Of a stretch of 64,000 nucleotides of DNA, positions 1-64,000 are shown one piece after another (the stretch's first letter is position 1; each line of letters starts with the position of its first letter). The DNA comes from Chloroherpeton thalassium ATCC 35110 (lineage in GTDB: Bacteria > Bacteroidota > Chlorobiia > Chlorobiales > Chloroherpetonaceae), in the NCBI RefSeq assembly GCF_000020525.1, contig NC_011026.1, positions 1,346,001 to 1,410,000 on the forward strand, given 5' to 3'. The position numbers and the translations under genes were made by a program. The notes under the pieces are model-generated. The model was not told the DNA's origin, ran no database searches, and was given only the letters and a program-made list of their open reading frames with translations.

Positions 1-77
1 GTTTGTGAGAGAAGATAGCATGTGTTTGATTCGGCTGCGCCGCGCTTGCTTTTTGAATTAATTTTAAATGCGTAAAG

Positions 78-1154
78 ATGTTTGACCAGCTTCAATCGAT
101 TAAAGACAGATATAAAGAAATTGAAAAGCAGCTTTCCGACCCGGGAGTGATTTCAAATCAGGATAAATTTCGCCAGTTGAATAAGGAATACAGCGGCTTA
201 AGCGAAATTGTGAAGGCGTATGATGAATATCGCAAGGCAAAAGATGCGCTTCAGCAGAGCAAAGAATTGCTTTACACCGAATCCGACCCGGAAATGAAAG
301 AATTGGCACAAGCTGATTATGATGAATATTCGGAGAAAGTGCCAGAACTTGAGCAGCAGTTGAAGATTTTACTCCTGCCGAAAGAGGAGGCCGATTCGCG
401 CAACGCGATGGTTGAAATTCGTGCGGGCGCGGGCGGCGATGAGGCAGCACTTTTTGCTGCCGATTTGCTGCGCATGTATCAGCGATTTGCCGAGCGAAAC
501 GGCTGGAAATGCGAAGTGCTCGACTATAACGAAAGCAGCGGTTTGGGTGGCTTTAAAGAGGCGACCATTTCGCTTAGCGGCGATGATGTTTATGGCACCA
601 TGAAGTTTGAAAGTGGCGTGCATCGCGTGCAGCGCGTGCCGGAAACCGAAACGCAAGGTCGCGTGCATACTTCGGCGGCCAGCGTAGCTGTTTTGCCAGA
701 AGCTGAAGATTTTGACATTGAAATCCGAAAAGAGGATTTGCAGATGGACACGTATCGCTCTGGCGGTAAAGGTGGCCAAAACGTAAACAAAGTAGAAACA
801 GCGGTTCGAATTACGCACGTGCCGTCGGGCATTGTGGTGGCGTGCCAAGAAGAGCGCTCTCAGCTTCAAAACCGCGAACGCGCGATGAAAATGCTTCGCT
901 CGAAGCTCTACGACATCAAGCTGGCCGAGCAGCAAAAAGAACGTGCCGATTTGCGCCGATCGATGGTTTCCACTGGCGATAGAAGTGCAAAAATTCGCAC
1001 GTATAACTTTCCGCAGTCGCGTGTTACTGATCATCGAATTGGATTCACAACACACGCCTTGCCGCAACTTTTGGACGGTGATCTTTTTGAAATCATCGAG
1101 GCGCTGCGTGTACATGATCAAACCGAGCGCCTGAAAGCACAGGTCGGTGCATAA
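78..1154 (+). CDS. prfA: Peptide chain release factor 1 (RF1)
   Basis: This class I release factor recognises UAA and UAG stop codons in the ribosomal A site and triggers peptidyl-tRNA hydrolysis. The 358-residue length is normal for RF1. The GGQ catalytic tripeptide is at residues 232-234 in the context [13 protein letters not shown]. The codon-recognition loop reads [13 protein letters not shown], a P-x-T type as in RF1, not the SPF of RF2. The N-terminal third is helical and charged, and the GAGGDEA element follows it. The ATG start fits the family N-terminus ([12 protein letters not shown]). A 358-bp gap separates it from hypA, so it is probably a separate transcription unit. Confidence 0.97.
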
Positions 1155-1512
1155 GTTTTTTGCAAACTGAAAAAGGAACGCAAAACAGCGTTGGTTTTTG
1201 CTAAGTGGCAATAATCAAAAGAATATTCCTAACGAGAAAAGGAACAATCCATGTTTTTGATATGAACCAGGTCGGCCTGAAAAAAAACATGGATTGCCGC
1301 ACCGACTTCGTGTTTGCGCGTTGTCAAAGTCCGAACAGCCGCTAAAGTTTTTCTTCGATAAAAAATCCCTATCGTTGTGTTTGTTATAAAATCTTGATTT
1401 TCGCGATTTATTTCTTAAAATATTCCAGACAAGTAAAGTCCACATCTTCAGAATAAAATGAAAATAGGCGGCTTTAGCGAAAGCCAATCCGTTCAAATTA
1501 CTAGCAGGAATT
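1155..1512. other. Intergenic gap prfA-hypA
   Basis: No coding signal is convincing in this 358-bp gap. It holds one long inverted repeat (1245-1258 with 1283-1296). AT-rich DNA after 1340 could carry the hyp promoter, but no clear -35/-10 pair was recognised. Confidence 0.5.
1245..1296. repeat. Perfect 14-bp inverted repeat between prfA and hypA
   Basis: The arm caatccatgttttt (1245-1258) is exactly complementary to aaaaacatggattg (1283-1296), with a 24-base loop. The T/A run lies on the loop side and no U tract follows the stem, so it is not a standard intrinsic terminator. It could be a folded RNA element at the end of the prfA transcript or a small repeat element. Confidence 0.6.
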
Positions 1513-1854
1513 ATGCATGAAATGTCGATTGCGATGAGCATCGTAGAAATTGTGACCGCAAAGGCCAACGAAGAGCACGCAGAAAAAATCAACATGATTG
1601 AAATCGAAATAGGTAGCCTTGCCGGTGTGCAGCGCGAGGCGCTTGAATTTTGCATGGAATCGGCTTGCAAAGGCACTCTGGCCGATAGCGCGGCTGTTAC
1701 CATTCATGAGCTTGCTGCGCTGGCGCGCTGCGAGGAATGCGGATATGAATTTCAACCGGATTTCTTTTTTTCTCGCTGCTCTGAATGTGGCGGTTTTCGT
1801 GTAAAAATCGTTCAAGGAAAAGAATTAAAAATTCGGTCCATTAATATAGACTAA
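1513..1854 (+). CDS. hypA: Hydrogenase nickel incorporation protein HypA
   Basis: HypA delivers nickel, together with HypB, to the large subunit of [NiFe] hydrogenase. The protein starts MHEMSI, which supplies the conserved N-terminal His2 nickel ligand. Its zinc ribbon is two CxxC pairs: CEEC near residue 74 and CSEC near residue 94. At 113 residues it has the family length. A GCAGGA ribosome-binding site lies a few bases before the ATG. The stop codon abuts the AAGGAG Shine-Dalgarno of hypB, so the two are translated from one message. Confidence 0.95.
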   Translation: MHEMSIAMSIVEIVTAKANEEHAEKINMIEIEIGSLAGVQREALEFCMESACKGTLADSAAVTIHELAALARCEECGYEFQPDFFFSRCSECGGFRVKIVQGKELKIRSINID

Positions 1855-1866
1855 AGGAGTAAAGTT

Positions 1867-2787
1867 ATGTGCGATACTTGCGGATGCAACCAACCCGGGA
1901 GCGCAGTGACCATTCGTAAACCTGGCGAAATGAAAGCGTGCGATTGCGATGGAAATTGTGAACAAGATTGCCACGAGCATGATCATGAGCACGGCCATGA
2001 ACATCATCATCACGAACATGGACATGGTCATCATCACCATCATGATCATGAGCACGGCCATGAGCATCACCATCACGAACATGGACATGGTCATCATCAC
2101 CATCATGATCATGAGCACAGCCATAGCCGCACGGTTGAAATTGAACAAGACGTGCTACTTAAAAACAACCTGCTGGCCGAGCGCAATCGTGGTTATTTTG
2201 AGGCAAAAGGAATTTTTGCGCTCAATTTGGTCAGTTCGCCAGGTTCTGGAAAGACAACCTTCCTTGAAAAAACAATTTCTGATTTAAAGGAAACCGTAAA
2301 TTTTGCTGTTATCGAAGGCGATCAGCAAAGCATGCGCGACGCAGACCGCATTCACGCAACGGGCGTGCCTGTCGTGCAAGTCAATACGGGAAAAGGTTGC
2401 CACCTCGATGCCGACATGGTGAATCGCTCCATCAAGGAAATGGAGTTGGCGCAAGACAGCGTCTTGTTGATTGAGAATGTCGGAAATTTGGTTTGTCCGG
2501 CACTTTTTGATTTGGGCGAAGCGATGAAAATCGTAGTCATTAGCGTCACGGAAGGCGATGATAAGCCGCAAAAATATCCGACCATGTTCGACGCCGCAGA
2601 AATTTGTATCATCAACAAAATTGACCTATTGCCATACGTAGAGTTCGATGTGGAAAAATGTCGTCAGTATGCGCTGGAGGTCAATCATCATTTAAAATTC
2701 TTTGAAGTCTCAGCCAAAACTGGCGAAGGCATGAAGGACTGGGAAGAATGGCTCACGGCCAAAGCGAAAGAGAGCGAGCAAGCATAG
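1867..2787 (+). CDS. hypB: Hydrogenase maturation GTPase HypB with His-rich nickel-storage region
   Basis: HypB is the GTPase that drives nickel insertion into [NiFe] hydrogenase. The N-terminus carries the high-affinity nickel motif MCDTCGC. Residues about 36-87 are an extreme His/Glu/Asp/Gly run made of two near-identical 21-residue repeats, the kind of tail known to store nickel in some HypB proteins. The G domain follows, with Walker A SSPGSGKTT at about 123-131, the CPALFDLGE metal/switch segment and NKIDLLP. A strong AAGGAG site precedes the ATG. The end overlaps hypF by 40 bases. Confidence 0.96.
   Translation: MCDTCGCNQPGSAVTIRKPGEMKACDCDGNCEQDCHEHDHEHGHEHHHHEHGHGHHHHHDHEHGHEHHHHEHGHGHHHHHDHEHSHSRTVEIEQDVLLKNNLLAERNRGYFEAKGIFALNLVSSPGSGKTTFLEKTISDLKETVNFAVIEGDQQSMRDADRIHATGVPVVQVNTGKGCHLDADMVNRSIKEMELAQDSVLLIENVGNLVCPALFDLGEAMKIVVISVTEGDDKPQKYPTMFDAAEICIINKIDLLPYVEFDVEKCRQYALEVNHHLKFFEVSAKTGEGMKDWEEWLTAKAKESEQA
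1978..2103 (+). repeat. hypB: Tandem 63-bp repeat encoding the HypB His-rich tract
   Basis: Copy 1 (1978-2040) and copy 2 (2041-2103) are head to tail and differ at two bases (a/g and t/c). Both keep the reading frame, so each unit adds 21 residues rich in His. A partial third copy begins at 2104. The near identity points to recent duplication by slippage or unequal exchange. Confidence 0.93.
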
Positions 2788-5093
2788 CTCCGCCTGCTGT
2801 TGCACTTACAGCTGAAAAAAACGAGCGCCGAAAAGTCTTGGTAAAGGGCATTGTGCAAGGCGTTGGGTTTCGCCCATTTGTCTATAATTTGGCTGAGTCC
2901 AAAGGGCTTTCCGGCTTCGTGACCAATTCCGCAGCCGGCGTTGAAATTGAAGTTGAGGGAAAATCAGCTGAGCTCTCAGCGTTTTTGCGTGAACTGGAAA
3001 ACTTTGCGCCGCCGCTCGCCTCCATTACCGAAATGCGGGTTGAAAAAATACCCGCAAAAGGAGCGAGCGGTTTCAAGATTTTGGCGTCGAAACAAGGCGA
3101 AAAAATCGCGACGCTGATTTCCCCGGATGTTGCGCTTTGCGGCGACTGCCTTAAGGAATTGCTTGACCCAAGCGATCGGCGCTATCGCTATCCGTTTATT
3201 AACTGCACGAACTGCGGGCCGCGATACACCATCATTGATAATATTCCTTACGATCGGCCTAACACCTCCATGAAGCATTTTCCGCTTTGTTCGGATTGTG
3301 ATCGGGAATACCATGCGCCCGAGAATCGCCGATTTCACGCGCAGCCAAACGCGTGCCCTGACTGCGGACCGAAGCTTTCGCTTCACAAACCCGATAGGTC
3401 GGAAATTCTAACAGCAGATCCGATCTCGGAAATTGTTCGGTTGCTAAAGCTGGGACATATCGTTGCCATTAAGGGTTTGGGTGGATTTCATTTGGCCTGC
3501 GACGCCGAAAACGATGAGGCCGTCAAGCGATTGAGAGCGCGCAAGCATCGCGATGAAAAACCACTTGCGGTGATGGTTCAGGATTTAAGTTCAGCGCAAA
3601 AGTTTTGCCAAATCAGCGATGAAGAAGCTCGCGCGCTCTGTTCCGCACAATCGCCAATTTTGCTCTTGAAAAAAAACGGGACGGGCTTGCCTGAATCAAT
3701 TGCGCCTGGAAATTCGCAGTTAGGCATTCTGCTGCCCTACACGCCGGTTCATCATCTTTTGATGCAAAGCCAGCTTCAGGCTGCTGTGATGACAAGCGCT
3801 AATTTGAGCGATGAGCCGATTGCGATTGACAACGACGAAGCCTTTGAGCGCTTGGGACAAATTGCCGATTATTTCTTGATTCACAATCGGGAGATTTACC
3901 TGCGCTGCGACGACTCGGTGGCGGCGTTTTGGGCAGGAAAATTACGACTGATTCGACGAAGCCGTGGCTACGCACCGCGACCTATTTTGGTGCAGTCTAA
4001 AGGAGAGACAGTTTTGGCCGTTGGCGGCGAGCTGAAAAATACGGTTTGCTTGCTCAAAGAGAATCAGGCATTTCTGAGTCAGCATATCGGCGATCTTGAA
4101 AACCTTGATGCGTACAATCATTTTCAAAAAACAAGTGCGCATTTGCAGCGAATTTTTGAAGCCAAGCCGGAACTGCTGGTTCACGATTTGCATCCTGGCT
4201 ACCTTTCTTCGCATTGGGTTTCCGAGCAGCCGGAAATGGCGTCGCTTGCCGTGCAGCATCATCATGCGCATATGGCCGCGTGCATCGCTGAGCATCGCTT
4301 GCAAGGCGAGGTCATCGGTTTTACGATGGACGGCACGGGCTACGGCACGGATGGCACGATTTGGGGCGGCGAGGTTTTCATTGGCAATGAATGCCATGCG
4401 GTTCGATTTGCGTCCTTCGAACCAATGCCATTGCCCGGCGGCGATGCGGCCATTAAAGCGCCTTGGCGAACGGGCATTAGCTATTTAATGAAAAGCTTTG
4501 ATGGCAAATTGCCTGAATTGCCATTTTTGCCTGAGCACAACACGGAAATGGTTTGTGATATGGTTCGGCGAAAGTTCAATTCGCCATTGACCAGCAGTGC
4601 GGGGCGCTTTTTTGATGCTGTCGCCAGTATTTGTGGTGAGAAAAAATCAGTTCGCTACGAAGGGCAGGCTGCAATTGAGTTCATGCAAAAAGCTGACGGT
4701 TTGGATGTTCCGCCATTTGAAATAGACTTTGGGAAAGTTGGCCATGTGCGCTTGATGATGATTCAGCCGGTGATTGTTTCGCTGGTAAAAGCGATTCGAG
4801 AAGGAGAATCGGCCTCGCGATTGAGCAGTCGATTTCACAAAACGCTCGTGGCGTATTTCACTGCTATGGCCAACGAGGCGCGAAGTGAAACCGGCATTAA
4901 AACAGTGGTGCTAAGCGGTGGGGTATTTCAAAATTATATTTTGCTGGAAGGATTGGTCAGTGCGCTTTTGAAGCAAGGGTTTGAAGTGTTTTCGCACGAG
5001 CAAGTTCCAACAAACGACGGTGGGATTTCGCTGGGTCAAGCCCTGATTGGCCGAGCGTATCTGAAAGGCGATTACCGTGGCATTACTACGTAA
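2748..5093 (+). CDS. hypF: Carbamoyltransferase HypF
   Basis: HypF uses carbamoyl phosphate and ATP to carbamoylate HypE, the first step in making the cyanide ligands of the [NiFe] centre. Domains run in the family order. The acylphosphatase part has VQGVGFRPF near residues 37-44. Two zinc fingers have Cys pairs at 131/134, 153/156, 181/184 and 203/206. A YrdC-like domain and a C-terminal Kae1-like domain with HHHAHMAAC follow. The 781-residue length is normal. The ATG at 2748 lies inside hypB in another frame, and no better start is visible before the acylphosphatase domain. hypC, hypD and hypE are not in the window. Confidence 0.96.
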   Translation: MAHGQSERERASIAPPAVALTAEKNERRKVLVKGIVQGVGFRPFVYNLAESKGLSGFVTNSAAGVEIEVEGKSAELSAFLRELENFAPPLASITEMRVEKIPAKGASGFKILASKQGEKIATLISPDVALCGDCLKELLDPSDRRYRYPFINCTNCGPRYTIIDNIPYDRPNTSMKHFPLCSDCDREYHAPENRRFHAQPNACPDCGPKLSLHKPDRSEILTADPISEIVRLLKLGHIVAIKGLGGFHLACDAENDEAVKRLRARKHRDEKPLAVMVQDLSSAQKFCQISDEEARALCSAQSPILLLKKNGTGLPESIAPGNSQLGILLPYTPVHHLLMQSQLQAAVMTSANLSDEPIAIDNDEAFERLGQIADYFLIHNREIYLRCDDSVAAFWAGKLRLIRRSRGYAPRPILVQSKGETVLAVGGELKNTVCLLKENQAFLSQHIGDLENLDAYNHFQKTSAHLQRIFEAKPELLVHDLHPGYLSSHWVSEQPEMASLAVQHHHAHMAACIAEHRLQGEVIGFTMDGTGYGTDGTIWGGEVFIGNECHAVRFASFEPMPLPGGDAAIKAPWRTGISYLMKSFDGKLPELPFLPEHNTEMVCDMVRRKFNSPLTSSAGRFFDAVASICGEKKSVRYEGQAAIEFMQKADGLDVPPFEIDFGKVGHVRLMMIQPVIVSLVKAIREGESASRLSSRFHKTLVAYFTAMANEARSETGIKTVVLSGGVFQNYILLEGLVSALLKQGFEVFSHEQVPTNDGGISLGQALIGRAYLKGDYRGITT

Positions 5094-5118
5094 AGCAAAT
5101 TTTTGTATTTGTAAAGAG

Positions 5119-5155
5119 AAGGGATTTTCAGCGTATTTGAAATCCCTTTTCTCGT
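5119..5155 (+). terminator. Intrinsic terminator after hypF
   Basis: AAGGGATTT (5119-5127) pairs with AAATCCCTT (5140-5148) around a 12-base loop. A T-rich run follows. It lies 25 bases after the hypF stop. Confidence 0.8.
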
Positions 5156-5198
5156 TTTGTGTTCAGATGATGGGTTTCGCGTTGCAAAACTGCAAAGG

Positions 5199-5303
5199 TT
5201 AGGCTTCCTTCACTTTCTCATAAAGCGCCACAAATTCCGTCACGCTAAATGCTTCGGCTCGTTTTTTCAGCACTTCGGGTGCGAGAGCGGAGACATCGTA
5301 TTT
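5199..5303 (-). pseudogene. Detached 3' end of rsmA left by the RM insertion
   Basis: Read on the minus strand, this stretch encodes the last part of RsmA (KYDVSALAPEV to VALYE) and continues to KVKEA and a TAA stop at 5199-5201. The first 87 bases (5217-5303) are identical to the end of the intact rsmA copy at 7782-7868. The extra KVKEA tail is probably the ancestral C-terminus, because it sits on the chromosome side of the insertion. It has no start codon or promoter of its own. Confidence 0.85.
5217..5303. repeat. Left copy of 87-bp perfect direct repeat (target duplication)
   Basis: All 87 bases match 7782-7868 in the same orientation. The flanks diverge immediately: t5216 against g7781, and t5304 against c7869. 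The repeat lies 2,565 bp from its partner and brackets the RM genes. Confidence 0.95.
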
Positions 5304-5329
5304 TATTACTTTAATTTCCGAAAATGATT

Positions 5330-6115
5330 TTATCGGTTAGGATTAAATCGTTCGAAATAATGATCAATCTCTTTTCTTAATTCAATACCGACTCGTTCAA
5401 AACAATCAAGTAAATCGTTATAAGCACCGTCCCCGCCTAAAAAATCCCAAAATTCTTCGGCCACTTTTAATTCTTGCGGCAAATCAAGCATACCGGCCAT
5501 CGTCCAGCGACTATAAGGCTTCGGCTCATAAGGGTTATAGGGGATTGCTATCAGCGAACTCGGGTTAGCATCCGGCTTTTCAGCCAATAGAACGGCTGTC
5601 CATTCTAACAAAGTTCGCTTAAATTCTTTGAATGCCCCTTTATTCGGTTTTGCCGTTTTAATATCAAAAAGAAATATTTCACCGTTTTCATTTTCCAAAT
5701 AAATATCAATCATTGTCGGCTTTACCGTTCTCATTTCACCTGTTTGACAAACTTCTCTAATTAGTTCAATTTCTTTTTGTTTATCAGGTTTTATATTTGC
5801 CGCCGTTAATTCATCCATTATTTTTTGTATTTCAAATTGCGCGGCGATACTTATTTTTGACCCCGCGCTAACTTGTCTTTGCGCGACTTTAAATTTTGAT
5901 GTTGCTAAAGCGATTGCAACAGGTTCAAAAATAGTCGTGCCGAAGTTCGTGTTTAGAGAATGAATAAAGGCATATAAAGCCAACCGATCTTTTCCCAAAA
6001 GCCTTGTATGAAAAGGCATTGATGCAGGCTCAGGGTTGTACGATTCAAATCTATTTTTTAAACTTTGTTTGATCGTTTCTTCAACGGCATGTATTTGATT
6101 TTGAGTTAATCCCAT
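5330..6115 (-). CDS. Type II restriction endonuclease, TdeIII-like family
   Basis: This 261-residue protein resembles the TdeIII family of type II endonucleases. A PD-(D/E)xK-style core is readable as TMIDIYL (D137) followed by FLFDIKTAK (D151 and K153). The start ATG overlaps the methyltransferase stop by one base (TAATG on the minus strand), so the endonuclease is translated after, and probably coupled to, its methyltransferase. From memory, relatives in this family cut GGNCC, but the specificity cannot be read from this sequence. No frameshift is seen, so it looks intact. AT-rich codon use suggests recent acquisition. Confidence 0.85.
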   Translation of the reverse strand: MGLTQNQIHAVEETIKQSLKNRFESYNPEPASMPFHTRLLGKDRLALYAFIHSLNTNFGTTIFEPVAIALATSKFKVAQRQVSAGSKISIAAQFEIQKIMDELTAANIKPDKQKEIELIREVCQTGEMRTVKPTMIDIYLENENGEIFLFDIKTAKPNKGAFKEFKRTLLEWTAVLLAEKPDANPSSLIAIPYNPYEPKPYSRWTMAGMLDLPQELKVAEEFWDFLGGDGAYNDLLDCFERVGIELRKEIDHYFERFNPNR

Positions 6116-7692
6116 TACTTTTCTTTTAAATGAAATATTATTTCCGCATAAGCGCCTTTATCTTTTTCCGTCCGATTTAAAACCGGTCTTTTATATTTAT
6201 TTACAATCTGCATTCCTGCATTTTTGGCGATTTTTGGATAAATATTATATTTATCATTAGCCACAAGGAAAACATCATAATTGTTTTGAAAAAATCGTTT
6301 TGCATTATTTAAAACTTGCGATATTCCTTCGATATATGAATTTCTTGCCTCGCCGCCTTGACCTTTAAAAAGTGGTCCTATTTCCAATTCGTCATTTCTT
6401 TCGAAGCCGAATAAATCATAAGCATACGCATGTTGTTCATGGTAATCAATTAACCCGACATAAGGAGGACTTGAAAAAATACCTTTGATTTTCTGTTGTG
6501 CCGTAAAATCACCGAACCCTTTATTTTTTTCTTTGAGCTTTGCAAAAATATCAATCGTCCGCGCATCGCCTTGCAAGCAAATTTGATAAGTTCCCGTTTT
6601 GAGTGCCGAATATTCTTTTAGCCGAGCTACGGTATCTTTACTATAACGCTCCCACCATGAAATAATGGAAAATAACGGCTTGCAGATTTTCCCATGCTTT
6701 TTGCAATAATATGTTTGCGTGACAGGCTCTCTTAAAGTGGCTAAATCGGCATGAGTGGTGGCTCTACAAGAACGGATGGTTCGACTTAAAATAACGGTTA
6801 TTACTTTTTTTACGGCAGGATTTTTGACTTTTTTTAATTGCTCAAAAACAAAATAAATTTCATCTTTGACAGGCTGAAGATACCATTTGTCGATAAAATT
6901 CTCGGGGCGACTTTGCTTGATTTGAATATTATATCTTTTTAGAAGATGATTAAATTTGGGTAAAAATATATCTTCTTTTTCTTTTACGTATTCTCTCTCA
7001 TTAATTTCTTTTTGTCTTACTTTGATTTTAAATTCGGGTGACGGAAAAAATTTTTTATTAAAAATATTTAATTCGGTAAGTAACTCATTTTCGAACTGCA
7101 AATGATTTGATTCGGAAATAAATTTTCTTAATGATTGTGTGATTTTTCTTAATTCAGCTTGCAAGTCTTCAAAATCGACATCTTTGACTTTTACATTTGA
7201 AATCAAGGCGTTAAATGCGGAAATATCGACCCCGACGGCGTGCAGTCCCAGCTCGCCGGCTTGTACCATTGTTGTTCCGCTTCCTGAAAACGGATCTAAA
7301 ACAATATCCCCGGCGTTGAAGTATATTTCTTTTTTGAAATCATCTACATGACTATCCAAAAAATATTCTACCAGTTGAGGAATGAATTTGCCTTTGTACG
7401 GATGTAATCGGTGAACATGTTTTGTCGTATCTGTTTCTTTCAGCCAATCAAATGATAAAGCCCAATTCAAATCATCACCCAATCTTTCTTTCCAATCGTT
7501 TTCTCTACGCCCGTTAATGCTTTTATAATACCTTATTAATTCTTCTTTGCTTACAAGATTATTTCCGTTGTTTTTATATTGTTTGACCCTGCCATATTGA
7601 ATCAGATAAGAAATATTCGATGCGGTTACGTTTTTATTCAAATATTCGCTTGCCCAGTCGCTTGCTTCTTTTACGGTAAGATAGTCGTTCAT
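6115..7692 (-). CDS. DNA methyltransferase (probable N4-cytosine) with N-terminal DNA-binding domain
   Basis: The protein has HPYKGKFIP at about 97-105, the SAM-binding motif DPFSGSGTT at 133-141 and the catalytic motif SPPY at 408-411. SPPY favours N4-cytosine methylation over N6-adenine, though this is not absolute. A target-recognition region of about 260 residues lies between the motifs. Residues 1-60 (YLTVKEASDWASEYL to SKEELIRYY) look like an excisionase/MerR-type winged-helix fold, unusual at the front of a methyltransferase. It is the first gene of the RM pair, so the host is protected before the nuclease is made. A palindrome lies 34 bp upstream. Confidence 0.88.
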   Translation of the reverse strand: MNDYLTVKEASDWASEYLNKNVTASNISYLIQYGRVKQYKNNGNNLVSKEELIRYYKSINGRRENDWKERLGDDLNWALSFDWLKETDTTKHVHRLHPYKGKFIPQLVEYFLDSHVDDFKKEIYFNAGDIVLDPFSGSGTTMVQAGELGLHAVGVDISAFNALISNVKVKDVDFEDLQAELRKITQSLRKFISESNHLQFENELLTELNIFNKKFFPSPEFKIKVRQKEINEREYVKEKEDIFLPKFNHLLKRYNIQIKQSRPENFIDKWYLQPVKDEIYFVFEQLKKVKNPAVKKVITVILSRTIRSCRATTHADLATLREPVTQTYYCKKHGKICKPLFSIISWWERYSKDTVARLKEYSALKTGTYQICLQGDARTIDIFAKLKEKNKGFGDFTAQQKIKGIFSSPPYVGLIDYHEQHAYAYDLFGFERNDELEIGPLFKGQGGEARNSYIEGISQVLNNAKRFFQNNYDVFLVANDKYNIYPKIAKNAGMQIVNKYKRPVLNRTEKDKGAYAEIIFHLKEK

Positions 7693-7725
7693 ATTAATGT
7701 CGTTTCAAAAAAGATTATTCTGTTT

Positions 7726-7738
7726 TCCTTATTAAGGA
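7726..7738. promoter_or_regulatory. Candidate operator palindrome upstream of the RM operon
   Basis: TCCTTA-T-TAAGGA is a perfect 6-1-6 palindrome, 34 bp before the methyltransferase ATG and inside the 89-bp leader of the inserted unit. It may bind the N-terminal domain of the methyltransferase or a host factor. Function is inferred from position only. Confidence 0.45.
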
Positions 7739-7772
7739 TAATAAAAATGTATTAAATAACTTCGTGCCGCTC

Positions 7773-8543
7773 TTAAACCTGCTCATAAAGCGCCACAAAT
7801 TCCGTCACGCTAAATGCTTCGGCTCGTTTTTTCAGCACTTCGGGTGCGAGAGCGGAGACATCGTATTTCCCTTTCAAATTATTGGCGAGCGTTTTTCGGC
7901 GCATTCTAAATGCTGTGCGCACAAAAGTTTGAAACTCGCTAGGATTTTTAATTTCAACCGGCTTAGAAAAATCTATTCGAACGACGGCACTTTCGACTTC
8001 CGGGCGCGGTTTGAAAACCGTTTTCGGCACTTTGAAAAGATATTCCGGTTTGCCGAACGCTTGCAGTTGCACGGCCAAAATGCCGTATTGCTTCGTTTTC
8101 GGTTCGGCGGTCAGCCGGCGGGCGACTTCGTCTTGCATCATCAAAACCGCGCGATCGATGTGGGCGCGATTTTCAATCAGCTTGAACAAAATCGGCGAAG
8201 TGATGGCGTAAGGGATATTTCCCAAAACCGTTAGGGGTTTTGTTTCGGCGAGCTTTGCCAAATCCACCTTCAAAAAATCGTCTGAAATAAGATTCACATT
8301 GGGAAATTCGCGCGAGATAAAATCGGCAAGTTTATGGTCAAGCTCCACGCAGGTGAAGCGCGGCATTACTTCGGAAATGATTTTTGTGAGCGAGCCGAAG
8401 CCAGGTCCAATTTCAATCACATTATCATGTTCGGCAATTTCCGCCGAGCGGACAATTTTTCTGGAAATATTTGAGTCAACCAGAAAGTTTTGTCCAAAAC
8501 TTTTTTTGCTCGAGACAGCAGTATCCTTATATTTTATTTCCAC
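7773..8543 (-). CDS. rsmA: 16S rRNA dimethyladenosine transferase RsmA (KsgA)
   Basis: RsmA dimethylates two adjacent adenines in the 3' hairpin of 16S rRNA late in small-subunit assembly. The SAM site reads VIEIGPGFGSLT and the catalytic motif is NIPYAITSP, a conservative form of NLPY. The start is GTG at 8543, giving 256 residues. The RM insertion has replaced the last codons: this copy ends ALYEQV, while the detached end at 5199-5303 ends ALYEKVKEA. The insertion therefore left a functional-length reading frame. It is divergent from the transketolase gene, with 48 bp between starts. Confidence 0.95.
   Translation of the reverse strand: MEIKYKDTAVSSKKSFGQNFLVDSNISRKIVRSAEIAEHDNVIEIGPGFGSLTKIISEVMPRFTCVELDHKLADFISREFPNVNLISDDFLKVDLAKLAETKPLTVLGNIPYAITSPILFKLIENRAHIDRAVLMMQDEVARRLTAEPKTKQYGILAVQLQAFGKPEYLFKVPKTVFKPRPEVESAVVRIDFSKPVEIKNPSEFQTFVRTAFRMRRKTLANNLKGKYDVSALAPEVLKKRAEAFSVTEFVALYEQV
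7782..7868. repeat. Right copy of 87-bp perfect direct repeat
   Basis: These bases are the 3' end of the intact rsmA coding sequence and match 5217-5303 without a difference. The left boundary falls exactly at a codon edge (GAG for Glu), after which the inserted DNA supplies CAG GTT TAA. Confidence 0.95.
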
Positions 8544-8591
8544 TTTTAGCTTTTTTGCGGCATATGAAAAAAGTAAAGTTAAATAAAGTCA

Positions 8592-9575
8592 ATGGAAAAT
8601 TTGAGTAATGGAACAGAAACCCGCCACCTTGAGTCGCGGGGAAACAAAGCGACTCGAAAAGGCTTCGGGGAAGCACTTCTTGAGGTAGGAAAAGACGAGC
8701 GCGTGGTCGCGCTTTGTGCGGATTTAACCACGTCGGTTAATATGCACTTGTTTCAAAAGGCCTATCCTGCGCGTTTTTTTAATGTGGGTATTGCGGAAGC
8801 CAACATGACTTCCATGGCTGCCGGATTTGCTACGGCTGGAAAAATTCCGTTTACGGCAACTTTTGCCAATTTTGCAACCGGTCGCTCTTATGATCAAATT
8901 CGCCAATCGGTTTGCTATTCCGAATTAAATGTTAAAATATGTGCCTCACACGCCGGCCTAACGCTTGGCGAAGACGGCGCAACGCACCAAATTCTTGAGG
9001 ACATCGGACTCATGCGCGGGTTGCCGTATATGAGCGTGGTTGTTCCATGCGACTATTCCGAAACGAAGCGTGCCACAATGGCGGTTGCTCAGCACGAAGG
9101 CCCCGTTTATTTGCGTTTTGGCAGACCCGACGTTCCCGATTTTTCATCGGATGATGTGCCATTTGTGATTGGAAAATCCATCGAGCTAAATCCCGGCACC
9201 GACGCCACCGTGATTGCTTGTGGCGTGATGGTTTGGAAGGCTTTGCAGGCTGCCTATCAACTTGAGGCGGAAGGCATTTCGGTTCGCGTCATCAACATGC
9301 ACACCATCAAACCGCTTGACACGGAAGCTATTCTTGCGGCGGCGAAAGAAACCGGCGCGATTGTCACCGCTGAAGAGCATCAAATCAACACCGGGTTGGG
9401 CGATGCCGTTGCCAATGTAGTTGTTCGTCAACAACCCGTACCGATGGAGATGGTTGCTGTTGAAGATCAGTTTGGCAAGTCGGGCAAACCGGACGAACTT
9501 TTAGAGAAATACGGCCTAACAACTGAGAACATTATCGAGAAAGTAAAAGCGGCTATTTCGAGAAAAGCCTCATAA
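8592..9575 (+). CDS. Transketolase, C-terminal (pyrimidine-binding) subunit
   Basis: This is the second half of a split transketolase, a thiamine diphosphate enzyme of the pentose phosphate and Calvin-type sugar rearrangements. The protein covers only the Pyr and C-terminal domains: [17 protein letters not shown] (with the cofactor-activating Glu), [16 protein letters not shown], and the C-terminal [10 protein letters not shown] and EDQFGKSG segments. The 327-residue length is normal for such subunits. The matching N-terminal subunit ends at 63723 on the minus strand, about 54 kb away, so the two halves are not an operon here. A terminator follows directly. Confidence 0.93.
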
Positions 9576-9588
9576 ATACGTTTTTTAT

Positions 9589-9627
9589 AAAACCCGCTGA
9601 ATGGTTAGGATTCATCGGGTTTTTTTT
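9589..9627 (+). terminator. Intrinsic terminator after transketolase C-subunit
   Basis: A 14-bp stem with one mismatch (9589-9602 with 9610-9623) is followed by a run of T. It starts 14 bases after the stop. Confidence 0.85.
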
Positions 9628-9804
9628 GACTTAAAAACAGTTCTCTTTCCTGCTTATATCCCGATGTGTTGGGTTTTTATTTTCGCTAAATAAGTTGTAT
9701 CAATTCCCCTCGAAACGCTGAAAAATACGGTTGATTCTGCGGCATCGGTTTGAAAAGACGGATTATTCAAAACAGAATCTTTTTAATAAAAAGGATCAAA
9801 AACC

Positions 9805-11247
9805 ATGAAAATTAAGTTTGGAACATCCGGCTGGAGAGCCATCATTGCCGACGAATTTACGTACGGCAATTTAACGCTCGTTTTGGAAGCCATTGTTCGA
9901 TATCTGAAAGAAGAAAAGTTAGGCGAAAAAGGCATCGTCATCGGACGCGACACGCGCTTTTTGGGCGAGGAATTTTCAAAGTTGGCCGCGCAAACACTCG
10001 CGGCAAATGGCATCAAAGCGTTTATGTGTGATCGTGACGTGCCCACGCCGGTTATTTCCTACGAGATCACTCGCCGCAAGGCGGGCGGCGGCCTGAACTT
10101 CACCGCTTCGCACAACCCGCCCGACTATCAAGGCATTAAATTTTCTACTGCCGACGGTGCGCCGGCGCTGCCCGAAGTCACCAAAAAGTTTGAGGCGTAC
10201 TTCAGCGAGCTTTACGAAGCCGAGCAAAAAAATCCGACCGTGCGCAACTACGAGTCGTTCGACGCCCTGAAGGAAAATGGCATGATTGAAATTATCAATC
10301 CGCAAGAGACCTATTTGGCGCGACTCAAGGAACTCGTCGACACGGATGTCATTGCAAAATCCGGCCTGAAGGTCGTTTATGATTGTATGTACGGCACGGC
10401 TCGTGACTACACGGATAAGTTCCTTACCGATTTGGGCGTGGATGTGGAAATCATGAACAATCATCGCGATGTTTATTTCGGTGGTCGTCCGCCCGAGCCG
10501 TCCGAGCCCCATATTCCTGAGTTGATTGCGCGCGTGAAAGAGCGCGGCGCGTCGGGCGAATTTGTCATCGGCATTGCAAACGACGGCGACGCCGACCGTT
10601 ACGCCGCGATCGATAGCACCGGCACTTATTTGCAAGCCAATCAATTGCTCGCCATTTTATTCCATTACGCGTTGAATCACAAGCCAGAATGGAAAGGCTG
10701 CGTGGTGAGAACACTTGCGACTTCGCATCTCATCGACGCCATTGCGAAAAAAGAAGGCGTGAAGCTCTACGATGTGCCGGTCGGCTTCAAGTACATCGGC
10801 GAAGTGATGATGCGCGAGGACATGATTTTGGGCGGCGAAGAGTCCAACGGTCTTTCGGTTTTTCGCCACATTCCCGAAAAAGACGGCGTTTTGGCCTGCT
10901 TGCTTTTTGTTGAAATCACGGCCAGAACTGGCAAGCCGCTTTCGGAATATTTGAAATCGCTTTATGAGACTTACGGCCATTTCTACACGATGCGTGAAAA
11001 TTACCGCCTGAGTGAAGAAAAGAAAAACGCATTGCTGAGCAGCCTTCAAAACGAAACGCCGACCGAAATTGCCGGCCAGAAAGTCGTCAAGGTCGATCGT
11101 CGCGACGGGGTGAAAATGATTTGCGAAGATGAGAGTTGGTTCTTGGTGCGTTTCAGCGGCACGGAGCCAGTCGTTCGTTTTTATGCCGAAGCCGGCAGCC
11201 AGGAACGCTTAAACGAAATTTTGGCGTTTGGAAAATCACTGCTCTAA
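9805..11247 (+). CDS. Phosphoglucomutase/phosphomannomutase family protein
   Basis: Alpha-D-phosphohexomutases move phosphate between C1 and C6 of glucose or mannose phosphates through a phosphoserine. The phosphoserine loop TASHNPP is at about 100-106 (Ser102). The magnesium loop DGDADR is at 260-265. The sugar-binding GGEESNGLS and the C-terminal phosphate-binding RFSGTEP are both present. The 480 residues cover the four domains. An AAAAGG site precedes the ATG. Substrate preference cannot be fixed by eye. In this organism it could serve glycogen or cell-envelope sugar synthesis. Confidence 0.93.
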   Translation: MKIKFGTSGWRAIIADEFTYGNLTLVLEAIVRYLKEEKLGEKGIVIGRDTRFLGEEFSKLAAQTLAANGIKAFMCDRDVPTPVISYEITRRKAGGGLNFTASHNPPDYQGIKFSTADGAPALPEVTKKFEAYFSELYEAEQKNPTVRNYESFDALKENGMIEIINPQETYLARLKELVDTDVIAKSGLKVVYDCMYGTARDYTDKFLTDLGVDVEIMNNHRDVYFGGRPPEPSEPHIPELIARVKERGASGEFVIGIANDGDADRYAAIDSTGTYLQANQLLAILFHYALNHKPEWKGCVVRTLATSHLIDAIAKKEGVKLYDVPVGFKYIGEVMMREDMILGGEESNGLSVFRHIPEKDGVLACLLFVEITARTGKPLSEYLKSLYETYGHFYTMRENYRLSEEKKNALLSSLQNETPTEIAGQKVVKVDRRDGVKMICEDESWFLVRFSGTEPVVRFYAEAGSQERLNEILAFGKSLL

Positions 11248-11291
11248 GCAAGCTTTTTTCGAAAAGTTCTATTTGAAAGTGTTAAATAAAT

Positions 11292-11330
11292 AAAGTCGGC
11301 TTTGGACTTGTACAAAGTCGACTTTGTGTT
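11292..11330 (+). terminator. Intrinsic terminator after phosphohexomutase
   Basis: AAAGTCGGCTTT (11292-11303) pairs with AAAGTCGACTTT (11314-11325) with one G-U pair and a 10-base loop. T-rich DNA follows. The right arm is itself part of a 16-bp perfect palindrome (11312-11327). Confidence 0.75.
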
Positions 11331-11406
11331 CTCTGTTCTAACCTGGGGGCTCCATTGACAAAAGAGGGAAATGGAGGGTTATTTTACAATTTAAAGTAGA
11401 GGGATT

Positions 11407-11742
11407 ATGCAATTAGGAGACATGTCCGCGATGCTCAAGCAAGTTCAGCAAATGAGCGAAAAAATGCAAGAAGCCCAAAAACAGCTTGAATCAATGACCG
11501 CAATCGGCGAATCTGGCGGTGGCTTGGTGAAAGCAATGGCAAACGGAAAGCATGAAATCATTTCCATTCAAATTGATAAAGATGTCCTTGATGATGTAGA
11601 CATGCTTCAGGATTTGATTGTTGCTGCGGTCAATCAAGCGTTGACGGAAGCCACCAAAATGGCGCAGGAGGAAATGTCGAAAGTGACCGGCGGCATGATG
11701 GGCGATATGAATTTTTTGAAAAATTTAAACATGGGCGGTTAA
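11407..11742 (+). CDS. YbaB/EbfC family nucleoid-associated protein
   Basis: Members of this family are small DNA-binding dimers, often encoded next to recR. The 111-residue protein has the family pattern: an N-terminal helix rich in Met and Gln ([19 protein letters not shown]), the core [21 protein letters not shown] and a C-terminal helix ending in Gly-Met. An AGAGGG site precedes the ATG. It is 40 bp upstream of recR, which supports co-transcription. Confidence 0.94.
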
Positions 11743-11782
11743 GTTGAGCTGACAGCAGCTTAATCGATTTTTATTTTCGTAC

Positions 11783-12400
11783 ATGCGTTACACTTCTCAT
11801 GCGGTTGAAACCTTAATAGATGAGTTTGCAAAGCTTCCTGGCATTGGCCGAAAAACAGCACAGCGCCTAACGATGTTTATTCTACATGAGGAAAAAGAAA
11901 AAGTGGAATCACTTGCGCAAGCTTTGCTGGATTTGAAAAATAAGGTGTCGTATTGTTCTTTGTGCCAAAATGTGACGGATAAGGAGATTGACCCCTGCAA
12001 TATTTGCACAAGCGTGAAGAGGGATAAGCGAGTCGTTTGTGTGGTCGAAGCACCAAACGATGTCCTCGCCTTTGAAAAGACCAATCAATATAATGGTTTA
12101 TACCATGTGCTGCATGGCGTGATTTCACCACTGGATGGCGTTGGGCCAGATGATTTGAAGGTGAAGGAATTAATTCATCGGCTAAGTGAAACAGATCCCG
12201 AGACATCGATAAAAGAGGTCATTTTGGCGATTAACCCAACGGTGGAAGGCGAAACGACGGTGCTATATCTCTCCAAATTGCTAAAGCCGTTAGGTGTGAA
12301 AGTAACCCGAATTGCGCGTGGCATTCCGATAGGCACGGAGTTGGAATACATCGACGATGCCACTTTGACGCGAGCGTTGGAAGGCCGCTCAGAGTTATAA
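11783..12400 (+). CDS. recR: Recombination protein RecR
   Basis: RecR works with RecO and RecF to load RecA at single-strand gaps. The sequence shows the helix-hairpin-helix [12 protein letters not shown] near residue 17, a four-Cys zinc finger (CSLC and CNIC), the Toprim segment [14 protein letters not shown] and the C-terminal [17 protein letters not shown]. The 205-residue length is standard. The pairing with the YbaB gene is common in bacteria. Confidence 0.97.
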
Positions 12401-12436
12401 ACAGCGGATATTTTAAATCATTTTAACTGCCGAATT

Positions 12437-12630
12437 ATGAATGTCATTCGCATTACGCTCTGAGGCGACGGCTTATCGAAATTGAAGCGGCAGACTGAAC
12501 ATTTGGGGATAACGCCTGAGGATTTTGCGCGGCGTGGTGTCGAGGCGTTGCTAAATAAGCCTGGCGACCGTTTTGAACAGGCCATGAAAAGAACATTAAA
12601 AACACCGAACTTTATAAACGCTTAGCATGA
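12437..12630 (+). pseudogene. Decayed antitoxin gene (partner of a Doc/Fic-like toxin)
   Basis: Starting at ATG 12437 the frame reads MNVIRITL, meets an in-frame TGA at 12461, then continues as LSKLKRQTEHLGITPEDFA to FEQAMKRTLK. A missing A in the run near 12600 shifts the end. With one more A the frame becomes NTELYKRLA and stops at a TGA (12628-12630) that overlaps the next ATG as ATGA. That overlap and the sequence fit the small antitoxins encoded before Doc-family toxins. Two independent lesions argue that it is dead. Confidence 0.65.
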
Positions 12631-12737
12631 GCCTGCGTTACCTTGAAGTAAGCGAAGTGTTGGAACAAGTGATGGCGTTTCGGGAAAATTGTGTATGTAG
12701 GCTGCCGCAGAAAATAGTTACAGCGTTCATTTTATAG
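12627..12737 (+). pseudogene. Truncated Doc/Fic-like toxin remnant
   Basis: The ATG overlapping the antitoxin stop opens a 36-codon frame. Its beginning, MSLRYLEVSEVLE, is like the start of Doc (death-on-curing) family proteins. The rest (QVMAFRENCVCRLPQ) no longer resembles the family and stops at 12735. The Fic catalytic HxFxxGN region is absent, so no active toxin can be made. Confidence 0.5.
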
Positions 12738-12786
12738 CCAAGCTCAGAATTATTTATACGCAAAAAAACAAATCAATCCGTGTCAG

Positions 12787-12845
12787 GCTGAGCGGAGACG
12801 AAGCCTGCATTTTCCGGCGAAAGTCGCACTTCGTCTCCGTTCAGC
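12787..12845. repeat. REP-like imperfect inverted repeat
   Basis: Arms 12787-12803 and 12829-12845 are complementary over 17 bases with one mismatch, around a 25-base loop. The wording (gctgagcggagacgaag) resembles extragenic palindromic repeats that end in GACGAAG or GTCGAAG in Bacteroidetes/Chlorobi genomes. It sits just before the carotene desaturase gene. Confidence 0.65.
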
Positions 12846-12913
12846 GCGACATGTTTGAGTAATTAAACATTTTGCTATAAGTTCGTTCATACCAATTTGA
12901 TTTTTATTTGAAA

Positions 12914-14302
12914 ATGAGTTCTACGGGAAAAAAAAGTGTGTTGATTCTTGGCGGCGGTTTGGCTGGTCTGACTGCTGCAAAACGCCTGATAGATAGAGGG
13001 TTTGACGTTAAGCTGATTGAAAAGCGAAACATTTTCGGCGGAAAAGTTTCCTCTTGGCAAGATGGCGAAGGCGATTGGATAGAGTCTGGCACGCACTGTT
13101 TTTTCGGTGCGTATGATGTCCTCTATGACCTGATGCGCGAAATCGGCACATACGATGCGGTTTTGTGGAAAAAGCATGAACTCACCTACACGCTCGCCAA
13201 AGGCGAAAATTTTACCTTCAGAACTTGGAAAGCGCCCAGCCCATTTCATTTGACGCCGGCTATCATTGCCAATAATTACTTTTCGTTCAGCGAGATGTTC
13301 ACCTTCACGAAGGCGCTCATCCCGCTCGTGCTCAAAAGAGACAAGTATCCGCCGACGCAAGACCATCTCACATTTGCCGAATGGGCGAAAAATTTTGGCG
13401 TCAAAGACCGGTTTTTGCAAAAAATGTATCGCCCGATGGCGCTTGCCTTGAAATTCATTCCGCCGGAAGAAATTACGGCCAAAATTATTTTGGATGTGAC
13501 GGAAGTTTTCTTGCGCATTCCGCATGCCTCACGAATGGGCTTTTTGAAAGGTGCGCCCGATCAACATTTGATTCAACCGTTAGTGAATTACGTGACCGAT
13601 AAAGGCGCAGTTGTTCAAAAAGATATAAAAGCAAAATCGCTCATGTTTGATGGGGAAAAAATTACCGGCGTTGAGCTCACAAACGGCGAGGTGCTTTCAG
13701 CAGATTATTATTTGTCGGCGCTGCCGATTCACAATTTGAACAAGGTCGTGCCCGAAAATTTGCGCCAAAAACACAGCGTTTTTGAGACGATAAGAAGCTT
13801 CAAAGGCGTTCCGGTCATTTCGGTTCAAATTTGGTATGACAAGCAAATTTCCGACATCGACAATGTCCTCTTTAGCCCCGACGGCGTCATTCCTGTGTAT
13901 GCCGACCTCGCAAATACGACACCGGAATACCGAACTTTACGCGGCAAACCTTACAAAGGAAAATCCCGATTTGAATTTTGTGTGGGTCCGGCCAAAGAAT
14001 TGATGCGTTTATCGGATGAGGAAATCGTAAAGCGCGTGCATGAAAGCATTTGCGATTGTTATCCGAACGAGTCCAAAGGCGCAAAAATTTTGAAATCTAC
14101 GGTGGTGCGAATTCCGCAGTCGGTCTATGCGCCGCTGCCGAACTTCGATGCCAAGCGCCCGCCGCAAAAGTCGCCGGTGAAAAATCTCTTTCTCGCCGGA
14201 GGTTTCACGCAGCAACCGTACTACGATTCAATGGGCGGCGCGGTTTTCAGCGCAAATTTGGCTTCCGAAGGCATTTGCAACGCGGCTGGCGTGAAATATT
14301 AG
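12914..14302 (+). CDS. FAD-dependent carotene desaturase, plant/cyanobacterial CrtP-CrtQ type
   Basis: This flavoenzyme introduces double bases into phytoene or zeta-carotene on the route to lycopene and chlorobactene. The dinucleotide fold is at the N-terminus ([17 protein letters not shown] with IEKR at the strand end). The family segment [18 protein letters not shown] and the C-terminal [22 protein letters not shown] place it in the plant-type desaturases, not the bacterial CrtI type. The YYDSM wording leans towards zeta-carotene desaturase (CrtQ), but CrtP cannot be excluded. ATG 12914 is preferred over an in-frame TTG at 12908. It is convergent with the U32 gene. Confidence 0.85.
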
Positions 14303-14383
14303 CAGATGGCGTCCAACGCGAGCGACAGGCTTGTTTGTAAAAAAATGGCGTTTGTTGCGAGTAGCGCAAATCCAAAAAGTTAA

Positions 14384-15613
14384 TTACGCTTCTTTTTCTC
14401 GGCGAAATATCGTCAGAGCAGAAAGAACAACATCGTTTTCAAAGCGGACTTGAACATGCTTTCCACAAATAGCGCGCTCGCTTGGCCGTGATTTTTCGTC
14501 ACGGATTTCGGCTATGCGCACCCGTCCTGCTGGTGTTTTTGGCGCAATCCATTCAAGCGCATCGCCCACGCAAAATGGATTTTTCACGGAAATTTTATGC
14601 CAAACGCCCGATACTTCCTCAACAAATCCCTGTGTGAGGGCTGTCCCAATATATTTATTATGTGTTTGCAGTGAATCCGGTGCGTCGCTCGGATAACCGA
14701 ATGCAAATCCTGTGGAATAAAGCCGATGGCTAATTGCTTCGAGATCTTTCAGCCAAGCGGGATCAAATGTGTAAGTGTCGGGATTTTTCGCGTAGCTATC
14801 CAGTGCCGCGCGATAAGCACGGGTCACCGACGCGACATAAAATTCATTTTTCATGCGTCCTTCCACTTTCAATGAATTGACGCCGCTTTGCACCAAAAGC
14901 GGAATATGCTCAATTAGGCACAAATCTTTTGATCCGAGAAAAATGGTTTCGCGCTCGGTTTCGAAAACTGGAATGGTTTCATCGGGGCGTTTTTGTTCTA
15001 CGAGTTGCCATTCCCAGCGGCAAGATTGTTTGCAAACACCTTTCGATCCACTTTTTCCGCAAAAATATGCCGAAAGCAAACAGCGTCCCGAAACCGCCAC
15101 ACACATCGCGCCATGCACAAACACTTCTACCTCGATGCCGCTTTCCGCTGCAATGGCCTTCGCTTGCGCGAGCGTGCATTCGCGGGCAAGCACAATTCGT
15201 TCAGCGCCCAATTTTTTCCAGAACCGCGCCGCTGGTGTATTGGCGGTGCTCATTTGTGTGGAAATGTGGATGTTTATTTCCGGCCTGATTTCCTGAATCA
15301 AGCTGAATGCGCCTGCATCGGAGACAATCAGCGCGTCGAAAGCGATGTCTTTGGTTTCATGTAGCCAAGTTCGAATCAGATCGATGTCTTCGTCGAAGAG
15401 CATGGAATTAATGGCAACGTAAAGTTTTTTTCCATGAGCTTTCACAAGCTGCAAGGCTTCGCGAAGGGTTTCGGGCGAAAATGAAACGCCGTCGGGTCGC
15501 ATGGAAAAACCGGATGCGCCAACATAAACCGCGTCGGCGCCGTAGGCAAGCGCCATGCGCAGTTTGGACAAATCTCCGGCGGGAATGAGCAGCTCGGGTA
15601 ATTTCACTGGCAT
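14384..15613 (-). CDS. trhP: Peptidase U32-family protein, TrhP-like tRNA hydroxylation enzyme
   Basis: Proteins of this U32 subgroup (YegQ, YrrO) hydroxylate uridine 34 in certain tRNAs using prephenate, not oxygen. The sequence has the N-terminal LLIPAGDLSKLRMALAYGADAVYVG and the signature EVEVFVHGAMCVAVSGRCLLS. The Cys-rich KGVCKQSCRWEW and the DLCLIEHIP to SLKVEGRMK segment match the YrrO type closely. The length is 409 residues. It lies 10 bp downstream of the [2Fe-2S] protein gene and is probably co-transcribed. A protease role, implied by the old family name, is unlikely. Confidence 0.8.
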   Translation of the reverse strand: MPVKLPELLIPAGDLSKLRMALAYGADAVYVGASGFSMRPDGVSFSPETLREALQLVKAHGKKLYVAINSMLFDEDIDLIRTWLHETKDIAFDALIVSDAGAFSLIQEIRPEINIHISTQMSTANTPAARFWKKLGAERIVLARECTLAQAKAIAAESGIEVEVFVHGAMCVAVSGRCLLSAYFCGKSGSKGVCKQSCRWEWQLVEQKRPDETIPVFETERETIFLGSKDLCLIEHIPLLVQSGVNSLKVEGRMKNEFYVASVTRAYRAALDSYAKNPDTYTFDPAWLKDLEAISHRLYSTGFAFGYPSDAPDSLQTHNKYIGTALTQGFVEEVSGVWHKISVKNPFCVGDALEWIAPKTPAGRVRIAEIRDEKSRPSERAICGKHVQVRFENDVVLSALTIFRREKEA

Positions 15614-15623
15614 CAGCTCCGTA

Positions 15624-15992
15624 TTAAATTTTTGGATTTCCTATTTCTAATGGCTTTAGCGGCACGGAATATTGTTTAAGCTGTAGGCGTTCCAGTGGTT
15701 TTCCATTGATGAAGTGCTCATGAACAATTTCCGCCACATCGGCTTCCGTTACTTTGCCATACCAAATATTATCAGGATGAACCAACACAACGCAGCCTTC
15801 CGTACATGCGCCAAGGCATTTGCTCTCAACCGCTTCGATCTGCTCGCAATGTTGTTTTCCGATTTCTTCGCGAAAAGCGAGAAGCACACTTTCCGAGCCT
15901 CTTCTAATGCAGCATGATCGCGCGTCCGTTTCTGGTCTGAGTTTGTGGCAAACATAAACTCTTTTTTTTTCAGAATCCAAAGGCATTTCCAT
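15624..15992 (-). CDS. Thioredoxin-like [2Fe-2S] ferredoxin
   Basis: This 122-residue protein looks like the Shethna-type thioredoxin-fold [2Fe-2S] ferredoxins. Candidate ligands are the Cys in VYVCHKL, the CC pair of DARSCCIRRG and the CLGACTEGC group. The trailing VHPDNIWYGKVTEADVAEIV is typical of the fold. It may donate electrons to a soluble enzyme. It is the first gene of a two-gene unit with the U32 protein. A second in-frame ATG two codons on (15986) is an alternative start. Confidence 0.85.
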   Translation of the reverse strand: MEMPLDSEKKRVYVCHKLRPETDARSCCIRRGSESVLLAFREEIGKQHCEQIEAVESKCLGACTEGCVVLVHPDNIWYGKVTEADVAEIVHEHFINGKPLERLQLKQYSVPLKPLEIGNPKI

Positions 15993-16139
15993 GTGTGTAT
16001 CTTGAAAGATGATTTCGTGAAGTGGACATTTTGTTTTTCCGCTTCGAAAAAAACGCGCTTGAAACAGCCAATTCTGCCTATTTCAACTTTCTAATGAGAC
16101 GATAAAAAATTCCGCACTGGCAAAGTCGCGCGTGTTGAT

Positions 16140-17702
16140 TCAAAGAATGCTCACTTCGAGCTTTCGTTGGAACAACTCCTCAAAATAATTTTCTTCTCGC
16201 TCGACGCTCCAAACCTCAATTTCCGAGTCAATATGAGTTTCCAATTTCAGCAAAATTTTCTTAGCTGTAATTTCCACATCCAGGTTTGTGACGTTTTGAC
16301 GGTGGCCTCTGTCCAGACTATTTGCCACGCGCAAAATCTCCGAGAGATGCCGAACAATTTGCTGCTCTTTAGACGAAAGTTTTTTGAAGTTTTCATGCCC
16401 TTCGCTTGGCGGCGACTTTCGATGATACCGAACCGCATTGGCGATGATCTCAATTTCATTGGGATGAAAACCGCGAAGCCCGCCATTCATAATCACGTAG
16501 TGGCTGTGTTTATGATGCTTCGACATGGAAATAAAACAACCGACATTGTGCAAAAGCGCCGCGTATTCGAGCAATTCTTGTTCGGAATCGCCCAACTTAT
16601 GTAGTTCCTGAAGCTTTTTAAACAGTTTTGTGGCAAGCAGGGCAACATGCGAAGCGTGAGCCTTGTCCCATTGAAACCGCCGGCCAAGCTCGATAACGCT
16701 TCGTCGCCGAATGTTTGGGAAATAGTGTGTTTTGCGGTAATCGCTAAAATGGGTGGAAAGGTAATCGATAATCATGCCTTCGCGGAGCGCCGACTCAGAA
16801 ACCACGATGTCTTTGATATTAAACATTCGCGTGATTTTGCAAACCAAAAGCAAGCCAGGAATAATCAAATCGACGCGTTTTGGATCTAAGCCAGGAATTT
16901 CGCGTCGTGCGGCGGATTTCATGCCAATCACTTGTTTGGCAAGTCGCTTGAAATCTTTCACGGAAAAGCTTTGTCCATTGAGCTTGTCTGTGCGCATGCC
17001 GTTTTGCAAAAAAATCATTCGCGCGATGTTTTCAATGGTGCCAGACGAAGCAATTGCGATATCAAACCCAACTTTATTGACAAATTTTGCAATGTCCTCC
17101 AGCTCAACATTGAAGTACTGTTCCAACAAATGGCGTTCTTTGAGCTCGATGGGATCGGTCGTCACAAAGCGTTCGTACATGCGAGCAACACCGAGCTTGC
17201 GGCTTTCGAGCATATTTGGACGGCGGCCATCGCCGGTGATGAACTCGACCGAACCACCACCAATATCAAAAATAAATGCCTTTTTTGAGCCAATATCGAT
17301 GGCATTTCGGACACCCAAATAAATGAGTCGCGCTTCTTCTTCGCCACTGATAATTCGGGTTTTGATGCCAACGGTGTCGGCAATTTGCTTCATGTATGCC
17401 GCGCCGTTTTGGGCTTCACGAATGGCGCTGGTTGCAAAAGCGATGATGTGAACCGAATTCACGCCGCGCTGTTCGGCCAACTTTCTGAACGTTATGAGCG
17501 ACTGGATGCCTTGCTCCATTGCTTTTGGGGAAAGCTGTTTCGTGGTGATGCTGCTTTCCCCAATTCGAATCATGTCTTTGGCGCGGTCAATAATGAGAAA
17601 TCCTAAGTCGGGCAAAACTTCCACAATGACCATGTGAAATGAGTTTGTGCCCATATCGATAGCGGCAAGCCGAAGTGGCTTTTGCTCATTTTGTAAAATC
17701 AT
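16140..17702 (-). CDS. Ppx/GppA family phosphatase (exopolyphosphatase or pppGpp phosphatase)
   Basis: Ppx/GppA enzymes release phosphate from polyphosphate or convert pppGpp to ppGpp. The actin-like fold is clear: AIDMGTNSFHMVIVEV at the start and FDIGGGSVEFI near residue 143. A C-terminal helical domain of about 190 residues resembles an HD domain, but its motif reads LLHNVG, with Asn in place of the metal-binding Asp. The domain may therefore bind without hydrolysing, as in the HE form of the E. coli enzymes. Eye-reading cannot separate Ppx from GppA activity. It stands alone on the minus strand. Confidence 0.88.
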   Translation of the reverse strand: MILQNEQKPLRLAAIDMGTNSFHMVIVEVLPDLGFLIIDRAKDMIRIGESSITTKQLSPKAMEQGIQSLITFRKLAEQRGVNSVHIIAFATSAIREAQNGAAYMKQIADTVGIKTRIISGEEEARLIYLGVRNAIDIGSKKAFIFDIGGGSVEFITGDGRRPNMLESRKLGVARMYERFVTTDPIELKERHLLEQYFNVELEDIAKFVNKVGFDIAIASSGTIENIARMIFLQNGMRTDKLNGQSFSVKDFKRLAKQVIGMKSAARREIPGLDPKRVDLIIPGLLLVCKITRMFNIKDIVVSESALREGMIIDYLSTHFSDYRKTHYFPNIRRRSVIELGRRFQWDKAHASHVALLATKLFKKLQELHKLGDSEQELLEYAALLHNVGCFISMSKHHKHSHYVIMNGGLRGFHPNEIEIIANAVRYHRKSPPSEGHENFKKLSSKEQQIVRHLSEILRVANSLDRGHRQNVTNLDVEITAKKILLKLETHIDSEIEVWSVEREENYFEELFQRKLEVSIL

Positions 17703-18072
17703 TCTGGTACTTCTCTTCGATTTTCAATTGAGCGATGTAAAGTTTAAAACAAGCAACTTGATCGCCTCATCTAAGATACAGCTTCTAAAAAACAAACCCG
17801 AATGAATGTATTAATGAAAGAATTTTCAGAAAATATGGTGGGCTGAAAGGGTGTAATCTTATTGCGTGAAGTGCATTTAAAATATATGCTCAAAGCTTTA
17901 AATGCAAGCTAACTTTTATAATCTGGAAAAATCACTTTCAGTTTCGGTTTTTTCTGGCTAAACAGAAAGGTGTTTTAAGCAGAGCGCAATTCAGGTAAAA
18001 ACGAGACAAGGCAAAGCGCCTTGTCTCTTGAATGTTTAATCGAATCCGGCAGCCTTTTTGATTTCCACAAAG
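17703..18072. other. Intergenic gap Ppx/GppA - TolC
   Basis: This AT-rich gap has no supportable gene. Its right end holds the terminator of the efflux operon (17997-18027). The rest should contain the promoter of the Ppx/GppA gene, reading leftwards, though no clear box was identified. Confidence 0.5.
17997..18027 (-). terminator. Terminator of the RND efflux operon
   Basis: GAGACAAGGC (18003-18012) and GCCTTGTCTC (18018-18027) form a perfect 10-bp stem with a 5-base loop. On the minus strand it is followed by GTTTTT, 46 bases past the tolC stop. Confidence 0.9.
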
Positions 18073-19410
18073 CTATTTGCGTTGATAATCCACCAATTTG
18101 CCGGCAAGGCGCATGAGCTGAAGTTCATAGACCTTCGCGTCGTATTTTGCTGCTGAAATATTGTTTTTGGCTTGAATTAAATTGAGCTGCGCCTCGCGAA
18201 AAGTTGTCACCGTTGCTTGGCCGACTTCAAAAAGCTCCTTCGTTCGCGTGAAGTTCAGCTCTGCCGATTTTAAATTTTGCTGCTGAAAATTCAAGACGTT
18301 GCGGCTGTTTTGGTAAGTTTGTAGCGTATTGGAGAGGTCGCGCAAAAGTTCCAGCTTGGCTTTCTCTTCAAGCTGCTCGTTGTTGTTGATGGTAATCGCG
18401 GCATTCTGCGTAGTGATGGCATCTTGGCAGCCGTTGAACAAATTCATGCTGAGCGAGACCGAGGCCGAAACGCCTTTTATCGGATCGCTTAAAGTGGGAT
18501 TAAACCCGTTGGCATATTCTGTCAAGCCGTAGCCAACCGAAGCCGAAAGCTCCGGGTAATACGCCGCTCGTGCAATCTTCAACTCAAGTTCCGATTGCTC
18601 CAAATTTTTCTTCGCGATTAAATACGCGGCGCTATTCTCCAACGCCAATTCTTTTAAGGCTTCAAGCTTCAAGCCTTCGCGAAACGCAACATCCGAACTA
18701 ACCGAAAAATCCATCTCAGCATCGCGATTTAGCAACACATTTAGTGTGCGTTTGGCTTTATCCAAATTGAGTCGCGCGTTCAAATACGAAACGCTATCTG
18801 TGTTCAAATCCACCGTTGCCGAAAGCACATCCACGGCATTCGCTTGTCCAAACTCCGATTGCTTTTTGGCGCGCGCCAGCCGCTGATTGGAAATTTCCAG
18901 AGATTCCTTTGCATACAAAAATTGCTCGTGCGCGTTTGCCACATCGTAGTACGCCTCGCTCACGCTGACCACAATTTCCTCAATCGTGCTTCTCGCTTGC
19001 AAGTCGCCCAGCGTTCCGGCAGTTTTAAGCTTTTGCAAGGTGTAAATATTTTTCAGGCCGTTGAAAATCGTGTAGCTGGCTTCAATTTCAGCGGAAGTGG
19101 TGGTCATGGCGCTGTTGCTTGTCACCACGTTGCCTATTTGCCGTTGCTGCTGATAGCTGAAGCCTGTGGAAACATCCAGCGATGGCAGCAGCCCCGCATT
19201 GCCAAGATGCACATTGTTTTGGCTGATTTCCGCTTCAGCGCGGGCGACTTTCACGGATTGGTTTTTTTCTAATGCAAGTTCCAGCGCGTTGTCAAGCGAA
19301 AGTTGCTCTTGAGCCGCGAGATCAGAATGGAAAAAAATCAATCCCAAAATGAACGGCAACCAAGCGGCTTTTTTTAGAGATTCAAACATGAAAATCGTTT
19401 TTTGAGACAT
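18073..19410 (-). CDS. TolC-family outer membrane efflux protein
   Basis: TolC proteins form the outer-membrane and periplasmic exit duct of tripartite pumps. The 445-residue protein has a signal-like N-terminus (LKKAAWLPFILGLIFFHSDLAAQ) and two long heptad-rich repeats (LSLDNALELALEKNQSVKVARAEAEI and the later EQSELELKIARAAYYPELSASVGYG). Both are typical of the outer membrane efflux protein fold. A second in-frame ATG at 19389 gives a more standard signal peptide. It is the last gene of the marR-adaptor-pump operon and is followed by a strong terminator. Confidence 0.92.
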   Translation of the reverse strand: MSQKTIFMFESLKKAAWLPFILGLIFFHSDLAAQEQLSLDNALELALEKNQSVKVARAEAEISQNNVHLGNAGLLPSLDVSTGFSYQQQRQIGNVVTSNSAMTTTSAEIEASYTIFNGLKNIYTLQKLKTAGTLGDLQARSTIEEIVVSVSEAYYDVANAHEQFLYAKESLEISNQRLARAKKQSEFGQANAVDVLSATVDLNTDSVSYLNARLNLDKAKRTLNVLLNRDAEMDFSVSSDVAFREGLKLEALKELALENSAAYLIAKKNLEQSELELKIARAAYYPELSASVGYGLTEYANGFNPTLSDPIKGVSASVSLSMNLFNGCQDAITTQNAAITINNNEQLEEKAKLELLRDLSNTLQTYQNSRNVLNFQQQNLKSAELNFTRTKELFEVGQATVTTFREAQLNLIQAKNNISAAKYDAKVYELQLMRLAGKLVDYQRK

Positions 19411-19496
19411 TCGTTAGCGAATTGAGTAAAAAAATTTTTGAGATAAAAATGAAAACAAGCACGAACGCTTCTTTTGCCTTCGCGCTTGCAAGTCTG

Positions 19497-22400
19497 TTAC
19501 TCGTTGGTTTTGACAAAAGCTTCCTCTTGAACTGCAGGTTCAACCGATTCCGGCGTTGGCTTTTCGCCTCGCTTGATGAGCCAACGCGTATAAACCAGCA
19601 AGTGATTGAACAGAACCAACAGCGACGGCAAAACAAGCAGCGTGAGTGTCGTGCCGAAAAAGAGGCCATACGCCACGGAAATGGCCATCGGCGAAAGAAA
19701 TTGTGCTTGGCGACTGGGTTCAAAAATGAGCGGCCCGAGTCCGGCGATGGTGGTTAGCGACGTTAAAATGACCGCACGAAAACGTCCGATGCCGGTTTCA
19801 TAAATGGCCTCTTTGAATTTCATACCAGTTTTCATAAACCGGTTGAACTCATTGACAAAAACGAGCGAGTCGTTAATGACAATCCCGATGAGCGCCACCG
19901 TTCCGAACAGCGAAAAAATGCTCAGCATGTGGCCTTGAATGAAATGTCCCCAAACCACACCAATCAAGCTGAATGGGATTAATAGAAAGACCATAATTGC
20001 TTGCACAAACGAACGGAACGCAAAGACCACAGTCAGAAACATCAGGCCAATGATGGCAGGCATGGCCGTTCCAATAGAGCCGGTTGTTTTTCCGCTTTCA
20101 CGGCTTTGCCCTTCAAAATCAAAGCTGACATCAGGGTTTGCTTGAATGACTCTGGGCAAAATCTCCGTCTTTATGTCCGCGATAATGTCCGTTACGGATT
20201 CCTTCGCGTTTGCAATATCCGCTTCGACTTCCACGACACGCAGCGCGTCGATGTGGTTGATGGAAGAAACACCGCGCTCGATATGAAAATCCGCAATTTC
20301 CCGAAGTGGATAGGCGCTTCCATCGCTAAGGCGAATCCGCATGTCTTCCATTTGTTCCAGCGTCGCGCGGTTGGATTCATCGTAACGCACCCAAATTTTC
20401 ACCTCATCGATGCCGCGCAAAATTCGTTGAACTTCTTGACCAAAAAATCCGCTTCGGACTTGCGCCATCACCTCATTGGTTGTCAGTCCCAGCGCAAACG
20501 CTTTTTCTTTGAGCGAAACACTCACTTCCTGAAGCCCGGGTGAATCATTATCGGAAACGTCTTTCAGTTTGGGCATTTCGCGCAGTTCGGCCTTCAGCAT
20601 TTCCTTGGCGTTTCGCAATTGTTCCAAATTATCGCTCTTAAGCGCAATGGAAACGGGCATGCCCCACATGCCGCCCGTCCCGACTTGCAATTTATCCGCG
20701 CCTTTTACCACACCGACTTTTTCTCGAATCAAATTTGTGATTTGCATTGCCGAAATCTTGCGATACTGGCTCTCGGAGAGCGTAACCCGCAAGCCGCCTT
20801 GGTGTGTTTCCGGTCCAATGGCTCTGGCAATCGCTTTGATTAGCGGGTGAGCGCCTTCATTTTGGTTCAGATAGTCCTCATTGACTTGCCAAATTTTTCC
20901 CTCCATGTCGGTGAGCAAACTATCGGTAATGCGGTCTGGTGTTCCAGCCGGCATTTGAAACGAGATGGTCAAGTCATCGCGCTCGATAACAGGGAAAAAC
21001 GTCATTTTCACAATGCTGCCTTGAATCGCGCCAATCGTAATAAACATGAGCGCAATTGGAATCAGCGTTGAGATAATCGGATTATTAATACAAAATTTGA
21101 GAATTGGCGCATAGACAGTGTCGCGCTGGTAGTGCAAAAACGCTTCGGATTTTTTCATCAGCCAAGTTTTTTGGCCTGGCTCTTCGTGTAAAGCTTTAGA
21201 ATGGGCGATGTGTGCGGGCAAAATAAAAATTGCTTCAATGAGCGAAATGGAAAGCGTGGCCATCACCACAAACGCGATGTCCTTCATGCGTGCGCCAATG
21301 TCGCCGTCCAAAAAGAGAAAGAGCATGAAGAAAATAATCGTGGTGAGCACCGCGGCAAACACAGACGGCAAAACTTCCAGCGTGCCGTTAATTGCCGCTG
21401 GAATGGGTTTTTCCCCTCGTTCATAATGCTGATAAATATTTTCCGCTATCACGATGCCATCGTCCACCAAAATACCCGTTACGATAATCATGCCCATCAG
21501 CGAGACCACATTGATAGTCAGGCCATACATGGTGCCAAGAATGGCCATGCCAGCAAACGAAAGCGGAATTGCAAGTGCGACCCAAAACGCCATGCGCGGA
21601 TTGAGCGAAAACGAGAGAAAAAGCACGACCAAAACAATACCGATAATGCCGTTGTTGGTAAGAATATCGGCGCGCTCTTTGACAATGCCCGAGCCATCGT
21701 GCAGCACACTGATTTGAATATCGTCGTGCTTTTCATCAAACTCTTTCATGTACGCGGCGACGCGCTCGGCGATGCTAAACATGTCTTGCTCGTTCGTCTT
21801 TTTAATATCAACCAGAACAGATGGCTTTCCATTAAAATAACTGCGGTTCGGATCTTCCGACCATTTATCTTTCACGTCCGCGATGTCGTCCAAGCGGACA
21901 ATTGCGCCGTCATCACCGCTGCGCACCACCAAGTTTCGGAGGTCTTTGGCATAGTAGCCTTTGTTGTCCGCACGAATTAAAAATTCTTCTTTCTCCCCAC
22001 GAATTTTTCCGCCGGTGATTTTCAAGTTCGCATTTTCGACGGCGGTTGCAATTTCATCAAATGTGAGTCCATACGCACGAAGCACATCTTCATGAACGCT
22101 GACCTCAATTTCTTCGTCAGGAAATCCGCTTAAGGAGATTTTTGAAACGCCTTCGTTGTTGCGAAGCTCGCGCTCGATGCGGCGGGCGTAAGTTTTGAGC
22201 GTGCGCAAATCCACATCACCATAAACGGCATACGCGCTGACAAAGTCGACCTGCTCTTCTTTGTAAATCTGAAGCTGTTCTAAGCCGGTAGGAAACGAGC
22301 TGATTTGATCCACCGCGTTGGTGACTTCTTGAACCAGAACATTGGCATCGTATCCGGTTTTTAGCTCAACGGTTATTTCTGCGGAATTTTCTCTGGAAAC

Positions 22401-22649
22401 AGAGGTGACGCGGTCAATTCCCGTAATGCCTTTGAGCTTATCCTCAATTTTAATGGTGATGCCTTCTTCGATTTCTTCCGGCGAAGCGCCTGGATACGAG
22501 GCTGAAATGGTGATTTCATCTGAAGGAATTTCCGGAAAGAACGTGGTTTTCATGGACTTGAATGCCAGCAAGCCAAACAGGAAAATGGCTGCGAAAATGG
22601 CATTTCCTAAAACCGGATATTTGATAAAGTGCTTGATTAAGTCTTTCAC
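19497..22649 (-). CDS. RND-family efflux pump, inner-membrane transporter
   Basis: This 1,050-residue protein is an AcrB-type resistance-nodulation-division transporter that drives efflux with the proton gradient. The N-terminal transmembrane helix is followed by the periplasmic porter segment (SASYPGASPEEIEEGITIKIE). A block of helices contains VSLMGMIIVTGILVDDGIVIAENI, and the repeat half ends with SLFGTVALIGIVINDSLVFVNEF. The Asp pair of motif GILVDDG is the expected proton relay. Adaptor and TolC genes flank it in the same direction. Substrate cannot be predicted, though the MarR gene suggests a toxic aromatic or drug-like inducer. Confidence 0.95.
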   Translation of the reverse strand: MKDLIKHFIKYPVLGNAIFAAIFLFGLLAFKSMKTTFFPEIPSDEITISASYPGASPEEIEEGITIKIEDKLKGITGIDRVTSVSRENSAEITVELKTGYDANVLVQEVTNAVDQISSFPTGLEQLQIYKEEQVDFVSAYAVYGDVDLRTLKTYARRIERELRNNEGVSKISLSGFPDEEIEVSVHEDVLRAYGLTFDEIATAVENANLKITGGKIRGEKEEFLIRADNKGYYAKDLRNLVVRSGDDGAIVRLDDIADVKDKWSEDPNRSYFNGKPSVLVDIKKTNEQDMFSIAERVAAYMKEFDEKHDDIQISVLHDGSGIVKERADILTNNGIIGIVLVVLFLSFSLNPRMAFWVALAIPLSFAGMAILGTMYGLTINVVSLMGMIIVTGILVDDGIVIAENIYQHYERGEKPIPAAINGTLEVLPSVFAAVLTTIIFFMLFLFLDGDIGARMKDIAFVVMATLSISLIEAIFILPAHIAHSKALHEEPGQKTWLMKKSEAFLHYQRDTVYAPILKFCINNPIISTLIPIALMFITIGAIQGSIVKMTFFPVIERDDLTISFQMPAGTPDRITDSLLTDMEGKIWQVNEDYLNQNEGAHPLIKAIARAIGPETHQGGLRVTLSESQYRKISAMQITNLIREKVGVVKGADKLQVGTGGMWGMPVSIALKSDNLEQLRNAKEMLKAELREMPKLKDVSDNDSPGLQEVSVSLKEKAFALGLTTNEVMAQVRSGFFGQEVQRILRGIDEVKIWVRYDESNRATLEQMEDMRIRLSDGSAYPLREIADFHIERGVSSINHIDALRVVEVEADIANAKESVTDIIADIKTEILPRVIQANPDVSFDFEGQSRESGKTTGSIGTAMPAIIGLMFLTVVFAFRSFVQAIMVFLLIPFSLIGVVWGHFIQGHMLSIFSLFGTVALIGIVINDSLVFVNEFNRFMKTGMKFKEAIYETGIGRFRAVILTSLTTIAGLGPLIFEPSRQAQFLSPMAISVAYGLFFGTTLTLLVLPSLLVLFNHLLVYTRWLIKRGEKPTPESVEPAVQEEAFVKTNE

Positions 22650-22754
22650 GACGCTAAACTTTCGTTTTTAGTTTAAAGCAATTTTTATGGTTACGACTAT
22701 GTCCGGTTGCCCAATTTCAAAAAACATAAACGGAAACAAGACACAGTGCTCCTT

Positions 22755-22793
22755 TTGAGCAAAGGCGATGGGTACAAACTAACCTTTGCTCAA
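22755..22793. repeat. Inverted repeat between adaptor and pump genes
   Basis: TTGAGCAAAGG (22755-22765) and CCTTTGCTCAA (22783-22793) are perfectly complementary with a 17-base loop. It lies in the 199-bp gap inside the efflux operon. No U tract follows on the minus strand, so partial attenuation or mRNA stabilisation is more likely than full termination. Confidence 0.65.
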
Positions 22794-22848
22794 TCTGAAT
22801 TTCTCTAAGCCATAGAAGCCATTCAATACAAAATGCTCCGTAGAACGG

Positions 22849-24033
22849 TTATTGCACATTCGGTACTTTTGAGGCAGCTTCTGACGAGACTACTAACGCA
22901 TTATCTGTCGATGACTGCAACGAATACTCGGATGGATTGATTTGAAGACCGTCTTTAAGCCCATCGAATGTTTCGGTTAAAATCAGCGTGCCGTTTTCAA
23001 GTCCTTTGACGATAGCCTTGTCGCCGTGTGTGCCAGCAATTTCTACTTGCTTCAGGCGGATAATGGAATTTTCCAGTACATAAAGCTTGCGCTTGTCAAC
23101 CAAAAGACTGCGAGGCACTTCAATGGCGTTTGAAACTTGCGTGGAAATCTTTGCGCTTAGATACATGCCATCTTTGAGGCGCGGGTCGCTGGTGTAAATA
23201 AACACATTAACCGTTTGTGTTTCCGGCGTAATTTTCTTGTTGATGCGCTGAATTTTGCCTTGAAATGTTCCTTGAAAATCATCGGAAGTGAGCTTCACGT
23301 TCTCGCCGATTTTTAAGAATTCCACATCTTCCAAGTCGGCAGTGGCTTCCAATTCATAAACAGACGTATTGGTAAATTCGCCGATTTGCTGTCCAGTACG
23401 AATGAGTGCGCCCGGATTGACAAGCGACTCGGTCACAATGCCCGCATAAGGCGCTTTGAGCGAATATTTTGCTAAAGTCGCTTCCATACTTTTCACCTGA
23501 TAATAATTGGTGTAAATATTTCGTGCGGCCACATAATTTCGCTCCCGCTGACTGTCGACTTGTGGGAGTGGCTTGAGCGGTTTTTCAATTTCAAATTCAT
23601 TCAAATACTGGTTCCATTTCCCAGCTGCATTCGGATAATCAATGGCCAGGTCGGGCAACAGCGCGGTAAGTTGGTTGAGCAATTCGCTTTTTTCAGCCAG
23701 CAAATTATTGCGATAAACCTCATCGTCAATTTGAATCAGTGTTTCGCCTTTTGAAAAGAAAACGCCTTCTTTAAACGCTTTGTCTGTGGGTTGAAGCACG
23801 CCAGAAACTTCTGCGTAGAGTTCAATTTGGTTGAGCGCGCTGAGCATGCCGCTAATTTCAAACTGCCGCGCAACGGTCGTATTTTGAACGGCTAATGTTT
23901 TTAGCGATTTTTTTGCCTGCTGGGTCTCTTGAGTTTTGACAGGCGGTTTCTGCTCGCTTAACACATTTCCAATAAACACCCCCATCACGATGATAAGAAT
24001 AGCCAGTCCTGCGGTTAGTGTTTTGTTTAACAT
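22849..24033 (-). CDS. Efflux pump periplasmic adaptor (HlyD/AcrA family)
   Basis: Adaptors bridge the RND transporter and the TolC channel. The protein has one N-terminal membrane anchor (LAILIIVMGVFIGNVLS). The lipoyl half-motif ELYAEVSGVLQPTDKAFKEGVFFSKGETL is paired with LKAPYAGIVTESLVNPGALIRTGQQIGEF, with a helical hairpin between them. Beta-barrel and membrane-proximal parts follow. The length is 394 residues. It lies between marR (64 bp upstream) and the pump gene (199 bp downstream). Confidence 0.93.
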   Translation of the reverse strand: MLNKTLTAGLAILIIVMGVFIGNVLSEQKPPVKTQETQQAKKSLKTLAVQNTTVARQFEISGMLSALNQIELYAEVSGVLQPTDKAFKEGVFFSKGETLIQIDDEVYRNNLLAEKSELLNQLTALLPDLAIDYPNAAGKWNQYLNEFEIEKPLKPLPQVDSQRERNYVAARNIYTNYYQVKSMEATLAKYSLKAPYAGIVTESLVNPGALIRTGQQIGEFTNTSVYELEATADLEDVEFLKIGENVKLTSDDFQGTFQGKIQRINKKITPETQTVNVFIYTSDPRLKDGMYLSAKISTQVSNAIEVPRSLLVDKRKLYVLENSIIRLKQVEIAGTHGDKAIVKGLENGTLILTETFDGLKDGLQINPSEYSLQSSTDNALVVSSEAASKVPNVQ

Positions 24034-24097
24034 AAATTAGTCGATTGATTTTTCAAGTTCTCGTTTTGAATGCAGACAAATTGGATCGCCAAATCGT

Positions 24098-24577
24098 TTA
24101 ACTTTGCTCGGTGTGGCAAACTTTTTCGCTCACACTGGAGGCGTTTTCCAAAATTTTCCCGATCACCTTTTTAAATACTTCAATTTCTGACTCATCTAAC
24201 CCCTCCATAAACTGCGCGTTGAGTTTCATGGCCAAAGGAAAAATTCGGTTCAGCACGTCTTCGCCAGCTTCGGTGATAAAAACCTGATTGGCACGCCGGT
24301 CTGTTGCAATTTTTTTTCGGACAACTAAGTTTCTTTTTTCAAGTCCGTCTATGATGCGTGTAATGCTGGCGCTATCGCGCAAAAGATGGTGGGCAATTTC
24401 GTTTTGTGTCAGGCCGTTCTCAAAACGAAGTCGTTTTAAAATAATCAGTTGCTCTGGAGTAAAATTCAGATTGTGTTCCTTCAGATAAAAAATCATGACT
24501 TTGCGAAGCATGATGTGAGCGTTCCCGATGTAGTGTCCAATTGCTTCTCCGACCTGAGTTGGGTCAAAATGATTCAT
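24098..24577 (-). CDS. MarR-family transcriptional regulator
   Basis: MarR proteins are winged-helix dimers, usually repressors released by small ligands. The recognition region reads LTQNEIAHHLLRDSASITRIIDGLEKRNLVVRKKIATDRRANQVFITEAG, including the wing signature DRR. The length is 159 residues. As first gene of the efflux operon it probably represses its own promoter in the AT-rich gap upstream, where TGCAA/TTGCA half-sites are found. Confidence 0.94.
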   Translation of the reverse strand: MNHFDPTQVGEAIGHYIGNAHIMLRKVMIFYLKEHNLNFTPEQLIILKRLRFENGLTQNEIAHHLLRDSASITRIIDGLEKRNLVVRKKIATDRRANQVFITEAGEDVLNRIFPLAMKLNAQFMEGLDESEIEVFKKVIGKILENASSVSEKVCHTEQS

Positions 24578-24618
24578 GAAAAAAAGAAATAAAAAATTAA
24601 AATGATTGTATCACTAAT

Positions 24619-24658
24619 ATTTGATGATGCAAATATAGATAATGCAATTATTTTTGCA
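24619..24658. promoter_or_regulatory. Candidate MarR operator region
   Basis: Two small inverted repeats lie 42-81 bp upstream of the marR start. One is ATTTG-6 bases-CAAAT (24619-24634). The other is TGCAA-6 bases-TTGCA (24643-24658). Shared TTTGCA-type half-sites and the position suit an autoregulatory operator. The repeats are short and could occur by chance in such AT-rich DNA. Confidence 0.35.
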
Positions 24659-24880
24659 AATCTTTTGATGAAGTAAAAAAATAATCCCCTTGTTTTTTGG
24701 AAAATGGAGAAGGCGGCCAAAAATAGCCACATAGAAATTGCTATTTAAAAGCGAAGTGTTAATTTTTGATTTTATTTCCCACGATGCGCGTGCGCGGTGG
24801 CTATTTGCTCAAAGGGAAAAATTTTAGTCGCTCGTTTTCTTGGGCGCTTTTTATATCGCGATAAAGGAGGTTAAAAAATA

Positions 24881-25825
24881 ATGGACGAACGGACTTCACG
24901 AATGCTACTGATAATCGTTGGGGTTTATATTTTTTCGCAAATTCTTTTGCTGATAACCTTAGGCAAGGATTTAGAAATAATTGTGCTTTCTTTTGGGATT
25001 TTTATTGCAAGTGTTGTGGCGGCTTTTGCTTTGCCGGGCACAGTGGCTCAAAGAATTTCATTGGAAAGTGTATCCATGCGGCGCGCAAAAGAATCCGAAG
25101 AACGGCAGGAGGAATTGCGTCGAAGCGGCTACGAGATAGACGATGAATTTTTAAAAACCAAGGGTTTCGGAAAATCAAAGTCGCATGCGGCAAAGCCATC
25201 AGTTACTGCTGCGGGCAGGCAAGCGGAAACGGTTTCAGCCGAAGCGTCCATTTCGGCGTTGGAAGACGCGATTCTTTCAAACGCCGCGTTTTTTGGCGGA
25301 TTGGAAAAGATGCACGAGGCATCGAAACAAATGGATGATAAAACAATTGAGAGCCTGGCTGTAAAAATGGGCTATCAAGAAATTTCTGCAAATGAAGTTC
25401 GGCGGGTTATCGTTCAGCTTCATGAAAGCAAGTCAACTGAGAAGTCAAAGTCTTCCTCATCCTCAAACCAAGCGGAGCGCGCACCCAAAACCGGGTTAGC
25501 AACTTCATTAGACAATTCGAATTTTAATGATTATATCCGGCGCAGCATGTTAGCCGAGCAAGATGGTGCATCTGGTGGTTTTGGCGGTCCTTTCTTAGAT
25601 GCGTCAGCCAAAAGGCAGTCAGAGCCGCCTAAAACGAGCGCTTCGGCCATTCCGGCACAAGTCGTGAAGCGTATGCGCGGTATTCGTGCATCGTCAGGTG
25701 GAAAAATGAAATGTGAGAATTGCATGAATCATGATGCAGGGCGCTCGTTTTGTATGAATGCAAGTATAATCGTTGAAAAAACAGAGGTGTGTGATGCGTG
25801 GAAACCACGAGAATCAATGGGTTGA
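24881..25825 (+). CDS. Hypothetical membrane protein with C-terminal Cys cluster
   Basis: I do not recognise this 314-residue protein. Two hydrophobic segments (about 9-27 and 31-52) form an N-terminal hairpin. A long charged, Ser-rich and probably disordered middle follows. The last 40 residues contain CENC, a Cys about 13 residues on (SFCMNAS) and a final Cys (EVCDAWKP), which could bind a metal. An unusually strong AAAGGAGG ribosome-binding site precedes the ATG. The end overlaps the TrmH-family gene by 32 bases, so the two are likely co-translated. It may be lineage-specific. Confidence 0.8.
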   Translation: MDERTSRMLLIIVGVYIFSQILLLITLGKDLEIIVLSFGIFIASVVAAFALPGTVAQRISLESVSMRRAKESEERQEELRRSGYEIDDEFLKTKGFGKSKSHAAKPSVTAAGRQAETVSAEASISALEDAILSNAAFFGGLEKMHEASKQMDDKTIESLAVKMGYQEISANEVRRVIVQLHESKSTEKSKSSSSSNQAERAPKTGLATSLDNSNFNDYIRRSMLAEQDGASGGFGGPFLDASAKRQSEPPKTSASAIPAQVVKRMRGIRASSGGKMKCENCMNHDAGRSFCMNASIIVEKTEVCDAWKPRESMG

Positions 25826-26612
25826 TGTTCCTTTTTTAAGCAAACAAAAAAGAAAGTTTTTCGCGCGGCTTCACGATAAAAAGTTTCGAGAAAAAGAGCA
25901 GCTTTTTTTGGCAGAAGGGCTTCGCACGGTCACAGAGTTGCTTTCAGCGTGCAACGCAGAAGATGATTTGGTGGCAATCGTTGTTAAAGTGCCAATCGAT
26001 AACGACTTAAAAAAGCCCGATTGTAATGCTGGAAAAGTGTTTGTCGCAGAAAAATCAGATTTTGAAACCATATCGGCAACTGAGCAAACGCAAGGTGTTG
26101 TCGGGATTTTTCGTCAGCCAAAAGCAGATGAGGCGAGTGTTTTTCAGCAGCTTGAAGAGAAAAAGACCGCGCTTGTGCTAATTTGGGATGGCATTCAAGA
26201 TCCTGGTAATGCGGGCACAATGATCCGTACAGCCGCTTGGTTTGGCGCAGATGCTATTTTTGCCAGCCACGATAGCGTGGATTTTTTCAACCCAAAAGTT
26301 GTGCGTGCGTCAGCCGGAAGTCTTTTCGCCCTTCCATTAATCAAGTCGGCGTCACTTGGTTTCGTGGTTGATGAACTCAAGCAAAAAAGATTGACCGTAT
26401 ACGCCAGCTCCCCAGCTGGGACATCAATATGGGAAGTTTCTAAGCCCAAAAAAACGGCGTTGATTATCGGAAGCGAAGCAAACGGGGTAACAAGCGCATT
26501 ATTTTTGAAAACCGATCAGCAAATTACAATTCCTGGAAACTCAAGTGCAGTGGAGTCGTTAAATGCAGCTATCTCGGCTGGCATCTTAACAGCCGCTTTC
26601 ATGCCTCATTAG
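25794..26612 (+). CDS. TrmH/SpoU-family RNA 2'-O-methyltransferase
   Basis: SPOUT enzymes methylate ribose 2'-OH groups in rRNA or tRNA. The N-terminal RNA-binding part has the LFLAEGLRTVTELL segment. The knotted catalytic domain shows IWDGIQDPGNAGTMIRTAAWFGAD (motif 1), ALIIGSEANGV (motif 2) and IPGNSSAVESLNAAISAGIL (motif 3). A run from an in-frame TTG at 25773 is possible, but ATG 25794 has an AGAGG site at good spacing and is preferred. The exact target nucleotide is not readable. Confidence 0.92.
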   Translation: MRGNHENQWVDVPFLSKQKRKFFARLHDKKFREKEQLFLAEGLRTVTELLSACNAEDDLVAIVVKVPIDNDLKKPDCNAGKVFVAEKSDFETISATEQTQGVVGIFRQPKADEASVFQQLEEKKTALVLIWDGIQDPGNAGTMIRTAAWFGADAIFASHDSVDFFNPKVVRASAGSLFALPLIKSASLGFVVDELKQKRLTVYASSPAGTSIWEVSKPKKTALIIGSEANGVTSALFLKTDQQITIPGNSSAVESLNAAISAGILTAAFMPH

Positions 26613-26746
26613 CGGTGATTCTGCAATTTGCTGTAACTGTAATTTGATTTCCCTATACTGAAATAAACGCCTGTCGAAATATTGATTAAGTCGGAATGTA
26701 AGCTTCGTGCAAAATGGTTGTAGTGCATTACTTTGTAGAAAATAAA

Positions 26747-26778
26747 AAAGTGGTGCTGTGGGGGGAAAGCACCACTTT
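26747..26778. repeat. Perfect 10-bp stem-loop
   Basis: AAAGTGGTGC (26747-26756) pairs with GCACCACTTT (26769-26778) around a 12-base G/A-rich loop. On the minus strand a T-rich stretch follows, so it would work as a terminator for leftward transcripts. It immediately precedes the tandem array. Confidence 0.75.
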
Positions 26779-26788
26779 CTCGCTGCAC

Positions 26789-26925
26789 AAAGCCTGAGGG
26801 CCGCTTTCATGCTGAGAAAAAGAACACAGCATGAGAAAGTTTGAGGGAAACTTTTGCTGAAAAGAACACAGCACCAAAGCCTGAGGGTCGCTTTTTGCTG
26901 AGAGAAAGAACACTGAAGGTCGCTT
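26789..26925 (+). repeat. Degenerate tandem repeat of small hairpins
   Basis: Three units and a partial fourth share AAAG-[loop with TGAGGG]-CTTT, then TGCTGA, A-rich DNA and AAGAACAC(A)G. Hairpins are at 26789-26807, 26836-26854 and 26876-26894. The second replaces the C/G pair next to the AAAG/CTTT stem by T/A pairs, so pairing is kept while sequence changes. Spacing between units is 47 then 40 bases. Confidence 0.7.
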
Positions 26926-27140
26926 TATCCTTGAAGCTTAACTTATACAAAGGTAAGAAAAGGGTATTAACGCCGCACTTAATGGAGATATTAAAAAAAG
27001 AGAGTTTGTAAAAAATTATTTGGCTTTGAGAAATTTTTATAAGTAAATGGATAAAAATTTCCAGTTATTTCGAGAGAATGAGAAGGTTGAAAAAGCAATA
27101 GAAAAGTGAATATCAGGGTTTAACTAAAACGAAACACGCG

Positions 27141-29777
27141 ATGAAAATATATTTGCCATCAGAATTGCAATGTTACACCCCTGTATCAACCACATTAGAT
27201 GAGCAGTATATTTCTAATCCGATTTTTATTGGTCGTGACCAAGAGATAGCTACTTTATCAAGAGATTTGCTCGTTCAGACTGCCCAATTAATTACCATTA
27301 CAGGGGCGGGCGGGATTGGAAAAACCCGTTTGGTGTTGGAAATCGCTTTTAGACTACGAGATCACTTCCCTGATGGTGTCTTTTTCGTGCCTCTTGCAAG
27401 TGTGGATTCGCCTGAATCTTTACTGAACGCCATCACAAATGAACTTCGATTTTCCCTTCATAGCCGGTTGGATTTGAAAACTCGCTTGAACACTTATTTA
27501 AAAGGAAAAAATATATTGCTCGTGCTTGACAACTACGAGCACTTGCTTGATGGGGCTTATCAAGAACAGCCAAGAGATTGCCGCACGATTTTAATTGAGC
27601 TTTTAGCTGCATCGCCTGGCACGAAACTACTTGTTACATCGCGCGAGCCGCTCGGGATGCCCATCGAGCGGATTTATGAGCTAAAGGGAATGCCATACCC
27701 GAACGATGAAATGGAATTAAATCCAGAAAGTTTTAGCTCAGTGGAGTTATTTCTAAGTGAGGCTGAGCGAGTCAAGCCCGGCACAATCTTTTCCCCAGCT
27801 GAAAAGCGCTACATCGCGCGGATGTGTAAATTTGTGGAAGGGATGCCTCTTGGTGTTAAGTTGGCGGCATCTTGGGTCAGAACGCTGACTTGCAAAGAGA
27901 TTTCGCAAGAATTTGAAGAATTAGCAAATGTTCAAGCTGTGCCAAGCATGGCTGTTCCAGAACGTCATAGAAATATGCGCTATGTTTTTGAGCAGTCATG
28001 GCGAAGGCTTACCGATGAAGAGCAATCCATTATTAAGCGCTGTGCGGTATTTCGCGGTGGCGCTGGAAAAAAAGCCATTGATTCGATCGCAGGGGCAAAT
28101 TTGCCGATTCTTTCAAGCTTAATTGAGAAATCTTTAATTCATCGCACCATTTCAGAGGGATATGATCAGCACAGCCGCTACGATGTCCATGAGCTCCTGA
28201 GGCAATTTTCTGAGGAAAAATTGATGGCGCGTCCAGAGGAAGCGAACTGGGTGCGATTGCAACACTGCCAATATTTTTTGAATCTGCTTTCGGAGTTGGA
28301 CGCTTCGCTGACCGCTGGAAACCAGATTCATGCTATCAGTGAGATTGAGGAAGATATTGACAACATTCGTGTGGCGTGGTTGTGGGCTGTGAAAAATGAT
28401 CTGTACACAGAAATGTCCAGTGCCGTTGGGCCTCTCGCGCATTTTTTCGACATACGCGGCTTGATTTATGAAGGCTGTGAATTATTTGAAATTGCCATAA
28501 AGAAATTTATGGCTGGTGGACTATCACCCAAGAGCGATTCGGTTGTGGAAAAAGAGCGACTAACAGTGTTAGGGATGCTCTTGCTTCGCCAAGGATTTTT
28601 ATTTAGCCGACTTTCTCGCTACAACAAGGCGGTAGAATTGCTTGAGCAAAGTCTTTTGATTTTTCGCAGTTTGAACAATGTTGATAAAGAGCTGGCGTTT
28701 GCCTTGAACTATCTTGGCCATGTCGAATATTTTATCGGAAAATATGAAGCGGCAGACGTGCATTGTAATGAGGCACTGGCCATTCGCGAAAAGATGGATG
28801 ACAAGGTTCGAATTGGCGACACGATGATTAATATTGGCTTCGGCGCTTTCATGAAAGGAGATTTTAAGAAGGCGGAAGACATTTCGAAAAAAATAGCTTC
28901 AACGGCAAAGGAAAAAAATGATCGCCGCGGTCAGGCAATCGGAACGGGCGCATTGGCCTATGTAAATCATGCGTTAGGCCTGTATGATATTGCTCAAATT
29001 CAGTATGAAGAAAGCATTTCGATCTGCAATGAATTAGGACTTCAATGGTTCTCGCCATGGTTTATGACGAATTTTAGCCTTGTCGAACTTGCGTTAGGCA
29101 ATGAGAAAAAGGCGATGCAATTAGCAACGGAATCCATTGCGCTGATTCGTGAAATAGGTGATCAATACCGACTCATTCATGCGCGGGTGAACTTGGCCAC
29201 AATTTTGATAGAAACCGGTTCGCTTGATGAAGCAAATCGTTCAGCGATTCAAGCCTTAGAAATGAGCCAAGATGTTTCGCATTGCTACGGCGAAGCGCGA
29301 GCGCTGAACATACTTGCGGCAATTGCTATTGCAAAAAAGCAGCCTCAAATTGCTTTCAATTATGCGTTGAAGAGCGAGAGAATCAATGAAGTTTCAGGTC
29401 AGCGCGCCGTGTTGGGGCAGGCGCATGGTTTGTTAGGAAAAGCGTTTCTACAAACCCGAGATCTTAAAAAAGCATTAAGCTTTATCGGCAAAGGCTTCAA
29501 GGAATCGACTTATGTTAATGCGATTCCACAGGCGCTCGAGATGCTGACCGACTGGGCAGCCATTTATCTGATGGATGGAAAAGAGAAGGACGGATTAGAA
29601 TTTCTCAATATTGTAAATGCTCATGCAAAAACTCCTTTTTTTGTGAAAGCACGAGCGACAGGGCTTTTAACCCAATATCATTTGATGGACGCCATTCAGC
29701 CGCCAGATGCTGCGTCACTTCATGATTCGGAGCAAATGTTTCGCGACTTGGCCAACCGACTTCTGCGATTAAGTTGA
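27141..29777 (+). CDS. STAND-class ATPase with C-terminal TPR repeats
   Basis: This 878-residue protein resembles the ATPase-plus-TPR half of AfsR/MalT-type regulators. Walker A is GAGGIGKT at about 55-62 and Walker B is LLVLDNYEH at about 126-134. A sensor-like LLVTSREPLG and a winged helical part (SWRRLTDEEQSIIKRCAVFRGGA) follow. From about residue 400 onward it is tetratricopeptide-like repeats. There is no HTH at either end, so it cannot bind DNA by the usual LuxR domain. Its stop is only 9 bp from the stop of a convergent SARP regulator, which carries the missing DNA-binding domain. Confidence 0.85.
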   Translation: MKIYLPSELQCYTPVSTTLDEQYISNPIFIGRDQEIATLSRDLLVQTAQLITITGAGGIGKTRLVLEIAFRLRDHFPDGVFFVPLASVDSPESLLNAITNELRFSLHSRLDLKTRLNTYLKGKNILLVLDNYEHLLDGAYQEQPRDCRTILIELLAASPGTKLLVTSREPLGMPIERIYELKGMPYPNDEMELNPESFSSVELFLSEAERVKPGTIFSPAEKRYIARMCKFVEGMPLGVKLAASWVRTLTCKEISQEFEELANVQAVPSMAVPERHRNMRYVFEQSWRRLTDEEQSIIKRCAVFRGGAGKKAIDSIAGANLPILSSLIEKSLIHRTISEGYDQHSRYDVHELLRQFSEEKLMARPEEANWVRLQHCQYFLNLLSELDASLTAGNQIHAISEIEEDIDNIRVAWLWAVKNDLYTEMSSAVGPLAHFFDIRGLIYEGCELFEIAIKKFMAGGLSPKSDSVVEKERLTVLGMLLLRQGFLFSRLSRYNKAVELLEQSLLIFRSLNNVDKELAFALNYLGHVEYFIGKYEAADVHCNEALAIREKMDDKVRIGDTMINIGFGAFMKGDFKKAEDISKKIASTAKEKNDRRGQAIGTGALAYVNHALGLYDIAQIQYEESISICNELGLQWFSPWFMTNFSLVELALGNEKKAMQLATESIALIREIGDQYRLIHARVNLATILIETGSLDEANRSAIQALEMSQDVSHCYGEARALNILAAIAIAKKQPQIAFNYALKSERINEVSGQRAVLGQAHGLLGKAFLQTRDLKKALSFIGKGFKESTYVNAIPQALEMLTDWAAIYLMDGKEKDGLEFLNIVNAHAKTPFFVKARATGLLTQYHLMDAIQPPDAASLHDSEQMFRDLANRLLRLS

Positions 29778-29786
29778 TCTCTTCCG

Positions 29787-31331
29787 TTAAATGTTTAGAA
29801 CGTACTCTTTGTAAGTTCTTTCTATGGCTGGCGAAGGCAGTGAGTTGAACTCTTCGCGAGCCATTTGTTTATAGTGCTCGTAGTAGTCTTTTGCGAGCGC
29901 ATAATTTTCTAACAAACCGGATAATTTAATGGCCTTTTCATAAGCCCAATCGTCGAAGGGGTTTATTTTGAGCATTTCGTCAACAATTCCAAGCGCTTGT
30001 TGAAATTCGCGTTCTTCTTCGAGCAGCGTCGCCATGTCCTGATTGCCATTGTTATATAAGCGTTCAAAATAATCTCGCGATTCGTCTACCCAATCATCTT
30101 CAAATTCCGGAACAAAAGAGCCTTTATATAAGGCGCGCGCGCGTTCGAAGCTGCTAAGCGCAACTTCGATTCTGGCTTGGCGTTTGGCTTCGGAGGCTTG
30201 TTTTATTTCCTTTTCGAACTCATACCAATCCACCAGCAAATTGCTGGTATCCACGTTGTAATAGCCATCGTGATGATGGATCAGATCTGGCCGATTGAAA
30301 ACCCTGCGAATATTTGAAATGGTTGCATGAAAATTGTTGCTCAAGCTTTTCACATCGCTTTCTGGCCAAATGGCATCTGCAATTTTTTCCTTGGTTCGAC
30401 GAGGTTGTGGATGCAAAAGCAAGTAAAGCAAAAGCCTTCTGGCTTTTCCAGATTTCCAATCGCTTTTGGTTAATGGAAAAGGCTGTCCGGGAAGTTGAAT
30501 TTGGTACATCCCAAATCCAAAAATTTGGATCTGATCGCAAAGTGGCGGTTGCACATCTATAACTACCGGATGCGGTTTGATTTGTAGTTCCGAGAATTTA
30601 TTTCGAAAGATCGATTCTCGGGTTGCCAGCTGAAGCTTTTTGGCGAGCTCGATGGCTCGCATATGATACGTTTCAGCTTTTGGTTGAGGTAAGTTCGGAA
30701 TTAATGATGCACGGTGGTAGTACATCATCTTGTTGTAGATGCAATCTGTATTGAGCTGAATGGCTTGTTCAAAAAAAGCTTGAGCATCTTCGGTTTTTTG
30801 CTTTGCTAATGCGAGTTCCGCCTTTGTTTCTGCAAGGCCATCAGGCGAGTAAAAATCAATGTCTTCAGAAAATTCTTTCTCTACATCACCGAGGATTTGT
30901 TCTGCTTTTTCTGCAAAGCGTTGTCGGGCGAGAACGATGATTTTATAAAACTTAAATGGCAAGCGCATTTTTGGGATGTCGTTGCAAGAAAGCACTTCGA
31001 TGGCTTCATCGATGAAGGAATAAGCCAAGTCATGCTTCTCTAACTCTAAGTAAAGCTCTACCAAAAGTTGTAACGTAGAAAGATGAGACAGTACCAATTT
31101 TCGATGACGGAACTCGTGTAGGCAATCCATCGCGCCAGAGATGGTGTCGTCGTAATTTCCTAAATAATAAGAGGTTAAAACTTTTCCAAAGCGAGCTTCA
31201 TCAAGTTCAAACTCCGAAAAGTGTCCGACTTCTGATTTTTCCAAAAGCTTAACAGCTTGCGAAAATTCAAAGCGAGCCTCTTTTATATGGTGTTGCTTTA
31301 GTTTTTCTATCGCGGATTTTGTTAAACTCAC
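29787..31331 (-). CDS. SARP-type regulator with BTAD domain and TPR-like N-terminus
   Basis: The C-terminal half is an OmpR-like winged helix (LLLYLLLHPQPRRTKEKIADAIWPESDVKSLSNNFHATISNIRRVF). A bacterial transcriptional activation domain follows (WYEFEKEIKQA to PAIERTYKEYVL). The N-terminal half of about 270 residues is helical and TPR-like. SARP proteins usually carry the winged helix at the N-terminus, so the order here is unusual. It faces the STAND ATPase gene tail to tail with 9 bp between stops. Function is unknown, and joint regulation with the ATPase is an inference. Confidence 0.85.
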   Translation of the reverse strand: MSLTKSAIEKLKQHHIKEARFEFSQAVKLLEKSEVGHFSEFELDEARFGKVLTSYYLGNYDDTISGAMDCLHEFRHRKLVLSHLSTLQLLVELYLELEKHDLAYSFIDEAIEVLSCNDIPKMRLPFKFYKIIVLARQRFAEKAEQILGDVEKEFSEDIDFYSPDGLAETKAELALAKQKTEDAQAFFEQAIQLNTDCIYNKMMYYHRASLIPNLPQPKAETYHMRAIELAKKLQLATRESIFRNKFSELQIKPHPVVIDVQPPLCDQIQIFGFGMYQIQLPGQPFPLTKSDWKSGKARRLLLYLLLHPQPRRTKEKIADAIWPESDVKSLSNNFHATISNIRRVFNRPDLIHHHDGYYNVDTSNLLVDWYEFEKEIKQASEAKRQARIEVALSSFERARALYKGSFVPEFEDDWVDESRDYFERLYNNGNQDMATLLEEEREFQQALGIVDEMLKINPFDDWAYEKAIKLSGLLENYALAKDYYEHYKQMAREEFNSLPSPAIERTYKEYVLNI

Positions 31332-31628
31332 AGTAGGCTTTTTTTTATTCCCTCGGTAAAAGATGAAATGTTAGTAGTAATGTTTAATTCGGATATCGAA
31401 ACCTAATCGAAAATTTTTTGATACGTATGAATCGTAAATATTTCCTAACTGTTTCCGTTTTGGTAAAAAAGATTGGGTTATTTGGGCTAAGTAAAGCAAA
31501 TGTTAAGAATACAAGCTCAAAAAGATATTGAAAATTAAATTACGCGCTCTCCGCGAATATCTGTATTTTTATGGAAAAATTCGATTAACTGTTTTGCAGG
31601 TTTTGTTTCAAAAAAGCCTAAAAAGTTT

Positions 31629-32396
31629 ATGGCATATATTTTAATTACAGGTGCATCATCGGGGATCGGCGAAGTTTTTGCTAAAGAGTATGCACGTCGT
31701 GGAAATGATCTGGTGCTGGTAGCCAGAAGCGAATCAAAGCTTCAGGAAATTGCAGCAGCCCTTTCGAGCGAAAGGAAAGTAACGGTTAAAGTATTTTCGC
31801 AAGATCTTTCAGAACAGGGAAGTGCCGAGCGAGTTTTTGACTATTGTCGAGCAAACAATCTTCAAGTTGAATTGTTAATTAACAATGCAGGTTTTGGCTT
31901 AACCGGCGAGTTTGTGGATCAGCCGGTTGATCGCTTAGAGCAAATGATTTTGCTAAACATAAACACGATGATGAAGCTCACGCATTTGTTTCTTCCGCAG
32001 ATGCTTGCGCGGAAAACAGGGGGCGTTATCAACGTCGCCTCAACAGCCGCATTTCAGCCAGTGCCTTATATGAGTGTTTATGCAGCAACGAAGGCCTTTG
32101 TGCTAAATTTTTCAGAAGGATTGCATGAAGAATTGCAAGGTTCAGGGGTGAAGGTGATGGCATTGTGTCCAGGCGGAACAGAAACTCAATTTTTTGAAGT
32201 AGCCAATTATAGCCGATCGAAATTAATGATTCCTCTTGAAAAACCGGAAGAAGTTGTGAAAGTTGCAATTGAAGGGTTTCGCAGCGGAAATAGCTTTATC
32301 ATTTCAGGTTTTGCAAACAAGGTGTTAAATTTTTTCGAACGATTTTTGCCGCGAGAGTTGGTTGCAAAGATAGCGGGAAGCTTATTTCGCCAATAA
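31629..32396 (+). CDS. Short-chain dehydrogenase/reductase (SDR)
   Basis: Classical SDR features are present. The cofactor motif TGASSGIG is at about 7-14, followed by LINNAGFG, the serine of NVASTA and the catalytic YAATKAF. An Arg three residues after the fold's first acidic position (VARSESKL) suggests NADP(H). The 255-residue length is typical. The substrate cannot be inferred from sequence or neighbours. The gene is divergent from the SARP gene across a 297-bp AT-rich gap and ends about 100 bp before the tRNA cluster. Confidence 0.92.
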   Translation: MAYILITGASSGIGEVFAKEYARRGNDLVLVARSESKLQEIAAALSSERKVTVKVFSQDLSEQGSAERVFDYCRANNLQVELLINNAGFGLTGEFVDQPVDRLEQMILLNINTMMKLTHLFLPQMLARKTGGVINVASTAAFQPVPYMSVYAATKAFVLNFSEGLHEELQGSGVKVMALCPGGTETQFFEVANYSRSKLMIPLEKPEEVVKVAIEGFRSGNSFIISGFANKVLNFFERFLPRELVAKIAGSLFRQ

Positions 32397-32500
32397 ATAT
32401 TTTCGCAGCAATTGAAAAAACTCGTTTAGAAAAATCCGATTTTTTTTGGAATTAAATTTTCTCATTGTATATTTGAGACCCGTTTTTTGAAAATATTTTT

Positions 32501-32573
32501 GCTGGTGTAGCTCAATTGGTAGAGCAGCTGATTTGTAATCAGCAGGTTGCGGGTTCGAGTCCCATCACCAGCT
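32501..32573 (+). tRNA. tRNA-Thr (anticodon TGT)
   Basis: GCTGGTG pairs with CACCAGC as acceptor stem. The anticodon arm GCTGA-TTTGTAA-TCAGC gives TGT. The T loop is TTCGAGT. The T stem has one C-A mismatch. CCA is not encoded. Confidence 0.93.
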
Positions 32574-32578
32574 CTTTC

Positions 32579-32661
32579 GGGTAGGTAGCGAAGTGGTTAA
32601 ACGCAACAGACTGTAAATCTGTCGACTGAGGTCTTCGGAGGTTCGAATCCTTCCCTACCCA
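32579..32661 (+). tRNA. tRNA-Tyr (anticodon GTA)
   Basis: GGGTAGG pairs with CCTACCC. The anticodon loop CTGTAAA gives GTA. A long variable arm makes it a type II tRNA of 83 bases. CCA is not encoded. Confidence 0.95.
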
Positions 32662-32676
32662 CTTGTTTTTATTGCT

Positions 32677-32749
<73 letters not shown>

Positions 32750-32770
32750 CGCGAAATTGTTGGGTGAAAG

Positions 32771-32843
32771 ACGTCAGTAGCTTAATTGGTAGAGCAGCGG
32801 TCTCCAAAACCGCAGGTTGGGGGTTCGAGTCCCTCCTGACGTG
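32771..32843 (+). tRNA. tRNA-Trp (anticodon CCA)
   Basis: ACGTCAG pairs with CTGACGT, with G as discriminator. The anticodon arm GCGGT-CTCCAAA-ACCGC gives CCA. Its place just before secE is the widely conserved arrangement. 3' CCA is not encoded. Confidence 0.95.
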
Positions 32844-32896
32844 CGAAAGGCTTTAGAAAACTCAACAAGTTAGTTCTTCTTAGTTCGTAATTTTAT

Positions 32897-33091
32897 ATGG
32901 ATAATATTACTGGAAAAGTAGTAAAATATTACTCGGATGTAGTGACGGAAATGAGAAAAGTGACATGGCCGTCTCAAGAAGAGTTGAAAGATGCTACTAT
33001 TGTTGTTTTGTCTGTTTCTGGGATTTTGGCTGTCTTTACTTTTTCTGTTGATTGGATAATTAATGCTGTTATTAAGCAGTTTTTAAATTAA
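32897..33091 (+). CDS. secE: Preprotein translocase subunit SecE
   Basis: SecE is the small essential subunit that clamps SecY. The 64-residue form has one transmembrane segment (IVVLSVSGILAVFTFSVDWIINAVI) after the conserved amphipathic EMRKVTWPSQEELKDAT motif. It is the short, single-helix type found in most bacteria. It is 12 bp upstream of nusG. Confidence 0.96.
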   Translation: MDNITGKVVKYYSDVVTEMRKVTWPSQEELKDATIVVLSVSGILAVFTFSVDWIINAVIKQFLN

Positions 33092-33103
33092 GGGCTTTTT
33101 GTG

Positions 33104-33715
33104 ATGTCTGAGTTAGATGGATATGATAAAGATGAACTGACTGGAAGTGATCAAAATTCCGGTGATTTGAGCGGGCTAACAGGATGTCGTTGGTATACGG
33201 TTCGTACGTATTCGGGTCATGAGCGAAAAGTAAAGGAGCATTTAGATAAAAAAATTGATGACGCGGGCATAAGAGATAAAATTCCGCAGGTTTATATCCC
33301 ATATGAGCGATTTGTTGAGGTAAAAGACGGGAAGAAAAAAAGTCGCGTTAAAAACGCGTTTCCTGGTTATGTGCTAATTGAGGCAGTTTTGGATAAGCAA
33401 ACGCGCTATTTGGTTTTGGATGCGCCTTCGGTTATTGGATTTCTTGGTGTTGGGGATGAGCCTACGCCACTTCGTCCTGATGAGGTTAAGCGGCTATTGG
33501 AGCCTGAGCAAGAAATAGAAAGAAAAATGGTTACAAAAGCACCGTTCGAAGTTGGTGGTGCGGTAAAGATTATAGATGGACCGTTTAATTCTTTGACTGG
33601 CGTAATTCAAGAAGTGAATGCGGAAAAAATGAAGGTCAAGGTATTGATAAATTTCTTTGGTAGAAGCACGCCGACTGAAGTGGATTTCTCTCAGGTTAAA
33701 TTAGTGACCGCATAA
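33104..33715 (+). CDS. nusG: Transcription termination/antitermination protein NusG
   Basis: NusG binds RNA polymerase, suppresses pausing and links transcription with Rho and the ribosome. The NGN domain starts at CRWYTVRTYSGHERKVKEHL and includes AFPGYVLIE. The C-terminal KOW domain reads KIIDGPFNSLTGVIQEVN. An acidic N-terminal lead of about 25 residues precedes the fold. ATG 33104 is chosen, and a GTG immediately before it (33101) is in frame. It lies between secE and rplK as in most bacteria. Confidence 0.96.
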   Translation: MSELDGYDKDELTGSDQNSGDLSGLTGCRWYTVRTYSGHERKVKEHLDKKIDDAGIRDKIPQVYIPYERFVEVKDGKKKSRVKNAFPGYVLIEAVLDKQTRYLVLDAPSVIGFLGVGDEPTPLRPDEVKRLLEPEQEIERKMVTKAPFEVGGAVKIIDGPFNSLTGVIQEVNAEKMKVKVLINFFGRSTPTEVDFSQVKLVTA

Positions 33716-33767
33716 AGTTTGCTGCTAAATTTTTACAACACGTTTATTAAGAGTTTGGTTTTTCGTA

Positions 33768-34193
33768 ATGGCAAAGAAAATTGTAGGGTATATTAAGTTG
33801 CAAATTCCTGCAGGTGGCGCAAATCCCGCACCGCCAGTAGGTCCTGCCCTTGGTCAAAAGGGTGTCAATATTATGGAGTTTTGTAAGCAGTTTAATGCAA
33901 AAACTCAACCCCAGGCAGGAATGATTATACCGGTAGTTATTACGGTATTTTCTGATAAGTCATTTACTTTTGTTACCAAAACACCGCCAGCATCTATTCT
34001 CTTGATCAAAGAGGCGAAGTTGCAGAAAGGTTCGAGCGAGCCAAATAGAAACAAAGTTGGCAAAGTTACAAAAGAGCAGGTTCGTAAAATCGCTGAGCTG
34101 AAAATGCCTGACTTGAATGCGAATACAGTAGAAGCAGCTGAGCGCATGGTTGAGGGAACGGCTCGCAGTATGGGAATTACGATCGAAGGATAA
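33768..34193 (+). CDS. rplK: 50S ribosomal protein L11
   Basis: L11 forms the GTPase-associated centre of the large subunit. The N-terminal [37 protein letters not shown] is the conserved segment with the proline-rich linker. The C-terminal rRNA-binding domain ends in [14 protein letters not shown]. The length is 141 residues. It is followed by a 94-bp gap that carries a possible L1-binding structure. Confidence 0.98.
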
Positions 34194-34213
34194 CCGATTA
34201 TAAAATCTTTTTT

Positions 34214-34248
34214 GTGGGAGGCGCGGCACACCTTTAGTATTTGGTGTG
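34214..34248 (+). promoter_or_regulatory. Possible L1-binding leader between rplK and rplA
   Basis: The mRNA contains GTGGGAGGC (34214-34222), the same nine bases as the L1-contact strand in 23S rRNA. A stem CACACC/GGTGTG (34227-34232 with 34243-34248) lies just 3' of it. L1 is known to repress its own mRNA by mimicry of the rRNA site. The complete fold was not computed. Confidence 0.4.
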
Positions 34249-34287
34249 ACTGCGTCAAACTTTTTTACCACATTTTAAAGTAAAACC

Positions 34288-34974
34288 ATGGCAGGAAAAA
34301 AATATCAAGCAGCTCTTCAGAAGGTTAAAAGCGGAGAAGCGCTTTCAATTGAAGATGCAGTTGCAAGGATTAAGGAAATTACCACTGTTAAGTTTGATGC
34401 AACAGTGGACGTCGCGATGAATCTCGGTGTTGATCCAAAGCATGCTGATCAAATTGTTCGTGGAACGGTAATGTTGCCGCATGGGCTTGGTAAAACAGTT
34501 CGGGTTCTTGTGATGTGTAATGCGGCAAAAGAGGAAGAGGCTAGGCTGGCAGGCGCAGATCATGTTGGTCTTGCTGAGTATGTGGAAAAGATTCAGGGCG
34601 GCTGGACAGATGTTGATGTTATCGTTGCTACGCCTGATGTGATGGGCGAAGTTGGTAAATTGGGTAAGATTCTTGGCCCAAGAGGGTTGATGCCAAATCC
34701 GAAGTCGGGTACGGTGACAATGGATGTTGCAAAAGCTGTGAATGAGTCTAAAGCTGGCCGAATTGAGTTCCGTGTGGATAAGGCTGGAAATATGCACGCT
34801 CCGGTTGGAAAGGTCTCGTTTGACAATCAAAAGCTGGTTGAAAATGCAAAAGCTTTTATTTCTGCAATTATGAGAGCGAAGCCTTCTGCAGCAAAAGGTC
34901 AATATGTGAAAAGCATATACCTTTCAAGCACGATGTCTCCGAGCATTCAAATTAATAAAGAGGTAGCTGTTTAA
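34288..34974 (+). CDS. rplA: 50S ribosomal protein L1
   Basis: L1 builds the mobile stalk at the E site and represses its own operon in many bacteria. The segments [25 protein letters not shown] and [17 protein letters not shown] are the conserved rRNA-binding elements. The 228-residue length is standard. It is 19 bp upstream of rplJ, so any L10 leader site must overlap the end of this gene. Confidence 0.98.
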
Positions 34975-34993
34975 TTCTTAACCAGAAAAAGTC

Positions 34994-35515
34994 ATGAATC
35001 GGGAAGAAAAAAGCGAGATTATCCAAAGTGTTGCTGAAAAGCTGAGCAAAGCGCAAGGTGTGTATTTGACTGAATTTAGTGGGTTGACTGTGTCGGAGAT
35101 TTCAGACTTGCGCAAACAGTTTCGCGAAAAAGATATAGAGTATAAAGTTGTTAAAAATACTTTAATCAAAAAGGCGTTAGCGCACACAAAAATATCGGAC
35201 AAATTAGCTGATGGGTTGAAAAATACCACAGCAGTTGCGTTTGGATACGACGATCCAATTGCTCCGGCAAAAATTATTAAAAAATATAGCGACGGGAATG
35301 AGAAGCTGAAGTTTAAAATGGCTTCAGTAGATGGAACAATATTTGAAGCAGGTCAGCTCGACCAGCTTTCAAATATGCTGAGTAAGACTGAAAATATTGG
35401 CAGAATTGCAGGCACTATTAATAATGTGATTTCTGGTGTGCCTGGAACTGTTAATGCTGTGATGCGCAATTTGGTATCTGCATTGGAGCAAATTGCAAAG
35501 CAAAAAGCAGCTTAA
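34994..35515 (+). CDS. rplJ: 50S ribosomal protein L10
   Basis: L10 anchors L7/L12 dimers to the large subunit. The N-terminal globular part has VYLTEFSGLTVSEISDLRKQF and VVKNTLIKKAL. The C-terminal helix (LVSALEQIAKQKAA) is the L7/L12 attachment site. The 173-residue length is normal. It is followed by rplL after 81 bp. Confidence 0.97.
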   Translation: MNREEKSEIIQSVAEKLSKAQGVYLTEFSGLTVSEISDLRKQFREKDIEYKVVKNTLIKKALAHTKISDKLADGLKNTTAVAFGYDDPIAPAKIIKKYSDGNEKLKFKMASVDGTIFEAGQLDQLSNMLSKTENIGRIAGTINNVISGVPGTVNAVMRNLVSALEQIAKQKAA

Positions 35516-35596
35516 GAATTTACGCACTCAATGGATTAGCTTCTCAGCCTTGTTAATAGAAACTTTTTAACACGCAAAAAAGAGGAAAGAAAAGCA

Positions 35597-35980
35597 ATGG
35601 CTTCAATTGATGAACTTGTAGAGGAAATAGGAAAATTAACACTAACAGAGGCATCTGAGCTTGTAAAAGCACTCGAGGAAAAATTTGGCGTAAGCGCAGC
35701 TCCCGTTATGGTAGCTGGTGGGGCAATGCCGGGCGCTGCCGGCGCTGCTGAAGCTCCAGCTGAAGAAAAAACCGAGTTTGATGTTGTTCTCAAATCTGCT
35801 GGTGCAAGCAAGATCAACGTGATCAAAGTTGTTCGTGCTGCCACAGGCCTTGGTTTGAAAGAAGCAAAAGCAGTTGTTGACGAAGCACCAAGCACCGTCA
35901 AAGAAGCAATGCCGAAAGCAGACGCTGAAAAGCTCGTCAAAGAGCTGAAAGAGGCTGGTGCTGAAGCAGAAATGAAATAA
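35597..35980 (+). CDS. rplL: 50S ribosomal protein L7/L12
   Basis: L7/L12 dimers recruit translation GTPases to the ribosome. The N-terminal dimerisation part ([27 protein letters not shown]), an Ala/Pro-rich hinge and the globular domain ([26 protein letters not shown]) are all present. AGAGGAAAG precedes the ATG. The strong hairpin downstream (36016-36050) probably lets much of the message end here, giving the needed excess of L7/L12 over RNA polymerase. Confidence 0.98.
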
Positions 35981-36015
35981 GTGGGTTTTCCAAAGTTGAG
36001 ATTGCCAAAATGGGC

Positions 36016-36050
36016 AAGGTTCCGCTATATCTAAGGCTTAGCGGAGCTTT
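36016..36050 (+). terminator. Attenuator hairpin between rplL and rpoB
   Basis: Twelve pairs, two of them G-U, form between 36016-36027 and 36039-36050, followed by GTCCTTTGG and then T-rich DNA. The position matches the partial terminator known between rplL and rpoB in enterobacteria. Confidence 0.65.
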
Positions 36051-36223
36051 GTCCTTTGGTGTTTCGATTTGTTTATGTGCGAAATATGGTTTCGCCTTTG
36101 GCACGTTTGGGCTAAGAAAGTTATAAGGGTTGGTATTACGAGTGTCGTTATTTCTTCATAATTTGATAAAGTTTTGTTTCCTGAAGAGGTTTCTCTCCTG
36201 TTTTTTCAAAACGACTCTCTCAA

Positions 36224-39200
36224 TTGACAAAAAGTGAGGCTACCGTGAAAGCAGCGCAAAAGAAGAAGATGCAGCGGGTTTCTTTCGCTAAAATCCCCAA
36301 AGTTATTGAACCTCCTGATTTATTAAAAGTACAATTAAGTTCATACCGAAGTTTTCTTCAAGATGACTTGCCTTCCGATCAAAGAAATGATCAAGGGTTG
36401 GAGCGGGTCTTAAGAAGCACTTTTCCGATTACAGATACACGCGGCCTGTTTTTACTTGAGTACATCAGCTATTCCATCGACAAACCGAAGTACACGGTTG
36501 AGGAATGTATCGAAAGAGGATTAACCTACGATGTATCGCTCAAAACACGATTGAAGCTTTCCTACAAGGATGAACCTGAAGAGGTGGATTGGAAAGAAAC
36601 GATCGTGCAAGATGTGTATTTGGGAAAAATCCCATACATGACAGAGCGCGGCACCTTTATCATCAATGGTGCTGAACGCGTGATTGTTGCACAGTTGCAC
36701 CGTTCTCCTGGTGTGGTCTTTAGCGAAGCCACGCATCCGAACGGCAAGAAGATGTACTCGGCGAAAATTGTTCCGCTTCGCGGTTCATGGATTGAGTTCC
36801 AAACGGATATTAACAATCAGCTTTTTGTCTACATCGATCAAAAAAAGAAATTTCTTGCGACTTCGCTTCTTCGCGCAATTGGTTTTCCAAGAGACGAAGA
36901 TATTCTAAGAGTTTTTGATTTGGTAGAAACGCTGCCGGTTGATCCGAACAGCGAAAACGAGCATCTGATTGGGCGATATCTTGCGTCTGATATTATCGAT
37001 ATGGCAACTGGTGAAGTCATCAGTGCAAGAACCTCGATCGGTGAAGACGAAGTGCAAAAGATTATTGAGGCAGGCATTCAACGGGTCAAGGTCAGCCGGA
37101 CAGAAAAAGAAACTAAGCTTGACAAATCCGTTATTACCACAACGCTTCTAAAAGATAAAGCCTCAACGGAAGAAGAAGCGTTGGAAATGATTTATCAAGA
37201 ACTTCGTGCTAACGAAGCGCCTGATATTGAGTCGGCTCGTGGATTATTGGAGCGCACTTTTTTCAATTTGAAAAAGTATGATTTGGGCGATGTAGGCCGT
37301 TATAGAATCAACAAAAAGCTCCGTTATGAACTGGCCGATATTCAGAAGTTCGTCAAGCAAATGCCTGATCTTGATGAAATTTCAAAAGGCATTGAAGACA
37401 GAATCGCGCGATTGGTCTATGAGGTGGATGGCAAACCTTTAGATAGTGACGTAACTGTTCTGACACACTACGACATCATTTCCATCATCCTGTATCTGAT
37501 TAAGCTGCTAAATGGCAAAACAGAAGTGGATGATGTCGATCACCTTGCAAACCGTCGTGTTCGAACCGTCGGCGAGCAGCTTTCTGCGCAGTTCCTGGTT
37601 GGGCTGGCCAGAATGGCAAAAAATGCCAAAGAAAAGTTGAATGCACGCGATGCGGAAAAAATAACGCCGGGCGATCTGGTGAATGCAAGAACTGTTTCCA
37701 GTGTGATTTCCAGCTTTTTCGCGACAAGCCAGCTGTCTCAGTTCATGGATCAAACCAATCCGTTGGCAGAGCTCACCAACAAACGCCGCGTTTCAGCGCT
37801 TGGCCCAGGCGGTTTGACAAGAGAACGCGCCGGCTTTGAAGTGCGTGACGTGCACTACACGCACTATGGTCGCCTCTGTCCAATTGAAACGCCTGAAGGC
37901 CCGAACATCGGTTTGATTTCGTCGTTCTGTATTTTCGCGGAAGTCAACGACAAAGGGTTTATCGAAACGCCATATCGGCCTGTAAAAGAAGGTCAAGTTC
38001 AAGACGAAGTATTGTTCTTATCCGCAGAGGATGAGGAAAGTAAAGTGACCGTCCCTGTCAACGTAAAACTGGATGCTAATAATAAGATTGCATTAGAAAC
38101 TGTGCAAGCGCGTCGCAAAGGGGACTATCCAGTGGTTGAGGCTGAGGAAGTAGACTACATCGACGTGGCGCCGAACCAGATCGTTAGTGCTGCGGCATCG
38201 TTGATTCCGTTCTTGGAGCACGACGATGCAAACCGCGCACTCATGGGTTCGAACATGCAGCGCCAAGCTGTTCCGCTTCTGATTTCCGACTCGCCATATG
38301 TTGGCACGGGCTTAGAAGAAAAAGTCGCTCGCGATTCTCGCACGATTATCGTCGCCGAAGGGCCTGGTGTTGTCGAGAAAGTTACCGCGCACACCGTCAC
38401 CATTCGTTACGATAAAAAAGTGGATGACGACAATATCGAAGGCTCGTTGCTTGATACGGAAGAGACGATCAAATCTTATCCGATGATCAAGTTTAGCCGT
38501 TCAAACCAAGACACTTGCATTAACCAAAAGCCAATCGTTTCGAAAGGTCAGCGCGTCAAAAAAGGTGATGTGCTCGCCGATGGTTCTTCAACCGAACACG
38601 GCGAATTGGCTCTTGGCAAAAACGTGCTCGTTGCCTTCATGCCTTGGCGCGGCTATAACTTTGAAGATGCTATCGTTTTGAGCGAGCGTCTGGTTTATGA
38701 CGATGTCTTTACTTCGATTCACATTCACGAGTTTGAAGCAACCGTTCGCGATACGAAACGCGGCGAGGAGCAATTCACCCGTGATATTTACAACGTCAGT
38801 GAAGAAGCGCTCCGAAATTTGGACGAAAACGGCATTATTCGTGTCGGCGCAGAGGTAAAAGAAAAAGATATTTTAATTGGAAAAATCACGCCGAAAGGGG
38901 AGACCGATCCAACGCCGGAAGAAAAATTGCTTCGTGCAATTTTCGGTGAAAAGTCCAGCGATGTGAAAGATGCGTCTTTGCATGTTCCTCCTGGAATGAA
39001 AGGCGTTGTGATTAAAACCAAGCTTTTCAGCCGAAAGAAAAAAGTCGGTGTTGATAATAAAGTAAAGCTTGAAAAGCTCGAAAAATTCTTTGCTCGCAAG
39101 GAGAATGAGCTTAAGGAAAAATTCCTTACCCGATTAGAGCATTATCTCGGTGGAAAAGAATCCATTGGGGTTAAAACGCTCTCCGGCGATGTTGAAATTC

Positions 39201-40156
39201 GCAGAGGAAATGTTTTCAGCAAGGCCAATCTCGAGCCGCTGGTTTCTATTCCAAGACTTGAGAAAATAGACGCCGATCACGGTTTTGTGGAAGCCGCGAA
39301 ATTGAATGGGACGGTAAAGCGGTTAATTCAAGAGTACCGGATGCGTCACAAGTCGTTGCAAGATGAATACGACAACGAACGCTATAAGCTCAATGTTGGC
39401 GACGAGCTTCAGCCCGGAATTGAAGAACTGGCAAAAGTCTATATCGCTCAGAAGCGAAAGATTCAGGTTGGCGATAAAATGGCCGGACGACACGGCAACA
39501 AAGGTGTCGTCGGAAAAGTCGTGCCGGTTGAAGACATGCCGTTTATGGCGGATGGCACACCGGTCGACATCGTGCTCAACCCGCTCGGCGTGCCGAGTCG
39601 TATGAACATCGGGCAGCTGTTTGAAACCTCGCTCGGTTGGGCGGCTTCAAAGCTCGGCGTGAAGTTTGCAACCCCGATTTTCGATGGCGCAACTTATGCC
39701 GAAGTTCAGCAAAAACTGAAGGACGCCGGCCTTCCCGTTCATGGCAAAATTAAGCTTCATGACGGACGCACAGGCGAGCCGTTTGATGACGAAGTCACCG
39801 TTGGTTACATCTACATGATGAAACTCAGTCACCTTGTAGATGATAAAATTCACGCGCGTTCAACCGGTCCATACTCGCTCATTACGCAGCAGCCGCTTGG
39901 CGGTAAGGCGCAGTTTGGCGGTCAGCGTTTCGGTGAAATGGAAGTCTGGGCACTTGAGGCTTACGGTGCATCGCACATTTTGCAGGAAGTATTGACTGTA
40001 AAATCCGACGATGTCAGTGGCCGAACCAGAACTTACGAGGCCATCGTCAAAGGGCAAAACTTACCCGACCCGAACGTGCCGGAGTCGTTTAATGTGTTGA
40101 TTAGAGAGCTTCAAGGATTAGGTCTCGAAATTCGAATTGATGATAAAGTGCCTTAA
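36224..40156 (+). CDS. rpoB: DNA-directed RNA polymerase subunit beta
   Basis: RpoB forms half of the active-site cleft and the rifampicin pocket. Recognisable elements are [29 protein letters not shown] (rifampicin cluster), RHGNKGVVG and the C-terminal [14 protein letters not shown]. The length of 1,310 residues is usual for the group. The frame opens with TTG at 36224. A GTG at 36245 has a GAGG site at good spacing and may be the true start, shortening the protein by seven residues. It is followed by rpoC after 89 bp. Confidence 0.97.
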
Positions 40157-40245
40157 TGGATGGCTTAACATAGTTTGCCAAAATTGTTGTAGAGCATTTT
40201 TTGATAGGGATAAAGTTTTTTTAATCGAAGAAAAGGAACCGGAAT

Positions 40246-43200
40246 ATGGCATTCGCAATCGGAACATCGCCCATAAAGCGTGATTTTACCAGAATAAAGA
40301 TTAGCGTTGCATCGCCTGAGAGCATTTTAGCGCGTTCTCGTGGCGAAGTTCTTAAGCCGGAGACAATTAATTACCGCACATATAAGCCGGAACGAGACGG
40401 CTTGATGTGCGAAAAAATCTTTGGTCCGACGAAAGACTGGGAATGTTATTGTGGAAAGTATAAGCGAGTTCGCTATAAAGGCATTATTTGTGACCGATGT
40501 GGAGTTGAAGTAACTTCAAAAAGCGTTAGGCGTGAACGCATGGGGCATATTTCCCTTGCCGTTCCCGTTGTGCATACATGGTTTTTCCGCTCCGTGCCGA
40601 GCAAAATCGGTGCGTTGCTCGATTTATCGACAAAAGAGCTTGAGCGTATTATTTATTATGAAGTGTTCGTGGTGATTAATCCCGGTGAGCCTGGCCGCAA
40701 GCAAGGTCTGAAAATGATGGACCGGCTCACAGAGGAGCAATATTATCAAATCATCACCGAGTATGAAGACAATCAGGATTTGGATGACGATGATCCCGAT
40801 AAGTTTGTGGCTAAAATGGGCGGCGAGGCCATCAAAGCCTTGCTCAAGCGCCTCGACCTTGATAGCACAGCAAAAGAATTGCGCCGAATCTTAAAAGAAA
40901 GTCAATCGGAGCAAAAGAAAGCCGACGCGCTCAAGCGCTTGAAGGTTGTAGAAGCTTTCAGAGCCAGTTATGAGCCTTATAGCAAAGAGGCGAAGAAAAA
41001 GGAAGAGTTCTCGCTTGAACCGCCTGAACCCTATCGATATGAAGGCAATAAGCCTGAATACATGGTTATGGAAGTCATTCCGGTGATTCCGCCGGAGCTC
41101 AGGCCGCTTGTTCCGCTTGAAGGCGGACGGTTTGCCACTTCTGACCTCAACGATTTGTATCGCCGTGTGATTATCCGCAACAACCGTCTGAAAAAGCTGC
41201 TTGATATCAGAGCGCCTGAAGTCATTTTACGTAACGAAAAAAGAATGCTTCAAGAAGCGGTGGACGCGCTCTTTGATAACTCCCGAAAAGCCAACGCGGT
41301 AAAGTCGGGCGATTCGAACCGCGCGTTAAAATCGTTGTCGGACTCGCTGAAAGGGAAGCAAGGGCGTTTTCGTCAAAACTTGCTTGGAAAGCGCGTTGAT
41401 TATTCCGGTCGTTCGGTTATTGTGGTCGGCCCGGAATTGAGATTGCATCAGTGCGGGTTGCCAAAGGATATGGCGATTGAGCTTTTCCAGCCGTTCGTAA
41501 TTCGCCGGTTGGTCGAGCGCGGCTACGCAAAATCGGTAAAATCCGCAAAAAAATTAATAGACCGCAAAGATCCGGCTATTTGGGATGTTCTGGAAAAAGT
41601 GATTGAGGGACATCCAATTATGCTCAACCGTGCGCCAACGCTTCATCGGCTTGGTATTCAGGCGTTTCAGCCTGTGCTGGTTGAAGGTAAAGCGCTTCAG
41701 CTTCACCCGCTCGTTTGTACCGCGTTCAACGCAGACTTCGATGGCGACCAGATGGCGGTGCATATTCCGCTCTCGCAAGAAGCGCAGATGGAAGCCATGA
41801 TGCTCATGCTTTCGTCTCACAACTTAATTTTGCCTCAGTCCGGTAAGCCGGTTACGGTTCCATCACAGGACATGGTTTTAGGCGTGTATTACCTGACTAA
41901 GGTTAGAAAAGGCGCGAGAGGGGAAGGCAATATCTTTGCAAATACAGAAGATGTGGTCATTGCTTATAACGAAGGTGAAGTGGACTTACACGCCAGAATT
42001 TTTGTTCGCTACGACAAGCCACGCGATGAAAAGAATGACGTGTTAAGCTTCATTGACGCAATTCCTGAAAGCAAACCAGAAAAGCGCAAATGGGTTAAGG
42101 AACAATTAGAGGCGAAAACTCTAATGGCGACAACTGTTGGCCGTGTGCTATTCAGTCAAGTCATGCCAGAGACCATCAGCTTTATTAATAAAGTTTTAGA
42201 TAAGAAGACAGCGAAAGACCTTATCGCGCATGTGATTTCCAAAGTCGGCACGGTTCGCGCCGAAAAATTCCTTGATGACGTCAAAGGTCTTGGGTTTAAC
42301 ATGGCGATGCGTGGTGGCCTGTCCATTGGCCTTTCCGATGCGATTGTGCCGGAAACCAAAAAGCGCTACATCAAAGAAGCGATTAAAAATAGCAATAAGA
42401 TTATCAAGGAATACAACACGGGTATGCTAACTGAAAACGAGAAGTATAACAAGATCGTGGATGTTTGGCAGAACGTGACCAATATTGTTTCCGATGAATC
42501 TTACCAGACGCTTAGAAAAGACCGCGACGGATTTAACCCGCTCTTTATGATGCTTGATTCCGGTGCGAGAGGCTCGCGCAACCAGGCGCGTCAGCTGACT
42601 GGTATGCGCGGTTTGATTGCGCGTCCGCAGAAGTCCATGTCTGGTCAGCCGGGTGAAATTATTGAAAACCCGATTATCTCGAACTTGCGCGAAGGCCTCA
42701 CTGTTTTGGAATACTTTATTTCAACACACGGTGCAAGAAAAGGTCTTTCCGATACCTCGCTCAAAACGGCGGACGCTGGTTATTTGACTCGTCGTTTGCA
42801 CGATGTGGCGCAAGATGTGATTGTCACGGAAGACGATTGCGGCACAACAATGGGCATTCACATTCGCCGCGACGAAGAAGAAGTGGCTGGAAAGGTCAAA
42901 TTCCACGATAAGTTGCGCGGTCGTTATGTGGCGCACGACGTGGTAGACTCCATTACCGAGCAAGTTGTTCTGAAAGCCGGTGACTTAATTACAGACGAAA
43001 TCGCCGAAGAGTTAAGACTAAATGTCGGTGTCACAGATGTGATGATTCGCTCGGTGCTTACTTGCGATTCTAAACGAGGCATTTGTGCCAAATGCTACGG
43101 CACAAACCTTGCCTCCGGACGCCAAGTCGACGCTGGTGAAGCGGTCGGTGTTATCGCGGCGCAATCGATTGGTGAGCCAGGTACGCAGCTTACGCTCAGA

Positions 43201-44745
43201 ACCTTCCACCAAGGTGGTGCGGCTCAAGGCGGCATTGCGGAAACCGAAATTCGCTCTCAATATGAAGGTCAGCTCGAGTTTGAAAACATTCAAATGGTTC
43301 AAAGCAAAACCTTCAATGAAGATGGTGCAGAAGAAGTTCATGATATTGTCATTCGCAAAAATGGCGTGATGAATATTGTTGATCCAAGCACCGGAAAAAT
43401 ACTCAAGCGCATGATCGTCCCTTATGGCGCAAAAATGAACTGCAAGGACGGCGACATGGTGCAAAAAGGCTCGCTGCTTTATGGCGTTGAACCAAATAGC
43501 ACGCCAATCTTGGCTGAAAAAGACGGTGTGATCAAGTTTGTTGATATTGAAAAAGGCGTTACTTACAAAGAGGAGAGCGACCAACAAACCGGCCACGTTC
43601 AGCGCGTGATTATCAACTGGAGAAGCCGTGTGAGAACGGTGGATATTCGTGAGCCAAGAATTCAGCTCCTGACGCATCACGGAGAACTCATTGCGTCGTA
43701 CCCAATTCCAATTAAGGCAAACTTGCATTCTGAGGACGGGGCTACGGTTCATGCTGGTGATGTGCTCGCTAAAGTGCCGAGAGATTTGACACGAATCGGC
43801 GGTGATATCACGGCTGGTTTGCCTCGCGTGACCGAGCTGTTTGAAGCACGAAATCCATCTGATCCAGCAGTGGTTTCTGAAATTGACGGAATTGTCACCT
43901 TTGGTTCGCAGCGTCGCAACAACAAGGAGGTTAAAGTGAAAAACGCTTATGATGACGAGCGGATTTACTTAGTCCCGATTGGCAAGCACATTCTTGTGAA
44001 CGAAGGCGATGAAGTTCGCGCCGGCGACCCGATTACAGACGGTTCGATTTCGCCACAGGATATTCTTCGTATTCAAGGTCCGAATGCGGTTCAGCAATAT
44101 CTTGTGAATGAAATTCAAAAGGTGTATCAGATTAACGCGGGTGTAGAAATCAACGATAAGCACTTGGAAGTGATTGTGCGCCAGATGCTCCAGAAGGTGC
44201 AGGTTGAAGATTCCGGCGATACGCATTTGATGCCTGGTGATTTGATTGACAAAACAACCTTCAAGGACGTCAATTCAAAAATACAAGGCAAAGTTCGGGT
44301 TTCAGAAAAAGGGGATGCACGCAATATTCAAGAAGGCGAGCTATATGCTAAGGAAGAAATTGGTCGGTTAAACCGCGAGCTTCGCAAAAATAACCGAGTT
44401 TTAGTTACCTTTGAGCCCGCCGTGCCGGCAACTTCTCGTCCGGTTTTGCTTGGTATTACCAGTGCCGCGCTTCAAACCGAAAGCTTCATTTCGGCAGCGT
44501 CGTTCCAGGAGACAACAAAGGTTCTCACGGACGCAGCTGTGGAAGGCAAAACAGACTTCTTAGCAGGGCTGAAAGAAAATGTGATTGTCGGTAAATTGAT
44601 TCCTGCAGGTACAGGTCTGAAACGCTATCGGAGCTTGCGTATCTCGACTGCTAATTTGCAAGATTCTTATGAGCCTTCTCAAAGAGCATATCAGGAAGAT
44701 GAATATGCTAAAAAAGAAGACGGTGAGATTGCTATTGACGATTAA
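40246..44745 (+). CDS. rpoC: DNA-directed RNA polymerase subunit beta'
   Basis: RpoC holds the catalytic magnesium. The absolutely conserved [12 protein letters not shown] is present. The N-terminal zinc ribbon starts with [20 protein letters not shown], and the second zinc site includes [13 protein letters not shown]. The trigger-loop region and the [16 protein letters not shown] segment follow. The length is 1,499 residues. An AAAAGGA site precedes the ATG. A strong terminator follows the stop. Confidence 0.98.
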
Positions 44746-44772
44746 GCTCGCATCGCAGTGAAATATCGAATT

Positions 44773-44805
44773 GAAAAAGGCACTTTTTAAAGTGCCTTTT
44801 TCTTG
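44773..44805 (+). terminator. Terminator after rpoC
   Basis: GAAAAAGGCACT (44773-44784) and AGTGCCTTTTTC (44791-44802) are perfectly complementary with a 6-base loop, followed by TTG and more T. It can also serve the convergent peptidase gene. Confidence 0.93.
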
Positions 44806-44832
44806 TTCTCGTAGTTCCAACCAGAAAGCGTT

Positions 44833-45174
44833 TTAGAAGGGAACTTCGTGTTCTTGGCAGAGAACGGACATCAAATAGTTGAATTTTATCTGTGTTGGTT
44901 TGAGCGGCAGCGTTGGCAATGTGACAACCGTTTCTTTCCCCTGAACCAAAATTCTCATGCGGATGTACTGGTTGTTCCCAAAATCAAGTTGTAGTGGGAT
45001 ATACATTTTGAAATCATCCGCCACATTGCTCTGTGTGATTTTGCAAGTGATTTTATAGCTACCTTCTTTGGTTTGGCGAACTTCATAAGCATACTGATAG
45101 TCTGGGATTTGTGTGTCGTAAACCCACTGTTTAAAGAACCACGACATGTCCGTTCCTATATGCTTCTCAACCAT
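44833..45174 (-). CDS. M1 metallopeptidase, C-terminal part in the -1 frame
   Basis: This frame carries the C-terminal end of the M1 peptidase encoded upstream: VEKHIGTDMSWFFKQWVYDTQIPDYQY is the standard family segment after the catalytic domain. Its frame is already open from 45198, reading ASTTDFQRM before the Met at 45174. It is therefore a continuation, not an independent gene. A -1 shift at 45198-45204 would join it to the upstream part as one protein of about 770 residues. An independent start at ATG 45174 is possible but has no visible ribosome-binding site. Confidence 0.75.
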   Translation of the reverse strand: MVEKHIGTDMSWFFKQWVYDTQIPDYQYAYEVRQTKEGSYKITCKITQSNVADDFKMYIPLQLDFGNNQYIRMRILVQGKETVVTLPTLPLKPTQIKFNYLMSVLCQEHEVPF

Positions 45175-47144
45175 CCGCTGAAAATCGGTAGTGGACGCTT
45201 TTTTCCATAAAAAGTAGCGTAATAGTCTTTCATCATATCTTGAAAACGGGTTTCATCCAAAGTCTCCAAATCAAGCATCATGTTTCTGAGCATGTGCAAA
45301 ACCCATGCGCCTTTTTTATAAATCACCAGCTCAAAGCTTTCAGCATCGTTGGCTTGGATGGTTCGGCTGCCCATCCAAATTGGCCCAGCTTGATATTTTT
45401 TCACTTTATCGATGCGATATTTTTTGTCGGCAACAATTTGATCGCGCCAACTGCTCAAGATGTCAAAAAATAACGAGGTTTCGTTCATGCCTACTTGCAT
45501 GTACCAAAGTCCAGAATATTCAGCAAATGCTTCAGCAAGCCAGCGGTCGCGATAAGTTTTGTAATCCACGCCCATGCCCCACCACAAATGCGCAACTTCA
45601 TGGCCGATGAAAATCTCGTTCCACCCGCGCTGATAGTTCGTGAAAACGTTTGTGGTCAGGTGAATGATTCCAGGAAACGCTTCCCCGTGAGCAAACGGCG
45701 ATTCCGCAACATGTAAGGATTTGACAGGCGGTTTGCCGTAAAGCTTTTGGTAGAAAAGCAAGCTATTGGCAACGTGCTTCCCAACCTCACGAATGTTATT
45801 GCCCGCTTTCGTTTCATGAAATTGCCAAACGTAAATTTCCGGTATCCGCTCATCTTTGATGTTCAATTCACGAAAATTCCCAATGGTAAAAGTCGCGTAG
45901 CACACAGGGCTATCCGTTTTCCACGTGGAAATCAATCGGCCATGTTGGTAATCGGAACTAACGCAAGTGCCAATTGACGCAAAGCGATAATAGTCCGGCG
46001 TGGAAAAGCGAATCGAGTAAGTCGAAAGTCCGCTTCCGATATAGCGCGGGTACCAATACCTGGCTGATTGTATCAGCAATTTGCCACCAAATTCATCGAT
46101 GAGTTTTCCGTGATAAAAAATATTGAATCCTAAATTTTCGCCTTTCCCAAGCGGCGGATCGCATTCGATCCATAAATAATTGCTCCCCGATTCCTTGATA
46201 AATCGTGCACGCGATCCGTCGTTTCGAATGACGGAATCCACAGCCAGATTTTCATAAAGTTCAAAGAAAATCCAGTTTTGGTACTTGCGCGAAATAACAT
46301 CGATTTTGGCGGATGCGTAAATGTAAAGTTCATCCGTAATGGATGCGTTAATTTCGTAGTTCGGGATGTGGATAATGGATTTATCTTCCGCTGAAAGCGC
46401 CGCAGGTTTGCTATAATCCGCCAATTTATGGAATTTACAAATCGTTTGCTTTCCTTCGGCACTGTGCGACGAACCATTCACTTCAAGGCTAATTTCTTCT
46501 TCCTCATAAGGATTAATCTCAAAGACAAGTTTGCCCAAGTTTTTGCCATTCAGCTGGGCATAAAAAAGCCCGTTAGATTCGATATCGAGCAAAGTTTTAA
46601 CGATCTCGTATTCCAAATCTTTGCTCTCATCATGAACAAGATAGGCAAGGCTTTCGCGAATGTAATCGGAAACCTGTGGCGGTGTAAAGCCGCGCTCGAA
46701 TTGAATATTGGCGCGTTTCATGTTGCTGAGCATGCTATCAGCAAAAATCATGAAAACTGTGCTAAATGGCTCCGTAACGGTTTTTTTCCCAGAGAAACGA
46801 GCAAGTTGTTCAGCTTCAATGTTTTGCGTTGGGGCAAAGTGAAAGTCACCTTTGCCGACGAAAAGCGCCGCGTAGATGCGTCCGCCTACCGGTTTGCAAA
46901 AGTAAAAATAGCCTTGTGCGAAATTGAACGTGGCAACATCTCGTTGGATCGTGAAGTTTTGCACAAATGCGGTTCGTGAAGTATCGGGTGTCAGGTTAAC
47001 TAATTCGCGGTAAATATCTGCGTAAGCGTTCGTTTCGGTTGAGCCTTCATCTAAATGGCGGAGCGGTGCTCTTCCAAATAGCTCGAAGGCGAACAAACTG
47101 AAAATGAGGGTACATATAATTTCCACCGGTAACATTTTTTTCAT
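45156..47144 (-). CDS. M1-family metallopeptidase (aminopeptidase N-like), zero-frame part
   Basis: This is a gluzincin aminopeptidase with a signal-like N-terminus (MLPVEIICTLIFSLFAFELFG). The zinc site HEVAH is at 515-519, and the third ligand Glu538 is in WLAEAFAEY, with the exact 18-residue spacing. After the catalytic domain the frame leaves the family pattern at YYATFYGKK and adds an unrelated tail (RPLPIFSGWLRSI) before a stop at 45156. The shift point is the minus-strand heptamer A AAA AAG. Either translation slips there, or a single A was lost from the run. Confidence 0.85.
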   Translation of the reverse strand: MKKMLPVEIICTLIFSLFAFELFGRAPLRHLDEGSTETNAYADIYRELVNLTPDTSRTAFVQNFTIQRDVATFNFAQGYFYFCKPVGGRIYAALFVGKGDFHFAPTQNIEAEQLARFSGKKTVTEPFSTVFMIFADSMLSNMKRANIQFERGFTPPQVSDYIRESLAYLVHDESKDLEYEIVKTLLDIESNGLFYAQLNGKNLGKLVFEINPYEEEEISLEVNGSSHSAEGKQTICKFHKLADYSKPAALSAEDKSIIHIPNYEINASITDELYIYASAKIDVISRKYQNWIFFELYENLAVDSVIRNDGSRARFIKESGSNYLWIECDPPLGKGENLGFNIFYHGKLIDEFGGKLLIQSARYWYPRYIGSGLSTYSIRFSTPDYYRFASIGTCVSSDYQHGRLISTWKTDSPVCYATFTIGNFRELNIKDERIPEIYVWQFHETKAGNNIREVGKHVANSLLFYQKLYGKPPVKSLHVAESPFAHGEAFPGIIHLTTNVFTNYQRGWNEIFIGHEVAHLWWGMGVDYKTYRDRWLAEAFAEYSGLWYMQVGMNETSLFFDILSSWRDQIVADKKYRIDKVKKYQAGPIWMGSRTIQANDAESFELVIYKKGAWVLHMLRNMMLDLETLDETRFQDMMKDYYATFYGKKRPLPIFSGWLRSI
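45198..45204 (-). other. Slippery heptamer A AAA AAG in the peptidase gene
   Basis: On the minus strand the zero-frame codons are GGA AAA AAG, so the bases A AAA AAG are in the exact phase used for -1 ribosomal frameshifting in dnaX and many insertion sequences. A -1 slip gives GKK followed by ASTTDFQRM and restores the peptidase. A weak CCG/CGG stem downstream is the only stimulator seen. Confidence 0.6.
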
Positions 47145-47493
47145 TTCGCATTAGACCTCCTTTCATAAGTTGTAATTGACTATGGCAATTCTCAATTTTA
47201 TTTTTTTCGTGAATTCGATAACGTTTCGATAACATACGAAAGTTATTAAGCGTTTTCACTGAAATTTTATTCTGACAAAAATGTGAAAACACCAAATAGG
47301 AAAAAGGTTATTCAGTCTCGATGCACAGAATTTTTGATAGGAAAAACCCAGCAAGGGTTCTGTGGTTTGAGAAGAAAAAGTGGTAAGGGCTTACATAATA
47401 AACTCAAGGGTGAAATAATGAAAAGAAATACGAAAAACGTTGGCATAAAGTTTTGTTATTTGAGATAATCATTGTATTATTGCCATCCGTTTC
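47145..47493. other. Intergenic gap peptidase - tRNA-Phe
   Basis: This 349-bp AT-rich gap separates divergent units. The promoter of the leftward peptidase gene and of tRNA-Phe should lie here. A 61-codon open frame (47283-47468) has no ribosome-binding site and no recognisable sequence, so it is not called. Confidence 0.5.
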
Positions 47494-47569
47494 GGACAGA
47501 TAGCTCAGTTGGTAGAGCAAAGGACTGAAAATCCTTGTGTCGGGGGTTCGATTCCCTCTCTGTCCACCA
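47494..47569 (+). tRNA. tRNA-Phe (anticodon GAA)
   Basis: GGACAGA pairs with TCTGTCC. The anticodon arm AGGAC-TGAAAAT-CCTT gives GAA. The T arm is intact. Unlike the other tRNAs in this window it has an encoded CCA (47567-47569). A terminator follows at 47585. Confidence 0.96.
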
Positions 47570-47584
47570 TAAATCAGCGCTTGA

Positions 47585-47618
47585 AAAAAGTCTTCCTATT
47601 CAGGAAGACTTTTTTTTT
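47585..47618 (+). terminator. Terminator after tRNA-Phe
   Basis: AAAAAGTCTTCCT pairs with AGGAAGACTTTTT around a four-base loop and runs into a longer T tract. Confidence 0.92.
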
Positions 47619-47773
47619 GACTAAAAATATCAGGGAACGGAGAAGTTTATTTTTATGTATTTTTTACAGACTTATTTATGTTAGGCGGTTAAAATCAGAA
47701 ACAGGTTGCTAACCACACACCCGTTTGCAGTAATTTTTCAGTAGCCGGTTTCTGCCCGGCATAAACAAACATT

Positions 47774-48892
47774 ATGCGGATCTCCACTTCAATTGACCAA
47801 GACATCTGGCACGACCTTAAAGACGCTGGCTCATACGAATGGTGGTATTTCGATGCAAAAGATGAAGACCAAAATTGTTCATTCGTGGCCGTTTGGTATT
47901 CCGGTTTTGCTTTCTCCCCTTATTATATCAATCGCTACAATCAGTGGAAAGCAAACGGCTCGAACGGAAAAGGCTTTCCAAATCCGTTGGAGCACGCCGC
48001 GTTTAGCTTCAATTTTTATCAAAATGGCAATGAAGTGATCAATTTCATTAAGGAAGGCGGTTCTCACTTATTTGAAAGTTCTACCGAAAAGCCTTATGCC
48101 AAATTTGAGAAAAATGAATTTTTCTATGACGAAACACATCGGTGCTATGTACTAAAGCTCGATTTTGAAATGCCTTCTCGGAAAAAATCGGTGAAGGCTG
48201 AAGTTCGTTTTCGTGTTTGTCCGATTCAAATCGATCGGAATATAGCCGCGTATTCTGCCGGAGAAAGCAGCCATTCGTGGGTATTGGTGGCGCCGAGAAC
48301 GGAGGTTTTCGGGCAATTTGAAATTTACGATGGGCTTAAAAATCGTATGGCACGCGTGGCGTTCAAAGGAAAAGGCTACCACGATCACAACTACGGTTCT
48401 ATTCCAATTAACACAGATATTGAAAATTGGTATTGGGGACGCGCGCACTCGCACGACATTGACTTGGTTTACTATATCATTTCTTATAAACATCAAATTC
48501 ACGCACCGTTTATTTTTTTAATGGCGATCGATAAGGAAGAAGTGCTGGTTCTTGAAAATCGCTTGCAATTTTCCGAGTCGCAAAGCGAGCAGAATTTTTT
48601 TGTGCCTCGTTATAGCAAAACGCTTTCGCTTTCAAATCAGGAGTTGCAATTCACGGTGCAGCATCAAAACGGTTTAGAGATTGGGCCATTTTATTTGCGC
48701 TTCGAATCCACTTTTCAATTAGTTCTTCAAGGCAAGCCCCCAATTGAGCTTCGCGGCATCTCCGAATTTTTGCATCCTGATAAGGTCGATTCTGGCGTGA
48801 TCCGACATTTGATAAAAAGCAAAATTTGGCGCGAAGACAACTACTCAGTGATGTACACACTCTATAATTTCTTTAATCGGATGCTGGAGTAA
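47774..48892 (+). CDS. crtC: Carotenoid 1,2-hydratase (CrtC family)
   Basis: CrtC adds water across the 1,2 double bond of an acyclic carotenoid end. In green sulfur bacteria this prepares chlorobactene/gamma-carotene for glucosylation. The family features are visible: YEWWYFDA at 21-28, KGYHDHNYGS at about 200-209 and the WYWGRAHSHD segment at 219-228. The length is 372 residues. The next gene, 44 bp on, is a small glycosyltransferase-like protein. That fits a hydroxylation-then-glycosylation order, though the substrate of the second gene is unproven. Confidence 0.85.
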   Translation: MRISTSIDQDIWHDLKDAGSYEWWYFDAKDEDQNCSFVAVWYSGFAFSPYYINRYNQWKANGSNGKGFPNPLEHAAFSFNFYQNGNEVINFIKEGGSHLFESSTEKPYAKFEKNEFFYDETHRCYVLKLDFEMPSRKKSVKAEVRFRVCPIQIDRNIAAYSAGESSHSWVLVAPRTEVFGQFEIYDGLKNRMARVAFKGKGYHDHNYGSIPINTDIENWYWGRAHSHDIDLVYYIISYKHQIHAPFIFLMAIDKEEVLVLENRLQFSESQSEQNFFVPRYSKTLSLSNQELQFTVQHQNGLEIGPFYLRFESTFQLVLQGKPPIELRGISEFLHPDKVDSGVIRHLIKSKIWREDNYSVMYTLYNFFNRMLE

Positions 48893-48936
48893 AATTTTTG
48901 CATGCGTGCGTAGCCGCGTTTAAAAAAACAAAACTC

Positions 48937-49608
48937 ATGCAAGTGCGAGCTGTTATTTTGTTTTTCAAGTATCCAGAGCCAGGAAAGGTGAAAACGCGGC
49001 TTTGCAAAAAGTTCACTCCCGCGAGCGTGGCGAAGCTTTATGAAATGTTCATTTACGATACGTGTTGCAAGCTCTCGCAAATGCAAAACACCGATATTTT
49101 CGCATTTGCTGCAAATGAATCGGAGCAGGAAAGCGCAGTACAAGCGTTTTTCGCGAAAAAAAAGATTCCCATTTTGATGCAAGTCGGCGAAGGACTTGGC
49201 GAGAGAATGTCCAATGCGTTTCAGATGTTATTTGAAAAAGCCTATCGCCAAGTGGTGATTTTGGGTACAGATTCGCCTGATTTGCCGCTGGCCTACATAG
49301 AAAGTGCGTTCGGGTTTCTTGGTTTGGCGCAGCCCGGAATTTGCGTGGCGCCAAGTGAAGATGGCGGTTATTATTTGCTCGGCATGAACGCATTTTTTCC
49401 AACACTCTTTCAAGAAATCACTTACAGCACCAGCCAAGTTTATATAGACACGCTCAAAAAAGCCTTGCAACTTCCGGCAAGTTTTGCGGCGCTTCGCCGT
49501 TGGTACGATATAGATGAGCCTGAAGATTTGGCGCGCTTGAAAAAAAATGCCTCCTCGCCGTTGCTTTCCCACACAAAAATGGCACTTGAAAAATTGCAGC
49601 CTGCTTAA
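48937..49608 (+). CDS. DUF2064/TIGR04282-type glycosyltransferase
   Basis: The protein belongs to the small nucleotide-sugar-transferase-like family with AVILFFKYPEPGKVKTRLCKKF at the N-terminus. It also has VVILGTDSPDLPLAYIESAF and PSEDGGYYLLGM, the donor- and metal-binding parts of a GT-A fold. ATG 48937 is preferred over an in-frame TTG at 48898, because it puts the nucleotide-binding strand right at the start as in relatives. The length from that start is 223 residues. It follows crtC closely and is convergent with the spermidine synthase gene. Confidence 0.85.
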   Translation: MQVRAVILFFKYPEPGKVKTRLCKKFTPASVAKLYEMFIYDTCCKLSQMQNTDIFAFAANESEQESAVQAFFAKKKIPILMQVGEGLGERMSNAFQMLFEKAYRQVVILGTDSPDLPLAYIESAFGFLGLAQPGICVAPSEDGGYYLLGMNAFFPTLFQEITYSTSQVYIDTLKKALQLPASFAALRRWYDIDEPEDLARLKKNASSPLLSHTKMALEKLQPA

Positions 49609-49626
49609 AAAGCGTTTCCCTTACGG

Positions 49627-51225
49627 TTAGTAAATTTCCCAACCGAAATTTCGGTAGTAATGAAAGACCGCAAAGTTTGTCTCGTCAGTAGGTTCGATTT
49701 CCTCGTAATCGTCGTAGGTTTCTTTTCCAAAGTTCAACATGCTGAGCATGGCATCGTGATTTAAAAAACGGGTGTCGAGCGAATCAAACTCAAGTGAACT
49801 AAGCGTTTGCTTAATTTTCGCTCGGCTTAGCGAATCCAAATTTACGCCAAGCACCCAGCCCCATTCGCCCATGGTCGGCACATGGTTATGATAACCAAGC
49901 GCAGGCAGTCCGGCGGCTTCAACCGATTTTTGAATCGATAAAAAGGCTTTTCGCGCAAAGCTCGGACTGGTGGCCTGCGTAACCATCGTGCCGCCTTTCG
50001 CCAAATGTTTTTTCACCAACTCATAAAATTCTTTGGAATAAAGCCGCGCTAAATCCACACTTTTCGGGTCGGGCAAATCGACGAGAACGACATCATAAAT
50101 CATCGGGGCGCTCATCAAAAACGTATAAGCGTCTTGATTGATAACCGTTAGTTTTTCGCTTTCAAGCGAAGCGTGGTTGAGTGTGGAAAATATCGGATGG
50201 GTTTTGGCAAGTTCGGTCATTTGCGGGTCAATGTCGACGAGCGTGATGGTTTCAACATCAGGGTATTTCAAAATTTCGCGCAATGCCAATCCGTCGCCGC
50301 CGCCTAAAATCAAAATATGTCGCCGCGAGACAGATGCGCGCATCGCCGGATGCACGAGCGGCTCGTGGTAGCGTTCCTCGTCGTAGCTGCTGAATTGCTC
50401 ATTGTTGTTCAAATAAAGCCAATAATAACCGCGCCATTCGGTCACAACGATTTTCTGATAAACGGTTTGCTCCTCATAAACGACGCGGTCTTGGTAGCGC
50501 TGCTGTTCGCCAAAAAGTACAATCGGTTTGGCGAGGAAAAACAGTGCCACGAGGAAAATAGCGCTGCCGATCGCTCCGCCAAAAAGTGCCTGCTTGAAAT
50601 GAACCGATTCCCGAAATTCGAAAAAAAGCATGGCCGCGATAAGAAAATTCAGCGAACCCAAAACGATCGGCGTGTAGGTTAATCCCAAATGTGGCAATGC
50701 AAAAAACGCGAAGAAAATCCCGCCAAAGAGTGCCCCGAAATAATCTTTCTCCATCACCGAACTGATGTTGATGCGAAGTTCTTCAAAGCGGTCGTTCAGG
50801 CGCGTGGCAAGCGGCAATTCCATGCCGATGAGAAAACCGATGACGAAGGCCGTTGGGTAAATGACAAAAGCGGCCTGCCGAATGTAAGCCGTTAGGAAAT
50901 AGGCCGTCGTAGCGCTTAAGGCAACCAGCAACGAAAGCAAGAGCTCGGTTAAGATAAACATATCCAGCACGCGGCTTTCGCCAGTGAACTTGCTTTGCCT
51001 GCTCCCGACGCCCATTGCAAATAGCATCACGGAAATCGTGAGCGTCCATTGTACCACCGCGTTTCCTATCAAATAAGTGGCCAGCGTCGCCATGATATAT
51101 TCGGCGACAATTCCCGATAGGCCGGTTGCAAAAATGCTGAGCTTTAAGACAAGGCTTTTATTTTTTTTTTCGGTGGGGGAAAATGGCGTGTCGGGCGCGT
51201 TTTGGCGTTCGGGCGAGTGTTCCAT
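49627..51225 (-). CDS. speE: Membrane-anchored spermidine synthase-like protein
   Basis: The N-terminal half is a set of transmembrane helices. The C-terminal half is a Rossmann methyltransferase-like aminopropyltransferase domain with ILGGGDGLALREILKYPDVETITLVDIDPQMTELAK, the DVVLVDLPDPKSVDLARLYS motif and TQATSPSFARKAF. Such fusions are annotated as polyamine aminopropyltransferases. Relatives may act on other small amines. ATG 51225 is chosen over TTG 51261, which would overlap DUF350. It is the last gene of a four-gene leftward cluster. Confidence 0.88.
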   Translation of the reverse strand: MEHSPERQNAPDTPFSPTEKKNKSLVLKLSIFATGLSGIVAEYIMATLATYLIGNAVVQWTLTISVMLFAMGVGSRQSKFTGESRVLDMFILTELLLSLLVALSATTAYFLTAYIRQAAFVIYPTAFVIGFLIGMELPLATRLNDRFEELRINISSVMEKDYFGALFGGIFFAFFALPHLGLTYTPIVLGSLNFLIAAMLFFEFRESVHFKQALFGGAIGSAIFLVALFFLAKPIVLFGEQQRYQDRVVYEEQTVYQKIVVTEWRGYYWLYLNNNEQFSSYDEERYHEPLVHPAMRASVSRRHILILGGGDGLALREILKYPDVETITLVDIDPQMTELAKTHPIFSTLNHASLESEKLTVINQDAYTFLMSAPMIYDVVLVDLPDPKSVDLARLYSKEFYELVKKHLAKGGTMVTQATSPSFARKAFLSIQKSVEAAGLPALGYHNHVPTMGEWGWVLGVNLDSLSRAKIKQTLSSLEFDSLDTRFLNHDAMLSMLNFGKETYDDYEEIEPTDETNFAVFHYYRNFGWEIY

Positions 51226-51248
51226 ATAAAACTTGTGGTGTTTGGGAA

Positions 51249-52097
51249 TTATAAAACCCAACCAATCAAAAGTGAGGCAGAAATAAACGACACGGCCTCA
51301 ACCGCGCCCAGACCGATGTTCGGCTCTTCTTGCCCGACAAATTCTTTCGTGATGTCTGCACCGGGCAGCATCACTTTGGCAATTGTAAATCGCACAATCG
51401 GCAGCAGCAAAAGCCCGAGCAGCACATCGGCGCCAAAGCGGCTGAGATTGTCGTACCAAGAAATGAAATCGCCTGCAGACCCGACGCGAATAATGTTGCC
51501 GAGCGCGACCAGCACGCCCGCAAATGCAACGCCGACGGCCACATTGTCTTTTTCTATTTCGTCGTGAATGTCGAACGGAACAATCAAGTTGTATAAAATC
51601 CCGCCGAGGATGAGCGTCACTTGTCCGAGCGCCCAAAACACAAGCGCCGTGATCAAATCGCCGCCTTGACCGGAAACTGCGCCCGACACGTTCATTCCAA
51701 CGGCCACATAGCTTGCGGCTTCCACAATCCCCGTGCCCGAATTTCGGTCAACAATAATTTCCTTGACGTTATCGAATTTATAAAGAATCAGTTTGTCGTT
51801 GATGACGATGGAGAGATTCAGCAAGACGATGGACACAATGCCATAAAAGAAAATGTCGATCAGGTCTTCAACCAAGCCGTTCGACGGCCCGAAAATCACG
51901 CCGCCGATGGCAAACACAAGCCCAAAAAAATAACCTGAAAGCGTTAGGGCAAAGGCCAAATTATCTTGCTCTAAAAGTTCGTGGCGGACATCGAATTTGC
52001 TTTTATTGACCAGCGAATAAACGGCCTTTCCAAGCAAAAAGACCAAAAATGCGGCAATAAGATAAATCGCGGTGGTTATGAAGTCTTGAAAAATCAT
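51249..52097 (-). CDS. DUF350 membrane protein (YjfL-like), duplicated domain
   Basis: This hydrophobic 282-residue protein has about eight membrane segments arranged as two similar halves, as in the DUF350 family: AIYLIAAFLVFLLGKAVY and the later LGQVTLILGGILYNLIVPFD. Its function is unknown. The neighbours (membrane spermidine synthase downstream, lipoprotein and DUF4178 protein upstream) form a recurring set around polyamine metabolism. Its stop is 23 bp from the preferred speE start. Confidence 0.85.
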   Translation of the reverse strand: MIFQDFITTAIYLIAAFLVFLLGKAVYSLVNKSKFDVRHELLEQDNLAFALTLSGYFFGLVFAIGGVIFGPSNGLVEDLIDIFFYGIVSIVLLNLSIVINDKLILYKFDNVKEIIVDRNSGTGIVEAASYVAVGMNVSGAVSGQGGDLITALVFWALGQVTLILGGILYNLIVPFDIHDEIEKDNVAVGVAFAGVLVALGNIIRVGSAGDFISWYDNLSRFGADVLLGLLLLPIVRFTIAKVMLPGADITKEFVGQEEPNIGLGAVEAVSFISASLLIGWVL

Positions 52098-52238
52098 CGT
52101 CTTTTTCTGAAAGATTGGTTAAGAAAATCAGCATAATCTTTGGGCATTTAAAAACGCATGTTTTGCTTTTTCAAAAGGGCAAAAACACGCTGAATAAAAA
52201 ACTTCTTTGTATTTCTGCGCGAAACTTGGGGGCGAGCT

Positions 52239-52982
52239 TTATTTGCCGAAACTGCCCGAACTGCGGCTTCGGAACGTGCTTTGCGTGCCACGGCTAACGC
52301 GGCTTTTAAATTTGCTTAAAAAGCTCGAACGCTGCTCTTGCTGCTGTGCTTTTTTCCGCTCGAAAAAGCTTGGTGCAGCCTGTTGGGTTTTCGAACCGAA
52401 TGTGCCGTATTGGCGAGGCGAGCCGAAAAATGGCTGAGAACTACGCCGATAGCTACGGTAGTCGTCGTAATCATTTCGGGAAATAAGGCTTCCAATTAAG
52501 CCAAACGCGTCTCGCATCATGGCATATTTGCCATAAAATTCCCAAAATGAAGTGCCATCTGAGTTTTGCCGCCACTGTCCGTACTGGGGATTACCAATGT
52601 ATTGATAACCAGGTGGAAATTTGTCCTCGCTCACTTTGCCATCACGGGTTTTTGACGCGAGCGTCATACCCAAGTAGTTTTGATTTTCTTTATAAAAATC
52701 TTCGGGGACTTCTTGCCAGCCGGTTTGCGAGGAAAGGTAGACTAAGCTATCCGCATTTTGAGCGTCGGGTTCGGCATAAATTAACTTGTAATTATGAAAA
52801 TACTTGGGGAAGATCGCGCCGTCCTGTTTCATATCTTGTAGGACGATCGTGTATTCGGGATACTGGTTCAATTCAGATTTTAGCCGGTCGAGCGGGGTGC
52901 TTGAGCCGCATCCCGACATGCTGATGGCCGCGCCAACAACAACCAATAGAAAAAAAATCAGGTAATATCGAAATAGGTTCAC
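52239..52982 (-). CDS. Putative lipoprotein of the polyamine cluster
   Basis: The N-terminus is a lipoprotein signal with lipobox MSGC (Cys at about 25) after a hydrophobic stretch. The start is GTG. The middle region contains LPYEY-like aromatic segments (PPGYQYIGNPQYGQW). The C-terminal third is Ser/Arg/Gly/Gln-rich with repeated RSS and FGS, which looks disordered. The general layout recalls DUF1190 (YgiB/YjfM) lipoproteins that sit beside DUF350 genes, but I see no decisive motif. It probably lies at the cell envelope. Confidence 0.7.
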   Translation of the reverse strand: MNLFRYYLIFFLLVVVGAAISMSGCGSSTPLDRLKSELNQYPEYTIVLQDMKQDGAIFPKYFHNYKLIYAEPDAQNADSLVYLSSQTGWQEVPEDFYKENQNYLGMTLASKTRDGKVSEDKFPPGYQYIGNPQYGQWRQNSDGTSFWEFYGKYAMMRDAFGLIGSLISRNDYDDYRSYRRSSQPFFGSPRQYGTFGSKTQQAAPSFFERKKAQQQEQRSSFLSKFKSRVSRGTQSTFRSRSSGSFGK

Positions 52983-53012
52983 AATAAGTAGCGTTTTTAT
53001 TTCGTGAAACAG

Positions 53013-53567
53013 TTAAGAGCTTTTTGTTTGACCTGGTAAAATGTTCGAAAACTGATACTCTTCTACGAAAATCCCTTCAACCGCGTCAAATTCTGATTCG
53101 CCCCATTGCTCAATCGTTATAAAGCCTTTGTCATCGGCGTCTACAAATGTCCAGAAAATGAACTCAATGCCTCGACCCAAACCACCTTTATACATAAAGC
53201 CAGCGCCGGATTCGTCCATGTAATATTTATTTTCTTTCACAGTGATTTGCTCCGGTGGGTCGTCATTTTCCATGATGTATTTTTTAATACCACCATCGAT
53301 GGCGCCAATAGGCAGTTTTTTGCAAACGCTCCAAAACACATCGTCGTCTTCTTCTCGCTCAAGATATATTTTTTCTCGTCCCGAAGTAAGCTCCCATTCA
53401 TGGCTCACATGGCCATCGATGTTGTACTTGTTATAATCGCTCACCACCCAAGTTTTCATGTCGTAGTCCAGGATATAGCCAACCTTGAGTTTTGAAAGGA
53501 CTAAATCTTTTAGCGGATCGAAACTCTCTTCTGAGTCTTTCTTTTTAAAGAAGAAGTTGAACGGCAT
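53013..53567 (-). CDS. DUF4178 domain protein
   Basis: The 184-residue protein matches the DUF4178 pattern: LKVGYILDYDMKTWVVSDYNKYNIDGHVSHEWELTSG, then LEREEDDDVFWSV and the aromatic VEEYQFSN near the C-terminus. The domain is a small beta-rich fold of unknown function, often next to DUF350 and aminopropyltransferase genes. It is the first gene of the leftward cluster, 30 bp before the lipoprotein gene. It has no signal peptide and is likely cytoplasmic. Confidence 0.75.
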   Translation of the reverse strand: MPFNFFFKKKDSEESFDPLKDLVLSKLKVGYILDYDMKTWVVSDYNKYNIDGHVSHEWELTSGREKIYLEREEDDDVFWSVCKKLPIGAIDGGIKKYIMENDDPPEQITVKENKYYMDESGAGFMYKGGLGRGIEFIFWTFVDADDKGFITIEQWGESEFDAVEGIFVEEYQFSNILPGQTKSS

Positions 53568-53748
53568 CTATGTTTTTCGTTTTATTCAGAGAAATTTTCT
53601 GCTCCTTGTTACTGCTAAAATGCAATGCAGGTTTCATGAGGCTTGCCCCACAGCTCTGTGAAACTAATATTTTCTTTATATTCGGCAAAAGCGCAAAACC
53701 CGAAATCACCAATGCCTTTAGCAATCATAAAATTGAAAAATTTTTATC

Positions 53749-54171
53749 ATGCCACAACCATCAGAGAAAAGTATTCAGAAAATCAGGAAATTTATTGAGC
53801 ATTATTGCGAAAAAGCCGGGATGCAAACCCATGAAGATAGCTCTATCACTGATAGCATTGTCGTTGGACTTGCGGCGAACTTAGAAGAGCTTGGAAGGCC
53901 GCTTTGTCCATGTCGGTTTTATCCTGATAAAAAAGAGGAACTCAAACATCGTACTTGGGTTTGTGCCTGCGACGACATGCAAATTTATAAATATTGTCAC
54001 TGTATGCTTTTTGTGACGCCAGAAGGACTGCCCGTTACCGAATATTTACCAGAGGATCATGAAGGACGAAAAACCTACGGCTTGATAAAAGATCCCACAC
54101 CCGATAAAGGCCGCTCGCTTCGGGCTCATGCTGAAGCACGAGAAAAAGAACGCCAAGAAAGACATTCCTAA
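53749..54171 (+). CDS. ftrB: Ferredoxin:thioredoxin reductase, catalytic subunit
   Basis: This subunit holds a [4Fe-4S] cluster next to a redox disulfide and passes electrons from ferredoxin to thioredoxin. All six essential Cys are present in the family spacing: CPC at 53-55, 16 residues to CAC at 72-74, and 8 residues to CHC at 83-85. The middle motif is CAC, where the usual form is CPC. The length is 140 residues. The variable subunit is not next to it. A terminator follows, shared with the convergent cutA. Confidence 0.93.
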   Translation: MPQPSEKSIQKIRKFIEHYCEKAGMQTHEDSSITDSIVVGLAANLEELGRPLCPCRFYPDKKEELKHRTWVCACDDMQIYKYCHCMLFVTPEGLPVTEYLPEDHEGRKTYGLIKDPTPDKGRSLRAHAEAREKERQERHS

Positions 54172-54177
54172 AAAACG

Positions 54178-54210
54178 AAAGGCTGCCTAAAACAACAAGC
54201 AGCCTTTTCT
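54178..54210 (+). terminator. Terminator between ftrB and cutA
   Basis: AAAGGCTGC (54178-54186) pairs with GCAGCCTTT (54199-54207). T-rich DNA follows on the plus strand and A-rich DNA precedes it, so it can act in both directions. It overlaps the cutA stop region by a few bases. Confidence 0.85.
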
Positions 54211-54538
54211 ATTCTTCAGCGTCACCGCCTTGCGTAACATCGTTGAGCCAATTCAAATACGCGTTTAGGCCAGCATGAATGGGCAGTTGAATAATTTCCG
54301 GCACATCGTAGCGATGATTTTCCACAATGCAAGCTTCAAGCTGTGGATAAAGCACCGTTCGCGTTTTGAGCATCAATTTAATTTCAGAAACATTGCAAAT
54401 CTTGCCATCCCATTCATAAAAGCTCTGAATTTCGCTAAGTTGCACACAGGCGGCCAGCTTTTTTTCTAAAATTTTGGCCGCCAACGCCTCAGCTTCTTCT
54501 TTTTTAGCACAAGTGGTAATGACTACACAGTAGCGCAT
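54209..54538 (-). CDS. cutA: Divalent-cation tolerance protein CutA
   Basis: CutA is a small trimeric protein related to PII, linked to copper tolerance. Family segments are CVVITTCAKKEEAEALAAKILEKKLAACVQLS, FYEWDGKICNVSEIKLMLKTR and VENHRYDVPEIIQLPI. The length is 109 residues. It lies downstream of the arsenic/redox operon, 34 bp after the CxxC protein, and may be part of that transcript. Confidence 0.95.
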   Translation of the reverse strand: MRYCVVITTCAKKEEAEALAAKILEKKLAACVQLSEIQSFYEWDGKICNVSEIKLMLKTRTVLYPQLEACIVENHRYDVPEIIQLPIHAGLNAYLNWLNDVTQGGDAEE

Positions 54539-54572
54539 GTGCTGATTTTATTGGTTAGAAAAAGTTGTAAGG

Positions 54573-54821
54573 CTATGCTGAATTTTCTTGGCTAAACCAT
54601 TTTTCTAAAATCGCCTTTGTGGGCAGCTTCCCACTGAGCATAATTTTTCCATTAATGATCAGCGTTGGCGTTTGCAGCACGCCATAGGCGCTAATTTTTT
54701 TCTCATCCGTGATACTTTCAACGGTGGCCTCGACGCCTTTTTCTAAGACGACTTCGCGGCACAGCTCGGCCAAACGATAACAAGTTGGGCAGCCTAATCC
54801 AAGCACTTCGATATTTAGCAT
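54573..54821 (-). CDS. Small thioredoxin-fold protein (CPTC)
   Basis: An 82-residue thioredoxin-like protein with redox motif CPTC at about 11-14, followed by LQTPTLIINGKIMLSGKLPT, the cis-Pro region. It is like the redox-active disulfide protein 2 family (archaeal-type mini-thioredoxins). Its ATG lies inside the end of arsC in another frame (7-base overlap), so it is translationally coupled. It may reduce ArsC or the permease partner. Confidence 0.85.
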   Translation of the reverse strand: MLNIEVLGLGCPTCYRLAELCREVVLEKGVEATVESITDEKKISAYGVLQTPTLIINGKIMLSGKLPTKAILEKWFSQENSA

Positions 54822-55258
54822 GATTGCGTTCCCACATCAAGAGTTGTTTGATAAAATTTCTTGAACTGCGCGAAAATTTCATCACGAACCCGCCGAAACT
54901 CGTTTGTAATTTCTGATTCAGTGCCTTGAAATGTGGCTGGATCATCAAACCCAATATGATAGCGCGATTGAACGCAGCCGGTAAAAATTGGGCAAGTTTC
55001 TTTTGCGTGGCTACAAACGGTAACAACTGCGTCAAACGGTTGATCGATAAACGCTGAGACCGATGTAGGTTTCGCGGCGCGAATATCAATACCAATTTCT
55101 TGCATCACCTCAACGGCCTTTGGATGAACGCTTTCTGACGGTTCAGTTCCGGCTGAAAAAACATCAAGCTCTGGCGCAAACGATTTCAAGATGGCTTCTG
55201 CCATTTGGCTCCGGCATGAATTTCCCGTGCATAAAATCAAAACTGATTTTCGTTTCAT
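54815..55258 (-). CDS. arsC: Arsenate reductase, low-molecular-weight phosphatase type
   Basis: This arsenate reductase uses thioredoxin, as in Staphylococcus pI258 ArsC. The active loop CTGNSCRSQMAEA carries the nucleophilic Cys near residue 10. The second and third redox Cys fit TVCSHAKETCP at about 80-90. The length is 147 residues. Genes for two CxxC thioredoxin-fold proteins and a permease flank it in the same direction, so reductant and exporter are encoded together. Confidence 0.92.
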   Translation of the reverse strand: MKRKSVLILCTGNSCRSQMAEAILKSFAPELDVFSAGTEPSESVHPKAVEVMQEIGIDIRAAKPTSVSAFIDQPFDAVVTVCSHAKETCPIFTGCVQSRYHIGFDDPATFQGTESEITNEFRRVRDEIFAQFKKFYQTTLDVGTQSC

Positions 55259-55422
55259 AATTCAATAAATACCATTTTGTACGAAAATAGAACTGAAGAA
55301 ATTCAATTCAGATCACATCTGCTGAATTCCAGAGCTTTTGCTTGTTCTAATGTTTGCTTTTCCCAAAAATCCTGAAATCTTTTAGTAAAAAAGTAAAGAC
55401 TTTGAAGTCCACTTAAGTGATT

Positions 55423-56493
55423 TTATAAAAGAAGATTAAACACGTATCCCACAGTTAGAATGCCCGCTGTGACAATGCTGACAAAAACGGCGATTAACTT
55501 TGGTTTTAGAACCTTTCGTAGGATAATCATTTCCGGCGCGGAAAGGGCGATTACGCTCATCATGAACGCCATTGCGGTTCCAAGCGCAACGCCTTTTCCA
55601 AGTAGTGCTTGAATGATGGGAAAAATTCCAGCGGCGTTCGAATACAGCGGAACACCAAGTAAAATGGCTATTGGCACAGACCACCAGGTGCTTTTTCCCA
55701 TAAGCGATGCCATAAAGTCTTGTGGCACATAGCCGTGAATTCCCGCGCCAAGTCCAACGCCAAGAATAATGTAGAGCCAAACTTTGCCGACAATTTCGCG
55801 CACATGGGCAAACCCCGATTGGAGGCGCTCCGACCATGAAATGGCTTTTTGTTCACTTGCCGCTGCGTGATGTCTCATGTTGTTGTTCAGCATGGACTGA
55901 ACCCATTCCTCCAAATCGTATTCCATGTTCAAACTTCCGATCACAATGCCAGCAACAATGGCGATGCTTAAACCCATGGCAAGGTAAAGGCCTGCTACAT
56001 TCCAGCCGAACATGCCAAATAGTAGCGCCAAGGCAATTTCGTTTACCATTGGCGCTGCGATCAGAAAGGAAAACGTGACACCAAGCGGCACGCCCGCTTG
56101 CAAAAATCCGATAAAAAGCGGCACCGCCGAGCAAGAACAAAACGGTGTCACAATGCCAAGCCCTGCTGCCATGAAGTTGCCAAGTCCTGCTTTGCGTCCT
56201 GAAAGCAAGGCTCTTGTGCGTTCCGGCGAAACAAAGGTTTGAATCACGCCCATTGCAAAAACAACCACCACCAGAAGCATCAGTACTTTTGGAATTTCAT
56301 AGACAAAAAAATGGAGAGACTCTCCAAAATGCGTGTCGCGGCTCAGCCCAATTTGCTGCAAAAATATGTCAGCAAATTTTTCAAGATGGAGGTAAATCGC
56401 AACAATCAGGAATAAAATAAGCGTCATTCCCGGAAACCAAATCATCGTATTGCGCGCGTTTGTTTTTGGTGGATGGATGTTTTTGCGGTTCAT
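55423..56493 (-). CDS. Permease of the ArsP/DUF318 family
   Basis: The 356-residue protein is almost wholly hydrophobic with about eight membrane segments. The signature GIVTPFCSCSAVPLFIGFLQAGVPLGVTFSFLIAAPMVNEIAL is that of the ArsP-type permeases, which export methylated or aromatic arsenicals in some bacteria. Two Cys in FCSCS sit in a conserved membrane loop. Location in an arsR-arsC operon supports arsenic export, but no classical Acr3 or ArsB gene is seen here. Confidence 0.87.
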   Translation of the reverse strand: MNRKNIHPPKTNARNTMIWFPGMTLILFLIVAIYLHLEKFADIFLQQIGLSRDTHFGESLHFFVYEIPKVLMLLVVVVFAMGVIQTFVSPERTRALLSGRKAGLGNFMAAGLGIVTPFCSCSAVPLFIGFLQAGVPLGVTFSFLIAAPMVNEIALALLFGMFGWNVAGLYLAMGLSIAIVAGIVIGSLNMEYDLEEWVQSMLNNNMRHHAAASEQKAISWSERLQSGFAHVREIVGKVWLYIILGVGLGAGIHGYVPQDFMASLMGKSTWWSVPIAILLGVPLYSNAAGIFPIIQALLGKGVALGTAMAFMMSVIALSAPEMIILRKVLKPKLIAVFVSIVTAGILTVGYVFNLLL

Positions 56494-56510
56494 GTTTGTC
56501 AGGTTGAGGA

Positions 56511-56744
56511 TTAAGCCAGCGCCGCCAAAATTTCTTGTTTATTGGGCACTTTCCCTGCGATTTTCACAACTTCATCTACCACAATGGCTGGCGTCATCAT
56601 CACAGGGTAGGACATGATTTGCTGAATATCTTCCACTTTCGTGACGGTTGCCTCGATGTGCTCAGCGGCAATGACTTCTTTTACTGCAGCTTCAACTTGG
56701 GCACATTTTGCACAGCCGCTTCCCAATATTTTAATGGTTTTCAT
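56511..56744 (-). CDS. Small thioredoxin-fold protein (CAKC)
   Basis: From ATG 56744 this is a 77-residue mini-thioredoxin with redox motif CAKC at about 10-13 and MMTPAIVVDEVVKIAGKVP as the cis-Pro region. A longer frame starting at 56840 would overlap arsR and add an unlikely sequence. Such proteins commonly sit beside DUF318 permeases. Its target is unknown, but delivery of reducing power to the permease is a reasonable guess. Confidence 0.85.
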   Translation of the reverse strand: MKTIKILGSGCAKCAQVEAAVKEVIAAEHIEATVTKVEDIQQIMSYPVMMTPAIVVDEVVKIAGKVPNKQEILAALA

Positions 56745-56827
56745 AAGGATTGGTTTTTGTTTGATTACGGATTTGATGTAACTATGTTTATATTTTGCAA
56801 AATAACGAAATGTTTGATCAAAAAAAA

Positions 56828-57172
56828 TTAAAGCTCGCAAAGTGCTGTGCGATCAGATGTTTTTATCTTTTCCAGATCCTTTTGAATTTGCTTATCTGCG
56901 TTTAGCCAACCGGCAATTTGTTCAAGCATTTGCTTCACATAATCGCTTTCCGCTTCTTGCTGCAGCGAGTAAATGACCCATTTTCCTTGTTTATCATCTT
57001 GAATCAAGTCGGCTTCTCGCAAAATCGAAAGGTGTTTGGAAACCGTTGAGGGCGCAAGCTGAAGCACGGCTACAATTTCGCACACGCACAAAGGCTTTTG
57101 TTCAAGCATTTTCACGATTCTCAGTCGGTTGCTGTCCGAGAGCGCTTTGAATATTTTGAGTAAATGTTTCAT
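56828..57172 (-). CDS. ArsR-family metalloregulator
   Basis: This is a winged-helix repressor of the ArsR/SmtB class. The metal-binding ELCVCEIV-like segment (KPLCVCEIVAVL) has the CVC pattern of arsenite sensors. It is followed by the recognition helix LAPSTVSKHLSILREADLI and the wing GKWVIYSL. The length is 114 residues. As first gene of the leftward operon it should repress its own promoter until arsenite or antimonite binds. Confidence 0.92.
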   Translation of the reverse strand: MKHLLKIFKALSDSNRLRIVKMLEQKPLCVCEIVAVLQLAPSTVSKHLSILREADLIQDDKQGKWVIYSLQQEAESDYVKQMLEQIAGWLNADKQIQKDLEKIKTSDRTALCEL

Positions 57173-57213
57173 GTTAACTTTTTGGTCAAGTGTTTTTTGG
57201 CGCGCTTGGTAAT

Positions 57214-57873
57214 TTAACCGTTATCAAAATCAAACAAAATGTCCGAGTTCTCGGCGGCGTCTTCAAATACAACTTTGATGCGATTATAATAAGCGCCTCG
57301 CCAAAGTCCGTTTTTCGTCAGGAATTCGTGCATGATTTCAGCAAGCGATGCTTTTGCGTCCAGTTCGATATATTTTCGATATAGCGGAGCTCGCATGGCC
57401 AGCGATTCTGTGAGTTCTTTCAAAAGTTCAGTTTTCAATTTTTCCTCGTCGCCACCAAACCACGTTGATGAGGAGTTTATCTGCAATGAGCGCGTATCGA
57501 TGGCCGGTGTTTCCGGTGCATAAAGTTTGGCAACTTTGATAATGAGCACATCGCTTTTTTGCTCCAAAAAAATGTCGCTCATTTTGCAATAAAAACGATA
57601 GGCAACATTGACCGTAATTTCAGCGCTGGCCTCTCCAACTTGCAACCCGCCAATAATTTTTCTTGAAACGCTCTTTGAGAAATGCTCTTTGGTTTGCAGT
57701 TCGGCAAGTTGCAACTGCGAGAGTTTTTGTGTGTTTTGAAACGCAATGGAAAGTCGACTGAGCGAATTTTGGCGCAGAAAATAAAAACTCATATCGCGGC
57801 CCGCTTCAAACAAAAATACCGAAGCCAAGCCAAAGAGAATCAGGAGCGTTGCATATTTGAGGATTTTTTTCAT
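57214..57873 (-). CDS. DUF4230 family membrane-anchored protein
   Basis: A Met at 57873 gives a start directly before a membrane helix (ILKYATLLILFGLASVFLFEAG), and the rest is a soluble domain. KEHFSKSVSRKIIGGLQVGEASAEITVNVAYRFYCKMSDI matches the DUF4230 pattern, where these segments precede a conserved tail. The family has no known function. A longer frame to 57939 seems less likely. It is downstream of the ECF sigma factor gene and may be controlled by it. Confidence 0.75.
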   Translation of the reverse strand: MKKILKYATLLILFGLASVFLFEAGRDMSFYFLRQNSLSRLSIAFQNTQKLSQLQLAELQTKEHFSKSVSRKIIGGLQVGEASAEITVNVAYRFYCKMSDIFLEQKSDVLIIKVAKLYAPETPAIDTRSLQINSSSTWFGGDEEKLKTELLKELTESLAMRAPLYRKYIELDAKASLAEIMHEFLTKNGLWRGAYYNRIKVVFEDAAENSDILFDFDNG

Positions 57874-58012
57874 GTTGCGAAGATTTCGTGCGTGTTGTTC
57901 GCTTTTTATAAAACTTCGCGTTTTTTTGGGTGAGAACAAAAATGAAAAAGTACCTGATATAAGCTGCCGGTGCTTTTTCTCAAGGAGTAAAGTGCGCGTT
58001 GGTGGGGGCGCT

Positions 58013-58966
58013 TTAGTAATTTCTCAGTTTATCGCGAAGCATTTTGTAGAGCATTTCGCGAGCGCGAAAGATATGAGCTTTCACCGTGCCCAATGGAATA
58101 TCCAAGTCCGCAGCAATTTCCTCGTAGGTGCGCTCTTGAAGATGGCGCATTTCAATTACTTTCCGATACTTCGGCGGCAAATTCTTGATGGCTGAACGAA
58201 CCAGTGCATCGCGTTGGCTTTGCATGATATTTTTTCCAGGCTCTTCTGAAGAGTCAGGGATTTCAATGGTGTATTCGTCGTCCTTTGTGGTAATCGGATT
58301 GTCCAGCGAGTAGGTTTTTAGCCGTCGTTTTCGGAGGTAATCGATGCTGCTATTGGTGGCGATGCGATATAGCCAAGTAGAAAAGGCGTATTCTTTGTTG
58401 AAATTTTCTATTGAATTGAATGCCTTTGAGAAAGTTTCTTGAACCAGGTCTTCAACTTCATTTTGGTTGTGGATGATTTTCAAAATGAGGTTAAAAATTT
58501 GGCCGCGATATTTATTCAGCAGGCGCTTGTAGGCTTGGTCGCGCTTGTGTGGGTCGCCGTCACAGATTTGATCGATCAGCGCATAGTCTTCAAGGCGAGA
58601 GCGACTTTTTTCTGCAGTGCCTCTTGAGTGTTTGCGTTCGGATTGTTCCTTAGCGTCATCGCCATCGTTACCCTCAGCATTCTCTTCGCCCGCATCATCA
58701 TTCTCATCTTCATCGTCTTCATCGTTATCCGGTGTATACGGTGTGTCATCTTCAGTGGAAGTCTCATCATCGTCATCGAAATCAACCTCATCTTCTTCTG
58801 ACAACTCAGAAGACTCATCTTGCTGTTTTTCTCCAAACGCTTGCCCCTTCGTGCTGTCCTTATCTAAATTCGGATTTTCCTTGCCTGAAGAAGCATCCGA
58901 AACAGACTTAGCCAGTGAATTTGGGTCTTCTTCTGAACCTTGAGATAAAGATTTCTTTTTTGGCAT
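58013..58966 (-). CDS. ECF-type RNA polymerase sigma factor with acidic N-terminal extension
   Basis: The C-terminal 180 residues are an ECF sigma factor: region 2 reads NEVEDLVQETFSKAFNSIENFNKEYAFSTWLYRIATNSSIDYLRKRR, and region 4 is KNLPPKYRKVIEMRHLQERTYEEIAADLDIPLGTVKAHIFRAREML. The first ~130 residues are not found in ordinary ECF factors. They are disordered and strongly acidic between about 50 and 110 (runs of D and E such as DFDDDDE). The extension could hold the factor away from polymerase. No anti-sigma gene is adjacent. Confidence 0.9.
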   Translation of the reverse strand: MPKKKSLSQGSEEDPNSLAKSVSDASSGKENPNLDKDSTKGQAFGEKQQDESSELSEEDEVDFDDDDETSTEDDTPYTPDNDEDDEDENDDAGEENAEGNDGDDAKEQSERKHSRGTAEKSRSRLEDYALIDQICDGDPHKRDQAYKRLLNKYRGQIFNLILKIIHNQNEVEDLVQETFSKAFNSIENFNKEYAFSTWLYRIATNSSIDYLRKRRLKTYSLDNPITTKDDEYTIEIPDSSEEPGKNIMQSQRDALVRSAIKNLPPKYRKVIEMRHLQERTYEEIAADLDIPLGTVKAHIFRAREMLYKMLRDKLRNY

Positions 58967-59017
58967 TAAAGGGTGAGTTTTAAGCTAAGCAAACAGTGAG
59001 GATATTTTGCATTTTTG

Positions 59018-59107
59018 CGGAGAGGGGGGGATTCGAACCCCCGATAGAGCTAAACACCCTATGACGGTTTAGCAAACCGTTGCCTTCAGCCACTCGGCCA
59101 CCTCTCC
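59018..59107 (-). tRNA. tRNA-Ser (anticodon GCT)
   Basis: Acceptor GGAGAGG pairs with CCTCTCC. The anticodon arm CGGTTTGCTAAACCG gives GCT. A long variable arm makes it type II. CCA is not encoded. Confidence 0.94.
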
Positions 59108-59120
59108 TTTCGGATTTTGG

Positions 59121-59203
59121 CGGAGGATGAGGGACTCGAACCCCCACAGGCTTGCGCCCGGCAGTTTTCAAGACTGCTGCCATACCAATTAGGCGAATCC
59201 TCC
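59121..59203 (-). tRNA. tRNA-Ser (anticodon TGA)
   Basis: Acceptor GGAGGAT pairs with ATCCTCC. The anticodon loop CTTGAAA between GCAGT and ACTGC gives TGA. A variable arm of about 15 bases is present. CCA is not encoded. Confidence 0.93.
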
Positions 59204-59277
59204 AAATATTTAATGAACAAGGGTGCAAACCTACAAAAAAATTGTAAGAATGCAAAAATAATGGAAACTTTTTGTTG

Positions 59278-59365
59278 CGGAGAGAGAGGGATTCGAACCC
59301 TCGAGGGCTGTTAAACCCTACCCGCTTTCCAGGCGAGCGCACTAGACCAACTATGCGACCTCTCC
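59278..59365 (-). tRNA. tRNA-Ser (anticodon GGA)
   Basis: Acceptor GGAGAGG pairs with TCTCTCC, with one G-U. The anticodon arm CTCGC-CTGGAAA-GCGGG gives GGA. The variable arm is long. CCA is not encoded. Confidence 0.94.
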
Positions 59366-59581
59366 AAACTTCATTGGTGTATATCGAACAAAAATCCCGT
59401 CTCAAGAACGGGGCTTTAAATATACAAACTTTGTTTTCTTCTCAAAAAATTTTAAGGAAATTCTTCCCGCTTTTTCTTCAGAACACATGAGGTGTAAAAA
59501 AATACCATTATGTGTTTTTTTAGAAAATTTCAAAAAGAATGAAAGCTTTTGTATCTTTGCAAAAGTGATAAGAATATGCAG

Positions 59582-59610
59582 TTGACAAGACCGGTTCAAA
59601 TAAGCTTAAA
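59582..59610 (+). promoter_or_regulatory. guaB: Possible guaB promoter
   Basis: TTGACA (59582-59587) is a consensus -35 box. The best -10 after a 17-base spacer is only CTTAAA (59605-59610), so the assignment is weak. A transcript from here would include the leader terminator. Confidence 0.35.
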
Positions 59611-59629
59611 AAACAATCTCCACCTTTCT

Positions 59630-59650
59630 CCCGCAAAATGCGGGTTTTTT
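59630..59650 (+). terminator. guaB: Leader terminator upstream of guaB
   Basis: CCCGCA (59630-59635) pairs with TGCGGG (59639-59644) and six T follow. No rightward gene precedes it, so it must act inside the guaB leader as an attenuator or end a very short RNA. Confidence 0.7.
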
Positions 59651-59706
59651 CTTAATGTGCCCACAACTTGCCGGTTCCCATTTTTACCCAACTTTAATAA
59701 CGATGA

Positions 59707-61197
<1,491 letters not shown>

Positions 61198-61271
61198 ATG
61201 TACGGTCAGCAACTGTATGGATTCTTCTTTTAAAAGCCAATCGCTTCGGATTTTAACGGAAAAAATTAATA

Positions 61272-61305
61272 AAAAAGGCTGCCCTGATGTCACGGCAGCC
61301 TTTTT
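61272..61305 (+). terminator. Terminator between guaB and aspartate aminotransferase
   Basis: AAAAGGCTGCC (61273-61283) pairs with GGCAGCCTTTT (61294-61304), followed by T-rich DNA. The A-rich left flank lets it work in both directions for the convergent genes. Confidence 0.92.
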
Positions 61306-61333
61306 CTTTTTCAACAGTTGCTTATTCGCCGCG

Positions 61334-62548
61334 TTAGGAAAATGCTTTTTTCATTCGCGAAACGGCTTTTTCAAGATTTTCAATCGATGCGGCATACGAA
61401 AGTCGCAAATAGCCCTGCGCGCCAAACGCTTCACCAGGAACAGTGGCGACATAGTGCTTTTCAAGCAGAAACTCAGCCACATCCAACGAACTGGCAAGGT
61501 TTTTTCCCTCAATCGTTTTGCCTAAAACGCCTTTAACGGACGGGAAAATGTAAAACGCGCCTTCAGGCAAAGCGGCGGATACACCTGGAATCTCATTGAG
61601 TGCGCGGTGCATAAAGTCCCGGCGCTTTTCAAATTCGCGGCGACGCGCATCTACAATAGATTGATCGCCTGTGAGTGCGGCAATCGCTGCTTTTTGAGAA
61701 ACAGATGCCGCGTTGGAAGTCATTTGTGATTGAATTTTCCCGCAAGCATTTACGATCCATTTCGGGGCGGCAATCCAGCCAACGCGCCAGCCTGTCATGG
61801 AATAAGTTTTGGAAACCGCATTGCTGACAATAACCCAATCACGCATTCCCTCAACTTTTGCCGGTGAGAACGGCTGCGTATTGCCATAAACTAATTTATT
61901 ATACATCTCGTCGGAAATGACAAAAATGCCTTTTCCTTTGATAACGCTCATCAGCGCGCGCACTTCGGCTTCAGAATACACGGCACCGGTTGGGTTCGAG
62001 GGAGAGTTTAAAATTAAAATTTTGGTCTTTGGCGTGAGCGCACTTTGAAGCTGCTCCGGCGTGATTTTAAAATTTGATTCCAAAGAAGTTTCGAGCACCA
62101 CCGATTTTCCGCCCGCTAAATTGACCATTTCCGGGAAACTGACCCAATAAGGCGCTGGAATGATGACTTCGTCCTCGTCGTCGCAAAGCGCTAAAATGGC
62201 GTTCGCAATAGCCTGCTTGCCGCCATTGCTGACGATCACTTCCTCCGGCAAATACGCCACGCCTAAATCTGCTTTAGTGGATTCAGCAATGGCCTTGCGT
62301 AGTTCAGGCGTTCCTGCGTTTTCCGTGTACTTTGTAAAACCAGTTTGAACTGCATGAATGGCAGCTTCACAAGCGAAATCCGGCGTTGGAAAATCCGGTT
62401 CGCCAGCCGAAAGGCTGATAACATCATGCCCTTCAGCTTTCATTTTTTTTGCCAATGCAGTAATCCGCATGGTTTCAGATTCTTGCATTCGCAGGACCCG
62501 CTTTGCCAAAAAGCGCGCCGTATCCGTTGTTTCAACCGTACTTGTCAT
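61334..62548 (-). CDS. Class I aminotransferase, aspartate aminotransferase type
   Basis: A PLP enzyme of the Ib aspartate aminotransferase group. Visible elements are [46 protein letters not shown] and the PLP-binding [16 protein letters not shown] with the Schiff-base Lys. The C-terminal Arg segment LRLSYAAS binds the substrate carboxylate. At 404 residues it has the family length. It probably makes aspartate or, as in some relatives, acts on prephenate. It lies 82 bp downstream of coaD on the same strand. Confidence 0.92.
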
Positions 62549-62629
62549 ATCACTTCTAAGTTTTGAAATCCCGTTTGAATTTCAGGAATTTATGTGGTTC
62601 AACCAACCAACCCTAAATTTACTAAAAAA

Positions 62630-63136
62630 TCAGCGTTGATTTTTAGCGGTGGCGGCATGTTTTTCTTTGAGTCGCGATAAAACACAGGGCGGCACCAGAT
62701 TGCTAATGTCTCCGCCCAGCCGCGAGACTTCCCGAATGATGGATGAGGCCAAATAGGTGTATTTTTCATTGGGCATTAAAAACACCGTGGTGATTTCGGG
62801 ATATAAATTCCGGTTCATCAAGGCAATTTGAAATTCATATTCAAAGTCGATAAACTGGCGCAATCCGCGAATAATGGCCACAGCTTCTTTTCGATGCGCG
62901 TATTCGGCCAAAAGGCCTTCTTGCAAAATTTCAACCTTCACGCCGCTATATCCAGCCACAGCCTCTTGGATCATTTCCATCCGTTCTTCGGCTGTGAAAA
63001 GCGGTTTTTTTTGGTTATTGACAGCGACAACAACCGTAATTTCATCAAAAATACTCAGAGCGCGTTCCAGCACGTCGATATGGCCGTTTGTAATCGGATC
63101 GAATGTGCCGGGGTAAATCGCACGGCGTATAGGCAT
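62630..63136 (-). CDS. coaD: Phosphopantetheine adenylyltransferase
   Basis: CoaD makes dephospho-CoA from phosphopantetheine and ATP. The nucleotidyltransferase start [21 protein letters not shown] (with T/HxGH) and the [22 protein letters not shown] segment are characteristic. The C-terminal [17 protein letters not shown] completes the active site. The length is 168 residues. It follows rsmD by 12 bp, a pairing conserved in many bacteria. Confidence 0.97.
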
Positions 63137-63148
63137 GTTTTTATAAAT

Positions 63149-63700
63149 TTACTGTTCTGTTTTTCCCCAACAAAAGAAGCTCACGTGGGTTGTTCCAAAG
63201 GTTTTTTCAAAATCAAAATAGGGTTCTTGGGCAAAAGAAAGTGATGAATGATGCTCTAAGATGAAAAATCCATGTTCTTTCAAAAGGCGTTTTTCAAAAA
63301 CGAGCTTTGCAAGCTGCTCAAGTTTTTCAAGACGATAAGGTGGGTCGCAAAAAATTAAGTCGAATGAATCGGTTGTCTTTTGCAAGAAACGAAAAGCGTC
63401 GGTGCGAAGCAGGTTGGTTTGGTGTTCAACCGATAGCGCCGCCGCCGAGGCCGTTAGTGTTTTCAGCGTTTTAGCGTCTTGCTCAACGAAAGTGGCGTGC
63501 TCAGCGCCGCGGCTAAGTGCTTCAAATCCTAAAATGCCGCTTCCGGCAAAAAGATCTAACACGTGAGCCGCCTCAAAATCGAAGCGATGAGCCAGGAGGT
63601 CAAAAATAGTTTGTCGCACACGTCCGGTTGTTGGCCTGACAGTGTGCGACGAAACGGTTTGTATGACGCGGCTTTTATACTTGCCTGCAATAATTCTCAT
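63149..63700 (-). CDS. rsmD: 16S rRNA (guanine-966 N2) methyltransferase RsmD
   Basis: RsmD methylates the exocyclic amine of guanine 966 in 16S rRNA. Starting at ATG 63700 it reads MRIIAGKYKSRVI, the family N-terminus. A longer frame to 63814 overlaps the transketolase gene and is rejected. The SAM site is VLDLFAGSGILGFEALSRGA and the catalytic motif is IFCDPPYRLEK. The length is 183 residues. It lies 22 bp after the transketolase stop and 12 bp before coaD. Confidence 0.95.
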   Translation of the reverse strand: MRIIAGKYKSRVIQTVSSHTVRPTTGRVRQTIFDLLAHRFDFEAAHVLDLFAGSGILGFEALSRGAEHATFVEQDAKTLKTLTASAAALSVEHQTNLLRTDAFRFLQKTTDSFDLIFCDPPYRLEKLEQLAKLVFEKRLLKEHGFFILEHHSSLSFAQEPYFDFEKTFGTTHVSFFCWGKTEQ

Positions 63701-63722
63701 TTTAGGCAAAAAGCCGTCTGGG

Positions 63723-64000
63723 TTAAAAGTCTCCGAAGCGTGTTTCTGGCAGTTCAGCGAGCGCTTTTTCGCCGTCAGCAGCTGACGGGGCTTTGCCGTG
63801 CCAGTTTGAGCCATCAGCCATTGAGCCTTCCATAAAGGAAACGCCTTTGCCCATGAGGGTTTTGGCCAAAATCACAACCGGTTTTCCTTTGCCGGAAAAA
63901 GTTTTTGCTTTTTCAACAGTTTGAACAAAATCCGCAATGCTATTGCCATCGCAGCTGAGCACTTCCCAGCCAAACGCTTTCCATTTGTCAGCAAATGGTT
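63723..64000 (-). CDS. Transketolase, N-terminal subunit (partial, start outside window)
   Basis: The last ~91 codons are in the window and the start lies to the right. The readable part, KWKAFGWEVLSCDGN to VVILAKTLMGKGVSFMEG and WHGKAPSAADGEKALAEL, is the end of the thiamine-diphosphate (PP) domain in transketolase N-terminal subunits. It should pair with the C-terminal subunit encoded at 8592-9575. It leads a probable operon with rsmD and coaD. Confidence 0.92.
   Translation of the reverse strand, partial: PFADKWKAFGWEVLSCDGNSIADFVQTVEKAKTFSGKGKPVVILAKTLMGKGVSFMEGSMADGSNWHGKAPSAADGEKALAELPETRFGDF

Follow-up and report, generated by a model that had tools for sequence, protein, structure and literature searches.

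What is the array of small hairpins that stands before a STAND ATPase gene of Chloroherpeton thalassium ATCC 35110, and to which gene does it belong? The array (26747-26926) lies in a window of 64,000 nucleotides, the whole stretch of DNA analysed here, from a genome that consists of a single contig of 3,293,456 bp. It falls inside a gap of exactly 528 nt, the length originally given, between the end of a SpoU/TrmH-type methylase gene (trmH, ending at 26612) and the start of a STAND-TPR gene, which is followed by a convergent TPR-BTAD gene (Table 1). The original prediction was of a structured RNA or a protein-binding array tied to the regulator gene. This was broadly right, since a second genus keeps the element ahead of its own STAND ortholog, but the same-strand reading, as a plus-strand element before the STAND gene, probably had the wrong strand. 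With a probability of roughly 55%, the hairpins make up the main part of a hitherto undescribed small RNA (sRNA) gene that lies on the minus strand and is transcribed in the direction leading away from the STAND gene.

The repeated units described before are all present. Three follow the form AAAG-NN-TGAGGG-NNN-CTTT (AAAGCCTGAGGGCCGCTTT, AAAGTTTGAGGGAAACTTT and AAAGCCTGAGGGTCGCTTT, the type-II hairpins a to c of Table 1), and a decayed fourth, CTGAAGGTCGCTTT, closes the array, the unit spacings being 47, 40 and 32. Across the window, three exact matches to the degenerate type-II unit were found, each of them within the array. Of the three companion segments of the form TGCTGA...AGAACAC(AGCA), here called type B, two (the first, CATGCTG/CAGCATG, and the second, TGCTG/CAGCA) are real hairpins; the third is broken. 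A perfect hairpin adjoins the units as predicted (hairpin I, 26747-26778), with a stem of 11 bp instead of 10; it was missed by the scanner we used because this allows loops of at most 8. The compensatory change reported between units is real for one pair, C-G in units 1 and 3 and T-A in unit 2, but only for that single pair: the next two inner stem positions are mismatched in units 1 and 3 and paired only in unit 2, so that covariation between units is weak. Individually, the type-II stems are also weak, at -1.8 to -4.3 kcal/mol.

Table 1. Features of the locus in window coordinates; G001 is a relative from another genus of the same family
Feature	Position	Strand	Sequence or structure	Remark
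Hairpin I	26744..26778	-	11-bp stem, loop UUCCCCCCAC, then TTTTTTATTT	predicted intrinsic terminator, C-rich loop
Type-II hairpin a	26789..26807	-	AAAGCGGCCCUCAGGCUUU	20 nt (26789-26808) identical in G001
Type-B hairpin a	26808..26833	-	CAUGCUG / CAGCAUG, U-rich loop UGUUCUUUUUCU	z -4.6
Type-II hairpin b	26836..26854	-	AAAGUUU CCCUC AAACUUU, 7 bp, CCCUC loop	z -4.1
Type-B hairpin b	26855..26873	-	UGCUG UGUUCUUUU CAGCA, U-rich loop	
Type-II hairpin c	26876..26894	-	AAAGCGACCCUCAGGCUUU, loop with CCCUC	
Broken type-B unit (26895-26913) and decayed fourth type-II unit (26908-26926, CCUUC)	26895..26926	-		without stable local fold
Predicted sRNA	26742..26941	-	about 200 nt	presumed start 6-7 nt downstream of the -7 box; end at T tract
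-7 box	26948..26955	-	TACCTTTG, TAnnTTTG type	without recognisable -33 box; type used by the genome's tRNA promoters
Three direct repeats NTTAATA	26965..26994	-	TTTAATA, ATTAAGT, GTTAATA; exactly 12-bp period	predicted activator site; G001 L020 1438-1409 minus
STAND (NB-ARC) ATPase with TPR repeats	27141..29777	+		divergent from predicted sRNA; ortholog in G001
TPR protein	29787..31331	-	C-terminal OmpR-type winged helix and BTAD (SARP-like)	candidate activator; predicted winged helix low-confidence

Searching the whole genome for the unit consensus, as had been proposed, brought no further copies: the array is the sole locus. With up to two mismatches allowed, other matches to the unit were no commoner than those to a reversed-pattern control, and BLAST with the whole element returned only itself at a meaningful E-value. 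A mobile or dispersed repeat was therefore rejected, and the earlier view that the array is neither CRISPR nor IS holds, given a single locus, irregular spacing and CRISPR-DR22 matches far below threshold. A phage origin was likewise set aside, as the two IMG/VR matches to a 17-base pattern were judged to be about what chance gives. Elsewhere in the window (1978-2124), a different tandem repeat of CAT/CAC-rich 63-bp units with a 96% match probably encodes a histidine-rich metal-binding stretch of a protein.

Across the phylum, the unit pattern was found in 2 of 394 genomes, that of the window and G001, and was absent from the other 392. G001, which belongs to another genus of the same family, gave the sole credible match among 60 relatives, with 20 of 20 bases identical. 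Its element adjoins the orthologous STAND gene upstream, with ispG on the other flank in place of trmH, and gene order to the right is kept (STAND, BTAD, an SDR gene, nusG and rplK). The longest word common to both gaps is 20 nt, compared with a mean of 8.7 and a maximum of 12 in shuffles, and with only 9 in the neighbouring BTAD-SDR gap of the same two genomes. A covariance model built from G001 alone found the array as its best match in the window genome; in the other genomes of the order it gave no credible match, those with E-values of 0.28-0.97 looking like chance and three of them being one apparently coding stretch. The two genomes also share 17 identical nt in the rplK-rplA gap (34212-34228, TTGTGGGAGGCGCGGCA) and 16 in the rplJ-rplL gap (35517-35532, AATTTACGCACTCAAT), each a possible ribosomal-protein leader site.

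The homolog in G001 is about 100 nt long (L020 1386-1284, minus) and consists of two hairpins, namely one type-II unit and one homolog of hairpin I (with a loop of the UAUCCCCCA type on minus), plus a terminator; no type-B hairpins are found in it. For this reason the ancestral form was probably type II with hairpin I, and the array probably an expansion in the window genome. This conservation bears on the distinctly unlikely reading that the array is an ordinary trmH terminator with neutral tandem duplications in decay. Such an origin would account for a hairpin that follows trmH, for the decayed fourth unit and third B hairpin, and for the single locus in the genome. It would leave unexpected that 20 identical nt and a hairpin are kept in the sister genus despite a different upstream gene, and the T tract of the window's terminator-like hairpin is poor on the plus strand, with three T. 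The original prediction had tied decay to units that occur nowhere else and are absent in relatives, and the outcome is mixed: the element is single-copy in its genome, yet present in the nearest relative.

The minus strand is favoured by three observations: the fold of hairpin I in G001, the T tracts and a promoter-like block. In G001, hairpin I (AAGUGGCU / AGCUACUU) has two base pairs fewer than in the window, missing from both arms and thus a paired change. It folds on the minus strand (-8.4 kcal/mol, z -3.0) and no better than chance on the plus strand (z +0.28), because its G-U pair on minus becomes an A-C mismatch on plus. The G001 region as a whole has z -1.1 on plus versus -3.1 on minus, and for the full 198-nt element of the window the values are -2.8 on plus versus -2.0 on minus; plus is at least as good there, which counts against the minus strand. 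Beside the upstream gene, each genome has a terminator-like hairpin whose T tract counts six T on minus but no more than three or four on plus. The clear tRNA terminators of the window genome mostly have at least six T in the direction of the gene, a comparison drawn from a small sample in which many terminators are nearly symmetric. The terminator-like hairpin may also work for trmH or ispG.

The same evidence weighs on the possibility that the hairpins form part of a long 5' UTR of the STAND mRNA, where they would control translation or early termination and their G-rich loops (GAGGG, GGGGGG) would be recognised. We consider such a plus-strand leader unlikely. It would explain why the element immediately precedes the STAND gene in either genome and why the window element folds well on plus, but it is at odds with the plus-strand folds of G001 just described and with the absence of any above-chance plus-strand promoter upstream of the array. 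Moreover, a -7 box and direct repeats lie between the array and the gene and point away from the gene. We therefore prefer transcription of the array from the minus strand, divergent from the STAND gene, as the probable arrangement.

The promoter-like block consists of this -7 box and the three direct repeats. The tRNA promoters of the genome (L082-L111; window 59365-59485) are Bacteroidetes-like, of the form TTTTGGA-N15-16-TAnnTTTG with a fairly constant spacer, and the tRNA gene at L086 uses the identical box TACCTTTG. The box before the array is the only TAnnTTTG site in the 528-nt gap, and its counterpart in G001 is TACATTTG (L020 1399-1392). We found no enrichment of TAnnTTTG upstream of all window genes, so the argument from the -7 box rests on the tRNA promoters. 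For the RNA, a promoter matrix trained on tRNA genes gave no convincing housekeeping promoter scoring above chance on either strand, the site of the -7 box included; one minus-strand site in G001 scoring 12.9 (95% of shuffled, 11.3) was rejected, having neither a TAnnTTTG box nor a counterpart in the window.

The last TTAATA repeat ends 9 nt before TAnnTTTG in both genomes. The composite TTAA-N8-TTAA-N8-TTAATA-N9-TAnnTTTG occurs without mismatch once per genome, at the array locus and on minus in each; with three mismatches there are few matches elsewhere, about as many as for a control pattern, and TTAA triplets at a 12-bp period alone occur at 4 sites in the window genome and 13 in G001, motif statistics that are post hoc, the repeat motif having been found by looking. 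In the 40 nt before the -7 box, 23 of 40 positions are identical between the genomes, a value reached by 1 of 20000 shuffles; when all ungapped 40-mer pairs were scanned, an opposite-strand control reached a slightly higher 25 of 40, so that raw identity says little by itself and the phased motif has to carry the argument. The stronger support for the block is its uniqueness and its identical spacing in both genomes.

Might the array itself be a DNA element? In that case AAAGCCTGAGGGCCGCTTT and its copies would be binding sites of a regulator, perhaps of the BTAD protein, and no RNA would be made. Regulator genes adjoin the array, the stem is included in the 20-nt identity, and SARPs do bind direct repeats (PMC10936776). 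However, the spacings of the units fit neither 11- nor 22-bp phasing, G001 has one copy, and the asymmetric centre (GAGGG) is invariant and it is the symmetric flanks that differ in unit 2, opposite to the pattern usual in operators. The TTAATA repeats next door are the better operator candidate, and an operator function of the hairpins seems to us about as improbable as the plus-strand leader.

What, then, could act at these repeats? In the STAND protein, NB-ARC is combined with TPR regions, and the match to AfsR-type models extends past the ATPase part; the protein's ortholog in G001 is 39% identical and the sole full-length one among 98 genomes of the order. The BTAD protein has a BTAD domain at 47.9 bits (cut-off 22.1) and a Trans_reg_C match of 23.4, slightly below the cut-off of 26.2, and SARP models match it at 294-420. 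Its predicted secondary structure fits a winged helix at low confidence, and the AlphaFold model of this region has a pLDDT of 25-45, too uncertain for a fold search. Both proteins are kept in G001 with 37-39% identity. In a third family (G003; L134 4834-8292), the BTAD homolog is a single chain of 1152 aa that runs from an ATPase at the N-terminus through TPRs to a SARP part at the C-terminus, which supports a joint action of the two proteins; neither the repeats nor the RNA were found at that locus. The SARP-like BTAD protein and the STAND protein together look like a split AfsR.

In SARP promoters, direct repeats are spaced 11 or 22 bp apart, and 8 bp separate the final copy from the -10 element (PMC10936776). 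An OmpR-type DNA-binding and BTAD regulator is indeed encoded near the array. The period here is exactly 12 in both genomes, and the last repeat is separated by 9 nt from a TAnnTTTG box without -33 box, in a group whose -7 boxes differ from -10 boxes. Because of the period of 12, we do not class the repeats as an afs box and regard them as afs-box-like only in how they would work. The system of Streptomyces in which AfsR acts on afsS (PMC10936776) resembles this locus in its regulator, which combines SARP, STAND and TPR parts, and, in kind but not exactly, in a target promoter with direct repeats over a weak -35 region. In both, a small gene nearby would be the target. It differs in that SARP and STAND are here two convergent genes, in the period of the repeats (11 bp there, 12 bp here), and in the product, which is a small protein there and a predicted RNA here.

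Could the array encode a short repetitive protein? A frame of 61 codons with a non-ATG start does run across it on minus, and in Streptomyces afsS adjoins afsR, this neighbouring small gene being the target. We nevertheless find a protein-coding function very improbable, as the frames in G001 are short, with no shared residues beyond those that the DNA identity dictates, and the unit spacings are not multiples of three, so that the repeats are read in different frames.

If the array is an sRNA gene, transcription would run from near 26941 to near 26742 and end at hairpin I. Its predicted promoter would need an activator, as the -7 box is present and the -33 box absent; this activator would bind the NTTAATA repeats and recruit RNA polymerase to the -7 box, and the SARP-like BTAD protein encoded nearby is the best candidate. 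The separate STAND-TPR protein would gate the activity of the BTAD protein, holding it in check or releasing it. That the BTAD protein drives the predicted sRNA is a tentative suggestion. Since the CCCUC and CCCCC loops are constant and inner stem positions vary, the loops may pair with G-rich mRNA sites; the RNA would act independently of Hfq and pair, through its repeated C-rich loops, with G-rich stretches close to the ribosome-binding sites of target mRNAs, and the extra hairpin copies of the window genome would raise valency or widen the target set. Hfq was found in neither genome. Complementarity to the STAND and BTAD leaders, the only leaders compared, amounts to matches of 7-8 nt that are not conserved, the 7-nt matches in the window's BTAD leader not being kept in G001.

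Pairing of C-rich loops with G-rich mRNA sites is established for sX13 and RepG (PMC3771888, PMC8295292). The predicted RNA would expose such loops on stable hairpins, with CCCUC in the three intact type-II units and in G001 and CCCCC in the hairpin-I loop of both genomes, and it has, as a sequence feature, an intrinsic terminator of its own (a hairpin and six T on minus in both genomes). In sX13 of Xanthomonas several stable stems likewise bear C-rich apical loops, and its Hfq-independent action fits a genome without Hfq (PMC3771888). There is no relation in sequence or locus, and sX13 is an experimentally shown RNA of 115 nt with known G-rich targets, whereas the RNA here is a predicted one. 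RepG of Helicobacter pylori (PMC8295292) has a terminator loop that is itself C/U-rich, as in the array (UUCCCCCCAC), but it pairs with a G-repeat in the tlpB leader and comes from a different phylum and locus. A CsrA-titrating RNA of the CsrB/RsmZ type was rejected, with no CsrA (PF02599) in either genome; the search was positive in 3 of 14 controls, including E. coli. In Rfam 15, no family other than tRNAs exceeded the gathering threshold in the window, and weak matches in the gap were far below it. The Chlorobi-1 RNA (Rfam RF01696, PMC2864571) is a structured RNA candidate from the same wider bacterial group, but RF01696 has no match across the gap at E-values up to 5.

In the part of the published record that our literature search covered, we found nothing on sRNAs of Chloroherpeton or on BTAD with a STAND ATPase and a small RNA, and no work on small RNAs with start sites in Chlorobaculum. 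Within that literature, the coupling of a C-rich-loop sRNA, a known class, to a split SARP/STAND pair would be new. The full proposal, that outside the actinobacteria a SARP/STAND pair, as a split AfsR, directly and exclusively drives an adjacent multi-hairpin sRNA and so relays the STAND switch to translation control by a C-rich-loop RNA without Hfq, is more doubtful than its step from BTAD protein to sRNA.

If our reading is true, the locus shows how hairpins first noticed on one strand may be part of a gene encoded on the other. A green sulfur bacterial lineage would have an sRNA tied to a SARP/STAND switch, and the AfsR design would be realised in two separate genes with an RNA as neighbouring output. 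The signal, the activator site and the RNA would then lie in one compact locus, in which they can be tested together.
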